NCBI RefSeq assembly: GCF_026151205.1
Contig: NC_087081.1
Span: 3,043,246-3,107,245 of the forward strand
DNA from: Bolinopsis microptera
Taxonomy: Eukaryota; Ctenophora; Tentaculata; Lobata; Bolinopsidae
Direction of reading: 5' to 3'
Length of the DNA stretch: 64,000 nt
Part shown: in pieces, positions 1-64,000 of the stretch
How positions within the stretch are numbered: the first letter of the stretch is position 1
Layout: each line of letters opens with the position of its first letter
The notes under the pieces: generated by a model
Told to the model about the DNA's origin: nothing
What the model saw: only the letters and a program-made list of their open reading frames with translations
The model's database searches: none
Translations under genes and position numbers: made by a program

Positions 1-194
1 TGATGTAAAGATAATTGTGCAGACTCTACTTTACTTTGAAGTTAGTAGCTTATGGTTGTGGTGTGTCAGCTTTATTACATTTATGATGTTAGGTTTGGGT
101 AGACAGTAGATTGGGCTTGTTAGGTTAATTGTGCTGACCCTTCTTTTGAGCGTTTGGTTTGATGGTTAGTACTTGTGATGCAGATGATGTAAGA

Positions 195-290
195 TTTATG
201 CAGACTATACTCAGTGCTAGGTTTGTAATTGTGTAGACTATACTCTGAGTTTGTAGCGTGTAGACTATACTTTGAGTTTGTAGCGTTTGG
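195..290. repeat. short tandem repeat of about 27-29 bp
   Basis: AGACTATACT followed by GAGTTTGTAGC recurs about three times with small changes. Noncoding as far as I can see. Confidence 0.6.
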
Positions 291-996
291 TGAAGTTTGA
301 GTGGTATGTTTGTCTTTGTTAATTGGTTGGCAGCTGGAGCCGGAATCTGGTATTTGAGCTGCTCCAGCATGGGCTGAATATTATTTACAACCTTAAATTG
401 TTCCTTTAATTTGCATTGCTAATTTCGTAGATATCTCCCTGTCTCTGATCACATAATCAATCCAGCTCTTGTAGTTGTGATATTACCGTCCATTTCTAAT
501 TATGCCTCGTCGCCGGACCTCATACGATTCATTTTTTCAGCCTGTCCTGCAGTATTAGAAAGATCTATTAAACCATTTATAGCCATCAATATTGAAAGTT
601 TAATATTACGGAAATACTTATAAGGTGCTTAAGTTGGTCAGCCAGGGATTGCCGATTACTCGGGGACAACAGTATCAAATACGCCCCCCCGATTTGTCCA
701 TCTGCTTGTATTGGTTTATAAAAGCGACATTGGTTCGGAAGTTTTGGTACCGGCCGGTCCTTTTTAAGCAGGTCGCAGACGGTGTTAAGCAATTGCCCCA
801 TAACTAAAGGCCTAATAATCTCCCATTTTTGTTGTTATCGGGAGTATAAGTGAGTCTGTAGTAAACTTCCAAACTCCTCTGCAATGTACAGCAAACTGTT
901 AAAACATTACCCTCCTCCCAATAACAACATCATCTGTTTACAAACTAGATGTAACAAGGCTGGTATAAGTGGTATAAAGTCGACACTTTCATCTCA

Positions 997-1281
997 CCAC
1001 GTGACACACCACGTGACACTGTGACCACCAGGATTCATTAACACGTCCCTCACCTTGACACACACTCCGTACTTACCAGACCCGGAACTAATAAATCACT
1101 CACAGCACATCCTGTCAAACATTGTAGCACCCTCCTCCACTTCTCATCAAACACTGCACCACCACCGGCCCACGTGCAAGTTCTCATGGGTACCCCTGGC
1201 AACACAATAGCAAGTTGTACAGCGGGGGGCTGGCGGAAGTAAGCTAGTCACGTGGTGTTGTCACGTGGCGGTGTCACGTGG
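997..1281. promoter_or_regulatory. cluster of CACGTG palindromes
   Basis: Six CACGTG sites within 290 bp, several in the extended form TCACGTGG or CACGTGAC. CACGTG is the canonical E-box bound by bHLH-zip factors (Myc/Max, USF and TFE families). Whether these bind anything is inference, because the motif is over-represented across the whole window and may instead mark a dispersed repeat. Confidence 0.35.
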
Positions 1282-2166
1282 GGGGTTGTACCCTGGTGGT
1301 TTATATGGTTTATCGTGTATAATGTGTACTGCATGTGTGTGTTTTGGGGCGGGACTGGTTATGGCTACCATGGTGACTGTTTGCTGTTATTCTGTGATTC
1401 TTCATTTCTCTCATAGATTCCTTGTCTCGTTGGTATTGTGGTTTTATTGTTTGTTTTAGGTTTAATTTTATTTCCGGATACAATTTTTTAAAATAACACA
1501 ATATATTTTGTCGCCATTCGAATAGCATCCTACACATATAAATGGGACCACCCGCACCGTATTGAAATTTCAAAATATCAACATTCCGGTGAAATAATAA
1601 TCCCACATCAGCAGACGGGCCCCTCCTCTGAATTGATGTACAAATATGTGTTACAAATATGTGTTACACCAAACAATACTCCCTCACTTTACTTTACTGT
1701 TCTCAGTTGACAGTTTCATTGTTTGGGCCATTCATCATTTCAATAAAGCCAATGAAGCAATGATACTACACCAGATTCAGAAAAAAACAATAAATAAATT
1801 CCAATTCGTCACACTCTTCGCAGCCTTTTATACTAAAGTTTCGTCTGTCTTTAAGCAGTCGTCATCATGAGTAATCCAGCGGCCATGTTGAATGCCATTT
1901 AATTCGTCACACTCTTCGCAGTTTTAGTTTGCCTAAAATATCAGCCGGCGTTGTAAATCGAGGCAATTAGTATGTACCTACTCATTAAACAGGAAAATAA
2001 GGTGTAATTATGTGCCATCTAATGGACAGTTTCAGCTGACAGAAGTGTTCCAGGAAGGAACTACATAAAGGGTCGTCTGCACACAGTTAAGCACAGTTAG
2101 TACACACTGCACCATTTGTAGCTACCCCTCCACCTTCCCACATGTAACAACTTAACAACACTGTAG

Positions 2167-2192
2167 GGAGAGAGAGAGAGAGAGAGAGAGAG
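2167..2192. repeat. (GA)n microsatellite
   Basis: An uninterrupted alternating AG run of about 26 bases. A shorter one of the same kind lies near 13580-13595. Confidence 0.9.
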
Positions 2193-5100
2193 GTATTCAT
2201 TACACACAACCAACTCAGCCACAGCTCATTAAATAACACTTATACCCCGCCTATTACTGATTTGTAAAGCTTGTACGACGACCGGTTATTTATTCTCCTC
2301 GAAGGAATGATCAACAGATAATTGGTCAGCTTTCCCAAGCTGCAAGCCGTGTTTACCTTCTAGTTTACTATTGTCTTCTAATCCCTTTTGTTAGTGGTGA
2401 TCTTTATATTCATCATCGGTACATTCCCCCTCCACCAAATTGTTCCCAGCGTTTGACTTGCAGTTGAAGGCACATTGAAGTACTTACTCCCTCCCACTAA
2501 TTTCCCCAGTTGAGCAACACGGCAGCAACACGCAAGTAAATGGTCCGATTTTTATAATGTAATAATTAGTGTGTGCTGCTGCTGGTTTCGCATAACACAA
2601 CTGTCTACTATCTCTTTTGTGTGTCTTTGACGGTAGAGACAGCGGAGCATCCTCGTAAGATACTGAAAGCAAACAGGTCACGTGATACTAATTGGTGGAT
2701 TATCTCCCCCACAGTGTCACTCTTGCAGCCGAACTGTTTGTCGTTAGTTTAACTCCGTCAGGCTGGATTGGACTTGGTTAGCCTGGTGGATAATGGCATC
2801 TTATATCTGAGCTTGTACTTTGTGTTTGTTAACTGTTAGCGTGTTAGCTGGTACAGCATTTCTTGAAATTGGGCTGATCAGGTGGTTAGTAATACTGTCA
2901 TGCTCAGTGCTCACAGTCTGTTTGTCGTTAGTGGATCTCCGTGGGATGAACCTGTTATGGTTGGCTCGAGCTAGCCTGGCGGATAATGGTATCTTTTTAT
3001 ATAACATAGTTTTAGCTTGTGTGTATATCAACTGTAGATCTGGAGGCTGGTGGGGAGGTGAACCTTACCTGACACGTGACAGTGATTAACCAATCAGCTC
3101 CCAGTATGGACCAATATATAGTTAGAGTCACTGTCACGTGTCAAAACAAATATGGTTCATCTCCCTACTAGAACCATTACATAGTTAGATGATAGCTGGT
3201 CCATCGTTTCTTGAAAATGAGCAGATCATAAAGTTAGCCTAAACTTGGAGTTAACTAATTTGTATGCTTAACCTAGTTCAATTTAAAGTATTTTATACTT
3301 TACTAAGATAGTAAGTTTTGGAAATATGAAGTCGGCAAGTCAGCCAGCAGATATGTATATCTTTAATTTGTATCTTGTATCTATTTTATTACTTTAATTA
3401 ATCAGTATTAAATATCTTGATGTGTGGTTTATGTAACTGGTATGTGTTTAAATACCTCTGAACGTATTTCGTCATTCGATATTCATTGGTCTACTTTTAA
3501 CCTTCCCTTTGATGAAGCCTCCTGACATTAGTCAAGTTCAGCTGATCTTCATGAAGCTAAATACTGATGTTCAAGTTTTCCTGGTACGTCTAGACTTAGA
3601 GTTTGATATAGGCAGTCGGTGCATATACTTATCTAGTTATGGATCCCTTTCTCTGTAGTTTATGTATCCTTTAAAGATATATTATGCGTGGACTAGTGTG
3701 CTATTCTTGACTAGTCCTGCTGTGAACTACTGCTATTCTGTATAATAATCCTACTTGACCAATCCTGGTAACCTTACTGATACCGATAGCTTATATCACG
3801 CTTTTAGAATCACGCTCAACTTATTTTATTGCTTTAGTATTTACTCAGATTTTACCGCTTACGTTGCTTTGTTTATTTGATGACTTGATCGCTGTTTGAA
3901 CTTTGAATTGGACTTATGACTATCGTATGTAAGTGTATGTGGTCGAGCACAATATGTGACGCCCCTCAGGCGCTCCAGCTTCGTGATCTACAGGTCGGCC
4001 AAGTTTTCAAGTTAATTTTCTAAAATTATGATCAATCAAGCGATATAATTACCACTATCTACAATTATCGTGCCAAGAATCTATGTCTCATACGGTGTTG
4101 TGCGGTTTCGTACGTAAATTTTTAAAGAAGTCAAACTACCGTCGCGTTTCGAGCTAAGAGATACGATGAGATAAGGTGAGATAAGATGAGATAAGTCATC
4201 ATCATGCCATGAAGATGTTCACGTCGACACGCTGATTGACTCACAACATCTTGTGGTGAACTTGCTCTATAATTAGCTTTTAAACTATAGTCATAGATAG
4301 TCACTCGTTATCTTGGTCGAACATCAAGCTGTTTGGATGATAAGTTTCACTCAGTTATTTTTGTCCGAGGTGATTTTTTGGTATATATTTTAAAGGTGAC
4401 TTAATGGTAACGTTACACGTGACGTTACACGTGACGTTGAAAACGTCCGTGCGAACCAACACTTATTCACGTACGGTGTACACGTCTGTCGTCTGTGGAG
4501 TGTCACCAGGTCCGTTCTGTTCCCTGAAAATCGGAATTTCCTAATGATCTTTGTCAATTTCTCCCTTGTCAATTACTCCCTTTACATATTTGATATGCTC
4601 TGGTGAAGCCGTTTTGTATCCGTTTCATTTTCTGTTCTCAGCGCTCATAAGTAGCCCTCAATGACTCAGATTGACTGTAAAAACTACAGGATCACAAGCG
4701 AAATAATGTTCTCCATTTTCCGGCGACGCAACTCCTCTCCGACACACCCACACCACCCCTTTAGAATAAAAATGTGGAGCCAAGACTGCTCTGCAAGCGT
4801 GCGTGGGAGTACTGTGCTAGTATAGACACTAGTCATGCTCCAGGCTTTTTTCCGGAGGTCAGCGAAAAGGTCATTAATTCTCCACTATTCATTGATCCCA
4901 CTCCTGGTCAATTCACGTTCTCCTTTTAACCGCCCGATTATCACACTTTAGTAGTCCAGCCGTCTGGATTAACACCACAAAACCACATCTAGCGTTTATC
5001 TGCTTGAGGTCACGTGACTTTTGCTTGATTTCAGAATCTTATGCTCGTGCGCTACTGCTAGTAGACTGAATGATCATTCTCCACCGAGTATATTATGATT

Positions 5101-5499
5101 GACCACAATAAACTTCAGTTTCTTAGACTGCGCCTCTTTAACGATGCGTCTTCCATGATTGTTACCCGCTCTCTTAATCTTTCTTCGATGATTGTGTCAG
5201 AAATTCATGTCTGGGCCATGATCAGCTGGCTTGTACAAATTAAATGGGGAATTCCTGCATTTTATCTGGTTTCATTCGAAGGATTTTCTTCGTTTATGAG
5301 TTTAATATTTCGTCTAAATTCTATTCACCCAGAAGATTGATGATGCCTATTTTCAATATAATGTAATTTCAAATTCAAGTCCATATATGGTAAGGTATTA
5401 AACTGACAGCCCATCTGTTATAGACCGCAGTAATAAAGATTACTTGTTACATCAAATTTGCAGTTCTTTCGTTTTGTTCATTTCGGTGGTCCAGTACAG

Positions 5500-5640
5500 G
5501 GGAGTAGGACTCTAGAGCGGGGGACTCTAGAAGTAGGACCCTAGAGCGGAGTCAAATCGCCAGGGTAGGACTCTAGAGCGGAACTCCCCTACCGGACCCA
5601 TACTATGAGGACTCTAGAGCGGTACCCACATGCAGATTTT
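5500..5640 (+). repeat. left arm of inverted repeat (CTCTAGAGCGG repeats)
   Basis: Contains about five copies of CTCTAGAGCGG or close variants. Each includes the palindrome CTCTAGAG. Pairs with the arm at 8980-9075. Confidence 0.75.
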
Positions 5641-5751
5641 AGAGCGGTTAGAAATTTGAGAGCGGACTGGACAGCGGACTTGGTCGGAAGATTGAAATCA
5701 GATTAGATACAACTCGTGATTGATTATTACAGTCGTGACATTAGAATAAGT

Positions 5752-5840
5752 GGGGGGGGGGGTCCAACCCGATGTCCGATATGAGGGTTGATGAGGCCAA
5801 AATCGGAATCGGAAAAATCGGAAAAATCGGAAAATTGAGA
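5752..5840 (+). repeat. inner repeat: G-run plus CGGAAAAAT repeats, left copy
   Basis: An 11-base G-run, then GTCCAACCCGAT, then CCGATATGAGGGTTGATG and short CGGAAAAAT repeats. The outer segment is inverted relative to the copy at 8300-8385, while the ATATGAGGGTTGAT segment is in the same orientation. The two copies are therefore rearranged relative to each other. Confidence 0.65.
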
Positions 5841-6309
5841 AATTTTAGAGAATCGATCTCTAAAACCTCTCAGAAGTGAGGAAGTGATAAAAAACCCCTA
5901 AATATGCTATATTGTTATGAGAAAACGAACTAATTGGACATTCCAATAGTATGTTTTATGTGTTTTTCCACTGCAGGGGCTAGTATGCTCACTACTAGTT
6001 GGAGTTGTCATGTACTCCCAGACCCGAGTGCTTTGGCCTCTTGACTTGAGATTGATTGTTTCTGCTCATTAATTTTATCCCTGTTACTTGTTATTATGTA
6101 TAAGTACAACACTAGGGTTATATTTTGTAGTCCGGTCTTTAAACATACCATAATATCACTAGTACACTGCACCTTAAATGTATAGTCAAGTACATTTGTA
6201 TCGTAACACATGCTTGGCTGGGGGATCATGTTTTGTGTCCGTTCGGTACCCTGTATTTTCAAAACGGACAAAAAGTAGGGCGGACAAAAACAGACAAAAC
6301 ATTTAGATG

Positions 6310-7712
6310 TCCTCCTCCTCCTAAGTCTTCCTCCTCCTGAGTCCTTCTCCTCCTCAGTCCTCTTCAGTCCTCTTCCTGACTCCTCGTCCTCGTCCTCGTC
6401 CTTCTCCTCAATCCTCCTCACCCTCCTCCTCAATCCCCTTCTCCTCCTCAGTCCTACTCCCAGTCCTCCTCCTTCTCCTTCTCCTTCTCCTCCTCCTCAT
6501 CCTCTGCATTTCTCCTCCTGATCCTCCTTCTCCTCCCCATCAGTTCTCCTTAGTCCTCCTCATAGTCGTCCTCCTCCTCCTGAGTCCTTCTCATCCTCCT
6601 CCACCTCCTGAGTCCACCTCCTGAGTCCTCCTCCTCAGTCCTCATCCTCCTCCTCAGTCATCATCCTCTTCCTCCTGAGTCCTCCCCAGTCCTCCTCCTC
6701 TTTCTCCTCCTCATCCTCCTCCTCCTTCTCCTCCTTATCAGTCCTCATCCTCTGTCCTCCTCATAATCGTCCTCGTCCTCATCCTCGTCCTTAGTCCTCC
6801 TCCTCCTTCTCCTCAGTCCTCCTCCTCCTCCGCAGTCCTTCTCCTCCTCGTCAGTCCTCCTCCTCGCCAGTCCTCCTTCTCCTTCTTCTCCTCCTACTCC
6901 TAAGTCCTCCTCCTCCTCCTCAGTCCTCCTCCTCCCTCTCATCCTTTTCCTCCTTCTCCTCCTTCTCCTCCTACTCCTAAGTCATCCTCCTGCTCCTCAG
7001 TCCTCCCCCAGTCCTCCTCCTCATCAGTCCTCCCCCAGTCCTCCTTCTCCTCCTCCTCATCCTCAGTCCTCCTCCTCATCATCCTCCTTAGTCCTCCTCC
7101 TCCTCAGTCCTCCCTAAGTCCTCCTCTTCCTCAGTCCTCCCTAGTCCTCCTTCTCCTCCTCCTCATCCTCAGTCCTCCTCCTCAGTCCTCCTCGTCCTTA
7201 GTCCTCCCCCAGTCCTCCTTCTCCTCATCCTCAGTCCTCCTCCTCAGTCCTCGTCCTTCTCCTTTTTAACAGTCCTCCTCCTCAGTCTTCCTCCTCGTCC
7301 TCGCTCTCGTCCTCCTCCTTCTCGTCTTCCTCCACACCAATCCTGCTCCTCTTCCTCAGTCCTCCCTCTCCTCTTCAGTCCTCCTCCTCCTCAGGCCTCC
7401 TCGGTCCTCCTCTTTCTCCTCAGTCTTCCTCCTTTTCCTCCTCCTCCTCATTTCTCTTCCTCATCCTCCTCCTCCTTCTTCTCTTCCTTCTCCTCCTAAT
7501 CAGTCCTCCTCCTAATCAGTCCTCCTCCTAATCAGTCCTCCTCCTCAGTCGTCCTCCTCCTCGTCCTTAGTCCTCGTCCTCATCGTCCTTAGTCCTCGTC
7601 CTCATCCTCCTAGTCCTCGTCCTCATCCTCCTAGTGCTCGTCCTGGTCCTCCTCAGTCTTCCTCCTCTGTCCTCCTCAGTCCTCCTTCTCCTCAGTCCTC
7701 CTCCTCCTCCTC
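6310..7712. repeat. 1.4 kb polypyrimidine (CCT)n-type minisatellite
   Basis: The plus strand is almost pure C/T built from TCCTCC units, with periodic CAGTCC or GAGTCC interruptions giving an irregular higher-order unit such as TCCTCCTCCTCAGTCC. The complementary strand is purine-rich and gives Glu/Arg-rich spurious frames (for example minus 6745-6942). I do not regard those as genes. Long purine/pyrimidine tracts with mirror symmetry can form triplex (H-DNA), and short-read assembly through them is unreliable. Confidence 0.9.
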
Positions 7713-8299
7713 ATCAGTTTACACAATTTATTGTTACTAAAATGTTTTTAAACGCATTTGAGTCTGTAACATATTGACATGTTACTGTTACTGACTCAAA
7801 ATGTGCCCGAGAATTTTTTTGTTTAACAGAGTTTTACTCTCCAGTACTATGGAAAAGTTGTTACATGATAAATAAAGATTTTGATAAATAAAGTGATTTT
7901 CATCCCTTTTAATGTTATTGAAAATTGTGTAGACTATTCTTTGTATCTAACTGAGGATTGGAAGTTTGAGAAAGGACCATAGTCATTAACCGTGCTACCC
8001 ATTTCTGCAGATAGCCTGTTACAAATTGTGGAGACAATTTAAATCAAAAGTTACTAAAGCGTTCGCTATTTGTTACGATTGTTATTACCAACCGTACCTC
8101 TTTCAATTGTGGACCGGGGTGGATGTTTCTGTCAAACAAGAGTTGGTACGACATTGTGTTGTTTTTCGGACGAAACGATTCTTGTTTGGAACAAGATACC
8201 GTTTTGGGGTTCTGGGACCACCACCAATCGATTTCTTGTCATATTTAAGTACAGAAATAGCTACCTATATCGCCTAGAAACCTCAGAGGGAAGATTTAA

Positions 8300-8385
8300 A
8301 TTTTCCCGATTTTTCCGATATGAGGGTTGATAAGGCCAAAATCGGGATCGGAATGATCGGAATTGATCGGGTTGGACCCCCCCCA
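8300..8385 (-). repeat. inner repeat, right copy
   Basis: Carries CCGATATGAGGGTTGATA, ATCGG repeats and GGGTTGGACCCCCCCC. It matches the copy at 5752-5840 as described there. Confidence 0.65.
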
Positions 8386-8979
8386 ATAAGTCATGGAGTT
8401 GTTGAAGCAGAAAATTGTCCAAGATCGATTTATTTATATTATACATCATATCATATTGTAATTTTTAGATACGTTAGACAATTGTTCGGTATAAACTTCT
8501 TCCATTTGACTGAAATATCCTCATGTTACTTTAAAATGCAAAAAAATTCTTTAATAAAGACTAAAGAGGTATAATTATGAACTTATTGAGGTATATATTA
8601 AAGAGGTATACTTATGAACTTGTCGTATCGATGTGATTTCGCTAAGCGAAATACCGACCAAGTACGTGCACTTAAGCAGATTGTTTAAGAATGAGGATCT
8701 CATCGCGTGACACTTTTGAAGTGGTGACAGGGTATGATCCAGTTCAGATCCCATCGCATAGCGGTTCTTGTTAGTGATTCCGATGTGCAGTATAAATGTC
8801 ACGGAGAATTTAGTTTTAGTATATCACATTCGATTCCTACTCCTCTTTACTCCGCTTTTCATTCCTCAAATTTGGCACGACGATCAGGACCTTGTCTCAC
8901 ACCTTGACATGTTGAGGAGCGTGATGATCGAGGAGTGAACTATTTTCAGATATTTGATTCGCAGTATTAATGTATAATC

Positions 8980-9075
8980 TGCATGTGGATACCGCTCTAG
9001 AGTCCTCATAGTATGGGTCCGGTAAGAGAGTTCCCCCCTCTAGAGTCCCCCGCTCTAGAGTCCTACAGCCCAATA
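8980..9075 (-). repeat. right arm of inverted repeat (CCGCTCTAGAG)
   Basis: Reverse complement of the arm near 5500-5640, including the shared spacer CCTCATAGTATGGGTCCGG. Confidence 0.75.
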
Positions 9076-10698
9076 CAAATTCCTTTGGAAAATTGCCAAT
9101 TTGTAAATAATTTGATTGACAAAGTTTGAGTTTTACCTCCTTTTAATTATTGTTTTATAAAGATTTTATATATTGTTCACCTTAAGCGAGAGTGTATTAT
9201 TTCACTACTAACCACCAAATGCAGACAGATGAACGAGCTTAATTATGGGATTATGATTTGATTTTAATTATGAATGATGAATATTATGTTATAACATTTT
9301 CATTAAATTTCAAGGCACGCCAGACGCATTAATTTCCATACTTAGACATGGTCTATCTAATCCATCCAGGAGTAGGCCTAATTGTGATAAGTAATTACCT
9401 AATTTTGATAAGTTAATTTTCTATTCAGTACCTCTGAGGTCCGTATTAGGAGACATTGTTGAACAAAAGTTTGAAGAAAACATTCGCAAATCTCTCAGTC
9501 AATCGTTTAACTCAGTCAAATTTATAACATTACTTTGAGTACTAAAATCCACTGCTCGACTGCTTCATGAAGGAGCAATGCAGCTGTTGTTTTGCAGCTT
9601 CTGAATCAAATTTCTCTGAAATTACACCCACACACACTGACACACAAATATGTACTCTGCTGTTGCTCCTTCGTAAATTTGCTTTACATCGGAAGTTGCT
9701 CCTTCATAATATTTCTTTACTTCGTAACATAACATGACACTGGGCACGGCTACTCTTTTTGCTTTTTGACAACATTTCTAACATGTTCTGATTACTTGAA
9801 ATTGTCTTGAGTCTCCTTTAAAACCCGTGAAAACAAAGTCCCCCGCGTCAGCTTGTCCAGTACTAATGTTAACATACACGGTGGCGTAGAGAGTCATGAT
9901 CAGTCCTTCGTCACCGTTACAGATTTTCGTGATCCGTAGCATACATTATGATTATATGCAATATACATGTGCGCCGTAGGGTCAAGAGTTGGCCATAATT
10001 GCTGAATTATGCATTTTTTGTTGCATGAATTTATAATCGACCTTTGGTAAAGCATAGCGGTACGGTTTTGTCATTGGGATTGTCTCCTCCTTCTTACTAT
10101 ACTGGGACCCGTCGTACATACTTTATTACATTTAAACGAGGTGGTCATCTTTACATATTATGTACAGTAAAATTTAGTAGGTTATACTGCATGCAGAATC
10201 TAGCTGGTTCAATTTTTAAGTTTCCCCGAGTTTTGGTGGTGTGGAATTTGATATTTCAGTGTAAGGATATATTGTCTGCTCTTCATTACACAAAGTGAGT
10301 CTGACCGTTGACTTGGTGATGTGATTCCCTTTAAAAACATTTAATTGGTTAAATTTGTTTCCTGTTTATCAATTAAATTAATTAGTCCCACCCAATCTGA
10401 CCAGGATATCCTAATTAAAACGTACGTTACATGAAACGCGTGTATTGCAAGTGCAGGACGTTTTGATATACAACTTCATAAGACTTCACGGTGTGGGCTG
10501 GGTTTCACTTCACATCCAGTTCCCCCCAGCTTTAACCGCCATTTGCTGATCACGTGTTGCTCTTTCTCCTGTAGAATTTACTGTAATATTTATTAATGCC
10601 AACAGATTACGGCAATCATCAGCGTCTCCCCGCTTGTTAAGAGAGACTACAATCAGACGGTAATGAGGTAATCATCAAACTTTAAACCACGTAAAAAT

Positions 10699-10802
10699 TC
10701 TCATTTCGGCGGAGATTTCTTGGATTCTTTGTCAAGTTTAAAGGATAATTTCTCATTTCGGTTGGGATTTCTCGGATTCTTTGTCAAGTTTAAAGGATAA
10801 TT
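10699..10802. repeat. 52-bp tandem duplication
   Basis: Two adjacent near-identical copies beginning TCTCATTTCGG and ending in AAAGGATAATT, differing at only a few positions. Confidence 0.85.
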
Positions 10803-13800
10803 TGCTGGCGTGATGTTGAGGGATTTTGTTGTTTAAGTTTAAATAATTTGATTAAATTAAGTTGCTTCTTCTTTGTTGTTGTTTGAACCGATATTTTGAT
10901 GTGTATTTGGTATTAACTATTATTATATACAAATTAAAATAATACGAAGGTTTATATTTAGGTGCAATTATAAATATGATTTTTAAGGAACCATAATATT
11001 ATCTTGATGTTATTATAGTTAATACAATACGCAATACGCATGGTGAACATCTCATCTACAGTTTGTTACTCAATATCATGATGTTATTACGGTGTTAAAA
11101 ATACAAGTAACCTGTTCCCGGCCAATAACTTACCCGCATTTGTTTCATAAAAGCCGCGCCGTCTGTATTTTCTTTAGCAAATACTGATCTGTATGTTTAT
11201 ATTAAGTAGATTTCAAGATTTAACTAATCCTGCGTGTCAAACTGAATATTTCAAACTGAATATTTCAAACTGAATATTTCCGGTCTTCAAGTAGAAACTG
11301 TCGGTTCTCAGAATCACATAACTACAAGGGTGTGTCGGTTCCACAGCTCCAGTTCACAGTTCCACTTTCAGCTTACATCACATTCTACACTACTCCCTCA
11401 TCACATCTGTAACACTGCATGTTTACTAATCCCCGCCCTGTCTCTGTTTCCAGCCTCGCATTATTCCGCACCAAGCTACAACTAGATCTGTCAGTTCATC
11501 ACTTCAGAACACACTGGACACGTGACAGTGAACCATATCAACAGATAATCAAAATCCGCGACTTTCACATGTCATACCTGTTGTACGGTTGGTTCCGCAT
11601 GATCAGTAGGTGAATATAACAATCGTGAAATAACTGACGACAGCTATGTTCGGTGCTCTCACTGGTCATGTGACAGTAGAATCTGAACACGTGGGCAGTG
11701 ACGAGACCACGTGACCTAATATGACGCGTTATTCCCCCGATGATTGTACTTTGTAGCATGTTCCTTCGTACAGGTTATTGTGTGTTCTGCAGTTTCCTAA
11801 CTTGGTGATGCTGTGGTTTTGTTAGTTACCAGCAATAATTAAAATTAATCGATAGAATTTGCTACTTATTTGGAGGGAGCGTCCGCTTGTGCTTAGTACT
11901 GGGAACCTCTTGCTGCCAATAATCTTGGGACTCAGCAAATCGATTACAGGAATTATAGATGTCACGTGTTACAACAAATGGCCCAACTCTTACTCACCAC
12001 ATTTATTGAATTATCCGCACACTATTATATCGCCGTATTCCGACCCATAATTCCTCAACTATTAGCGTGAATGGGTGCTTCGCCGAGTAAAGTGCGTTTC
12101 TATTCTCCTTAATCGAGTAATTATGTGGAATTTATCATGTGGTATAACTCATATCGGTGTGGTCTGGGGCCGTGTTACTCCACAATCCACATTGCATGGT
12201 CCGTGGTCGTTAGATCTGGCAGAAACATGATCATCATGACTTCAACAGCTCCAGAACACTACCGGTTACAAGTTTTTGGAAAGTTATCTCTCATTCTTTT
12301 CGTTCATGAGCGAACAAATCCACAATTTGATATAGCAATCCTTCTGAATGAATTATGAACATTCGATTTTGGGTTTAGCATAGCTCATTACGAATCACAG
12401 ATGTGAAAGGTTACTTCAGCGCTCCTAAGGTTCACATAAACGTACCAATCAGAAAGCTGCTCCTCACATATTTCTACCAATCAGAGATCAAGAACCTGAT
12501 CACATGAGTGGCAGGACCAATCACAATGCTCCATTTCGAACAGAAGCTGTAGCCACCTGCTTACAGAGCAGTCGAGCATGGTAATCTGATCGCCAATTGT
12601 TTGGGAGTTTCGTTGAGAGATTGAATATTCGTTAGCTCAATTTGAAGTGTAACAGTGTCAGAGTAGACTGAACGCTTCAATGATCGTCTCTATTTGAAGT
12701 TTTGAACCGTATATGGTTTGTATAATAGCCGTCGTGTCACTCAGACAAATCCGAAGAGCTCTCAACTAGTTAACAGAATCTAAATTACTGTCTCACTTTT
12801 GACTTCAGAACCAGATTTAAATGAAATTCAACTTGCAGTTTTTACGAAATTGCTATTTAACTATATTAAAATTACACTTTTACTTTCGAGCTTTGATCCC
12901 TCCTAAAAGTTAGGTATTGTAGCCATAAAATAGTAGCGAGGGAGCAGTAGTTCATATTTTAACCAATTATCTTATAAAAATTAAAAATTTCTCTGAGTAC
13001 ATTCTCATTCGAGCGCAGTACCCAGAATATAACCGTGTATTAAAGTAGGCCCGTCTCACTCTTCAGCCGCACCAACATTCCCTCTCTGGATCTGACAGAA
13101 TTGGATTAATTGGCACTGACTACAACATTAACCCTCCCACTTAGTAACTACATCACCCGCCCAGCGCCCTGAACCAGCATTTTAGACGAGGTTAAATGCT
13201 GACTCAGCCTTATGTCAGGGAGCAGGGTTGTGTGGTTGAGAGAGTGGGCGAGAGCGTCTAGACATGCACCACCTCTCTCAACTTTACTTTGATATTATAG
13301 TTTGTAAAAACTGTTCCACCGCTCTAATGTTGTGTTTAGTGTCTCTGTCGAGCTTTATGATGTTGTGGTTTGTGACTTTAAGTATGTCTTAAATGTTGGT
13401 TTAGTTTTGCGGTAAGAGCTTAAGAGGCTACAATCTAATTCACACCCGATTTAGAGGTGTCTGTGTTACTTCATTACGTGTTGCTTCCATGCGTTTTGCT
13501 TCCATGCGTCACTCGCCTACAATGTGGAGTTTCGTCTGAAAGCTTTAATAGGAGTCAGGACCATCCTGTGACCACCCCAGAGAGAGAGAGAGAGAAGATA
13601 TTTCTATCGTTCAGCGAGTTTGAGTTCTGGGGAGTAATGGTGTTGTGGTAATAGCTTAGTAGTAGTTGTAGTAGTGTTGCTTCCATGCGCATGTTTTAGT
13701 AGATAAGGATCAAATAGGATGTGCCGGAATTTAGGTGCTTGTTGATTTGATTTTAGCAACCAGGTTCTAGTTTAGAATTAAACAGTGTGGTGTTAAAAAA

Positions 13801-15512
13801 TAATTTCTCTAATTTATATCTGATGAGTGTAGATTATTTGTAGATAAATTATAATGCATCTGCTTTTTGTTGATTAATAAAATGACCGTGACTGTCTTAA
13901 ACTATATAGTGTCCTACAATAATAAGATTTAGCGTTGAAATCATTAAGTATGATCAATCTTATCATGTGACTGGCACTAATAGTGATCAGTGATTCAGTG
14001 ATAGCCTCATATCAGTGGAATGCGGAGTAGCGTCAACTGCGTAGCCTAGTTATTCCTTGCACTTATTTATCGTTGATTATCAGTGTTTAAAGTCGTGCAC
14101 AACTCACTAGCTTTGTTATTTCAGTATGACCTAATCACTCTGCTAATATCATATTTATGTTAACTCGCCCTGATGACTTGATACATAATTGCATGGTCAA
14201 TGATTATGACATTTTAATCACGTCGGCATGATATTTTTTAGACTGCCAATGTCAAATTCCTGTGTTTGTGACTATCATATTTGTGATGTTGAACAAATAT
14301 TTGTGGCAGAATGTGATTGTTATCTCCGCATATTTCTTTATCTTATCAGTTAATGGAATTTTAGAATTTTAGAGTGTAAGTCTTACACAGATTTACAACC
14401 TCACGTTATACTGCTTGATTCTGATAAGCAATTTATGCATTCAATTATCCATTTTTCATGAGTTGTTGAATTGCTTCTGTATATAGTTGTTGTGTAATAT
14501 TTGTTAGCTCATGCTCAGTCTGTTGCCCTTTCTGCCAATCGCCCTTTTTTCATTTATTTGTCCTGATTTCAGGCCACTTAATACTCTTGAGGGCTGAGTC
14601 CAGTTGGTCAAGCAGTACAAGTTTACCCAATAACACGATCAGTATATCTTTTAAGAATTGATTTATTTCATTTATCCCATAAATCAAAAGAACATCTTAG
14701 ATTTAAGATCACGTTGTGTTCATTTCATCACGTGGTGCTCATTTGGTCAATATTTCTTCATTATCTTAAGTTGCAAGGTGCAAGTATATTATGATGTGGC
14801 CGTCACAGAGCACACATATTATTTTAAAATACAGCATGTTTCGTCTTAGCACTACATTATTGTGAGTGCTGGGGAATTTCGTTTCAGTATAAAAATAGCT
14901 TGAACGTAAATTTTATAAATTTTTAAACTGCGCTAAGAAAATCCGCGAACGGTTTTACCAATTACCATTTTGTTAATGGCTTCGCTTGTACGTAAACGAT
15001 ATGACGATTCGCATTCTTTAACACTAATTGTGAGTTCTAATTATTCGCTGAGGTTCACTTATTTATGGAAAAGAGCGTTGATAACTTTAAACTGCATTTA
15101 ATCGATAAATTGTTGCCAAATTAGTTTCTATTGATTATGCAGTTACTTAATCACAGATATGCTTGGCTACGTGACATAAAAATGGGATCTCATATCTTTA
15201 ATCGGTGCTTGCGAGGGAAATAACGACTTCTCACTTAAAGTTAAACTACACTTTCGTGAATTTCGAACTTTATAAACGGTTTAACTTTGCTTTCTTTAAC
15301 CTGATACGGTACACAATTTCTGTAAATCACATCGCAGCTTTCGAGATTTCGTCTGTTTTAATTCTTTCAACACCACTGTGTATTAAATTATTATTAATCT
15401 AAAAAACTTAAACGCGGTTTAGTTACATTGAAACAACGACTTAGTTTCATAAAAACAGCTTTTTTAACCATGTCGCACAAACGTGATACTCAGAAACTAA
15501 TATAAATAATCA

Positions 15513-15583
15513 TATTATTTGCTCTGTTTGCTCAGTTTGCTCTGTTTGCTTTGTTTGCTCTGTTTGCTCTGTTTGCTTTCCCT
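15513..15583. repeat. 9-bp minisatellite TTTGCTCTG
   Basis: About seven adjacent copies of TTTGCTCTG with single-base variants such as TTTGCTTTG and TTTGCTCAG. Confidence 0.85.
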
Positions 15584-16771
15584 GTTTGTGATTGGCCCCA
15601 GAATATCCAGGTCTATATAATTGCCAGCTTATTTTATAGTATTAAAATAATTGGTAACTAACTATATTCTCTCCCTTTATCCTATGTAAAACACTCCTAA
15701 CATTGTGAGTTGTTCAGTCATTACTCTAGTTTATAACCAATCTAGTTTCATTTAACTCAACAAGATAATCAGAACCTAACATAATAACATCACTTGCATC
15801 ACGTGAAATTAAAGAACCAATCTGTACCAACATTGTTCCTAACTCTCGCATATCTCGGGTAACCTTTAACCAACCTGTCCGTGTTTATTCGCTATTTTAA
15901 ATATTTCGCTATCTTGTTAAAGATTAAAAAGATTGCTGTTTAGATAATGCTCATATTACTAAAATAATGACAGACTTGTTGATTAGTGGTTTCTGATAGG
16001 ACAATGCTATACTTTGACATCCTGCAACCTATTATCCATTTTATATCATGTATCTAAATTCTAAATCATCAGATATCAATATTAGTGTTAAATAGAATTG
16101 AATCGAATATCCCATGGGCGTAAACTATTGTTTCGTGTACGTTAACATGACTGGAAACGTGATTTCATATTTAATTTAGGTGGATACTGGAAATGTGCAG
16201 CTGTCCTCAATTACCCGGTGCTCAATGCTCATCCCCACGCACAATTAAATTCCATCTTAAACTGGTTATTGTTAACCTGATTTTAATTTCAGTAGGGACT
16301 GGATAAGTACTTTTAAAACCTGATTAGTATACTTGAGCATTACATATAAAGAGATATCACGTAAACCACAAGTTTCTATTTTAAGTTTTAACAATCATGT
16401 GAACGCTTTTAACAAGATTTTCATATTTCACAGCGATAACCGAAATAACAAGACACCTGCTCATTTTAATCGAATCGGTCAACTTACTAACACCGGCTTC
16501 GTCTCTTTTAAAGATATCCTTTCAGATAGGGTTTCAGAACTTGGGAACATATGCTCATTTTCTGTGATGTTTACAGCTCGAATTGTTATTCCCACCCTCG
16601 TAGTTAACACCTGTTGTTTTATAAATACCACTTTTCTTGTTCCATTCTAAAAACATTTAAACTTTATTTGGTCCAGTTTCGGTCACACCCGCGGGGTGTA
16701 GCCGGATATTTGTTTTTAGCATGTGTTTATAAACACTATTTAATAAACAATGTTTATAGCGAGCCATGCAA

Positions 16772-16796
16772 GGGGGGGGGGGGGGGGGGGGGGGGG
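16772..16796. repeat. G25 homopolymer
   Basis: Twenty-five consecutive G on the plus strand. It is a potential G-quadruplex and a probable length-uncertain site in any assembly. It creates a poly-Gly run in spurious frames that cross it. Confidence 0.9.
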
Positions 16797-17309
16797 CTCT
16801 ATAGATATTAATACGACAATAATCACCTCATTAACCTGTGTTTGTCATACTTTGTTTGTTATACTTCTCCGTACCTATCAAAGGTTAAAACATCACCAGC
16901 TCCCCTTTTTAAGGAGATGTAAACTGACCAATCAATCCGCTGACAATCACCCAACACCTTAGCCGTGAGAATTAACCTTTCACTTATCACCGCCCTATCT
17001 CAACCAATTAACCTGCCCCGGATAGTTTAGTAGCTTCTCAGGATAGTTAGTTAGGACCCTGATCATTAGAAACACCCCTAAAAGTTCGTTTTTGAAAAAA
17101 ATTTAAAACATCCGTAATTTCATTTCTGTTGTTTTAGTTTCGCTTTTAATTTTTTGTATGCGTATAGAAAATTAATACGGCTTAAAAATGAGATGTCCGC
17201 GACCTCGTTAGCTCTGTCCAAACCAGTGGATGATTGACCATGTCGAGACGTATTGGAGGAACGAAATTTACTCAATTTCTAAAAAGAACATTATGCTCTT
17301 TTACTGCCA

Positions 17310-19860
17310 TGATACAATTGATAAATCCAATTGTTATATAATCGGGGATAAGTTTATTATTTAAATGAATTTTGGTTTGCAAATGTCAGTTTTAATTTTA
17401 AGTAGACTTTTGGTCGATTTTTAACAGGATTCGTAGTACAATATCTTTAATTGATCAAAAATATTGAGTTAGCTCCTTACACGTCTACTTCAGAATTGCG
17501 CCAGGTCTACTTGTCAGCCCAAGTTAGGGCTATTAAAGAAATTTGATCCGCATTTTAATTGTTTTGATGTTATTGGTAACAGGTTAAACATAAGTTCAAA
17601 GGTTATTCTGCTAGTTATCTAAAGGTTACTTAAAATTCTTGGGATTAAATTTAAACTGTAGATCTATATTCGATGTTAGAAATGTTTGTCTGAATCACTT
17701 ATGATGATGGAGTTGTGACACTGAAGCAACATTTTCACGATTTGTTATTTCATTTCGATTTGTTCGCTATTGTACTATCTAATAATGCTAACGATAGAGC
17801 TGAGATTCATCCATCCACAAACCAAATTCAGAAATCGCCGCCGTATCAGGAAATGCCCACTTGTAGTGTGGCAATGATGTGGAGGCTAATACAAACGGAC
17901 ATTATTACAGATCTTCTTAAACTTGATGTACGGAAAAATTGTTAGTAGACCCACATATGATAATTGGTAATTGTAGGGGCCCGAAGGGTTTTAGTTACTC
18001 TTATCGATAATATATGTGGTGAGGTATTGGTTAATGAGCTACCTTGCCCCTACCTTGAGAAAATTGATTCTAATAATCAGACGGCAAAAAAGTTCAATAG
18101 CTACTGTCAATGTTTGCGTGAGCAGGAGACGCGCATGTTAGATGAAGAAAATGAAAGTTGGGTAGGAAGGTTTTCTAGAGCTGTTGGGCTGAGTTAGGAC
18201 GCGCTTGCTTCTAGGGATGCTTCTAGGCTAGTGCCGGATGCTACCCAGGGTCCATGTATTTAATACTGTATTTTGCTATGAGAATGTTTAGAAGCTAAAC
18301 CGTGAGCATAGGTCTATTAAAAATGAACTTTAAGATTGTACGAAGGTCTTATATTTTGCTTGTATATTCTAAACGCAAGGAGAATTATATGTTTCCACAA
18401 TTATGAGGTGTCAGCTTTACCAAGTAGCCCACATTAAGCTTATGTTTGCACTATTGAACTCATAATCGTAGTATAATGCTGGAATACTAATATTCTAACA
18501 TCCCCTTATGGGTACGACACTACTGAAACCAAGGCTAAAAAGAGGAATTAGTTTTAGATGACCATTTTGTAAAAATAAGTGGCTCTGTCAAATGTTATCA
18601 AAGTAAAGCAATCCAACATTAGGATACAAATTATAAAATAGTAAATAAGCGGATGTTAGAATACCTCGTATGAATACAGGTTAGGAAAAGAGTTTGAATT
18701 GTTGCGGAGGTGGCTGACAAAATTGGTTATGACACAAACTTCGATGTTTTATTTTGTAATTATTTACCCCATCTGAAGAGGTGTGAGTTCTACAGTTAAA
18801 GCTGCAAAATGTATCAGGAAAGAACAGTTTTAAATCGTATTGTCAACTATAATTTATTAAACAATTTTAGCCATATTTACCCTCCATTAGAATGAAATTC
18901 CATTGGACCTGTTTCATCCATCTTTTGTATTACCCATGGAGGTGAAGGATTAGGGTTAGAGTAGGAGTTATTCGTTCTAAAATAAATTCAGGAAATTAGA
19001 AGACATTTGTTGCTCAGTTCCCGTCCCTTAGAAATTCAGGCTTCACTAGAGCAGCTTTTCAACGCGTTATTTAATTAAATAGCATAGATTTTAGGTCGAT
19101 GAATACGTGGCTTTATAATACAAAAATTCACGTACAAGTAATGCACTTGTTGCCTCATCCCCGTATTATATGGATCAAAAAGTGGTAGTTCTACCAAGAG
19201 TCAATTCGACACCCCTATTCCTACCTGTAATATAGTGCGGGACACCCCATAGTTTCTATGATAAGTAAATTCAATAAGACTTATGGTTGGAGTCCTGTTA
19301 AAGCCCACCCCATGCCATTTGGTGGAATACACGAGTTCGGGCCGGGCAGTCTTCGACCTGGCTTATTTTATTTGAGGTATGGTACTTTGTGAGTTAGATT
19401 ACTTAACTTTAATTTAAAAATTATTTAAAGAAACTGCAAGCTTTATATTAAAGAAAACGTGGGGCGTTTTCATAGCTTAGATCGTATTAGCATAATGACC
19501 TCATTATTTCATCGGTCAAGAGGATTACTTTGTAATGACATTATATTAAATTAGTTACTAAATTTTAGTAATAACCGTAGATCAGACCTCCAAATTCCAT
19601 TCCCTCATAGTGCCAAAAAAATTACAATCTTCATCTCTGAATTCCTTTCAAAACTACTGCATCTATGAATTGCGGGTTTAAACTATGGTTTAAATTTATG
19701 CATGTTGGTTGGGTGTTTTATGTAGGGGGTCGAATGTAATATTCTTTGTATTTGCATCGTTCTAAACTAAAATTTGTTAATTATGAATTAATTTCAGTTT
19801 TGAGCTTAATAGATTTGTCATGTAAATATCTATCCTGGCATATCTAATTGTTCTTTGTTA
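17310..19860 (+). repeat. segmental tandem duplication, copy 1 (about 2.5 kb)
   Basis: This block aligns by eye, in the same order and orientation, with 20290-23475. Anchors include 17357 with 20340 (TTTGGTTTGCAAATG), 17640-17760 with 20680-20800 (AACTGTAGATCTAT, then TTTTCACGAT), 18465 with 21830 (ATAATCGTAG..ATAATGCTGGA), 18705 with 22080 (TTGCGGAGGTGGCTGAC), 18920 with 22365 (TCTTTTGTATTACCC), 19270 with 22770 (TTATGGTTGGAGTCCT) and 19700 with 23320 (GTTGGTTGGGTG). Divergence is large, with many small indels. Copy 1 is shorter. Neither copy keeps a shared reading frame, so I treat both as noncoding. Confidence 0.75.
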
Positions 19861-21349
19861 CCATCTGTCTAAAAGTTAAAATGGGAAAATGTGGTCCATC
19901 TCGTGCGAACTTTCCTAATGACCAGGGTCTCAGTTATTATTGTTATTAGTAAGTTATACACACCACAATTTGGAGCAGCATCACAATGGTGCTGACTGGT
20001 GGCCCTGTGTTAAACACACCCTCTCTCCCCCTCTTTATAGTTTAAACACTTGGAAATCTACCTGAACCCCATAATAGTGACTGTGAGCTGCTACTCTTCA
20101 TGTAATACTAATAAACACTTTGTTTGGTGTGTTAAAACTATGATTCGTCACGTGACTCTGTTGACGATCTGTCACCATGGTGATCTGTCACCATGGTTAC
20201 GAGAGGTGTATTGTGGAGGAGGAGTATTGTAATGTTACCAATTGTCTAGAAATTATTGGAATTGTTCATTAACTGCTCTTTGTGGAGCTGCAGTTACAAT
20301 TATTAAAAGCTGCCAATTGTTCAAAATCCGGAGAGTTTTATTTAAAACTGATCATTTGGTTTGCAAATGATCAGTTTTATTTTTGTGAAGGATTTCGGCG
20401 ATTTAACACGGAATTCTCGGTACCAATCTCTTCTTAATTGATCAAAGATACTTGAGTAGCTCACGATTGAACACGGTCTACCTTCCAATTTGAGGCAGAC
20501 CTCAGGTCTTGTCACTTAACGTTTAGCGGTATTGTAACAGGGAAATTTGAATGGTCCACATTTCTTAGATTGTTTTGATGTTTATTGGTTTTCACACGTT
20601 CAGGGCTAAAACCTAAGTTCAAGGTTATTCCTGGCTCAGTTCACCTCAAGGTTACCTTGAAAGATTCTTGTTTACAGTTAACTGTAGATCTATTTAGATT
20701 TCAGACTCATGTTTGTCGTGGCAATCATCTTGATGATGAATATGGTAGTTTGTTTTGACACGTGACAGCAACTTTTCACGATCGATTAGTTCATTTCATT
20801 TCAATTTGCTCCGCTATCTGTGCCATAAAATGCTACCTCCGGATGCAGCTGACGATACCCCACTCACAATCCACAAACACCAGGAGATCCCAGGACAACA
20901 TCCCGCACGTGGGCGCGTCATCAGGACAACATCCCGCACGTGGTGTCGTGGCAGTATTGTAGTTGTGGAGGCGTTCAATTATCATTACACACGTGCATCC
21001 TCGTCATTCTACAGAATCTTCAGTTCACATGACCCACTTGACTGCTACCCGAGCTACCACATTATTAATTTCGCTTAGTAGCACACATCCGGTGATGATG
21101 ATGGCCCTATAATATAGATATTGGTGGCCCTGGAAGGGGTTAAAGTTGAGCTGCTACTTTATAATTAATGATGTGGTGACCAGTCTAAACTTGGGGGTAA
21201 CCTAAATAGTCTCACCTTGACCCTCTCCACACCGTTATGATATTTTCTCATTAATCTGAAGAGGCAAAGTGTGTCAAATAAGCTACCTTAAACTGTTTGT
21301 TGTGAGCAGAGGAGACGTGCGCTGTGATGTTGAAACCGTGAAACCTTAT

Positions 21350-21394
21350 GAGGTTGCTGTCTAGGAGGTTGCTGTCTAGGAGGTTGCTGTCTAG
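21350..21394. repeat. 15-bp triplicate GAGGTTGCTGTCTAG
   Basis: Three exact adjacent copies within copy 2 of the segmental duplication. Confidence 0.9.
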
Positions 21395-22650
21395 GTTTAA
21401 GCTTAGTACAGGATGCCTCCACTCACCTGGCTCCCTTATCGGGTGAACTAGCTACTTTTAAACTGTTTGTTGTTGCTGTGAGACGTGTTTGGTAGAAAGC
21501 AGAACCCGTGAAGCCTAGCGGGCTCTTAAAATGAATTGGCGGGAGATTTATCAGATCTTAAGACGACTGTCTACTTCATTAGAATTGTACAGTACTGTAC
21601 GAAGGTTTCATGATTCTCATAGTCGATCATGGTTTTGCAGTTCTTCAGGTTATGTTTTCCCAAACAACAGAAACAATTAAATGTGTTTTGGCCACCGATA
21701 TCATTTAAAAAACTGCTCGAATATTCTCGAAGGACGTAGTTCAGTATGGTATTCCACCATTATTGAGTGTGTCAGCTGTACCAGTAGCCACCTTGAGCCC
21801 CTTTAATGTGTTAATCTATTGACCGTCCTTATAATCGTAGCATATAATGCTGGACACATTAAATACGTGCCTACCGACCCCCTGTGGGGCTACGACGCCA
21901 CTATCTGCACAACCAATCAGAGGGGAGTATTTCATCACGTGACCCCTGTAAACCAATCAGAGGGCTGCATGTTAGTCACGAGAGCAATCAACATGCAGGA
22001 TACAATTGTTAAAGATTAGTAAAAGTTAATTGGGACTGGGAAAACACCCGTATGTAATGGACATGTAGTACGGAGGTTTGGGTTGTTTGCGGAGGTGGCT
22101 GACCCAAACTTTGGGTTGTTTGCCAAACTTCGACCACGTATTTAGTTGTTGTCCGTCCATTTTTAATTTTTGTATATTTATTTACCCGCTTTGAGGTGAG
22201 TTTAAAGTTAAAGCCTGACAAGTGATAATCCGTTTAACGAAAACAGTTTTAAATCGATGTCACCTTCCTACATATTGATTTAACACAATGGTTTAGCACA
22301 CGTATCCAACCGCTATGAATTGAACATTCCATTTGTGAAGTGCTGCTTTTCCTTCCGTACGTCTTTTGTATTACCCCCGATGAAGGAGGTGAAGGATGTA
22401 GGGGTTGAGTGGTATACTGCCGAGGTTCCTAAAAATAAGAGTTCGGTACGTATGTACGGTATGTTACATTTAGTTCAGTTCACTTAGAAATTCAGTCTTA
22501 TCTCTAAGAGCTCTTTTATCGAAGATGGCTGTGTTATTTAATATAAATAGCATAAGTTTAGGCTCTGAAACGTGCTTTTAAACACAAAATGCACGTGCAA
22601 AGTAATGCACAAGTTCTGGTGTGCTCTCTGATCACAGTTATATCGCTCTA

Positions 22651-22759
22651 ATAGAGTCCAATGTGCGGACACCCCCTAGTTTCCTACCTGATAGAGTCCA
22701 ATGTGCGGACACCCCCTAGTTTCCTACCTGATAGAGTCCAATGTGCGGACACCCCCTCC
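22651..22759. repeat. 40-bp tandem repeat, 2.7 copies
   Basis: A unit starting ATAGAGTCCAATGTGCGGAC and ending CTACCTG is repeated exactly at 22651, 22691 and 22731 (the last partial). Copy 1 of the segmental duplication has a single diverged version near 19230-19260, so the expansion followed the duplication. Confidence 0.9.
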
Positions 22760-23475
22760 AGAGAGGTCGTTATGGTTGGAGTCCTCGTAAACCCACACCG
22801 ACTGATGTCCACTTTGGTTTGGATCCCGTTTAGTTCGTGGTCTTTCCAGGGCGTCTTATCTCGACCTGGGTTTTTATTGTTATTTGAGGGATATGGTATT
22901 TGTGGTTGAGAAGTGTACTGTACTTTAATTTAAAAGATTGATTTTATGAAACTGCAAGGCATTAAAGACTAAAGTGGGGACCTTTTAATCTCATAGATTA
23001 GTCGTATTAGTCACTATTATAGACACTCCATTGATCCGTCATCGATGATCGAATGAGGATTTATTTTGTTAATCGACCGATTAAACATATTACTAATTAG
23101 TTACTAATTTATACTGTATACTAACCAGTAGATCCAGAGCAGACCCTCACACAAGGGGAAGGGCCCTCTCCATCCTCCCCTCCAAGTGCCACAACATCAG
23201 CGCTAACAAGTTCTATCATGCTCACTAGTAATATCACCTTCCACATCATATCTCACTGTACAAATATAGAAATTACCGGCTTAAGGAAACGTTGAATGGT
23301 TAAATTGTGAACTGAATTGTTGGTTGGGTGGTTTTATAGTAGGGGGAGTGATCCCCGTAATTATTCCTTTGTTTGATGTTTCTAAACTAATAATTCTGTT
23401 GAATTTATGATTAATTTTCCGTGGTGTCTGAGCTGTAAATTATGAACTTTGACATCGTTAACATCATCTCCACTC

Positions 23476-26400
23476 TTATAAGCATTATCAATTGTTCGTT
23501 GAATTAATCATCCTGTCATGAAACATATAAATTACTCTGTCGCTTTAACAATCTCCTGAAAAAGGCCGATATTCTCAAGGTAATAAAGTATAATGCTAAC
23601 AGTCCAATATATTGGTTTACTGGTTATTAATTACAGTTAAGGTAACATGTGTTCTCTCCAAGGACATCTATTTCTCGAACTTTTACAATTTACATTATCT
23701 TCAGAATAAGAGATCGAATAATATCGGTAATTATTAACTTTAATAGTTAACTTTACCTCGAGACCATTACATTTAAGTAATATATAATAACTTTACCCAA
23801 GAAGAAAGGTAAGCTTAAACTGTTAAACAGCTTAAACTATTAAAACTGAACGTATATGTAAAGGTAAGCTCAGTAAATTATATGAGAGGTCGGCGTTTAA
23901 ATAATTAAGTTAGGTAATGTTCGCTACTTATCTAAAACATGGGGGTAACATCGCTCGTTGTGTGTTTCAATGTCAGTGAACTGTATCTTGTTGCATGTAT
24001 CATCATTGCCGCACTTCTCGTAGTTTGAGGGGCGTTTAATTTCACACCCCTTTCCTCTGTTTCGAATCCCTTCCCATGTCCAGCGCCTCGTTACTAGATT
24101 TAATATAGCACGTCCTAATGGCGCCCTTTTGACGCTTAAATACCGCGGCCGATAATATTCAACCGGCGCCAGACTGCCTGACTGCCTGCTGTGCAGCTGG
24201 GAATGAATCTGGGTTCCAACTTTCGCGCGCAAATTATTCTTTCTTCTTTTTTTCGCGCGCAAATTATGCTATTACTTTCATTTTCTGGTCGGTATCGTTC
24301 CGTCGCACGTTTATTTACGATTTTGTCGTGGAATCTAGCTTGTAAGTGTAAGTATTTACCACATCTTGCTTACCTATCTAAATCTGTTATTGCTACAACG
24401 TATGTATCGTTAATCGTACGGCTATAGACCTGAATTCATGCCTTAATTGTACTCAATAGATATGATCTCTAAAGTTATGTCAAGTGTACGATATCGTTGG
24501 TTTCGTTATATTACGTTATACTATGTTACTGTACACTTTATCGAAGTGTTATTTGCGGCTACATAGTTTTACGTGTTATACCTTGTAAATGTCACGTGAT
24601 GCAACAAATCGATATTTATTTATCAAAACGGCCGATATAAGAAAAGTATCGTAGCTTTGTGAGTTCTGAATAATAACGGTTTAAGACTTTAAGAAATTTA
24701 GACGACATCTATACGACATCTCTACGAAACAGCATTATCCGTACATTGCACATATCAAAAAAACATAGCATGGGATACGGTTCCATGCCCTGATGGTTCA
24801 CATTAACTTATATATCATGAATATTATAAATAAATCCTTCCTAAGTGCTGAGCCTCCCTTCAAACCGTGCATGTTTACTCAATAACATTATATTGCTACA
24901 AAGTGACCGGTGGAGGGAGCTAGGGAGTAGGGATCTGCTCTCTTTCAACATGTAATTTGAAATCGATTAATCTGCTTTCTCTCTCCGTTTAAACACCATC
25001 TTTACACGTTGCTGAAGTTGTGTTGTTGTTGTGACGCTTCTCTTTGTGTGTGGGGGCCGGGATGTTTTGTATTTGCTGTTTTTTTAACGTAGCCGATTGA
25101 TATTCATATCATTTTTATTGCCGATTCATGTAGAGTTCATGTTGCAAGCACCGAATCGTTTTCCTTCAACCAATACCATTGCTCTCCCCGTTTTAAGGTT
25201 AGACTGGAAACCGGATTTTGTAATGTGTACCATTATCGATATTTTAAAATTTGTAAGCTCCCACGGAATTAAGTTTAGTTTTTGCGATATCGTTAGCTGT
25301 AGCACACTTATTTTTTGAGAGGCTTCAACCTTAACCTTGATGGCGGCTACCTCCCTTTTAGATTTCGTGTTATTTAAATGTTATTCTCATTAACAAATCA
25401 GACGCACATTTGTAAGTTTTACGCTGCATGAACGCGGACTGGCTGAAACTGGTTCATAGCTATTTCCATCCCAATTACATAATATCTAATAATTTGTTGG
25501 CGCTTTAACTTGCAGTATAGGTGTGTTCTCTCTTGATTACAAAATTCTGATTTATAATGTATAATTAATGTTTAATCAATGTATAATGTACTGATGGTGG
25601 TATTTTACATTTGGGTTATAGCTGAGCTGCCAATCGATTACAATGTGCATTGTGCAATGGCTGAGTACTTGAGTAGTGTTACAAAATCTGGATTTTATAG
25701 TTTCCGGTCAATAATTTGCAGTGAGGTTTCACCTTCCAGTTCCCGTCCCCGAGGAATGTTAACGTATAATTGTGCACCAAAGTCCCGTAGGCAGACTAGA
25801 CCTTACCTTACCATTGAACAATTTGGTAATGATACTTTTAATAGTGGTCTCTTTTTAAGTCGATCTGGTGTTGGCTATTATTTACAACAGTAGTGTTCCA
25901 GCAACTAAATATCTTCAATATCTATGAAACTGTAAGAAAGCGACGTTACCGTACATCTCACCACAGACGGTGGTTATTATAAGAGACATTTTGCAGCATC
26001 TTTAAAGATTAGAAACATGTTTTGGCTATATTCTGCCGCTATATGGTTTGCGCAAGGTGTATTAATACTAATAGATCAGAATATTTAACCTTGAAACCTT
26101 TTCCCTCTGTTGCTTTACTTTTCGTTATAATACCTTTTTGCAGCTTTCACCATTAGCCGAGACGTAGGAATATAATTGTTCCCGTAAAATAATTCGTATG
26201 GCTCACAATCACATGTTTGCAGCTTCTGTCGATAGAAATTTACTTTACCTCTTTTCGATTCGATGGATTATTTTAATCCTTTTTGTGGCCGTTTCATATT
26301 TATAACAGATACATACTATATTACATTATCTCCACATAGATTTTTGTTCAAAATTTGATGAAGCACCTTTCGCGGAGGCTTCATAATATTACCTTGGGTA

Positions 26401-28400
26401 CCTCAACCTAACCCTAAAAGTAGATATCTAAATGTGCCCCATGAAATGTAACACGTCCCCTGGCTAACTAATAACCATTACTTTATCTTTACTATAAGTA
26501 TACTGTATAAGTATAACCACCACTATACAATATCTTATTAATCCCTTAGCAGCCCACTGGAGCCATGCTTACTGACCAGTCCCTGCTCCCTGATTAGTAG
26601 GACCTTTACCTCAAATAAACTATCATTTTAACACCCGCAAGGCTGCTCTGCTAATAGAAACTACTTAATTAATACAAAAAGTTAAACAGTTAAGTGGTTT
26701 AAGTAGCCGCTGCATGCTGGTGTGATGACAAAACTTTCTCTCTTATAGTTGTGTTGTCATACTGCTGTACTATTGTATGACCAGGAGCAAGAGGGACGGG
26801 GGCCGGGGGGGGGGGGTATTTATTTGCATATATCACATATTTTAGTCATCAACTTCAGTTGTTTTCCCACCATCTATGACAGAATATAAGCTGTAACTTT
26901 GCTAAATTATTTCGTATTTAAATTGTCCGTCCAGATTATAGGTTTGCAGTCTGGCTTAGTAATAGTCACAGCGTGGGTCACTACCCAAGCTGGTGTATCA
27001 TACACGCTAGAGTATGACTAAGTGACTAGATACATACTTGCATAACCTAAAATTGAATTTCGATCATTTGACCAGAGGCTATAATTCATGATCTGGAAAG
27101 AATAGCAGTAAATATTTAACTCATCCTGAATTACCACTATTACTGGAATATCAAGTTTCATTTAAACTATTTCTAGCTCCTTTTTTTTGTGTATTACACA
27201 TTTTGTCATTGTTGTAAGTCTGCGATTTTTAAATTCCACACCAGATAAACGGTTATGTGCAGCTAATTAAGGCATAATTACAAGATTTCTTTACTTTCAT
27301 CAGTTTTTTGTTAGGTCAGTTGTCCTTACGCTAAAACTTTAACCAAGAAATCAGTTTCCTCAACTCGTTAAAGATTTTAAACTTACTTTGAGGATGAAAT
27401 TTAATCTATTTTTGTAATTTGGAACTGCTTAGTTGCTTGTGCCCCCCCCCCCTCTCCGGCCCCCCCCCCCCCCCCCCCCTTTTTAATACTAGTAAAACAC
27501 GCAGGCTCACTACCGCTGCTTACATCATACATAACAGAAATACCACAATTAGTGGTGAATTTGTCAGCTGTCAAGTTTAACGCCAGCAGCACTCACGTTT
27601 CATACTTTCATAGTTCATCGACAACCGCTGATATCTCATCATATTGTATTATATCCTGAACGTTTCCCATTTTGTTTCTCTTATAGTTTTACAGGGAATG
27701 AATTTTGAAATTGATGGCCGTTGCTTTAAGATGTGTAAGCTATGTCATGGGGACTTCACAAAAGAGAGGTATAGTATGACGTGATTTATTACCACAGCCA
27801 AGGGTTTGATTGAGATTTGGTGTGTCGTCATAGGAACACTCCACACGTGAATGGTTACCAATACCACAATTTAACTGACATGTGGTTTAACACATGTATC
27901 TGTCACGTGTTTTACCACGTGTATCCGGTAAGAGCTTACATCATATCACCTGAGACTGGTTAATTATTTGTTTTACTCAGCTTTACTTGTACTTGCAGAA
28001 ACAACACTGTTTACTTGTACTTGCAGAAACAACATTGTTTACTCGTAGTTTTACTCTGCGCCATTGATACTACTTCATGTTTGGAGGTTGCTTGTTTTAT
28101 CTTGATGGACAGAATTTTACAGAATTTTACAGTACTTTACTTAAACTGTGAATTTTTCATTTTGGACTTATATTAATAATATACTATTATTTTCTTGTTA
28201 CAATTTTAATTTGTGTGAAACAATAAAGAAACGAAACTCATCCCATTATAAAATTTTTTAAAAAATTATACATTGTGATAATATAAATTAAAAACATAAA
28301 AAGGAGTGCTGTTCGATAAAATAAATTCTTTAGTAAAAAGTCGATTAAGTGCATTATATAATGTAAATACTGGAATATCTCATTGTTTTTCCATTATCTA
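23476..28400. other. gene-poor stretch, no supported gene
   Basis: No recognisable coding exon. Holds G12 at 26805-26816, C-runs of 11 and 20 at 27442-27452 and 27460-27479, CACGTG sites near 24593, 27845, 27903 and 27917, and a 28-bp tandem pair at about 27992-28047. A possible splice-bounded mini-exon near 27691-27771 is discussed among the rejected items. Confidence 0.5.
27442..27479. repeat. paired C homopolymers (C11 and C20)
   Basis: Two C-runs separated by TCTCCGG. Same class of length-unstable G/C tract as 16772-16796 and 26805-26816. Confidence 0.9.
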
Positions 28401-28418
28401 TTCGGATAATTCTGGCTT

Positions 28419-28506
28419 TTCCCGGACTCAATCAGTTCGGAACATCATGACAGTTGTCAAGGTTCCCGGACTCAATCAGTTCGGAACATCATGACAGTTG
28501 TCAAGG
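28419..28506. repeat. exact 44-bp tandem duplication over a stop codon
   Basis: 28419-28462 and 28463-28506 are identical. The right copy encodes the C-terminal residues and stop of the minus-strand 85-aa frame. The left copy lies in its 3' untranslated region. Perfect identity indicates a recent event, or an assembly duplication. Confidence 0.9.
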
Positions 28507-28729
28507 TTGCAGCAAGCACCAGTGCTCCAGTACCAACTTTTGGTGCGTCAGAAGCATAAGCTTCTTCATAATAATAATCATCTTCTACTGCTGCATCTTC
28601 CGGATAACCCGCATAATCTCCCTCCGCCGGCACCTCTACCTCCTCATCCATAACCTCGGGATCCCTATATTCATAAGTAGCGAGTGACAGAGTCAGGAAT
28701 GAAGCTAGTAGGACCACGAAAAGTTTCAT
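28472..28729 (-). CDS. small acidic secreted protein, possibly GPI-anchored (85 aa)
   Basis: The 85-residue frame starts with a clear signal peptide (K2, then a hydrophobic core about residues 3-16, likely cut near SLA-TYEY). The middle, about residues 18-62, is strongly acidic and Tyr-rich with repeated DYYYEE- and DEE-like stretches. The last 20 residues are again hydrophobic (GALVLAATL and following), ending FRTD. Signal peptide, hydrophilic acidic body and short C-terminal hydrophobic tail are typical of small GPI-anchored surface proteins, though a single-pass membrane anchor is possible. I do not recognise a family. The last codons and the stop lie in a perfect 44-bp tandem duplication. 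No intron is needed. Single-exon coding status rests on composition only. Confidence 0.5.
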   Translation of the reverse strand: MKLFVVLLASFLTLSLATYEYRDPEVMDEEVEVPAEGDYAGYPEDAAVEDDYYYEEAYASDAPKVGTGALVLAATLTTVMMFRTD

Positions 28730-31150
28730 TGCTAGGATAGTGAAGGTTTATTTTATATGTTGTGTTTTCCTATTTCTTTTGGGAATAAGGACATGCGAAC
28801 AGGTCAAGAAAAACCAATCTGATGCAATATAAAATACTATTAAGAATAGCAAGAACTCCTAACAAAAAATAATGGAACAAGTGAGCGGACGGTGGCGAAT
28901 TGTGGCGCTCTTAAGTCTTTAGTCCCTCACGCGCTGTGCGTGAGATCTATAATGCTATTATCTATTATATTCTAATACTGTCGCATGTTCTGGGTGTTTG
29001 CTAAATATAGAGCTGCTAGAAAATTATAAGAATTAAATGAAGACAACAAGTCTCAGTCGGAGGTTATTTGTTATTTTAAAATACCATATTCCCCACCAAT
29101 ATTAGGCCGCAGGGGAATGTCAAGATTGAAAGCCTTGCAATGTGTAAAGCAATTTTATAGTAAAATCACGACTCCCTGAATAATTATTGCACGAACACCC
29201 GGACTGGTTCTGAAATCATATACTTTTATTATCTAGGAACTATGAACAATTATTCGATTATCCTAGTCCTCTTAACCGTGCATATTAAATTATTTGTCAT
29301 AATTTAAGTAATATCGAGGAACGTTAAATATTCAAAATTCAAAGTCACGCATAGAATTTGCATGGCTCGAGATAGCCAGTATAGAAAGAGAGTGGCAAAC
29401 AAGTGGCAACGTGAAAAAGTGTTGGAGAAGTTGGTCAGTAATTAATGGAACTGAAAAACGTTATATAAGACTTTTGTCACTCGTTGTTTCGATATTTCGG
29501 TTTGTAGATACCTCAAAGACTCGAATCGGTAACGGTCAATGAACTACATACCAGTAATAATGATAATCGTGAAGTGCTATTAGCAATTCATTAACCCACA
29601 CCGACCAAACGCATGGCAACAGCATGGCATTATTGGCAATGTAGCTTGGCAACACATGCAGCAACAGCAAGAAACAAACTAAATAAGTTTTGGGATCTTA
29701 ACAAACGCTCTGAAATCACTTTATACTCAAAACATACTGCCGGCAGGCTATATTAGATATATTATATTTTGGTGGCCGGCCACTGTGCCTCCGAGGCTTT
29801 AGCTGGTTAACATAAACAAAACTCTGAAATTACAAAAAACCAAACAAATCCAGCTTCTGATGTTTTATTCCATGCTAAATCTCGCACCTTTCGTGGCTTT
29901 GGCTGTTCACTAAAGACCCAAGCAAACTTTATTGAGCTTGCGGTATGGATAATGAAGTTTGAGCCACATATCTGAACAAAAGATGAAATAAGCAAGCAAT
30001 ATTTAGCACATAAATGTGAATTCTGGTGTTTGAGACTTGGAAAGGTTTGAATTTTAAATTTCTGTGCTGACTCCAAATTATCTGAATTTATCGTGCAAAA
30101 TTTGGATTTAGTTGATATACATAATATATAATAATAGTCCGGTTATTATATTCTAGATTTCTGGTTTTCTAAATTAATGCGCACATGAGAGTCACGTGAC
30201 TTGAGCCTACACTGCGTATTAGTCGGCCGGTGCTTGATCTTAACTAAAATTTCACCTCATCAGCATTATTCATAATATATTAATAGAAACTATAGCAGCA
30301 TTTAACAACATTTGAGGGTTAAAGGAAGATGAATAAGAAATACCAAGTTGCAAGTACCACCTGTATTCACACTCAGTATTTTCCAATACGAGATTGGGGA
30401 CGGGTTCTATAAACAAACAAACAAACAAACAGTAACAAGTGTTGCAGACCTATATCTTCAAGGGTCACCTGGCCTGTGCAATGGTCAGTGGTCACCTGGC
30501 CTGTGCAAGGGTCACCTGTGGTGAGTGGCCTGGTGATCGTTTAATCGCTAGTGTCCTAAAAACAATCTAATGTAAGGAATAAGCCAATAAGGCTGAACTA
30601 TTCTTGTTCTTTTTACTTTTCCTCGCTGGTAATTATATTAGAGACATATCTTTATTAGATTTAATGCTACCTTTTTAAATTAAATCCAAAAAAAGAAAAA
30701 ATCGTTCTGTTTAAATTTGATTTCTCAGCTGTTTCTAATCAATGTTAATTTAATATTCAATCTTCAAGGCCCCGCATCGATGTTTAAAAAAACTTAAAGG
30801 GACACGTACACCTTTTGCAACTGTAAGAGGCTAACTTAAACGAATTATAGACAAACTGAATTTAAATGCAATGGTGTAGTATTTTATATATTACTTATTA
30901 ATGAATTAAAGCCAATTGTCAGCAACCAAAACGCGAATAATAGCAATATCTAGATTCTATTATTTAATAGCCTTATAGTTATCTTCTATTATCCGACAAC
31001 AGCCTTATCTGTCTTATCTCCGTAATTAAGCTTATGACAAGAGATATTGGCAGAAACTACAATGAAGTTTTGATATTTATTTATTTGTTTCAGGGAAAGA
31101 TTAGAATTGAGCGTTGTTTTTTAACTATTTCTTGTTTATAACTTTTATCT
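28730..31150. other. intergenic, no supported gene
   Basis: Between the small minus-strand gene and the Ig/lectin gene. Contains an AAAC microsatellite near 30413-30431, three partial copies of GGTCACCTGGCCTGTGCAA at about 30463-30535, and a GTCACGTGAC site near 30191. I see no exon. Confidence 0.55.
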
Positions 31151-31152
31151 AA

Positions 31153-31158
31153 TATAAA
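31153..31158 (+). promoter_or_regulatory. candidate TATA box of the Ig/lectin gene
   Basis: TATAAA lies about 60 bp before the chosen ATG at 31218, which would give a short leader. Between them is a 26-bp tandem duplication of CTTATCTTACCCCACAATAG. Its last copy, ending in AGCAG just before ACCATG, also looks like a 3' splice site, so a 5'UTR intron or spliced-leader acceptor is an alternative. Confidence 0.3.
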
Positions 31159-31217
31159 ACCTTATCTTATCTTACCCCACAATAGCCTTATCTTATCTTA
31201 CCCCACAATAGCAGACC

Positions 31218-34200
31218 ATGAAGAGATACCTACCGACAGTGCTGATACTGGTAGAGCTACTGGTTGTAGCGTGCAGTGTTGGGAAGGATGCTGCTGAAAG
31301 GGAGGCGGTGGAGCGGGAGGCTGTTGCCGTGGTAACGGGCGGTTTGAACACAGTTGTCGTCGTCAAAGAGTCTCGTAAGTGTGTTTGATTAAGTTTATTA
31401 TGAATAAATAATTCAGATTTTGATTCTGTGTTTATGGATAAGGTAAGGAAATGTTGCCTCTAAACATTATTATACTTCATGCGTATTTGAATATAAAGCC
31501 GCAATGTTTTGACCACTTCTGGCTTATGAATTTTATATCGACATTAATTTTAGCTCCAACATCAACAGAGATTCCGTTAACTACAGTTATAGGTAGGGTG
31601 AGCAAGAGAACACTAATATTTCATCTTTACATTACCTCTCCAACAATAAGCAGAACCAGTGCAATATCTTTCTTAACCTTGCTTGTTTATTTTGAAGAGC
31701 CAGAATGAGCCAAAGAGAATTCTTGAACTAGCAGTTTGTTGTAACCACTAGTAACCAGCAGTAATCACTAGTAACCAGCAGTAACCACTAGTAACCAGTA
31801 GTAAACAGCAGTAACCAGCAGTAACCACTAGTAACCAGCAGAACTAGCAATTTGTTGTAACCACTAGTAACCACTAATAACCACTAGTAACCAGCAGTAA
31901 CCTCTAGTAACCAGCAGTTGCACTAGCAGTTTGTTGTGCATTCACTGTGACTTTTTGCATTGCCTCGCGACTCGCTTCACGGATGATTATCATTTAAACT
32001 TTCGTTCTACTTCTTGATTCTTCCACTTGCACGAACAAGCTTCTTCCAAGATAAGTATACTCATGAAAATGTAACACCTCTTGATCGCCCGAACACTATC
32101 AGCAAGACGTTTACTAAACTATACACTCTTGTACTAAAATCTCTTAACTAATAATCTTTGACTGTAATTAACTGATTATAAATAAATTATTAATAATTTC
32201 ATGACACTTTTTCCGTCAGCGTTGGAATCGCTAATCTTTCTGGAGCAACCAGAAGATAAGGATGTGAATGAGAACACTGCTGTACGACTAGCATGCAGGG
32301 TCCAGGAGGTAATTAATAAATAATTACTACATAATTACTACATAATTACTACATTATTACTACATTTAATTACTACATAATTACTGCTTAACTTTGATCA
32401 TTACACAATAATTGTGTAAGTATTTAATCTAATAATAACTATGAAGTATAAATTAAATATGTAGTTACATTAATTAACCTACAGGTGCAGGGAGCCAGCT
32501 ATGTGTATGAGTGGTTCGTTTCCCCGGACCTCAGAAACATCCAGATGGTAAGACTTCACGTGATACATATATAATATATATTATGGAATTTTCCTATTTC
32601 TATAACTTATACTTACATACATGTTACATGGCGAGATCTCCATCCAAAAGGATTAGTCTGCGTCATCTGCGTCATTACTTTGTATTATACAACTTCGGCG
32701 GGTAATATTTCTCCATCCTTTTCGATCTGCAGCCAATCTTCTCATACAATCAATCGTGAGTCCATTACGATCCAATCTCTGCTCAGCATATTCAATAAAT
32801 ACATCATTTAAGCTCTTCCTAGGCCTGCCTCTTGATCGTTTCCCATGCTTGGGTTTCCATTCAAGTAGATAGTTAGGTAACCGATCTTCAGGCATTCTAC
32901 TGACATGTCCAAACCAACGTAGCCGTTTTGTTGCTATTATGTCAGTAAGAGCAGTTATTGAAGCCCTTCTTAAAACATCTTCATTTCTTACTCGATGGAA
33001 CCACCTCACTCTCAGGATTCTGCGTAAGCAGTACTGATGGAAAGACTCTAATCTTCTTGTCTGCACTTGAGTCGTGTTCCATATCTCACTTCCATAGGTC
33101 AGAATGGTAAGAACAGCTGCGATGTAGATTCGCACTTTGTTGTTAATGCTTATGTTCTTATTCTTCCAAATGTTATTGAGTTGGTTAAAAGCTCCGGTTG
33201 CTTTTCCAATCCTGACACTTATTTCTTTATCGATCTTGCCATCCGATGTAATTTTGGCACCCAAATAAGTGAATTGAGTGACCTGCTTTGCACAGTCATC
33301 AAATCAGTCAGTTTCCCCTGATTTTCTGTAACCGCTACATTTAAGGCGCTAACCGTTAAACCCGCGACTTCATCTCAGCATTCAGATCTAATATTTTGGC
33401 AGTAACCAGGTGTAACCAATAGTAACCACTAGTAACCATCAGTAACCACTAGTAACAACTAGTAACCACTAGTAACCAGCAGTAAGCACTAGTAACCAGC
33501 AGAAACCAGTTGTAACCACTAGTAACCATCAGTAACCAGTTGTATCCACTAGTAACCAGCAGTAACCACTAGTAACCAGCAGTAACCACTAGTAACCACT
33601 AGTAACCACTAGTAACAACTAGTAACCAGTTGTATCCACTAGTAACCAGCAGTAACCACTAGTAACCAGCAGTAACCACTAGTAACCACTAGTTTCTCAG
33701 CACGAAGATAACAAGATATCAGGAGCTGACGGTCCGGAGCTATTTATCTCCTCAGTACAGTCCCACCACGCTGGACAATACATCTGTACTGTTACTGTTC
33801 AGGGGACGAACTTTACTGTTATCAGCAATACTGGCCAACTCAAGGTAAAGTAATAAATGTTACAACTCAAGGTAAAGTAATAAATGTTACAACTCAAGGT
33901 AAAATAATAAATGTTACAACTCAAGGTAAAGTAATAAATGTTACAACTCAAGGTAAAGTAATAAATGTTACAACTCAAGGTAAAGTAATAAATGTTACAA
34001 CTCAAGGTAAAGTAATAAATGTTACAACTCAAGGTAAAGTGCAGGTTTTAGTACAATTTGTTTTTATACTGGCCAACTCAAGGTAAAGTAATAAATGTTA
34101 CAACTCAAGGTAAAGTAATAAATGTTACAACTCAAGGTAAAGTAATAAATGTTACAACTCAAGGTAAAGTAATAAATGTTACAACTCAAGGTAAAGTAAT

Positions 34201-37200
34201 AAATGTTACAACTCAAGGTAAAGTAATAAATGTTACAACTCAAGGTAAAGTGTAGGTTTTAGTACAATTTGTTTTTATATACTCAAGGTAAAGTACAGGT
34301 TTTAGTACAATTTGTTTTTATATACTCAAGGTAAAGTGCAGGTTTCAGTACAATTTGTTTTTATATACTCAAGGTAAAGTGCAGGTTTTAGTACAATTTG
34401 TTTTTACATACTCAAGGTAAAGTACAGGTTTTAGTACAATTTGTTTTTATATACTCAAGGTAAAGTACAGGTTTTAGTACAATTTGTTTTTATATGCTCA
34501 AGGTAAAGTACAGGTTTTAGTACAATTTGTTTTTATATACTCAAGGTAAAGTACAGGTTTTAGTACAATTTGTTTTTATATACTCAAGGTAAAGTGCAGG
34601 TTTTAGTACAATTTGTTTTTATATACTCAAGGTAAAGTACAGGTTTTAGTACAATTTGTTTTTATATACTCAAGGTAAAGTACAGGTTTTAGTACAATTT
34701 GTTTTTATATACTCAAGGTAAAGTACAGGTTTTAGTACAATTTGTTTTTATATACTCAAGGTAAAGTACAGGTTTTAGTACAATTAGTTTTTATATTTTC
34801 ATTTTCTAAAAGAAAGACTTGCTACATTTCTCAACTCAAGTCACTTTACTTCAATCCTCATATTTAGTGATCGAACATGTATGTATAATGTATAATGACA
34901 CTGATATTTTCATACAGATAAACTACTACGATGGACCGAGAGAGTCAATAGATTTCGGGGACGGTAAGAGAGTATCCGTACAGAAGAACAAGGATTACCA
35001 GTCCCTCTCATGCATTCTACCTGAAAGTTACCCCAAAATTGAGGCTGTATGGTGAGTTCCAACTTCAGTTTTGGGTTTCTGGCTTGTTTTTAGTTGGGTT
35101 GTGACTAGTTTCTAATTAGTTTTAATAAGCTCATGTTCACTTCTTCCTTTTCGAGAGTTGAGATTGATTTTGCGTTCTGTTTAAGGTACAAAAACGGTGA
35201 AAAAATAGCAGATGAACGACGAATGTTCATTCTCCCCCGAGAAACTTACTTTGGAAGACAAAAGATATTCGGAGGGGCTCTCATAATCATGTTAGTATAA
35301 TTAATTAATATGTATAATTAATTAGTATAATTAGTTAGTATAATTAATGTTAGTATATATATAATCATGTTAGTATAACTATAACAGTATAAGGAGAAGT
35401 ATTATATACGGAGCAACGCTGATCTGACATTATTTCACTGTAATATATATAGTGCTATCTTTTGTAAACCTTGTTGTACGGCGAATGATAAGGAGAAATA
35501 AGTAATCTTTACTTATGACAGTAGACGGTAGAGATTAACATAAGATTGCTGTGTACATTGTACACATTGTACATATTGTACAGACAGTGCTGTGTACTGA
35601 CCTCTAACTTATTTGCCATCGAGCTGTCTCGTCTGATAGATTTTTGGCTAATTTGCACATAAAGAAAAGTTTAAGTGTCTGAAATCAAGATTTGGAATAT
35701 CTGCCTTGCCATTGTCCACCGAAAACTAAAATAAACAGGTTTTTGCTACGTATCAACCTTGCTCAATCCCTCAGTTAAGTATGAAAAACCACTGATGCAT
35801 GATAAACAGTTTCTTTATAAATAAATTTAAGTCTATAAAGCTATAATATTATAATTGACGTATTTCACAACACTTTTATTTCCCTGTTTTCTGTTCTAAC
35901 ACGGTGCATCTTTACCAGGTATATTGACCGGGAAGATAAGGGGGTGTACGACTGTAAAACAACTTATAACGGTACTGAGTACTTACTACAGAGATATACC
36001 CTGCGCGTTGTCGTGAGTTTCACTTTCACTTTGCCTTCAAAATAAACTCAGAAAAGAACTTATTGACTATGTGTTCAGTCTATGTATTTACAATCTAAAT
36101 TTAGCTATATCATCTTACTTCTTATAATGCAAGGTAAAGTCGCTGTGTATATTTATATGTCTATATCCGTATTAAACTGTACGTGGGACGCGGAAGTAAT
36201 CCCAGTAACACCTTCAAACTTTGCGACACAAATTTAATACGAGCAATTTCATTATTTCATGGTCTCTGAATTTCTTCAAATCCCATTTACTACAGAAAGG
36301 TGGCCGATTCCCTAATTTCAACTTGATATAATGCTATGTCTCAGCGGGCAATATATAGATCATGAAAGTCATTTTCCCGTAGCTTCATGAATCATGATAC
36401 AAACCCCGATTCACCGCGGCCATTTCTTTCCCAAAATATGGATGAATTAGAACGCGTACAAAACAAAACCCCGATTTCTGCAAACCAGGACCCCCGGCCT
36501 CCTTGCCGCCTTGCGGTTAAAAATGCAGGCTTTTTTTCTTTTATTATCAAACCTCAAAACCTGATTCAGACATAAATCATTTTAATCGCTAAGTACAGAG
36601 ATATTAGTTTCTTGAATCAGTAGTAGCCCCTTTTAAGAAAGTCATATATTTATCCGCTGTACCAGGTACCCTCCACCAAATCCACACTAAATTCCACGAA
36701 AATAAATAAATAAAACTGATAAACAAAGTTTAAAATCAGCTAAATACCAGGGAGAGGTTCAAGCGTCCAACCTGATAAAACCGAGTAATATAGTGACGGT
36801 GGACGGGGAGAGCACGTACGGAGGACAGGCTACTCTATACTGCTCCGGTATTGGCAAACCAGCACCTCGTATATCCTGGAATAAGGTACATGGTGATACA
36901 CTTTAATTTACTTATTAGTTTACGTATTTAACCGATATAATGTGAAATAATTAGGACTACTGCTTTACTTATTAGTTTACGTAAGAGTAAAGTATTGGTT
37001 AAGTATTAGACCAAGTTTACACAGTTCAAAATAAATTAAACATTGATTATATAATCGAAGTAATATAGCAAGTATATTAACTTAAATTAATATAACAGAT
37101 ATATTAAGTAAAGTGTTTTCTATCAGATGGATGGTTCCAGAGTAGAAACAAGCGAGAAGTTCCTGCTCCAAGACAACAGAAGACGACTTGTGATTACAAA

Positions 37201-40200
37201 TGTTAACAGTGATGACGGTACATCTTACACCTGCTCTGTGACTGTCGGGTGAGTGACATCTCGTTATTATGTCATGTTGTCACGTGACTATGTCATCCTG
37301 TCACGTGACTGTGTCATCTTGTCACGTGACCTTGGCCTTAAAAAATAAAACATACGATAACCCACTCTAATCACGTGACACGTAGCTCCTTATGAGCACA
37401 TACCTGAGTTTCATTCACAGAGATGGTTCATACAAATACAATTTTAATTAAAGTTGTTTTAATTAAATTTGTTCAGAATTGCTTAGACGGCACGGTAATA
37501 ATTTAAACGGTCTGATTCATTGATAAGTATAACGAAGAAATGAGGAAACAAAACATCATGCAGTATAAAAGGAGCAAATATTTATGAAAATGGAAAAATT
37601 ATGAAAAACGAGCATCCTATTTTTATATATAATATATATAAAAATAGGATGCTCGTTTTTATTATATTATGTATCCTACAGGGATATTTAAAACATATAT
37701 TTAAAACTGCCTCCTCTCAGCGCGTGAAAATGTGGTCACGTGACACGTCCAGGGACACGTGACAGTAAACCTTGTAAACCTCGTGACAGTAAACCTTGTA
37801 AACCTCGTGACAGTAAACCTTGTAAACCTCGTGACAGTAAACCTTGTAAACCTCGTGACAGTAAACCTTGTAAACCTCGTGACAGTAAACCTTGTAAACC
37901 TCGTGACAGTAAACCTTGTAAACCTCGTGACAGTAAACCTTGTAAACCTCGTGACAGTAAACCTTGTAAACCTCGTGACAGTAAACCTTGTAAACCTCGT
38001 GACAGTAAACCTTGTAAACCTCGTGACAGTAAACCTTGTAAACCTCGTGACAGTAAACCTTGTAAACCTCGTGACAGTAAACCTTGTAAACCTCGTGACA
38101 GTAAACCTTGTAAACCTCGTGACAGTAAACCTTGTAAACCTCGTGACAGTAAACCTTGTAAACCTCGTGACAGTAAACCTTGTAAACCTCGTGACAGTAA
38201 ACCTTGTAAACCTCGTGACAGTAAACCTTGTAAACCTCGTGACAGTAAACCTCGTAAACCTCGTGACAGTATGTCCTTGACAAACTATTGATTCTGCATA
38301 TTCTAATAATTTCGTATAATTTGTCCGGTTCCCAATTTGTCAATATAACGTCTCCTGATTCTTGGAGCGAGGTGTTCACACTTCACACCTGTGCCGAGAC
38401 TGGTCACTAACTGGTCACTTACTGGTCACTTACTGGTCACTTACTGGCCACTAACCGGCAAATAACTGGTCACTTACCGGTCACTAACTGGCCACTGACT
38501 GGTCACTAACTGGTCACTAACTCCAGAACCTTCCACAGGGGTGCTGGCAAGAAAACTCAGATTGTTAGCATGGATATAATTCCCCCGGTCTCAGCTCAGA
38601 TTACATTTGTAGAGCAGCCCAAGTCTCAGATAATCTTTACAAACAGATATCCTACATTCTCTCTCAAGTGTTCTATCAACCTGGCCGAGTAAGTACCGGC
38701 CTTTTCTTCAGTTCATTTCAGTTTCCGTGCAAAGTATTACGATGAAATAAAAGACAATATTGAACTATAAAAACTAAAAACCAACAAACCTCAGGTTTAT
38801 TGGTGTAGAAGGAAGTATGATGCCAGTACTTTACTGGTTAAAGAACGGTAACCAGTTGGGCTTCTCTAGTCGGAGAAAGTCCACAACCAGACAAGACTCA
38901 GAGACCAATGTGTTGGAGAGCTCGATAGAGTTTGTTTCTCCGAATGAGAGTGATTTAGGTTCGTGTTTATGTTGTGGTTCCAGTTAGCCCTATTTTTTAA
39001 TGAAGTATGCTAACAACTGGCCGAGGAGATGCAAATCGCTTTTACTTGTAACTCAAACTTACATCACCTCCCGCTACCTTATCTTACGTTAAGTTGTTTG
39101 ATTTATCAGCTAAATATAACGCCTGTGGTAGGAATATATCAGTGTATTGCACGAGGCATAACACAACTGAGACAAGTAACAGCTTACGTAAACGTGAGGA
39201 GCACTGAGGGGGACTACAATATGGAGGTGGTGGAACCTAAATATGACTTTATCAGCGTTCCTATGACTGTAAGTATGATTTCATCAGTGTTCTGTGTTTA
39301 CTCAGGGGGAGCAGGGACAAAAGGAAATCGCGGTATGTGCGGGATCACGATTTTTCCCATTCTTTGCGACAAATTTTATATGTCGAGTCTGTTTGGCTTG
39401 TCGCAGTATCGCGATTTTTGGCCAAAATAATCGCGATTTTCGTTTTGTCCCTGTGGGGGAGTAGTACGTGGCTAGAAATTATATTATCATGTTTTTGTTT
39501 GTTTTGGTATATTTATGTCTTGTGCTATGCAAAAAAACCACACAATAAATTATCAAACGACTCCCGTAAGTTATGTGCCGGCATAGTTGGCGGATTTTAA
39601 AGGTGTTTGAAAATATCAAGTTTTTGCACAATTACAGTCATGTCATACAAGCATAAAATTGTGGCTGTATATGACTGATAGGAATTTACTTTACAACATC
39701 TTAACCACTGTATTTTTGCTAATCTTGGCTCAAGCTCTGCCGGATTTATTTGCTATGTTGTGAAAGCAAATTTAAAAAATATGGTAAAGTGACGGTCCCT
39801 TATTTACAGGTGTCGGCAGCCGAAGAACACTGTAGGTCCTGGATGACAAACGGTCATTTAGTGAGTATTATGAGCAGAAAAGAGGCGGATACTGTCACCC
39901 GACTTCTCAAACAAGAGAGTGAGTAAAACTCTTATCATCTGCTTAGTGTTATCTTGCACGTGGAGTAAAACTCTTATCATCTGCTTAGTGTTATCTTGCA
40001 CGTGGAGTAAAACTCTTATCATCTGCTTAGTGTTATCTTGCACGTGGAGTAAAACTCTTATCATCTGCTTAGTGTTATCTTGCACGTGGAGTAAAACTCT
40101 TATCATCTGCTTAGTGTTATCTTGCACGTGGAGTAAAACTCTTATCATCTGCTTAGTGTTATCTTGCACGTGGGCGTGAGCACTTTACGGACCTAGAGTT

Positions 40201-41587
40201 GAACCGTTTAAAAACCCCAGATTTAGACTATAAACAAAACACTAACGTATGTATTAATGCTTTTCAAACAAAGTTACAACGAATTATTCTGTAGCGCTCA
40301 GGAGATACTTTAAATGTTGTATTTTACACTTTTACTGGTGCCAACTCTAGATTATCATAAGCTAAATGTAATTCTAACACTGGCTTCATGTTCAGATATA
40401 GAGCAAGCCTGGATAGGACTAACTTGTGAACGGTACTCTGGCACCTGGCTCTGGACACAACCTGCCGACGATTCCAGCAAATTCAGTTTCTGGGCTGAAG
40501 GTGGGTTAACTACCCTTCATCATCACGTGACACTTCATTGTCACGTGACACTATAATTTGTTGCGCCACACCATTAATTATTATAATAGTTAATAGTTAA
40601 TTAGTTAATAGTACTGTGTTTACAGTATGCACTAGGGGTATCCTAGGAAGTTTCTTGAACTTTTAACAGGTACCCCTCCTCATTTAAACCTCAATAATAA
40701 AGTTTCCTATCATTCGGCTGAGTCGACCGAGGAGATCGCATTGATCCAATGGATCCTTAGCTACTTTTTTAAGCACCTGATAATGTAACTAAACAGAACA
40801 TTCTCAGAGAACCCTGATAACCTGTACGCGGGTGAAGAGTACGCTATAATGGACACAAGTCTGGAGGGTCGGTGGCTGGATGTCCGACTGGCCGATAAAA
40901 AGTATCCCTTTGTGTGTAAACAGTACACCAAGACGTGTCCTAGTATTAGAGAGTATTACAGTGGTAAACTTGAACCGCTTAATAAAGTGAGTAGCGGTAA
41001 ACTACTTTAGCTGCTTTAGCTGAGTAGAGGGGGATTCTTTCAATTTTCTTATAAATTATTTTTGAAATTTTTCTTAGAAAGTTAGGATTAGCCGGCATTA
41101 TTACTTTATTATTACTATTGACTTTGTAATCCTCCTGGACTCGCAAGTGTTAGATCTCAAATCTAATGGACAGCCGTCACTCACCAAACGACTCACAAAC
41201 AATATCATTACCAGGTTGAAAGTAAAGATACACGATATGGGGTCGGAGAGAGTATAACTGTAACCTGCGTTGATCGAACGGTAAGATTCCAAACACAAGG
41301 AAATATTTTACAGTTTTTAAAATTTCGGCGTCTATTTTCTTAAGAGTTCACAAAAGAATAAACGTCAGCAAGTTATATGTTCTCTAAGCTTAGAGGAAAA
41401 CTGAAATAAACATTGACTAAACCCTCAGGTTCAGATCAAAGAAACTTTAACTTGCACTACGTCGGGGAAATACTATCCTGACGAGGGTTTCGCCTGTCCC
41501 GTCTACAGTTCTGCTCCTTCACAAACATTTTCATCATTTATTCTCCTAGTGTCGGTTATTAGCAGGTTAATTATCAGATTGTCCTGA
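31218..41587 (+). CDS. secreted/surface protein: four Ig domains, C-type lectin, sushi (703 aa, 17 exons)
   Basis: Assembled from GT-AG sites with consistent phases. Exons: 31218-31374, 32220-32308, 32485-32547, 33701-33844, 34918-35051, 35186-35290, 35919-36012, 36751-36885, 37127-37248, 38539-38688, 38795-38958, 39132-39268, 39810-39918, 40396-40500, 40808-40986, 41215-41280, 41429-41587. Signal peptide about 1-20. Each Ig domain shows the Cys-Trp-Cys core: C78/W92/C132, C183/W196/C243, C293/W305/C343, C392/W412/C457. The C-type lectin domain is about 499-607 (C506 to C606, WIGL at 540-543, W592). A sushi domain follows with C613, C647, C660, C674. The tail 685-703 is short and hydrophobic with an arginine, so a GPI signal or a misjudged last exon are both possible. 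The architecture suggests an extracellular recognition or adhesion role. This is inference. The lectin fold lacks the inner cysteine pair (Y581 where one is expected, none near 596-598), and its loop reads N-P-D rather than E-P-N or Q-P-D. Splice junctions are predictions. Confidence 0.85.
31731..31930. repeat. intron 1 minisatellite (AGTAACCACT / AGTAACCAGC)
   Basis: A roughly 10-bp unit, AGTAACCACT alternating with AGTAACCAGC, repeated with interruptions. The same family reappears in intron 3 (33405-33692). Confidence 0.9.
32325..32395. repeat. AATTACTACAT repeat in intron 2
   Basis: About five to six copies of an 11-bp AATTACTACAT-type unit between exons 2 and 3. Confidence 0.8.
32653..33400 (-). 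mobile_element. RTE-type LINE 3' fragment, antisense in intron 3
   Basis: The minus-strand open frame 32653-33264 (203 aa) is the C-terminal part of an endonuclease/reverse-transcriptase polyprotein of the RTE-like kind. It shows YLGAKI-like sequence just before its first Met, then DGKIDKEI, NKVRIYIAAVL, YGSE.W, a Cys-Leu-Arg-Arg-Ile-Leu block, RWFGHV.RMP and GKRSRGRPRKS. The catalytic RT palm is missing, so it is a 5'-truncated dead copy, the usual result of incomplete reverse transcription. Related coding sequence continues upstream, frame-disrupted, to about 33400. The 3' end finishes in a short GATGACGCA repeat, as RTE elements often end in simple repeats. It lies antisense to the host gene. 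Confidence 0.85.
33405..33692. repeat. intron 3 minisatellite ending at the exon 4 acceptor
   Basis: Same AGTAACCACT/AGTAACCAGC family as in intron 1. It runs to within about 8 bp of the exon 4 acceptor (TTTCTCAG at 33693-33700). Every unit carries AG dinucleotides, several as CAG, giving many potential decoy acceptors. Confidence 0.9.
33838..34255. repeat. 27-bp minisatellite that multiplies the exon 4 splice donor
   Basis: Starts at the exon 4/intron 4 junction. Two blocks of about seven copies each (33838-34041 and 34070-34252) of a 27-bp unit containing AACTCAAGGTAAAGTAATAA. Each unit reproduces the real donor CAAG|GTAAAG at 33841-33850. The second block begins with ACTGGCCAACTCAAGG, the actual exon 4 ending, so exon sequence was copied into the array. 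Spurious frames across it on both strands (Gln-Gly-Lys-Val-Ile-Asn-Val-Thr-Thr and others) are artefacts of a repeat length divisible by three. Confidence 0.95.
34262..34795. repeat. 43-bp minisatellite carrying the same splice-donor core
   Basis: About twelve copies of a unit of about 43 bp that begins TACTCAAGGTAAAGTACAGG and continues through TTTTAGTACAATTTG. The CAAGGTAAAG core is shared with the 27-bp array next to it. It fills most of the rest of intron 4. Confidence 0.95.
37604..37660. repeat. perfect 57-bp palindrome (28-bp arms) in intron 9
   Basis: Arms 37604-37631 and 37633-37660 are exact reverse complements around one central base. The outer part reads AAAAACGAGCATCCTATTTT and the inner part is TA-rich. 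Its shape resembles a palindromic MITE or a cruciform-prone site. No second copy seen in the window. Confidence 0.9.
37750..38272. repeat. 24-bp minisatellite in intron 9, about 21 copies
   Basis: An almost invariant unit reading CGTGACAGTAAACCTTGTAA plus ACCT. The array is preceded by CACGTGACACG and CACGTGACAGTAAACC at 37736-37767, so the founder unit appears to derive from the CACGTGACAG motif. Because 24 is divisible by three and the unit lacks stops, long false open frames appear on both strands (183, 173 and 220 aa). They sit between exons 9 and 10 of the Ig/lectin gene and are not coding. Confidence 0.95.
38401..38521. repeat. 11-bp minisatellite TGGTCACTTAC before exon 10
   Basis: About eleven copies of TGGTCACTTAC or TGGTCACTAAC, ending about 17 bp before the exon 10 acceptor at 38538. 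Confidence 0.9.
39919..40176. repeat. 42-bp minisatellite starting at the exon 13 donor
   Basis: Six copies of a 42-bp unit beginning GAGTAAAACTCTTATCATCT and ending TTGCACGTG. The first copy begins inside the exon 13 donor (GTGAGTAAAAC). In later copies the donor GTGAGT is changed to GGAGTAA, so here, unlike intron 4, the array does not duplicate a functional donor. Each copy carries one CACGTG. Open frames across it are repeat artefacts. Confidence 0.95.
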
Positions 41588-41589
41588 AA

Positions 41590-43700
41590 TTATTAGCTGT
41601 CTGTATTATAGGTTCTGCTTTTCTATAGCAGGGAACTGTTTTGTATCATCTTTTTAATCAGAAACGAAATGATAGTAAATTGTGGGTCCCGCACTGTTGG
41701 GGACGATTGTAAGATATTTATTCAGAGTTTTGATGTCGAAGAAATAAATTGTGATGATGTGATGCCATTTGGTGATTGAGCTCTCATTTCCGAAAATAAG
41801 ACATATCAAACTGCCAGACTTGCCAACTGGAATCATAGTTTTCAGCGTGTATGACAGTTTAAAACTGGATCGGACACGATGCAACAATTGGCTCTGAAAA
41901 CCCGTTTACTGTACTTCGAACCTTGAAACTGAAGGAGGACCGAGATAATGTTCACACAAGCCATGCCCTTATTTGGGTATCACGTGCCATGTAGAAGTTT
42001 TAATATTTACAGATTTCCCTCTAAATTCATATTCATGAGATTTAAGCAGCGAGCTTTTGTAAACAGACCTTTTGAATTTCGAACTTGCGTAGATTCCGTA
42101 AAGCCATGCCCTTATTTGGGTATCACGTGTCATGTTCCCTAAAGTTACATTATCTTGATCATAATACAGAGTTCTCAGTTCAAAAAGATTGGAGAGCATT
42201 ACATACTGCATACTGCATAGTCCAGTATTGATAAATTGGCGAAATTTCCAATAAAAATCATCTGTTTTTTATATAATGATAAGAATGAATAAGAATGATC
42301 TCAAATACTTTTGACATTCAGATTGTAGGTTCGATGATTAATTAATTTTAATGTTACCTCATTTTTATCGAATTCCTAAAAAATATTTATTTGAGTTGTA
42401 TCCACCAATTAGTATATATGTACAAGTTTAATTCACCTGGGCCAATTTGATGTTAACATGTAACGACATTAGATTTAATTTCTATTTCGTTATATTTTTA
42501 ACGTAGACCTAATTTACTGTAAAACGGTTACATTTGGTCACAACATCTCATTTTACATTATTCATTTAGCTGACATTTTATTTAAATTTGTTGACATTTA
42601 TTCTATTACAGTAGAATGTCTTTTCGAGTGATTAATAGATGTGGATACTGGCGGGGAGGTGATAATTGTTTGTTTACATTAATAGTGAGCACATGTTAAG
42701 CAGGCTGAGGAGGTGATAATTGCTAGTTTACATCTAAGTTTACATCAGTAATTACAATTTTAATTACAAAGAAGTTAACGAGTGAACGATCGTTTCTTCA
42801 GAATTTTCAAGGAATTCATAAATTTTTATTTTTAAAGAGCACACTCTGTGAATGTAATCAGGGATCCTGGACATTAAATTAAAGTGGAATATTAAACTAT
42901 TTTTATTGATTAATATATTGATCTGTAAATAATGATAACTTATTCGTACGAAGTGGATTTTGTTTACAAACGCAAACTTGGCTTATTTTTATTGTACCAC
43001 ATAAAGCTATGAACTAAACCGTCAGTTGCCAACCAACCTGATTCTGATTGCTGCCAGACGAGAGGGCCCCCTAGCTGTGATCTAACTGCATTCACAATGT
43101 CCAAACGCTTTAGCTACTGCAAAAAATATTCCGTCTTGTTAACGCTAGGTAATGTTGTAGTATAATAGGTAAGGGTCTGTAGTCAGTAGATATTAGAGCC
43201 TTAAAGTTAATAAGGACGAATAGGGCAGTGGGCACATCACGTCTTGTGGAGGTTCACCAGTGCAAGTAGGAAAGAGAGTTTAGTCGGGAAGAGTTGATAC
43301 ACGTTGTATAAATTCGATACTGTGATAAGAGTTGATACACGTTATATACCACTTTTCACAGAAAAGAAGGTGAAAAGTGAATTGTGGCTTAAAGTTAAAA
43401 TGTATGTTTATACTCACCGGATTACACTGGCTTACTTTCAACTTGTAGTTGTATGAATGACCCTTATCACTTATAAATATAATTGACCGTGACGGATGTT
43501 ACTCGTCTAAGAGTAAGACTAAATTTCTTCGAAGTAGCGCGCCGCTTTCTTCTCGAAATACAAAATATAAACCGAAATAATTAATTTCCATCGGTATTTT
43601 GTCGAACTAAACATCCTGCGGCTGCACCCTTTGAACATCCTCGAATTGCTTGAATCTCAAAAATTGGCGAGCTGGAGGCCAGTCTTACAGGTTCCAATAC
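41590..43700. other. intergenic, no supported gene
   Basis: AT-rich. A 35-bp sequence containing GCCATGCCCTTATTTGGGTA followed by TCACGTG occurs twice in the same orientation, near 41960-41995 and 42100-42135. No domain-bearing frame is visible. Confidence 0.55.
41743..41748 (+). terminator. candidate poly(A) signal of the Ig/lectin gene
   Basis: AATAAA about 155 bp after the predicted stop at 41585-41587. Position is plausible; no other support. Confidence 0.35.
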
Positions 43701-43727
43701 TAATAGGTAAGGACGTATCAGAGCTTA

Positions 43728-43793
43728 CTGGGCCGCGCTCAGCCTGTCATTCCGCCAAATCTTTATTATGTTAATGAACATAATAGCCTTCTC
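43728..43793 (+). repeat. 65-bp module shared with the GPCR relic
   Basis: Nearly identical to 53540-53604: both contain CTTACTGGGCCGCGCTCAGC, then CTGTCATTCCGCC and ATGAACATAATAGCC. It reads as a hydrophobic stretch (YWAALSLSFR, then MNIIA) in one frame at both sites. It is either a fragment of a second GPCR-like pseudogene or a dispersed repeat, and it lies just upstream of the LINE. Confidence 0.5.
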
Positions 43794-44044
43794 AAACATT
43801 TTATTACATTATCACTTCTCAAACATTTTATTACATTATGTTGTTATCTAGTCTTGCTGCTAAATAGATAAGCCGACAGTGCAGCAGCTCATCGTGACGT
43901 GGCTTAAACACTAATACTACGCACACTGACTACAACACTACAGATAACAGAGACCCCTAGGCTCGGTGGCCCCAATTTAATTGGGCCCCTCCTTCCACAT
44001 AAGTCCACCGTAGCCCTCCTTGAAGCGTAAGTTTACCTTTCTAC

Positions 44045-45637
44045 ATGACTGAATCGACGGAACGCCCGTTTTGTTTCTCAACTGCAACCTGTTTGGAATT
44101 GGTCGATAAACTCATTGTATCTCAACTCGACCGTGAATTGCTGCTCTTTGGAGCGACTGAAGATGACCTTCAGTTATGCAAGCAATCCAAGCAGAAAATG
44201 CTACGTGCACACATTCTTGACAGTCATAAGTGTACCTCTACATTAACCGAAACTACTGACAAACTTATCTCTCTAACTCAAATTTTTTCGAGATCGTCCA
44301 CTGATGCGATGACCGGCCTCCAGAACACCGTTAGTGAAGCACAGTCCCTTGTCCAGTCTCTACGTGACCATTCTGCTCACCCTCCTACTCAACCTACAAC
44401 CACCCTCCCCGAAATACCTGCACCACCAACACCGGTCCAGACTGTGGAACAGCCCTTCTCCAAGCTCGAAACTGGTGACCAGCTGCAGAGGTTTGACTTT
44501 AAGAGATTGGACTCTGAATTAACCTATGATAAAGTTTTCTCGAATAGAAAGGTTGCATATTTTGGCGATGCTCCTTACAAGTATTTAGGAGGGTACCACA
44601 GGGCAAAGCAATTAGACCCTGAGACGTACCTTGCTGAAATACTTGTAGCAGTTGATGATGTGTGCAAGACCAACAACATCAACTATAAGGATTTCAATAG
44701 CTGCATGATCACCAAATATGAATCACACGTCTCGTGTATACCTCCTCATTCCGATGATGAATCGTGTATAGTACCCGACAGCACTATACTTACCATTTCC
44801 CTGGGGGGTAAAAGGGATTTGGTTTTTCGTAGACGTCCTCCAGGCGAGTATCGCGATGAAACCGTGACAGTTCAACACGGCGACTGTTACACTATGACGC
44901 GAAAATCGCAGGACCTTTTTGACCATGCTGTTCCTCCGCAAACTCAGGCGGATTTTGAAGGTCCTCGAATCAGCTTAACCTTTAGACAGTTGGCCTCGGC
45001 ACATTCCAGAAAATCTAGCAGCCATCAGCTGCGACCTCTACCCCATCATAAAGTGAACCAGACCAAACGAGTGCTGATACTGTCTGACAGCAAAAACTGT
45101 AATTTTGACTGTTCTCAATTTCGTTCACCTGTCATAGCGTTCCGGGAAAACTTATTTTTCCTCCGCGACTTAAAGGAACACCGGGAATCGATTCAACAAG
45201 CCGACATTGTACTCATAAGTGCTGGCATAAACGATATCCAGAAAAACAGAGCGAGTGCCGTCCTGCTGCATAATCACATCAGAAGTTTCATAGAACAGTT
45301 CCCGCGCACTATGTTCTTATTCGATGCAGTCAGTCCACTATCGATACATGCTGACCGATTCAACACCCACAACGACATTATCCAGTACCTTAATGAACTC
45401 ATGTTCAAGTGCTCCCTTCACCATGACAACTTCAGACTCTTCGACAACTCAAGTTTTAGTCTCGCTCACCTCGCTCGTGACGGTCTACATCTTAATTATA
45501 TTGGACAGAGTGTATTATCAGATTGCTGGGTAAACTGTGTGCTCATTGGACTGGGGTTCAGGCGTGGACCCCTACCTCTACGTGAGCATTTTAAACGTAT
45601 GATATCTTATCCAATCCCTGGCCACTTTGGCACCTGA
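44045..45637 (+). CDS. LINE ORF1: AlkB-like dioxygenase fused to SGNH hydrolase (530 aa)
   Basis: Residues 1-145 are an unrecognised helical, then Pro/Thr-rich region. Residues about 150-316 form an AlkB-family 2-oxoglutarate/Fe(II) dioxygenase: FNSCMITKY at 217-225, the iron ligands H235-S-D237 in PPHSDDE, third ligand H294 in LFDHAVPP, and 2OG-binding arginines R308 and R314 in RISLTFR. Residues about 341-500 form an SGNH/GDSL hydrolase: nucleophile S349 in LSDSK, AGIND at 393-397 (N396 oxyanion), and D479/H482 in DGLHL. All catalytic positions are present in both domains. AlkB proteins remove alkyl lesions or methyl groups from nucleic acids. SGNH domains are known in ORF1 proteins of CR1-like LINEs, possibly as esterases. 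Direct repair or demethylation of the element RNA or cDNA is inference. Single exon, no breaks. The start is the first Met of the open frame. Confidence 0.85.
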   Translation: MTESTERPFCFSTATCLELVDKLIVSQLDRELLLFGATEDDLQLCKQSKQKMLRAHILDSHKCTSTLTETTDKLISLTQIFSRSSTDAMTGLQNTVSEAQSLVQSLRDHSAHPPTQPTTTLPEIPAPPTPVQTVEQPFSKLETGDQLQRFDFKRLDSELTYDKVFSNRKVAYFGDAPYKYLGGYHRAKQLDPETYLAEILVAVDDVCKTNNINYKDFNSCMITKYESHVSCIPPHSDDESCIVPDSTILTISLGGKRDLVFRRRPPGEYRDETVTVQHGDCYTMTRKSQDLFDHAVPPQTQADFEGPRISLTFRQLASAHSRKSSSHQLRPLPHHKVNQTKRVLILSDSKNCNFDCSQFRSPVIAFRENLFFLRDLKEHRESIQQADIVLISAGINDIQKNRASAVLLHNHIRSFIEQFPRTMFLFDAVSPLSIHADRFNTHNDIIQYLNELMFKCSLHHDNFRLFDNSSFSLAHLARDGLHLNYIGQSVLSDCWVNCVLIGLGFRRGPLPLREHFKRMISYPIPGHFGT

Positions 45638-46470
45638 GCACGACGTATTTTATATCTTAATGTCAAATTATCATGACAAAAATATCGAATCCTGAACAAC
45701 TTTCCAGACTCGCGCTGAGTCGCAAACAATTTCACTAATCAAACAAACGTAACTTATTTGAACAAACTCTTACCATATTTTTTAAATTTTCCGTCATTTC
45801 AAATCAAAATTAGAAACTTAAATCAATAAATTCAAACTCAAGCACAAAGCACATAATACAACCAACTACTTAAAAGAACTTTTCCCTTATCCAGATTCCC
45901 TACCTTCTCATCTTATCTATCACACCTTATCAGCAAAACGCGAAATAAACCCTGCTTGATAATAGTCCACGTCCCTACATCATAACAATCATTTCATATT
46001 ATCTAATTCCTAACCTCATGCCGTACTCAGACAACGACGACGCAATATTTACACGATATCTACACAGATATTTTACACAGTACTCATTATACATACATCA
46101 CACATTACTGTACATTTGACTCTGTACATTTGACTGATCTGTACATTTGACTCTGTACATTTGACTCTGAACATTCGACACATACATTACTGTACATATG
46201 GAAATTAGGCTCATGCACGGTGAGCTGCTGCCATCAAGTAATAGAAGAGAAGTTAAAGGTCAATCATAAAGGTAAAGGTGAAGTTTACTTAATTACTGTA
46301 GATAAGTCACGGTACTTTCTACACACAGGACTGAAAGTCTTCGTTAGAAGTATCTGACTAGGTCACGTTATTATTATCATATTTTGTATTAATAGTAAGT
46401 CTATACTCTCTTAAATATATCATAATATAACTATAATACTAACGAATATAATACATTATCTCATAGTTCT
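45638..46470. other. spacer between LINE ORF1 and ORF2
   Basis: AT-rich and without a usable frame. Contains four to five copies of GTACATTTGACTCT at about 46108-46165. The 833-bp length is long for a LINE inter-ORF spacer and may contain promoter or translation-restart sequence. Confidence 0.6.
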
Positions 46471-49400
46471 ATGAACGAATCTCAGCGTTGCAACAAATGT
46501 AATACACGTATTCCTAAAGCACGTTCGTTCCTAATTTGCAGTCACTGCGACAAAATAAAACATATGAAATGCATGAAGTTATCTAAGTCTGAGGCAAAAA
46601 TAATTGTAGATTCTGGCTCTGCCTGGATATGTTATGACTGTATTTCCAGCGCCTTACCAGTAAATGCATGCCCCTCGGCAAAGCCACCGAGACAAGGGCC
46701 CGTCATAGGTCCTAAATTTAAAGTTCAATGCACATGCTGTAATGGCTGGATTTACTCCCCGGCCAACCTGAAAACCTGCCACTGGTGCGAATCTAAAGTA
46801 TATACCAAATGTCACTCCGACTCTTTAGGATGCAGAAATTGCTGTGAAAATATGATCCCGGGATACTATGTACATTGCTATCAGCTATACTCATTACATA
46901 CACATACTCACACCGGCGTAATCCACAATCCCTACGATCGCAATCAGTTGATTAACGAAATAGGAAATACAATTGACCAAGATCAGGAACTCGAATATTG
47001 GAATGAGATTTCTGATATTTTAGTTAGCTGCAATTACATGGAGCCGACAAATGTAAGTTCGTCAGGACCATGTGATCTTAAGATATTTACCTTAAATATA
47101 CGGGGACTTCTTAAAAACGTAGACAAATTAAGAGAAGATATATTCACGTACTCGAAGTATGATGTCCTTTGTTTTAACGAGACTAATCTCTTGCAGGATA
47201 AGCTTCCTAATGGTATTAATGACCTAGTGATTGAGGGATTTTATGAACCACTGTTACGAGATCCAATACGTAGTTCTGGTCGTGGTGGGGGTTTAGCAAT
47301 TTATATCAATACGCGCGTATGCGAGTCTGAAAATATTGAAAAATTCTTTCCCCAAAACTTTGATGTGACAGACAAGAGTGGTGAATTCATGTTGGTAAAA
47401 CTCCATAACTGCAAAGGCTTTAACAAAACAAAGATAATCGTCAATTATATATATCGGTCACCAGCATCAAAAAAATCCTGATAATTTTAACAAACTCATT
47501 GACTCCCTATTACACGGCATAGAAAGGCACTCGAGAAAACATACTATATTAGTCGGTGATTTCAATGTAGATCTTACACATTATGATACTGGCAAACATT
47601 GTCAAAATTTGATTGAAACTATGACTAAATACGGTTTCTTTCAGCTAGTCTCACGTCCCACACGTATCACTGATCACAGTGCCACTCTTATAGATCATGT
47701 TTACAGCAATAACGTACAACACACACACAGCTGCAATGTTCTTACTGTTGACCTGTCTGATCATCTAGCCACTCTTGTTACTATCTCACTTGGGCAATAC
47801 AGCCACATTGCAGGGAGTAGAAACGAACGACACAGAGTCGACCATGGAATGAATATTGAAAAACGTATGTTTAACGAGTCGAACAACCTTAAATTTATAG
47901 AATTAATTGGATCCGAAATGTGGGAGGAAGTCACACGTGAAAATTGTGCTGATGAACAATATAACAAATTTATTGAAATATACGGTCAGCATTATGATGA
48001 GGCATACCCAGTGAAAACCAATCATGTGCGCCGCAAATTTGAAAGGCAGGACCCCAAACCTTTTATGCTACCCTGGCTTGAAATTGCATGTGCTCGTAAA
48101 AACAAATTATTCCATGCCAAAATAGTGGACCCAACGGAGGAAAACTACAAGGCTTACAAAAAGCATAAGGCATTCTGCGACAAGCACGTCAATAAGGCAA
48201 AAGACAAATACTACAAAACACAATTTGATAAGTATAAAGATTGTTCAAAGAAACAATGGCAGCTGATCAACACTCTATTTGGCAGAAAATCTAAATCTCA
48301 TAACAAAATTAAACTCCAAAACGCCGACGGAAATATCATAAATAGTGACAGTGATGTAGCTGAGCACTTTAACTCTTACTTCTCCAACATTGCCACAAAA
48401 ATCAAAGATGCGATCAGCGCGCGTACTGTATTCGATCCAGGGGGTTTTAAACATTACCTTAGCAGCCCAGTTTCGCAGTCTATATTCGTAAGACCAACTA
48501 CCGAAAGTGAAGTTGAACAAATTATTAGCAAGCTTAAGAATAAATCCACTCAAGACACTAAAATTGAACCCCTAAAAATTGTAAAAGACTGCCCCTCCTT
48601 CTGTAAAGTCTTGTCCATAATCATTAACACATCATTTAGTCAAGGTATCTTCCCATCATCTCTCAAAATAGCTAAAGTTATACCAATTCACAAAGGAGGC
48701 AGCAAATCCGACGCCACTAACTATCGACCCATATCTTTGCTGTGCACCTTTTCCAAATTGTATGAAAAACTTATGCATAATAGAGTAATGGATTTCCTTG
48801 ACAAGAAAGGGTCGCTCTTTGAAGGGCAATATGGCTTCCGGCCAGGCCGATCCTGTGAGCATGTTCTTTTAGATGCTCAACACACGATTCTGAATTCCCT
48901 TGCCAAAAAGGAAGTTGCTCTATTACTCCTAGTCGACTTTAGTAAAGCTTTTGACGTTTTGTCTCATGATGTATTGATTGACAAACTCCAGCACTATGGA
49001 ATCCGTGGGCAAGCTTTGCAATGGTTTAAATCCTACCTGAGCACACGTCAGCAATATGTATGTTTGAATGGTATTAAATCAGCTCTTAAACCTATTACAT
49101 ACGGAGTTCCACAGGGCAGTATTATGGGACCTTTGTTATTCCTAATCTACATCAATGATATGCCAAATATCAACAGTATGATAAAGTTTATACTCTACGC
49201 TGATGATGCGAACATCATAATAAAAGGAAAAAATGCAAACGATGTTATACAAAAATTCAACCAATTCTCCCACGAGTTTGTACGCTGGGTTGACTGTAAT
49301 GGACTTGCACTTAATCTAAAAAAGACCTGCTATATGCTTTTCGGTGTTAGAAATACTGATAATACTCCAAATATTCATATTGCAGACACACAATTAGAAC

Positions 49401-50134
49401 GTAAAAGGGAAGCACGGTTCCTTGGCGTTATAATGGATCATAAACTAACATGGTCTAAGCATATAGCAGCTGTTAGATCAAAAATGATGCGGTATGTAGG
49501 AATTATGTATAAAATAAAACGTCACCTATCGATTCAAATAAGGCTACAGATATATCAAAGTTTTGTTCAATCGCATTTAAACTTCTGTTCAATTGTATGG
49601 GGGTTTGCAGCAAAAAATCACATTGAATCACTCTTCTCACGACAAAAACAGGGTATCAGGGCAGTAATGCCAGGTCACATTAATTACTTTTACAAAGACG
49701 GTCGACTGCCAGAACACACAAAACAATTTTTCAATAACAATGGTATACTCACGGTGCACAGTGTTATTGTAAAAAACACACTAATTCTCATGCACCGAAT
49801 CAAACATTTCCGCAGCTCAGTCCCTCAACAAATCTGTATGACTATCCCAGAAAATTCACCCACTGCAAACTCAGATCACGTGAATGCAGCATCCTGGTTA
49901 GCCGAGTACAACACCACACATTTCAGATCTTCGATGTTCTTCAAAGGACCTTTACTCTCAATTTATGCTGTAAATGCAAATGTAAGCACCCTACCCACAC
50001 TTTTTTCCATAAACCTTTTTAAATCGGCTACAAAAAGGATGCTCTTGAACCTGCAGAGTGAAAATGACGATGACACGTGGCCCAGTTTCTTATTACATAA
50101 TATTCCAGGTCTAAGAAGGTCACAACGTGTCTGA
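46471..50134 (+). pseudogene. LINE ORF2: PHD finger, endonuclease, reverse transcriptase, one frameshift
   Basis: The first open part (46471-47481) has a textbook C4HC3 PHD finger (C7, C10, C23, C26, H31, C34, C54, C57, with W52 two residues before C54), then a second Cys-rich cluster (C87, C89, C90, C103, C106, C114, C121, C124), then an AP-type endonuclease from about residue 203 (LNIRG, FNETNL, SGRGGGLAIY, YRSPAS). The frame breaks at an A7 run near 47470-47476. The endonuclease continues in the +1 frame (GDFNVD, then SRPTRITD..LIDH, SDH), with its first downstream Met at 47609. The RT follows with NYRPISLL, FRPGRS, LLVDFSKAFD, VPQGSIMGPLLF and Y530-A-D-D (counted from 47609), ending at 50134. 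A single-base indel separates the halves. No other break was found, so the copy is recent. Assembly error in the A-run is possible. Confidence 0.88.
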
Positions 50135-50383
50135 AAGTTACTGGACACAACGGTCATTATATCAGTTTAGTGAATTAGTTAATTAGTTAATTAGTAAATC
50201 AGTTATTAGTCATATGGTTATTATTAAGTACTATCACAGTGCTGGCAAGCACGACCGTTGCATTTATTGTGGGTATACTATGTTCCCCATTTACTATTAT
50301 ACCCCCTTTACTATTATACCCCCTTTACTATTATACCCCTTTTACTATTATACCCCCTTTGGTACACGTTACAAGCCTCTTTT

Positions 50384-50440
50384 GTGCACGCGAAGCGTGC
50401 ACTCCGGCCGGAGGCGGCGGCCGAAGGCCGCCGCCTCCGG
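50384..50440 (+). repeat. tandem GAA-loop hairpins
   Basis: GTGCACGC-GAA-GCGTGCAC at 50384-50402 is a perfect 8-bp stem with a GAA triloop. 50408-50422 and 50426-50440 form a perfect 15-bp GC stem around a second GAA triloop (50423-50425). CTCCGGCCGGAG at 50402-50413 is itself palindromic. The core GCGAAGC is the well-known unusually stable DNA mini-hairpin. Copy B (60874-60930) keeps both hairpins with one mismatch in the long stem. Confidence 0.95.
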
Positions 50441-50981
50441 CAGGAGTTTTCCAGGCATTAAGACTCATCGGAAGTCGTTCAGCAGATTTATTTTTAGTTC
50501 AAAACATTCTAATTTGATGTCAAAGATGACAGGAATAAAAAATAGTTATGTTCAGATTTTTAAGAAATTTGCATAAAATACTCGCCAGCACTGTTATACG
50601 AAATTCGGTAAAAAACCCAAAATCGCCATATTCAGGTGCCCTAAAAACCATGTTAAAATTGAGTTAGAGATCTGAAATTTTTCAGAGCGTCTAGACGTTG
50701 ACCAAATTGACTGCAAAAAAAGTTTCAGGTTTCAGGAGCATCGGGAAATGGGTTTTCTAGAACCCCTGTTTTACGACAGATTGTCGGGACATATACATAC
50801 AGATATACAGATATATATATTCAGGGATAGACGCTTTGCCAGTCAATTGTAGCCTGTATTTAAGTGTCCATAGATTCAAAAGTATAAAAGATACAGCCAT
50901 TTCCGACCACAGGTCTTGCAAATAATTGTTTACACTTTAGTTTACATTGTATACAAAATTTATTTGACGTCATAAACACCC

Positions 50982-50999
50982 CTTGATGACGTCATCAAG
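50982..50999. repeat. 18-bp perfect palindrome with CRE core
   Basis: CTTGATGACGTCATCAAG, identical at 60306-60323 in copy B. The centre TGACGTCA is the consensus CRE/ATF site. A second TGACGTCA-like sequence, TTGACGTCATAA, precedes it at about 50963-50974 in copy A only. Confidence 0.85.
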
Positions 51000-51841
51000 T
51001 TAACCGTTTTTAAAACTTGATTTTTGACAAAGTAATAACTTTTAAAATTAATTTTAACCCATTAAGGAGTAATTTTATTCAAAATCTGAGGAAATTTTCA
51101 TCTTAGATAATTGTTCAAGCATTCTGAAAATCTACCGGAAAGTTTTTCTAGCTTGCTCCTTCATAAAGATATTTGTCATTGAAGTTTGTGCTTTTTTGAA
51201 GAATTATTTTATAAAAACGTCAATTTTGCGATTTAGTATTCTTTGGTGTTGGGCCATGCCTTGGGTTGTGGAGCTCAGTTCTGCTTCCTATAGGTATAAA
51301 TTGTGCATTAGGCTAGTTTTAAAGTTGAAAATCGAAAAGTTGCACACGTGGGGACACGCCCAAATTGATAGAAAATTGCTAAAATCACTGAAAATTGCTG
51401 TTTTCGTCATTTTCTGTCAACTTTAGAGTGCCGTTGTGATTACAGTTCTTCTTGAAATACTTTGAAACTTTGCATGCTTATCAAGCTATATATAAAACAA
51501 TTACATACAAAAATTTACGGCGATTCAATATTGGATGCGCATGCAACGTCCGCTCAAAGTTTGCACGTGCGAAAGGTGAGAATTTTGCTCATTCGTGATT
51601 TCCAACAAATTCTGCTTTGCCACGACAGTTTAATGTCATTATATATGAATTTAATGTCAACTTGAATGAGTATTAAGTGGTATATTCAGTCAGTGATGGA
51701 CCGATATGCTTACCTAAACACAAGGAAATGTTTTTAAAGGAAAAATTTCGAAATCGTTGAAACTTCCTCCTTATTATAATGAAGATATCAGTTTATATTT
51801 CGACTTTATAAAGTACCCTGACATTATAATCAAAAAGAGAT

Positions 51842-52356
51842 GATATTTTACCAAAACCCATAATCATGGGTAGAGTGGACCGCTGCCAGTGTCTCTCTTT
51901 CCCAAACAAAAGGAAATGATATTAATTTGATTGACCGTTCTCAAATGCAAAATGATACCGAGAATGAAATCGGTCGCTCGCTTTTCCCATTCATTTACAA
52001 TTGTAATAGATTAAGAAGAACTACCCAAAGGCAGCTGTACTCGGCAATAAAGATTCAATAAACTTCAGCTAATGCAATAAGTGATAACTACCACCCTTAC
52101 CCCGAAATACTAGGTATCGACCCGAACGCAACCCAAAGAGATTTTTACAGCATCTGATTGACATGTAATCAATCGAAAATTATTACAATTCGTAAGCCGT
52201 GAATGAATGGGAAAAGCGAGCGACCGATTTCATTCTCGGTATCATTTTGCATTTGAGAACGGTCAATCAAATTAATATCATTTCCTTTTGTTTGGGAAAG
52301 AGAGACACTGGCAGCGGTCCACTCTACCCATGATTATGGGTTTTGGTAAAATATAT
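51842..52356. repeat. large terminal foldback (MITE-like), copy A
   Basis: The arms, roughly 51842-52010 and 52190-52356, are near-perfect inverted repeats starting TTTTACCAAAACCCATAATC and reading inward through GAGAATGAAATCGGTCGCTC. The loop is about 180 bp. Transcription would give a long hairpin RNA. The same foldback, with a shorter loop, is at 59096-59456, and a diverged end lies at 63405-63440, so the foldback may also exist apart from the composite element. Confidence 0.9.
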
Positions 52357-53069
52357 TATATGATATTACAAAAATAGACTATGAATATATATTTGCACAC
52401 AAAAAAACCAGAACAAACTGATCACAGACTAGCGGCAACTAATATTAATGGATAAGCCACACATCCTAAATTCCAGGTCCATATTTACACTGCCACATTC
52501 CCCACTATCACTATTTTCCTATCAGCACAAACCGTAATTAATTGATTTCAACAATCACAAACACTACATATCCAAACTAATGACATGGCATAGCAATATC
52601 TACGATATCCTAAATCAGTCCCTAACAAACTTAGCGCGAGTCTGAAAGGCTGTTGGAAGCACAGAGTGCTCCATATTTTGTTTTTATCAATAAACCCTTT
52701 TTTTTTCATTTTCATTTTCTTTTTTTTATAAATTTATTAACTGCGTGCAAATTTGTGTTTCAGATTTGATCTATTTATGATATATATTTATGATTATGTA
52801 ATAAAGTTATTAATATTATATTCGTAAACATTGGCTGGCTTACAAACCAGTCCCCAAACAAACAAACAAACAAACAACAGTGTTGAATGCAGATCGGAAA
52901 ATTAAATTCACATTCAAGTATTATAATTATATTATGGTTTATTCTATATAAGTATAACAGTACAATATGAATCAGAATTAGGTTTCCCGAGAATTAGATT
53001 TCGCGAGAATTGGGTTTCAAATACTTTTGGTGTGGATGCAACATCACCAACAGCATAGACTCATAGAGT

Positions 53070-53372
53070 CATAGGTGTCTAAAAACTCAACGCCGTCCCT
53101 AAAGTAGTCGTAAGTGAACAAAAGGTTTGGGTGGATACTGTTAAGCCATTCCATGAATTGTAATAGTTCCTCACCAGTACCAGGTCAAGCCATATAAATG
53201 TCATCACGTAATCTACCCCAGAATGCTGGTCTATGAGGCGGGCCATATTCTAGATCTGATCCTTCATTAACTAAAATATCAATCTTATCCATAGCACAAT
53301 CTGCATACTCACATGAGTTCTTAGGAGTAGGACCCATCGCTGCTCCACGCTCCTGGACCTGACGGTATGTAA
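53070..53372 (-). pseudogene. Penelope-like reverse transcriptase remnant
   Basis: Reading the minus strand gives one continuous frame of about 100 codons, broken by one in-frame TGA (plus 53185-53187). It runs GAAMGP, CEYADCAMDKID, PAFWGRLRDDIYMA, stop, TGEELLQFMEWLN, then FTYDY..GVEFLDTY. AMGP-type, RDD and LD.. blocks in this order and spacing are characteristic of Penelope-like RTs. The catalytic Y.DD is R-D-D here. The stop replaces a position usually occupied by Trp. Only the palm core remains, with neither the N-terminal part nor a GIY-YIG nuclease visible. Confidence 0.65.
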
Positions 53373-53520
53373 TATGTTATTCCGTTAAACGAAGCCATGT
53401 TGTAATCAAGAGTAAATGTAATTTCTAGTGCACTAATAATGCATTCTGTACTAAACAATTGATCACCACTACTTCTTTTATCCTGGGATGGGGCCTACTG
53501 TTACTACAATTTTGAGATGA

Positions 53521-54312
53521 AGTTCGAGCACGCTGTGGACTTACTGGGCCGCGCTCAGCCTGTCATTCCGCCGAATCTCTATGTTTATGAACATAATAGC
53601 CTGAGGTCCCCAGGTATGCTGTGGACCTACAGGGCATATGGTGGGAGTCCCTCCCATTTTATTATTAACCTTCGTAACCCTCATGGTATCAGTTCTCAAG
53701 TTGCATTTCTCTGCTAAAAAGTCTGTAAGTCAGAGTGTCAAGGGTGATAGAAGTCCGAGAGCCAAGGTGATTCAGAAGTGGAAAGACCGAGCCAGCATAA
53801 CAATAGTGATGTTCACTGTTCAGCACACTGTTTCTGGTGTGTAACCTCCCCTTTTTGTGAACATGATGCACAACATGACCAGCAGGTGCTTCGAGGTGAA
53901 GTACCCAGGGGTTTACTTTGGTACTCGCTTCATGTTCTGGTACTCCTGGCACATCGCCAAGATGGAGAGTGTTGTGGTAAACGCGGCTCTCAATCCAGTA
54001 TTCTACTACTGCAGGATGAGACGGTTCCGGTTGTGGTGCAACCTTGTTATTACCTCAACCTGCAGATCCTTTAGACTAAACGACTTTCACGATAGCATTA
54101 GACCGGGATTTTCAGAGATGCAGGCTAGTAGTGATGCAGCTTATAGGCTGAGGATGGTGCGTTCTGCGAGGATCGCGAACGGGAGATTGGAAAATGGGCA
54201 ATGTCAAACAATGTCACAGAGTGTTGCCGACTCAAGTGGCACTGGGTGTAGTGGGCTCGTAGAGGAATTGGCTTCGTCTTCTGCTATAATTGATTGTGAG
54301 ACTAATTTATAA
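53521..54312 (+). pseudogene. decayed class A GPCR (TM5-TM7 visible)
   Basis: One frame spans 53602-54312 with one internal stop (TAA, 53842-53844). It contains a hydrophobic TM5 (VPPILLLTFVTLMVSVL), a basic third intracellular loop ending RAKVIQKWKDR, TM6 (ASITIVMFTVQHTVSGV, then the stop, then PPLFVN), and TM7 with the hallmark N-P-V-F-Y at about 53992-54006, followed by RMRRFRLW as helix 8. The C-terminal tail of about 90 residues is Ser-rich. Upstream, the same frame has further stops (TGA at 53602-53604 and 53518-53520) around a hydrophobic fragment, and TM1-TM4 are not recognisable. Probably a retrocopy or degenerate member of a large receptor family. If the stop is an assembly error the C-terminal half would be intact. 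Ligand unknown. Confidence 0.6.
53540..53604 (+). repeat. 65-bp module, second copy
   Basis: Matches 43728-43793 almost base for base. See that entry. Here it lies in the upstream, stop-containing part of the GPCR relic. Confidence 0.5.
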
Positions 54313-54856
54313 TTGAATTCATTCAAGAGAAAATCAGCATTGGGATTTAACTGATACGAACAACCTTAATAGTTTAAATAATTACTTTTGTTGTGCCCAA
54401 ATTATTATCGCTATTATTACGCTATACTACTAGGCTTGTTTGCTTTCTTGTAGCTATGTAGACATAGACTGCGCTACATATCGCTTTCTCATATCCCAAT
54501 ATGTTAGATTCATCTCTAATTGGTACAGTATCGGAATACATTGTAGTCTCTTTTAATATTGTATAGTAAATTTAGTAAGTTCGTTAATTCATATTTCTTC
54601 ATTTAGTTCAGAAACAAGTTAAATTCATGCATCAAATTCAATGAATTTTGTCCCAAATTACAATTAAATTATTGACAACCTTAGAAAATCTTAAAGTATA
54701 ATGGTTTTAATACTACTTTATCAAATCAAAGTAAGATTAACCCCTTACATAATTGCATAATTTATACCCTACGATAAAATGTAACAAAAAGTGTTCGCAT
54801 CTTATTATTATATCATTAACATACAATTCTTAGTGTCCAAACCCCATAGCCCGGAT

Positions 54857-57133
54857 CTAGTTGAGCATGCAGAACATGAACACAGCCAGGTCGTAGTATC
54901 CTGACTCCTCCATACCATGCTTCACCATCTTCCTCCACACTTTCCAGTGTTCTGCACTGTCTGCGTGCACTGTCAAAACTCCGTCGTCGTCTACTAGCTT
55001 CTCCGCTATATCTTTCAGCAGCTGGGGTTGTAAGAGTTGTCAATAAGAAGAGCATCGTATCTCAGAAAAATTGAAACTACCGGACCACGATGTATGGGGA
55101 CTTGCCACCCCATGGCAACATTAAAATATATCGACTCTTATGTATCTAGCTTACCTCAATATCGGAGAGATCAAAGTCAATTCCATCGAAGTCTGCTTGT
55201 GACCCCTCGCCACTGAATCTGAAGTTATAGCTAACACGGTAGCCTATGTCGTACCTGCCAGGGTCAGCTGATCGTTTCTCTCTAGATTCGAGGTCTGAAA
55301 TTATAATTTATTTGTATACTAAATGGTGTATATATTATATATACTAGCAGGATCCCGTCTAACCCTAAAGTGGTGTCAAGACTCGAGAGGCTAAAATAAT
55401 TATTACCTATTTAATTCGCGTTTTTGACACCACTTGGGAGTCCAAATTTTGGGCACTAAAATTCTTATTTCTTGGCCAATTTTTTATTTTTTCATGCCGA
55501 TTTGAAGGCCATTAAAGCATTTGACCCAGTGAAAAAAGTTTCAGTTGTATATCTTTTACGGTTTTTGCGGAAAGTCGCGTTAAAGTTGATGCCGTGGTGT
55601 CAGTAAAATGGCACAGATAAATATATATATATCGTCTCGCTTTATATATAGTAAGATATATATAAGGTATATACTGGTCCTTACATACCCTGTTATGTGG
55701 GTACGTCCTCAATCACGACGAAACTTACAATGATCTGTAATGGTTTTGTTTCCAGAGGTAATTCCAGGGTACTTGATCTTGAAGGCCATGAGATTCAAAT
55801 AGTTCAGGATATCGTTCTCTGCAACATTGGTTGCACAACCACAGACATCAGACTCAGGGTCCAGTAGTCGTTCTACCAACCTATACTGCTCGGCGGTGTT
55901 ATCCCAGATCTCAGCCATGTGGAAGGCGTGGGTCAGTTTATCGAGGGTGTTGAAGTTGGTAATTCCCCACCAGGTTCGGTTCATGTTCCTCATCACCTGT
56001 GCAAGGTATCAAGGTACTGAGAGTCTTATTTGAGCACTGAAGAAATTTATTATTCAAGTATTCGGACAATTATGCCTCATTAATAAGTCCCTTAAGCTAA
56101 AACACTCAACGTATCTCCCTCGTTACCATAGTCACCACACGTACCAAGTCGAATGTCTTCATGCTCTGTGTCGAGAAGTCTTCATCGTACCCTGCTAACG
56201 GTGCGTTGGGTAGAATCCTCGTGTCGCTCCTCAGATCCATATTTACTGAAATATCATGGAATTAAACTGGAATTAAACTGGAATTAAACTTAAATAGTCA
56301 GAGGGAACACTAACGAACCCGTCGTGACAATACATCAATGAAATAAATAACATAATTATAAAAAAAATCATAAATAAGACCCAAAACACGTAAAAAAATT
56401 AACTTCACTACAATCTGTACGAAAAGGAAACAAGATCAAATATAATAATTTAACCGGATTAAAGTGGGTAATGCACCGATAAGGTAATACATTATGCAGG
56501 AGAGGTTCATAAAATTCACAAAGTTACTCCAAAAGTCAAAAATACACTATCAAGAAAGATTACACACATGTATATTAAATAATATCGTTCACTTCACTAA
56601 TTTTAATTGGGAAACCCATTCATATTAACTATAAATAGCATGCATTATGGTGGTAATTGGCCACAACCGTCGTATCTATTTGGCAAGAGAAAGATACATA
56701 TCTTAATCAAAATATGCGAATTACCTGTTGGAACGCCATTTTCCTCCGTAGCATCCTTCTTGAAAAAGTAACGGATATCCTCTAGTGTCAATGAATGTAT
56801 GCTATGTGCTACCATTGGGGCAAACATCCTTGATATTCCGGCCGCATCTAGGATTCTCGGGCATTCTTCAGAAGTTGGACCTAAATTGTTATTCGTCATT
56901 TTTATTGTTCACAGAAGAGAGTTTCTACTTACTGGGAATGGAATACGTTTCATTTTCGCTCGGTCAGTGAATATTTATAATGGATACAATGTCTTATAAG
57001 TTATACAATATCAAAAGTAGAATTGTATGATATTACCAATTAGGAGTGATAAACATCAAAAGCTTTTATAATGATATGTTTGATTACCTGCTCCAACAGT
57101 TCCAATTAGAAATACGAGGGCTACAAACATCAT
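54857..57133 (-). CDS. unrecognised secreted protein (291 aa, 6 exons)
   Basis: Minus-strand exons from 5' to 3': 57088-57133, 56725-56880, 56145-56245, 55729-55996, 55155-55294, 54857-55021. All junctions are GT-AG and all phases agree. The product begins MMFVALVFLIGTVGA, a clear signal peptide, and then has no further membrane segment. Cysteines occur in EECPRIL, DVCGCATN and the last line VFMFCMLN. Middle blocks include RNMNRTWWGITNFNTLDKL and FHMAEIWDNTAEQYRLVERLL. A dibasic site follows at SREKRSADPG, after which the C-terminal half is acidic, ending at TAG. Potential N-glycosylation occurs at NRT and NKT. I recognise no family. Secretion and possible proteolytic processing at KR are inference. 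Compact introns of 133-479 bp and clean splice sites argue for a live gene. Confidence 0.75.
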
Positions 57134-59095
57134 CTTGTTCTGGTGTTAAACGATCAAAACTTTGGGAAGATTTAAAAATGCAAATTAATTCCTACTCAAT
57201 AAAACCCCAAAATACCGTGCACTGTCATTTTGTGAATGAATTGTTCGGCCGAAAAAGGTTAAATTCATAACTTTGAGACCCGGCGTTCCGAGGCAACAGG
57301 ATTTCGGAGATTCATTGTATGAAACGGTGGCTTGAAATACAAGAAAAACAGATGTTATATAAAAGCCTATGAAATTCGAGCGTGCTAAATCACTCTACAA
57401 TCGATCTTTGAGATTGTTCTAAAAGGGCCCCCGACAGTTGTAACCAACAGCAATCGATGTATTTTCGGACGCTGATTCCGAATCACCCTACAATTACATG
57501 ACATAGGGTTAAAATGCTCCCCTAGCTGACGAGATATTAGCGAACAACTATCTCGATCACGTGATATGACCGTATAATTAAAGGAAGTTAGTCTAATTTC
57601 TCGTTAGGGTTAGGGTTTCAGCATATGCTTTTGTTAAGGATTGGGTTAGGGTTAGGGTTGGGATCAGATTAGAGGGATAGGGTTTCGAATAGTCGTTCAG
57701 GACCAGCTAGAGAACGGGTTGAAAAAGTCACGTGACAGTCGAGTGTAGAGTGATTAATCATCATCCTATGAGAACATGAAAAAATAGCATGATTTATGAC
57801 AAAAAATAGACCAAACATGACGGAAAAGTTCTCTTATGACTCTGAAAAGAGTCAAAAGATTATTTGAACTCCTCAACTGTGAGCAGTGGTGTTAAAAGGG
57901 CTTACAGAAAATGAAAACGCGTTGCTCATAACGCGACAGTATCCTCCTAATCAGGGAAACGCGTGCACATTGTGATTAATATTTCATAATTCGATCAATT
58001 AAATCAGATGATAAAATGTCCCGTGGATATTATTACGTTCCTCAGCGGAAAATAAGTTCGGGAGAGATTTAACTTTAAGGTCAATAAATTTGGTTCACAA
58101 TAAATTTGGTTCATTATAAAATTTTGGTCATACATCCGGATCCCGATGGCACTGTCGCGGCACTCTCGAGACATTCACGTGGCATTATGGCGGCGTTCTC
58201 GTTGCACTATCGTGGCATTCTCGTGAATTTAGTCTAAACTAAATTTGTCGTTCTTAAGGTAATCTACATTTTATCTTAATTGCTAAATCCTGATAATGCC
58301 CCACGTATCCCTAATCTCAATATATCTTCCTGGTTTATAAAGGCACCGATTTCATAATGCTAGGATACCGTTATATCGGGGTCTCTGCAGTCTGCACGAT
58401 AAGTATAAGTATTACCGTATTGTGGATCTAGTTAATATGAATAAACTCTTAATTGTGCTTGATACATCAGTATCTTGATACATATAGTTATCTGAGAAGC
58501 TTAAGTCTCCATTTTTTCTATCTCTACTATAATTCAAAGAATTATTTCTGATGTAGAATGTAGAATGTATGTACGACCGCCCACATGCAAATCAGACGAG
58601 AAATAAGAATTTAGGTAACAACCAAAAGGTTCCATAGCAACGGTGTTTTAATGCACACATGCACGTGCAAAGATTATTTTAACGTCATTTTGATCGGTTT
58701 TGTGGTAATTACGTTGTGTTTAAAGTGTTTTATATTTAAATCGGTTGTATCTTCGGTCGGGATGGATCCTTTTTGATGCGCTTAAAACTTTCTTTCAAAG
58801 AATACTACTAGCTTCGTCCCTGTTACCACGGGCTTTCTAGTTTAGTATAATATTCTTTTTCGGTGCAGTTTTTTCTGCTCATTTTGGGTTAAATTGACTA
58901 CCAGTTAAATTTCAGGGGTCAAGAGTGGGGTTAAATTCAATTTATAAAACTTTCTTAGATTCAATATTAAATTGCAGTTAAATTGAAGCTATTAAGCTGC
59001 CAAGTTGTAAATTTTTAACAGTGTTAAAAATCTTAAATGAAAATTAGGCATTACCCGGAAAACCGGATGAGATAAGGAGCAAATTATTATATAAC
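57134..59095. other. intergenic, no supported gene
   Basis: Upstream region of the 291-aa gene. It has a TATATAA on the minus strand near 57355-57361, GTCACGTGAC near 57727, ATCACGTGAT near 57558, TTAGGG tracts at 57604-57660, and loosely repeated GGCATTCTCGTG-like sequence at about 58145-58235. No coding exon seen. Confidence 0.55.
57604..57660 (+). repeat. interstitial telomere-like TTAGGG tracts
   Basis: Two short runs, GTTAGGGTTAGGGTTT and GGGTTAGGGTTAGGGTTGGG, separated by about 25 bp. TTAGGG is the common animal telomere unit. Too short to be a telomere. Confidence 0.75.
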
Positions 59096-59456
59096 ATTTT
59101 ACCAAAACCCATAATCATGGGTAGAGTGGAGCGCTGCCAGTGTCTCTCTTTCCCAAACAAAAGGCAATGATATCAATTTGAATGACCGTTATCAAATGCA
59201 AAATGATACCGAGAATGAAATCGGTCGCTCGCTTTTCCCACTCATTCATGGCTTACGAATTGTAATAAGTTTCGATTTATAACATGTAATCTATTTCAAT
59301 TGTAAATGAATGGGAAAAGCGAGCGACCGATTTCATTCTCGGTATCATTTTGCATTTGATAACGGTCATTCAAATTGATATCATTGCCTTTTGTTTGGGA
59401 AAGAGAGACACTGGCAGCGCTCCACTCTACCCATGATTATGGGTTTTGGTAAAATA
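59096..59456. repeat. terminal foldback, copy B
   Basis: Arms of about 140-160 bp, starting TTTTACCAAAACCCATAATC on each end, enclose a short AT-rich loop near 59250-59300. Confidence 0.9.
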
Positions 59457-61056
59457 TCATCTCTTTTTTTATTATAATGTCAGGGTACTTTACAAAGCCG
59501 AAATGTAAACTCATAACTTCATTAATATTAATAAGGAGGTTATTTCAACGATTTCGAAATTTTTCCTTTGAAAACATTTCCTTGTGTTTAGGTAAGCATA
59601 TCGGTCGATCACTGACTGAATATGCCACTTTATACTCATTGAAGTTGGCATTAAATTCATATATAATGACATTGAACTGTCGTGGCAAAGCAGAATTTGT
59701 TCAAAATCACGAATGAGCAAAATTTTAACCTTTCGCACGTGCAAACCTTGAGCGGAAGTTGCGTGCGCATCCAATATTGAATCACCGTAAATTTTTGCAT
59801 GATGGTGTTTTATATATAGTTTGATAAGCATGCAAAGTTTCAAAGTATTTTAAGAAGAACTGTAATCACAACGGTACTCCAAAGTTGACGGAAATTGGTG
59901 AAAACAGCAATTTTCAGTGATTTTAGCAATTTTCTATCAATTTGGGCGTGTCCCCACGTGTGCAACTTTTCGATTTTCAACTTTAAAACTAGCCTATGAC
60001 ACAATTTAGAGCTTTAGGAAGCAAAATTGAGCTCCACAACCCAAGGGATGGTGCAACACCAGAGAATACTAGAACGTAAAATTAGCGTTTTTATAAAATT
60101 ATTCTTTAAAAAAGCACTAACTTCAATAGCGAATATCTTTATGAAGGAGCAAGCTAGAAAAACTTTCCGGTAGATTTTCAGAATGCTTAAACAATTATCT
60201 AACTTCAATATGCCCTCAAATTTTGAATAAAATTACTCCTTAATGGCGTAAAATCGATTTGAAAAATGATTACTTTGTGAAAAATCAAGTTTTAAAAATG
60301 GTTAACTTGATGACGTCATCAAGTGGTGATGATGACGTTGAATTACTTTTTAACATAATGTTAACTAAAGTCTAAACAATTATCTTCAAGACCTGTGGTC
60401 CGAAATGGCTGTATCTTTTATACTTTAGAATCTACGGACACTTAAATACAGGCTATAATTCACTGGCAAAGCGTCTATCCCTGAATATATATATGTATAT
60501 AAGTATATATATATGTATGTATATATCACGACAATCTGTCGTAAAACAGGGGTTCTAGAAAACCAATTTCCCGATGCTCCTGAAACTTGAAACTTTTTTT
60601 ACAGTCGATTAGGTCAACGTCTAGACGCCCTGCAAAGTTTCAGATCTCTAACTCAATTTTAACATGGTTTTTAAGGCACCTGAATATGGCGATTTCGGGT
60701 TTTTTACCGAATTTCGTATAACAGTGCTGGCGAGTATTTTATGCAAATTTTTAAAAATCTCAACATAACTATTTCTTATTTCTGACATCTTTGACATCAA
60801 ATTAGAATATTTTGAACTAAAAATAAATCTGCTGAACGACTTCCGATGAGTCTTAATGCCTGAAAAACTCCTGCCGGAGGCGTCGGCCTTCGGCCGCCGC
60901 CTCCGGCCGGAGTGCACGCTTCGCGTGCACGAAAGAGGCTTCCGACGTGTACCAAAGGGGGTGTAAAGGGGGTATAATAGTAAAGGGGATAGAATAGTAA
61001 AGGGGGTACATAGTATACCCCCAATAAAGACACCGCTCGTGCTTGCCAGCACTGTG
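59096..61056 (-). mobile_element. composite foldback element, copy B (inverted)
   Basis: Reverse-complement partner of 50235-52356, with the same internal order (start motif near 61056, GC hairpins 60874-60930, palindrome 60306-60323, terminal foldback 59096-59456). About 2.0 kb. The foldback loop is about 180 bp shorter than in copy A, which accounts for most of the length difference. Both copies retain many lineage-specific substitutions, so they are not a very recent or gene-converted pair. Confidence 0.75.
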
Positions 61057-61689
61057 ATTGTCCATGAATCAATTTGTGTTGCACGATGTATAATCAAAAG
61101 TAAGGACTTTTGTCAAATTCAAGCGTACTCCATTTTACCAACTTATAAAAATTTCACATTTAACGAACTTAAGTCACGATTATAAATTGCCCTTGCAATA
61201 GCATCAGGGTAGCATGAAACGTGAAGAAAAGAAGTTCCCAGCATGAACCAAGGAGAAAAGTGGTTTCTAGAAATCCACTTTCATAAGAATTTCTTAACCC
61301 ACTCGCCTGCTGACGTAACCTTGTTAGCCTAAAACTTGACCACTATAGACATAAAGTTGACCACTAGACATATAAAACTTGACCACTAGACATTAGCAAT
61401 TGGCCACTAGAGTCTAGGCATAAACTTGATCACTACTAGACAAACAATGAAATCGTGCAGTAGGTGAAATCAGTGCTGTTATATTGATTGTCACTTGTAT
61501 ATATATAAAATGTTCATTTTAAAAAAAATGAACACCAATATTGATATAATCTTCGAACTATAACGATAATAGCACGTCATACTAGAAAGAATTATAACAA
61601 TTATAGGGCGCTCAGCGACTGAATAATAAGCCTCAACGTATGTGTATTGACTTTCGCCCCCCTCCCTTTTGTTGACATATTTACCAGAC

Positions 61690-61902
61690 ATAAAAGAGTT
61701 TGGGAAAAGCACGTACAGCTCTTTTGAACAACACAGGCAGTTAGGCGACATATTTGCTAAAGAGTTTGGGAAAAGCACGTACAGCTCTCTTGAACATGAA
61801 CACAGGCAGTTAGGCGACATATTTGCTAAAGAGTTTGGGAAAAGCACGTACAGCTCTCTTGAACATGAACACAGGCAGTTAGGCGACATATTTGCTAAAT
61901 AG
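61690..61902. repeat. 69-bp tandem repeat, three copies
   Basis: A unit containing AAGAGTTTGGGAAAAGCACG and GCAGTTAGGCGACATATTTG, repeated three times with the first copy slightly shorter. The length is divisible by three, which makes the plus (77 aa) and minus (132 aa) frames look repetitive. I do not call them genes. Confidence 0.9.
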
Positions 61903-62819
61903 TACCTGCAGATTAGCTAATCAGGCAGAAATTGTGTGACTGCTATTCTCTTATCTCTAAATTACCGGTTATTTTGTGGATTGGTTCCTAAATACTAAGG
62001 ATCTCGACTCTTGCAGATGATTACCAATTCTTGGCAATAGAACAATACTTTTGCTGATTAAGACTGCAAATTGGTAATTGCGCCAGGTGCTGTTCGGTTA
62101 AAACGGTGGTTTAGTAGACGCGGTATCTTATCATTTGTGATTAATAATCGGAGCCTTGATCTAACCTTTAATATGAGCACCAATCGCTGCTCACTCTACC
62201 GTCCTTCCAAGCACCTTTTCCATCGAATAGGGGTGATTCGGTGAAATGAGTTCCGTACAAATTAACCCTCTACATACTTCCGAGTTCCGACTTTTATAAT
62301 TAAGAAATCTAGGAAAGAGGACGATAAAGGCTCAATAAAACACAAATTATCACTACACAGCAACGTTGATAAGATTAGAGTTCAAATTTGTTAATTTTTT
62401 TACCGGCAGACTTTTATTAACTCAATTACACGTACAGAGTAAAAAGCAAAAGTTATGTTATAGCAGTACCACTGGCGCTGTGAAAATATTCCTCAAACCG
62501 AACCGTTCGTTCGTGAACTGAATAGCTGAAAAGATATAGCCTTCCATTCATCAATAATTGTTGCTTCAAATCAATTTTATTAGCAATATAGAACTTCGCT
62601 AATTTCCTTAATATTAGTACTTCGGTGAACTGAACTCTGTTGACCAACTGATTAAATCAGTCACACTCTATACCCCCTCGTTGACTGACGGAAGGGGTAT
62701 GTATTAACATATTAAGTAAAGGGGGTTAAGAAGGAAGTACTTGTTCAGATTTTTATTCTGATTTTACGATAATGTTCACTTAACGAGTACTGTGCAACTC
62801 TCAAGGTCACATGAACTTG

Positions 62820-63005
62820 TAAAGGAATTAAACATGAAATGACCAAGGAGAACACTAACGAACTCGTCTTCGTAATACAGCAATTCATAAAGACGATCAG
62901 AACTCTAAAAAACGAGAGAATGCTATAAAAATAAAATCTTAAAAATTAACCACGTTACAATTTCATGGAAAAAAATCGAATATAATAATTTAAATACGGG
63001 TAAAA
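62820..63005. repeat. diverged copy of intron 2 of the 291-aa gene
   Basis: GGAATTAAAC, then GAACACTAACGAAC.CGTC, an A-rich stretch with AATTAAC, and ATATAATAATTTAA occur in the same order and orientation at 56270-56460, inside the 56246-56724 intron. Neighbouring exons are not recognisable here, so it is either a decayed gene duplicate or a shared intronic repeat. Confidence 0.55.
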
Positions 63006-63404
63006 AAGTCATGGAGATGAGTTAATGACGATGAGTAGGAGACGGGAGGTGATGACTAGGACTTCTTTTCAGGAGGATTTCGAAGGTGAAAGGATTCTGT
63101 GAGGTACTTTCCGAATTCTGTTGCACGGAATGAGTTCATGATGGCCCAATATTCTTCTTACAAATAAGTACATGAACAGACGTTTATACTTTTTAGTAAC
63201 CGAAGCTTTAAAAACCATATTATGTTAATGACACTCGTCTTAAAGAAATGTTTTTGTTTGTTAAATTAATGACCATAGTTTTAAAAAGTTACATTGAATA
63301 TTGAGTTTTATTTCTCTTAGAGGTGCAAAATATTGCAATTTACTTTTATATCAAAAATAAAATATACTCCTATATAATATGACATTAATAAAAAAAATAT
63401 GATA

Positions 63405-63440
63405 TTTTCACCAAAACCCAGAATTGGGTAGACTTAGAGA
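63405..63440 (+). repeat. relic of foldback element end
   Basis: ATGATATTTTCACCAAAACCCA followed by GAATTGGGTAGA resembles the outer end of the foldbacks at 51840 and 59456 (ATGATATTTTACCAAAACCC). Only the terminal 35 bp or so is visible. Confidence 0.4.
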
Positions 63441-64000
63441 GGAATGGAAATTAAAGCTACAACTTTTGTGATATAGCATCTTTCTACCGAAAAGTGGCAT
63501 GCAACGTATGTCAAGCATATAAAGATAATATTATAGTTATTTGGCAAACGATGCCTTATATATATAATTATATAAGGCATAACAAGAATTGCGCCCGTTA
63601 TAAGCTTATAAGGCCATGTAGGCGGATGCTAAATTTCCATCCACTGCATTTTAAAGACCTATTATAATTATCACAATTTACAATTCTATATCACAGCTCA
63701 TTCCGAATCTTACTCAATCACAAAACTTAGCAAAACTCGTCCGTACGCACTACGCGTATTTAATATACATAATATAATTATATGCATTGCAATTAATTTA
63801 CAAAATGACTAGTGACTACTGACGACTGATTACTGTGTGCTGACTATACGTCTAGGGAAATGTTTTAAATTTACGTGTATTATTATAGTCCCCAGTAATT
63901 ATTTACAGTTTAATGTTTTTAGATTTATCAAACGCTATACCCGGCTGCGAATTCCATTTTTCATGGTTAATAGTTAAAGATGGATACATGAAAATAATAA

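Follow-up and report, generated by a model that had tools for sequence, protein, structure and literature searches.

An AlkB-type dioxygenase domain fused to an SGNH hydrolase domain in ORF1 of a multicopy ctenophore LINE

Does a frame that encodes two enzyme domains beside a reverse transcriptase (RT) belong to a LINE as its ORF1, and if so, what could those enzymes do for the element? The question is raised by a 530-aa frame in the window (the whole 64,000-nucleotide stretch of Bolinopsis microptera DNA analyzed here), which fuses an AlkB-type dioxygenase to an SGNH hydrolase. A sequence-only reading had proposed that this frame is the ORF1 of a LINE, that both enzymes are catalytically complete, and that the element carries its own nucleic acid demethylase, directed against alkylation damage or against host marks such as m6A or m1A.

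Layout and copies of the element

Without a 2,116-bp insertion, the LINE measures 6,965 bp (about 6.97 kb) and consists of a 5' UTR, ORF1, 833 bp, an ORF2 encoding a PHD finger, an endonuclease, and an RT, a 3' UTR, and (AAAC)n, in that order. Its features in the window are as follows.

43788..44044, + strand: 5' UTR; homology to 5'-complete copies begins at 43788-43832
44045..45637, + strand: ORF1, 530 aa, in the order coiled coil, AlkB, SGNH
44234..44371, + strand: long helix, residues 64-109, in the structure model a probable coiled coil (self-association)
44441..44998, + strand: AlkB-type Fe(II)/2OG dioxygenase domain, residues 133-318
45062..45559, + strand: SGNH/GDSL hydrolase domain, residues 340-505
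46471..47481, + strand: 5' part of ORF2, with the PHD finger (residues 7-57) and the start of the endonuclease, 94% identical to P0059
47609..50134, + strand: 3' part of ORF2 in another frame, with the end of the endonuclease, the RT, and the C-terminal part, 96% identical to P0059
50135..50234, + strand: first part of the 3' UTR; all eight other fetched copies match it to 50233 or 50234 at 99%
50235..52350, no strand assigned: insertion of another repeat in the 3' UTR, later than the LINE and no part of it
52351..52868, + strand: last part of the 3' UTR, ending in (AAAC)n, 98.7% identical to copy L033

The copy in the window is damaged, with ORF2 split over two frames and the 3' UTR interrupted by the 2.1-kb insertion; ORF1 is intact. 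The 3' part of ORF2 matches RVT_1 (E, 9.9e-35). P0059, from the protein database, holds the PHD finger, the AP-type endonuclease, and the RT that the window has in two frames in a single ORF2 frame of 1,223 aa, and open ORF2 frames of 1,234 aa occur at several loci of the genome. At the 5' end, a 27-bp unit present 1.9 times (43788-43839) opens the UTR and, in a comparison of 5' junctions, varies among copies; the short repeats found there differ in number and length from copy to copy. Beyond 50233/50234, all eight fetched copies go on with sequence unlike that of the window, in which the 3' UTR picks up again at 52351. A 90% inverted copy of 50230-52013 lies at 61061-59287, and two bases are common to both junctions of the insertion, which suggests that the 2.1-kb insertion is a DNA transposon. 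Elsewhere in the window, positions 6309-7718 form a long, degenerate tandem array that is strongly asymmetric between strands (GC skew of -0.59 over 6001-8000), and 72-bp tandem repeats at 37758-38271 are about 99% identical and open in three frames.

Linkage between ORF1 and ORF2 was tested within the window's own genome (264.65 Mb in 232 contigs). The ORF1 search scored 81 matches among 790 candidates, including short fragments and SGNH-only pieces that were all kept in the count, and the search with the RT part scored 54 among 6,975. At 27 of the 81 ORF1 matches (0.03 expected), a P0003-like ORF2 follows downstream in the same orientation, no more than 4 kb away, and the linked ORF2s are 27 different ones among the 54 scored. 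Between the same two sets, no ORF2 lies upstream of ORF1 on the same strand, and one lies within 4 kb on the opposite strand. Linkage was found for 13 of the 18 matches with 92-100% identity, for 13 of the 39 with 44-87% (all but two of which fall in the range 44-60%), and for 1 of the 24 with 28-37%; the lower values in the divergent classes are partly due to the scoring of just 54 ORF2s. The other 54 ORF1 matches have no listed ORF2. Of 30 loci that were read directly (L001 to L030), 21 have an ORF2 start like that of the window within 1.5 kb, and 5 (L019 to L023, of which L023 has an internal deletion) have another, PHD-less ORF2 start; the remaining 4 are L008, L009, L025, and L030, with the ORF2 of L009 sitting 2.9 kb on.

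The copies also behave as those of a LINE. Four of them (L011 to L014) begin inside ORF1, at positions equivalent to 44152, 44270, 44458, and 44783, and continue into ORF2; this is the 5' truncation of LINEs. The 3' end is common to seven of the eight fetched copies, the eighth (L039) stopping in an A run some 65 bp short of it, and tails are (AAAC)n or A rich. No convincing target-site duplications were found in the nine copies compared; some LINE clades make none.

The spacing of the two ORFs in the window, 833 bp, could be read as a host gene, or part of another element, lying by chance beside a LINE. The 27 linked pairs, with no ORF2 upstream on the same strand and a single one on the opposite strand, argue against such a reading, as do the copies truncated within ORF1 that run on into ORF2 and the families that retain the ORF1-ORF2 order at only 44-60% identity in ORF1. 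The truncations and the scattered places of the copies do not suggest one duplicated segment either. A host gene was rejected on the linkage counts and the truncated copies, and we give chance adjacency of any kind next to no credence. The element is a real multicopy LINE, and the AlkB-SGNH frame is its ORF1 rather than an adjacent host gene; the association with ORF2 on which the sequence-only reading depended recurs at many loci of the genome.

Relatives were found in Mnemiopsis leidyi (54% identity for ORF1; for ORF2, 57% and 58%, within the best 120 of 2,729 matches), and none were found in the viral-contig and genome-contig databases. One database entry assigned to a Planctomycetes MAG (P0053) is a fragment of this type of ORF1, an assignment that is probably due to eukaryotic contamination. 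ORF1 fragments with 81-93% identity are also present at C11:646220-648403, one of them within a 1,854-aa open frame.

Domains of ORF1 and selection on them

Profile search, a structure model, and alignment all place an AlkB and an SGNH domain in the one intact 530-aa frame, with every catalytic residue that had been named from the sequence in place. The AlkB part has the double-stranded beta-helix fold with the HxD...H and Rx5R motifs (H235, D237, and H294; R308 and R314) along with Y178 and Y180. The SGNH fold and the Ser, Gly, Asn, and Asp/His of its four blocks are present in the window's family, in the window as S349, G394, N396, D479, and H482. The helix of residues 64-109 was modeled with block pLDDT values of 52-80, and coiled-coil proteins match this region weakly in the profile search (best E, 0.012). 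ORF1 is of the Type IV (esterase-type) ORF1p class, which combines an esterase with a coiled coil, the latter being predicted here from the model and the weak profile matches.

Each of the 30 genomic rows that span the five AlkB ligands has all of them (31 were aligned; the L014 row, cut at its first Met, is without the first two ligands), so that the AlkB residues are not mutated across copies. The five ligands are also kept in all eight genome families compared, including families at 26% ORF1 identity, and no row of the A1 alignment that covers the iron and 2OG ligands departs from them. In three families, D1 to D3 (L032, L045, and L046), Asn replaces the SGNH Asp, and the five AlkB ligands are retained. 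This conservation bears on the idea that the AlkB part is kept mainly as an RNA-binding module, with catalysis incidental. Such a module would suit the esterase-type class, that of ZfL2-1, which is described as being without defined RNA-binding domains in the available text of one report (PMC3905857), while RRM and CCHC domains are reported from other ORF1 types (PMC4120745, seen in part). However, the invariance of the iron and 2OG ligands down to 26% ORF1 identity argues for retained catalysis, and we consider the binding-only role improbable.

Between families, the codons of the AlkB part also point to constraint. In nine between-family pairs, third codon positions differ in 0.59-0.72 of codons and second positions in 0.18-0.40, with dN of 0.29-0.84; NG86 dS is saturated between families, and position-wise differences and dN are therefore quoted in place of a dN/dS ratio. 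The smaller differences at second than at third positions, together with the retained ligands, indicate purifying selection on the AlkB part when diverged families are compared. Neither outcome that the sequence-only reading had named as refuting it, a frame that never neighbors this ORF2 or AlkB residues mutated in most copies, was thus found. Among ten copies of family A, that of the window, synonymous and nonsynonymous changes number 9 and 4 in AlkB, 5 and 2 in SGNH, and 3 and 6 in the coiled-coil part. Pairs within family C1 are without this pattern, and single pairs of recent copies are uninformative: L019 and L020 differ by 6.2 synonymous and 16.8 nonsynonymous changes, none of the latter in either enzyme domain; L019 and L023 differ by 0 synonymous and 2 nonsynonymous changes in AlkB and by 2 of each in SGNH; and L020 and L023 differ by 1 synonymous and 2 nonsynonymous changes in each domain.

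Other AlkB loci and exchange of ORF2 partners

The AlkB profile PF13532 has at least 151 matches in the genome (150 scored among 587 candidates), a figure that is well under the true number, as the window's own locus is not among the rows listed, and that includes host-like and Helitron matches. Most of the listed matches lie in open frames of about 350-900 aa. Eight further open-frame loci (L050 to L057) were picked from the frame-size classes of these matches; they represent fewer than eight independent families, since L052/L053 and L056/L057 are close pairs. AlkB scores over the cut-off in all eight. Lipase_GDSL_2 matches six of them at E ≤ 0.1, always below its cut-off; of the other two, L055 aligns at the SGNH residues despite the lack of a match, and L056 is closely related to L057, for which the match is weak. 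In seven of the eight, a frame for an endonuclease, an RT, or both follows on the same strand, the exception being L052, with an RT on the other strand and none on its own.

Three ORF1 architectures were found: coiled coil or helix, AlkB, and SGNH; PHD-like finger, AlkB, and SGNH; and AlkB, linker, and SGNH. The finger ahead of AlkB at L054 and L055 (matches under the Pfam cut-off) resembles that of known PHD ORF1s, whereas in the window's family a PHD finger opens ORF2. A search of the protein database with five of these ORF1s returned 36 proteins at E ≤ 1e-10, all annotated with PF13532. Three other PF13532 loci (L059 to L061) look like host genes, two of them ALKBH3-like and one ALKBH2-like.

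The pair of domains is not confined to LINEs. At L058 (C10:16871500-16881000), a Helitron polyprotein frame of 3,388 aa, of which 2,206 aa were fetched, encodes, from the N terminus on, SGNH, AlkB (E, 4.6e-21), DUF6570, and Helitron_like_N (E, 3.2e-22). The long frames at L062 and L063 likewise open with the SGNH-AlkB order, as judged by eye, the Helitron parts lying outside the stretch covered, and six listed PF13532 rows sit in frames of more than 2,000 aa. A 986-aa frame at L031 (1485-4442, - strand; C1:18539005) has a helicase-like part, with weak UvrD/ResIII matches under the cut-off, and an SGNH part 47% identical to that of the window ORF1, and is without AlkB; its N terminus is presumably NERD-like. 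A second candidate of this kind lies at C8:8269542.

ORF1 and ORF2 do not share one history. Between families A and C1, ORF1 is 44% identical and ORF2 25%; between A and D2, the values are 26% and 59%. The ORF2 of family C1 (L041, 455-4084; L019 to L023) is 1,210 aa long, belongs to another lineage, and is PHD-less, with hydrophobic segments at the start of the frame. The ORF1s of A, B, and C1 to C3 group together (99/97), whereas the ORF2 data reject both C1+C2+C3 (AU P = 1.7e-6) and A+B+C1+C2+C3 (P = 1.9e-5) as clades. When C1 is omitted, the ORF1 data reject the ORF2 grouping A+B+C2+C3+D2+L051 (P = 2.7e-6), and the ORF2 data reject the ORF1 groupings D1+D2+D3 (P = 0.0023) and D1+D2+D3+L051 (P = 2.1e-4). 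The groups tested were picked after the identities had been seen, and the branches of the C1 ORF2 and of several ORF1s are long. These conflicting groupings indicate that ORF1 and ORF2 have recombined at least twice. Such recombination has been reported for other ORF1 types (PMC4120745, seen in part).

In an unrooted tree of the AlkB domain, a 100/97 branch sets 18 rows from transposable elements, including the Helitron, apart from the rest. The L056/L057 type falls with the host ALKBH2/3-like rows and may represent a second capture; its branches and those of the Helitron are long.

Substrate, role, and known systems

At E ≤ 1, the AlkB structures that profile A1 matches are those of ALKBH3 (best E, 5.9e-27) and ALKBH2 (5e-22) alone, with no match to ALKBH5, FTO, ALKBH1, or ALKBH8 at that threshold. 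Profile A2, built from five divergent ORF1s, ranks ALKBH2 (5e-22), ALKBH3 (3.6e-20), ALKBH8 (1.6e-9), and E. coli AlkB (3.4e-8), followed by the DNA N6-methyladenine demethylase 8haz (7.5e-5) and ALKBH5 (0.028). By comparison with solved structures, the domain appears to be of the ALKBH2/ALKBH3 type and not of the ALKBH1, 5, 8, or FTO type, and a clear sequence relation to the m6A demethylases ALKBH5 and FTO was not found among these matches. The likeliest chemistry for a domain of this type would be the removal of m1A and m3C rather than of m6A.

This affects the sequence-only reading unequally: a LINE ORF1 with an AlkB-SGNH fusion is what was found, but its suggestion of m6A as a target is weakened, the match to ALKBH5 being far poorer than those to ALKBH2 and ALKBH3. 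An eraser of m6A, 6mA, or another host mark on the RNA or DNA of the element, by which it would escape silencing, has a precedent in an ALKBH5-like protein encoded by Ty3/Gypsy elements that removes m6A in vitro (PMC9289625, seen in part), and the A2 match to 8haz is compatible with it. However, A1 finds none of ALKBH5, FTO, ALKBH1, and ALKBH8, A2 matches ALKBH8 far better than ALKBH5, and in human cells m6A is reported to help L1, with ALKBH5 suppressing it (PMC7873242, seen in part), and we regard a role as an eraser as unlikely.

Tyr178 and Tyr180, each present in 50 of 50 rows, align with Tyr141 and Tyr143 of ALKBH3. According to the available part of one report (PMC10816986), ALKBH3 requires Tyr143 to keep the flipped base in place, its substrates are m1A and m3C in single-stranded DNA (ssDNA) and RNA, and the strand-selecting triad is a polar RED in ALKBH3, which keeps it off double-stranded DNA (dsDNA), and VFG in ALKBH2. 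The ORF1 residues at the place of the triad are mostly polar, although this place borders the end of the alignment; VFG is found in the host's ALKBH2-like gene. In structure comparisons with Foldseek and VIA-align, ALKBH2, a dsDNA enzyme, ranks level with or above ALKBH3, with ALKBH2-DNA complexes as the top matches, and A2 also ranks ALKBH2 first, so that the substrate of the domain may be DNA. Acting on DNA, the domain might repair m1A and m3C in single-stranded cDNA, in the nicked target at integration, or in ssDNA generally, which would fit the presence of SGNH-AlkB in the Helitron at L058 and at the N terminus of the long frames at L062 and L063. Against this stand the first place of ALKBH3 in A1, the mostly polar triad residues, and the packaging of RNA by LINE ORF1 proteins, and we hold action on DNA to be possible though rather doubtful.

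The role of ORF1 proteins in LINE mobility is an old open question. The explanation that we favor, at roughly even chances, is that ORF1p cleans the RNA template of the element ahead of target-primed reverse transcription, with membrane anchoring by the SGNH part. Oligomers of ORF1p would coat the element's RNA, and the SGNH part would anchor the particle to lipid membranes, a role that has been proposed for ZfL2-1. Kept on the RNA in this way, the AlkB part would oxidatively strip methyl groups from the Watson-Crick face (m1A and m3C), and ORF2p would then not be stalled in target-primed reverse transcription. We infer the demethylase activity, the RNA substrate, the benefit to reverse transcription, the RNA coating, and the membrane role alike. 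In the available text on OTTR, m1A hinders the R2 (non-LTR) RT used and AlkB treatment relieves this, although the treatment altered the capture of intact tRNA modestly and untreated tRNAs were captured as well (PMC12140624), so that m1A does not stop an RT of this kind completely. Template cleaning has further points against it: the Asn that three families have for the SGNH Asp, the AlkB changes between L019 and L023, and, for ZfL2-1, an esterase that did not bind oligo(A) in an ORF1p class without defined RNA-binding domains (PMC3905857).

A pure RT-template role does not explain the SGNH-AlkB of the Helitron. Helitrons presumably move as ssDNA. Since a Helitron also carries the two domains, their benefit may extend beyond reverse transcription, for example, to ssDNA repair or to countering host defense. 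A broader and more tentative proposal is that AlkB-SGNH is a portable cassette of many ctenophore LINE lineages and Helitrons, a self-encoded keeper of template fitness that erases methyl lesions blocking RT or replication. If this were true, a genomic parasite would carry its own nucleic acid repair enzyme as a standard replication factor. A repair-type dioxygenase in ORF1p, selected across families with the ORF2 partner changed, suggests that template (or ssDNA) chemistry is a limiting factor in retrotransposition. The transposon-encoded modifiers of nucleic acids gain another enzyme class, and the element is a source of ALKBH2/3-type domains already joined to an ORF1 protein.

Among the open-access full-text matches listed, no recognizable description of AlkB in a LINE was found. 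Zebrafish ZfL2-1, with the Type IV ORF1p of CR1/L2 LINEs, shares the coiled coil and SGNH esterase in ORF1 and the endonuclease and RT in ORF2 (PMC3905857 and PMC4120745, in the parts available). Its SGNH esterase is reported to bind phospholipids and not oligo(A) (PMC3905857). A2 matches the solved ZfL2-1 ORF1 esterase (4c1b_A; E, 9.5e-4), which neither the A1 profile nor the window's own SGNH part reaches by sequence. AlkB is absent from these accounts in their available text, with no mention of AlkB, oxygenase, or dioxygenase in PMC4120745 or of oxygenase in PMC3905857, and the PHD-bearing CR1/L2 ORF1s described in the former have the PHD alone or with RRM or Tnp22, not with AlkB. Plant RNA viruses of the Alphaflexi-, Betaflexi-, and Closteroviridae are, like the LINE, RNA replicons with an AlkB, postulated to maintain their RNA (PMC9289625, in part); the replicon differs. 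The Ty3/Gypsy elements of Phalaenopsis encode an AlkB-family enzyme with intact cofactor residues but are LTR elements of one orchid lineage, with a separate ORF of the ALKBH5 type active on m6A in vitro (PMC9289625, in part), whereas in the LINE of the window an AlkB of the apparent ALKBH2/3 type is fused to SGNH in ORF1 and occurs in several families. The closest precedents are the esterase ORF1p of ZfL2-1 and the ALKBH5-like ORF of the orchid Gypsy elements (PMC9289625).
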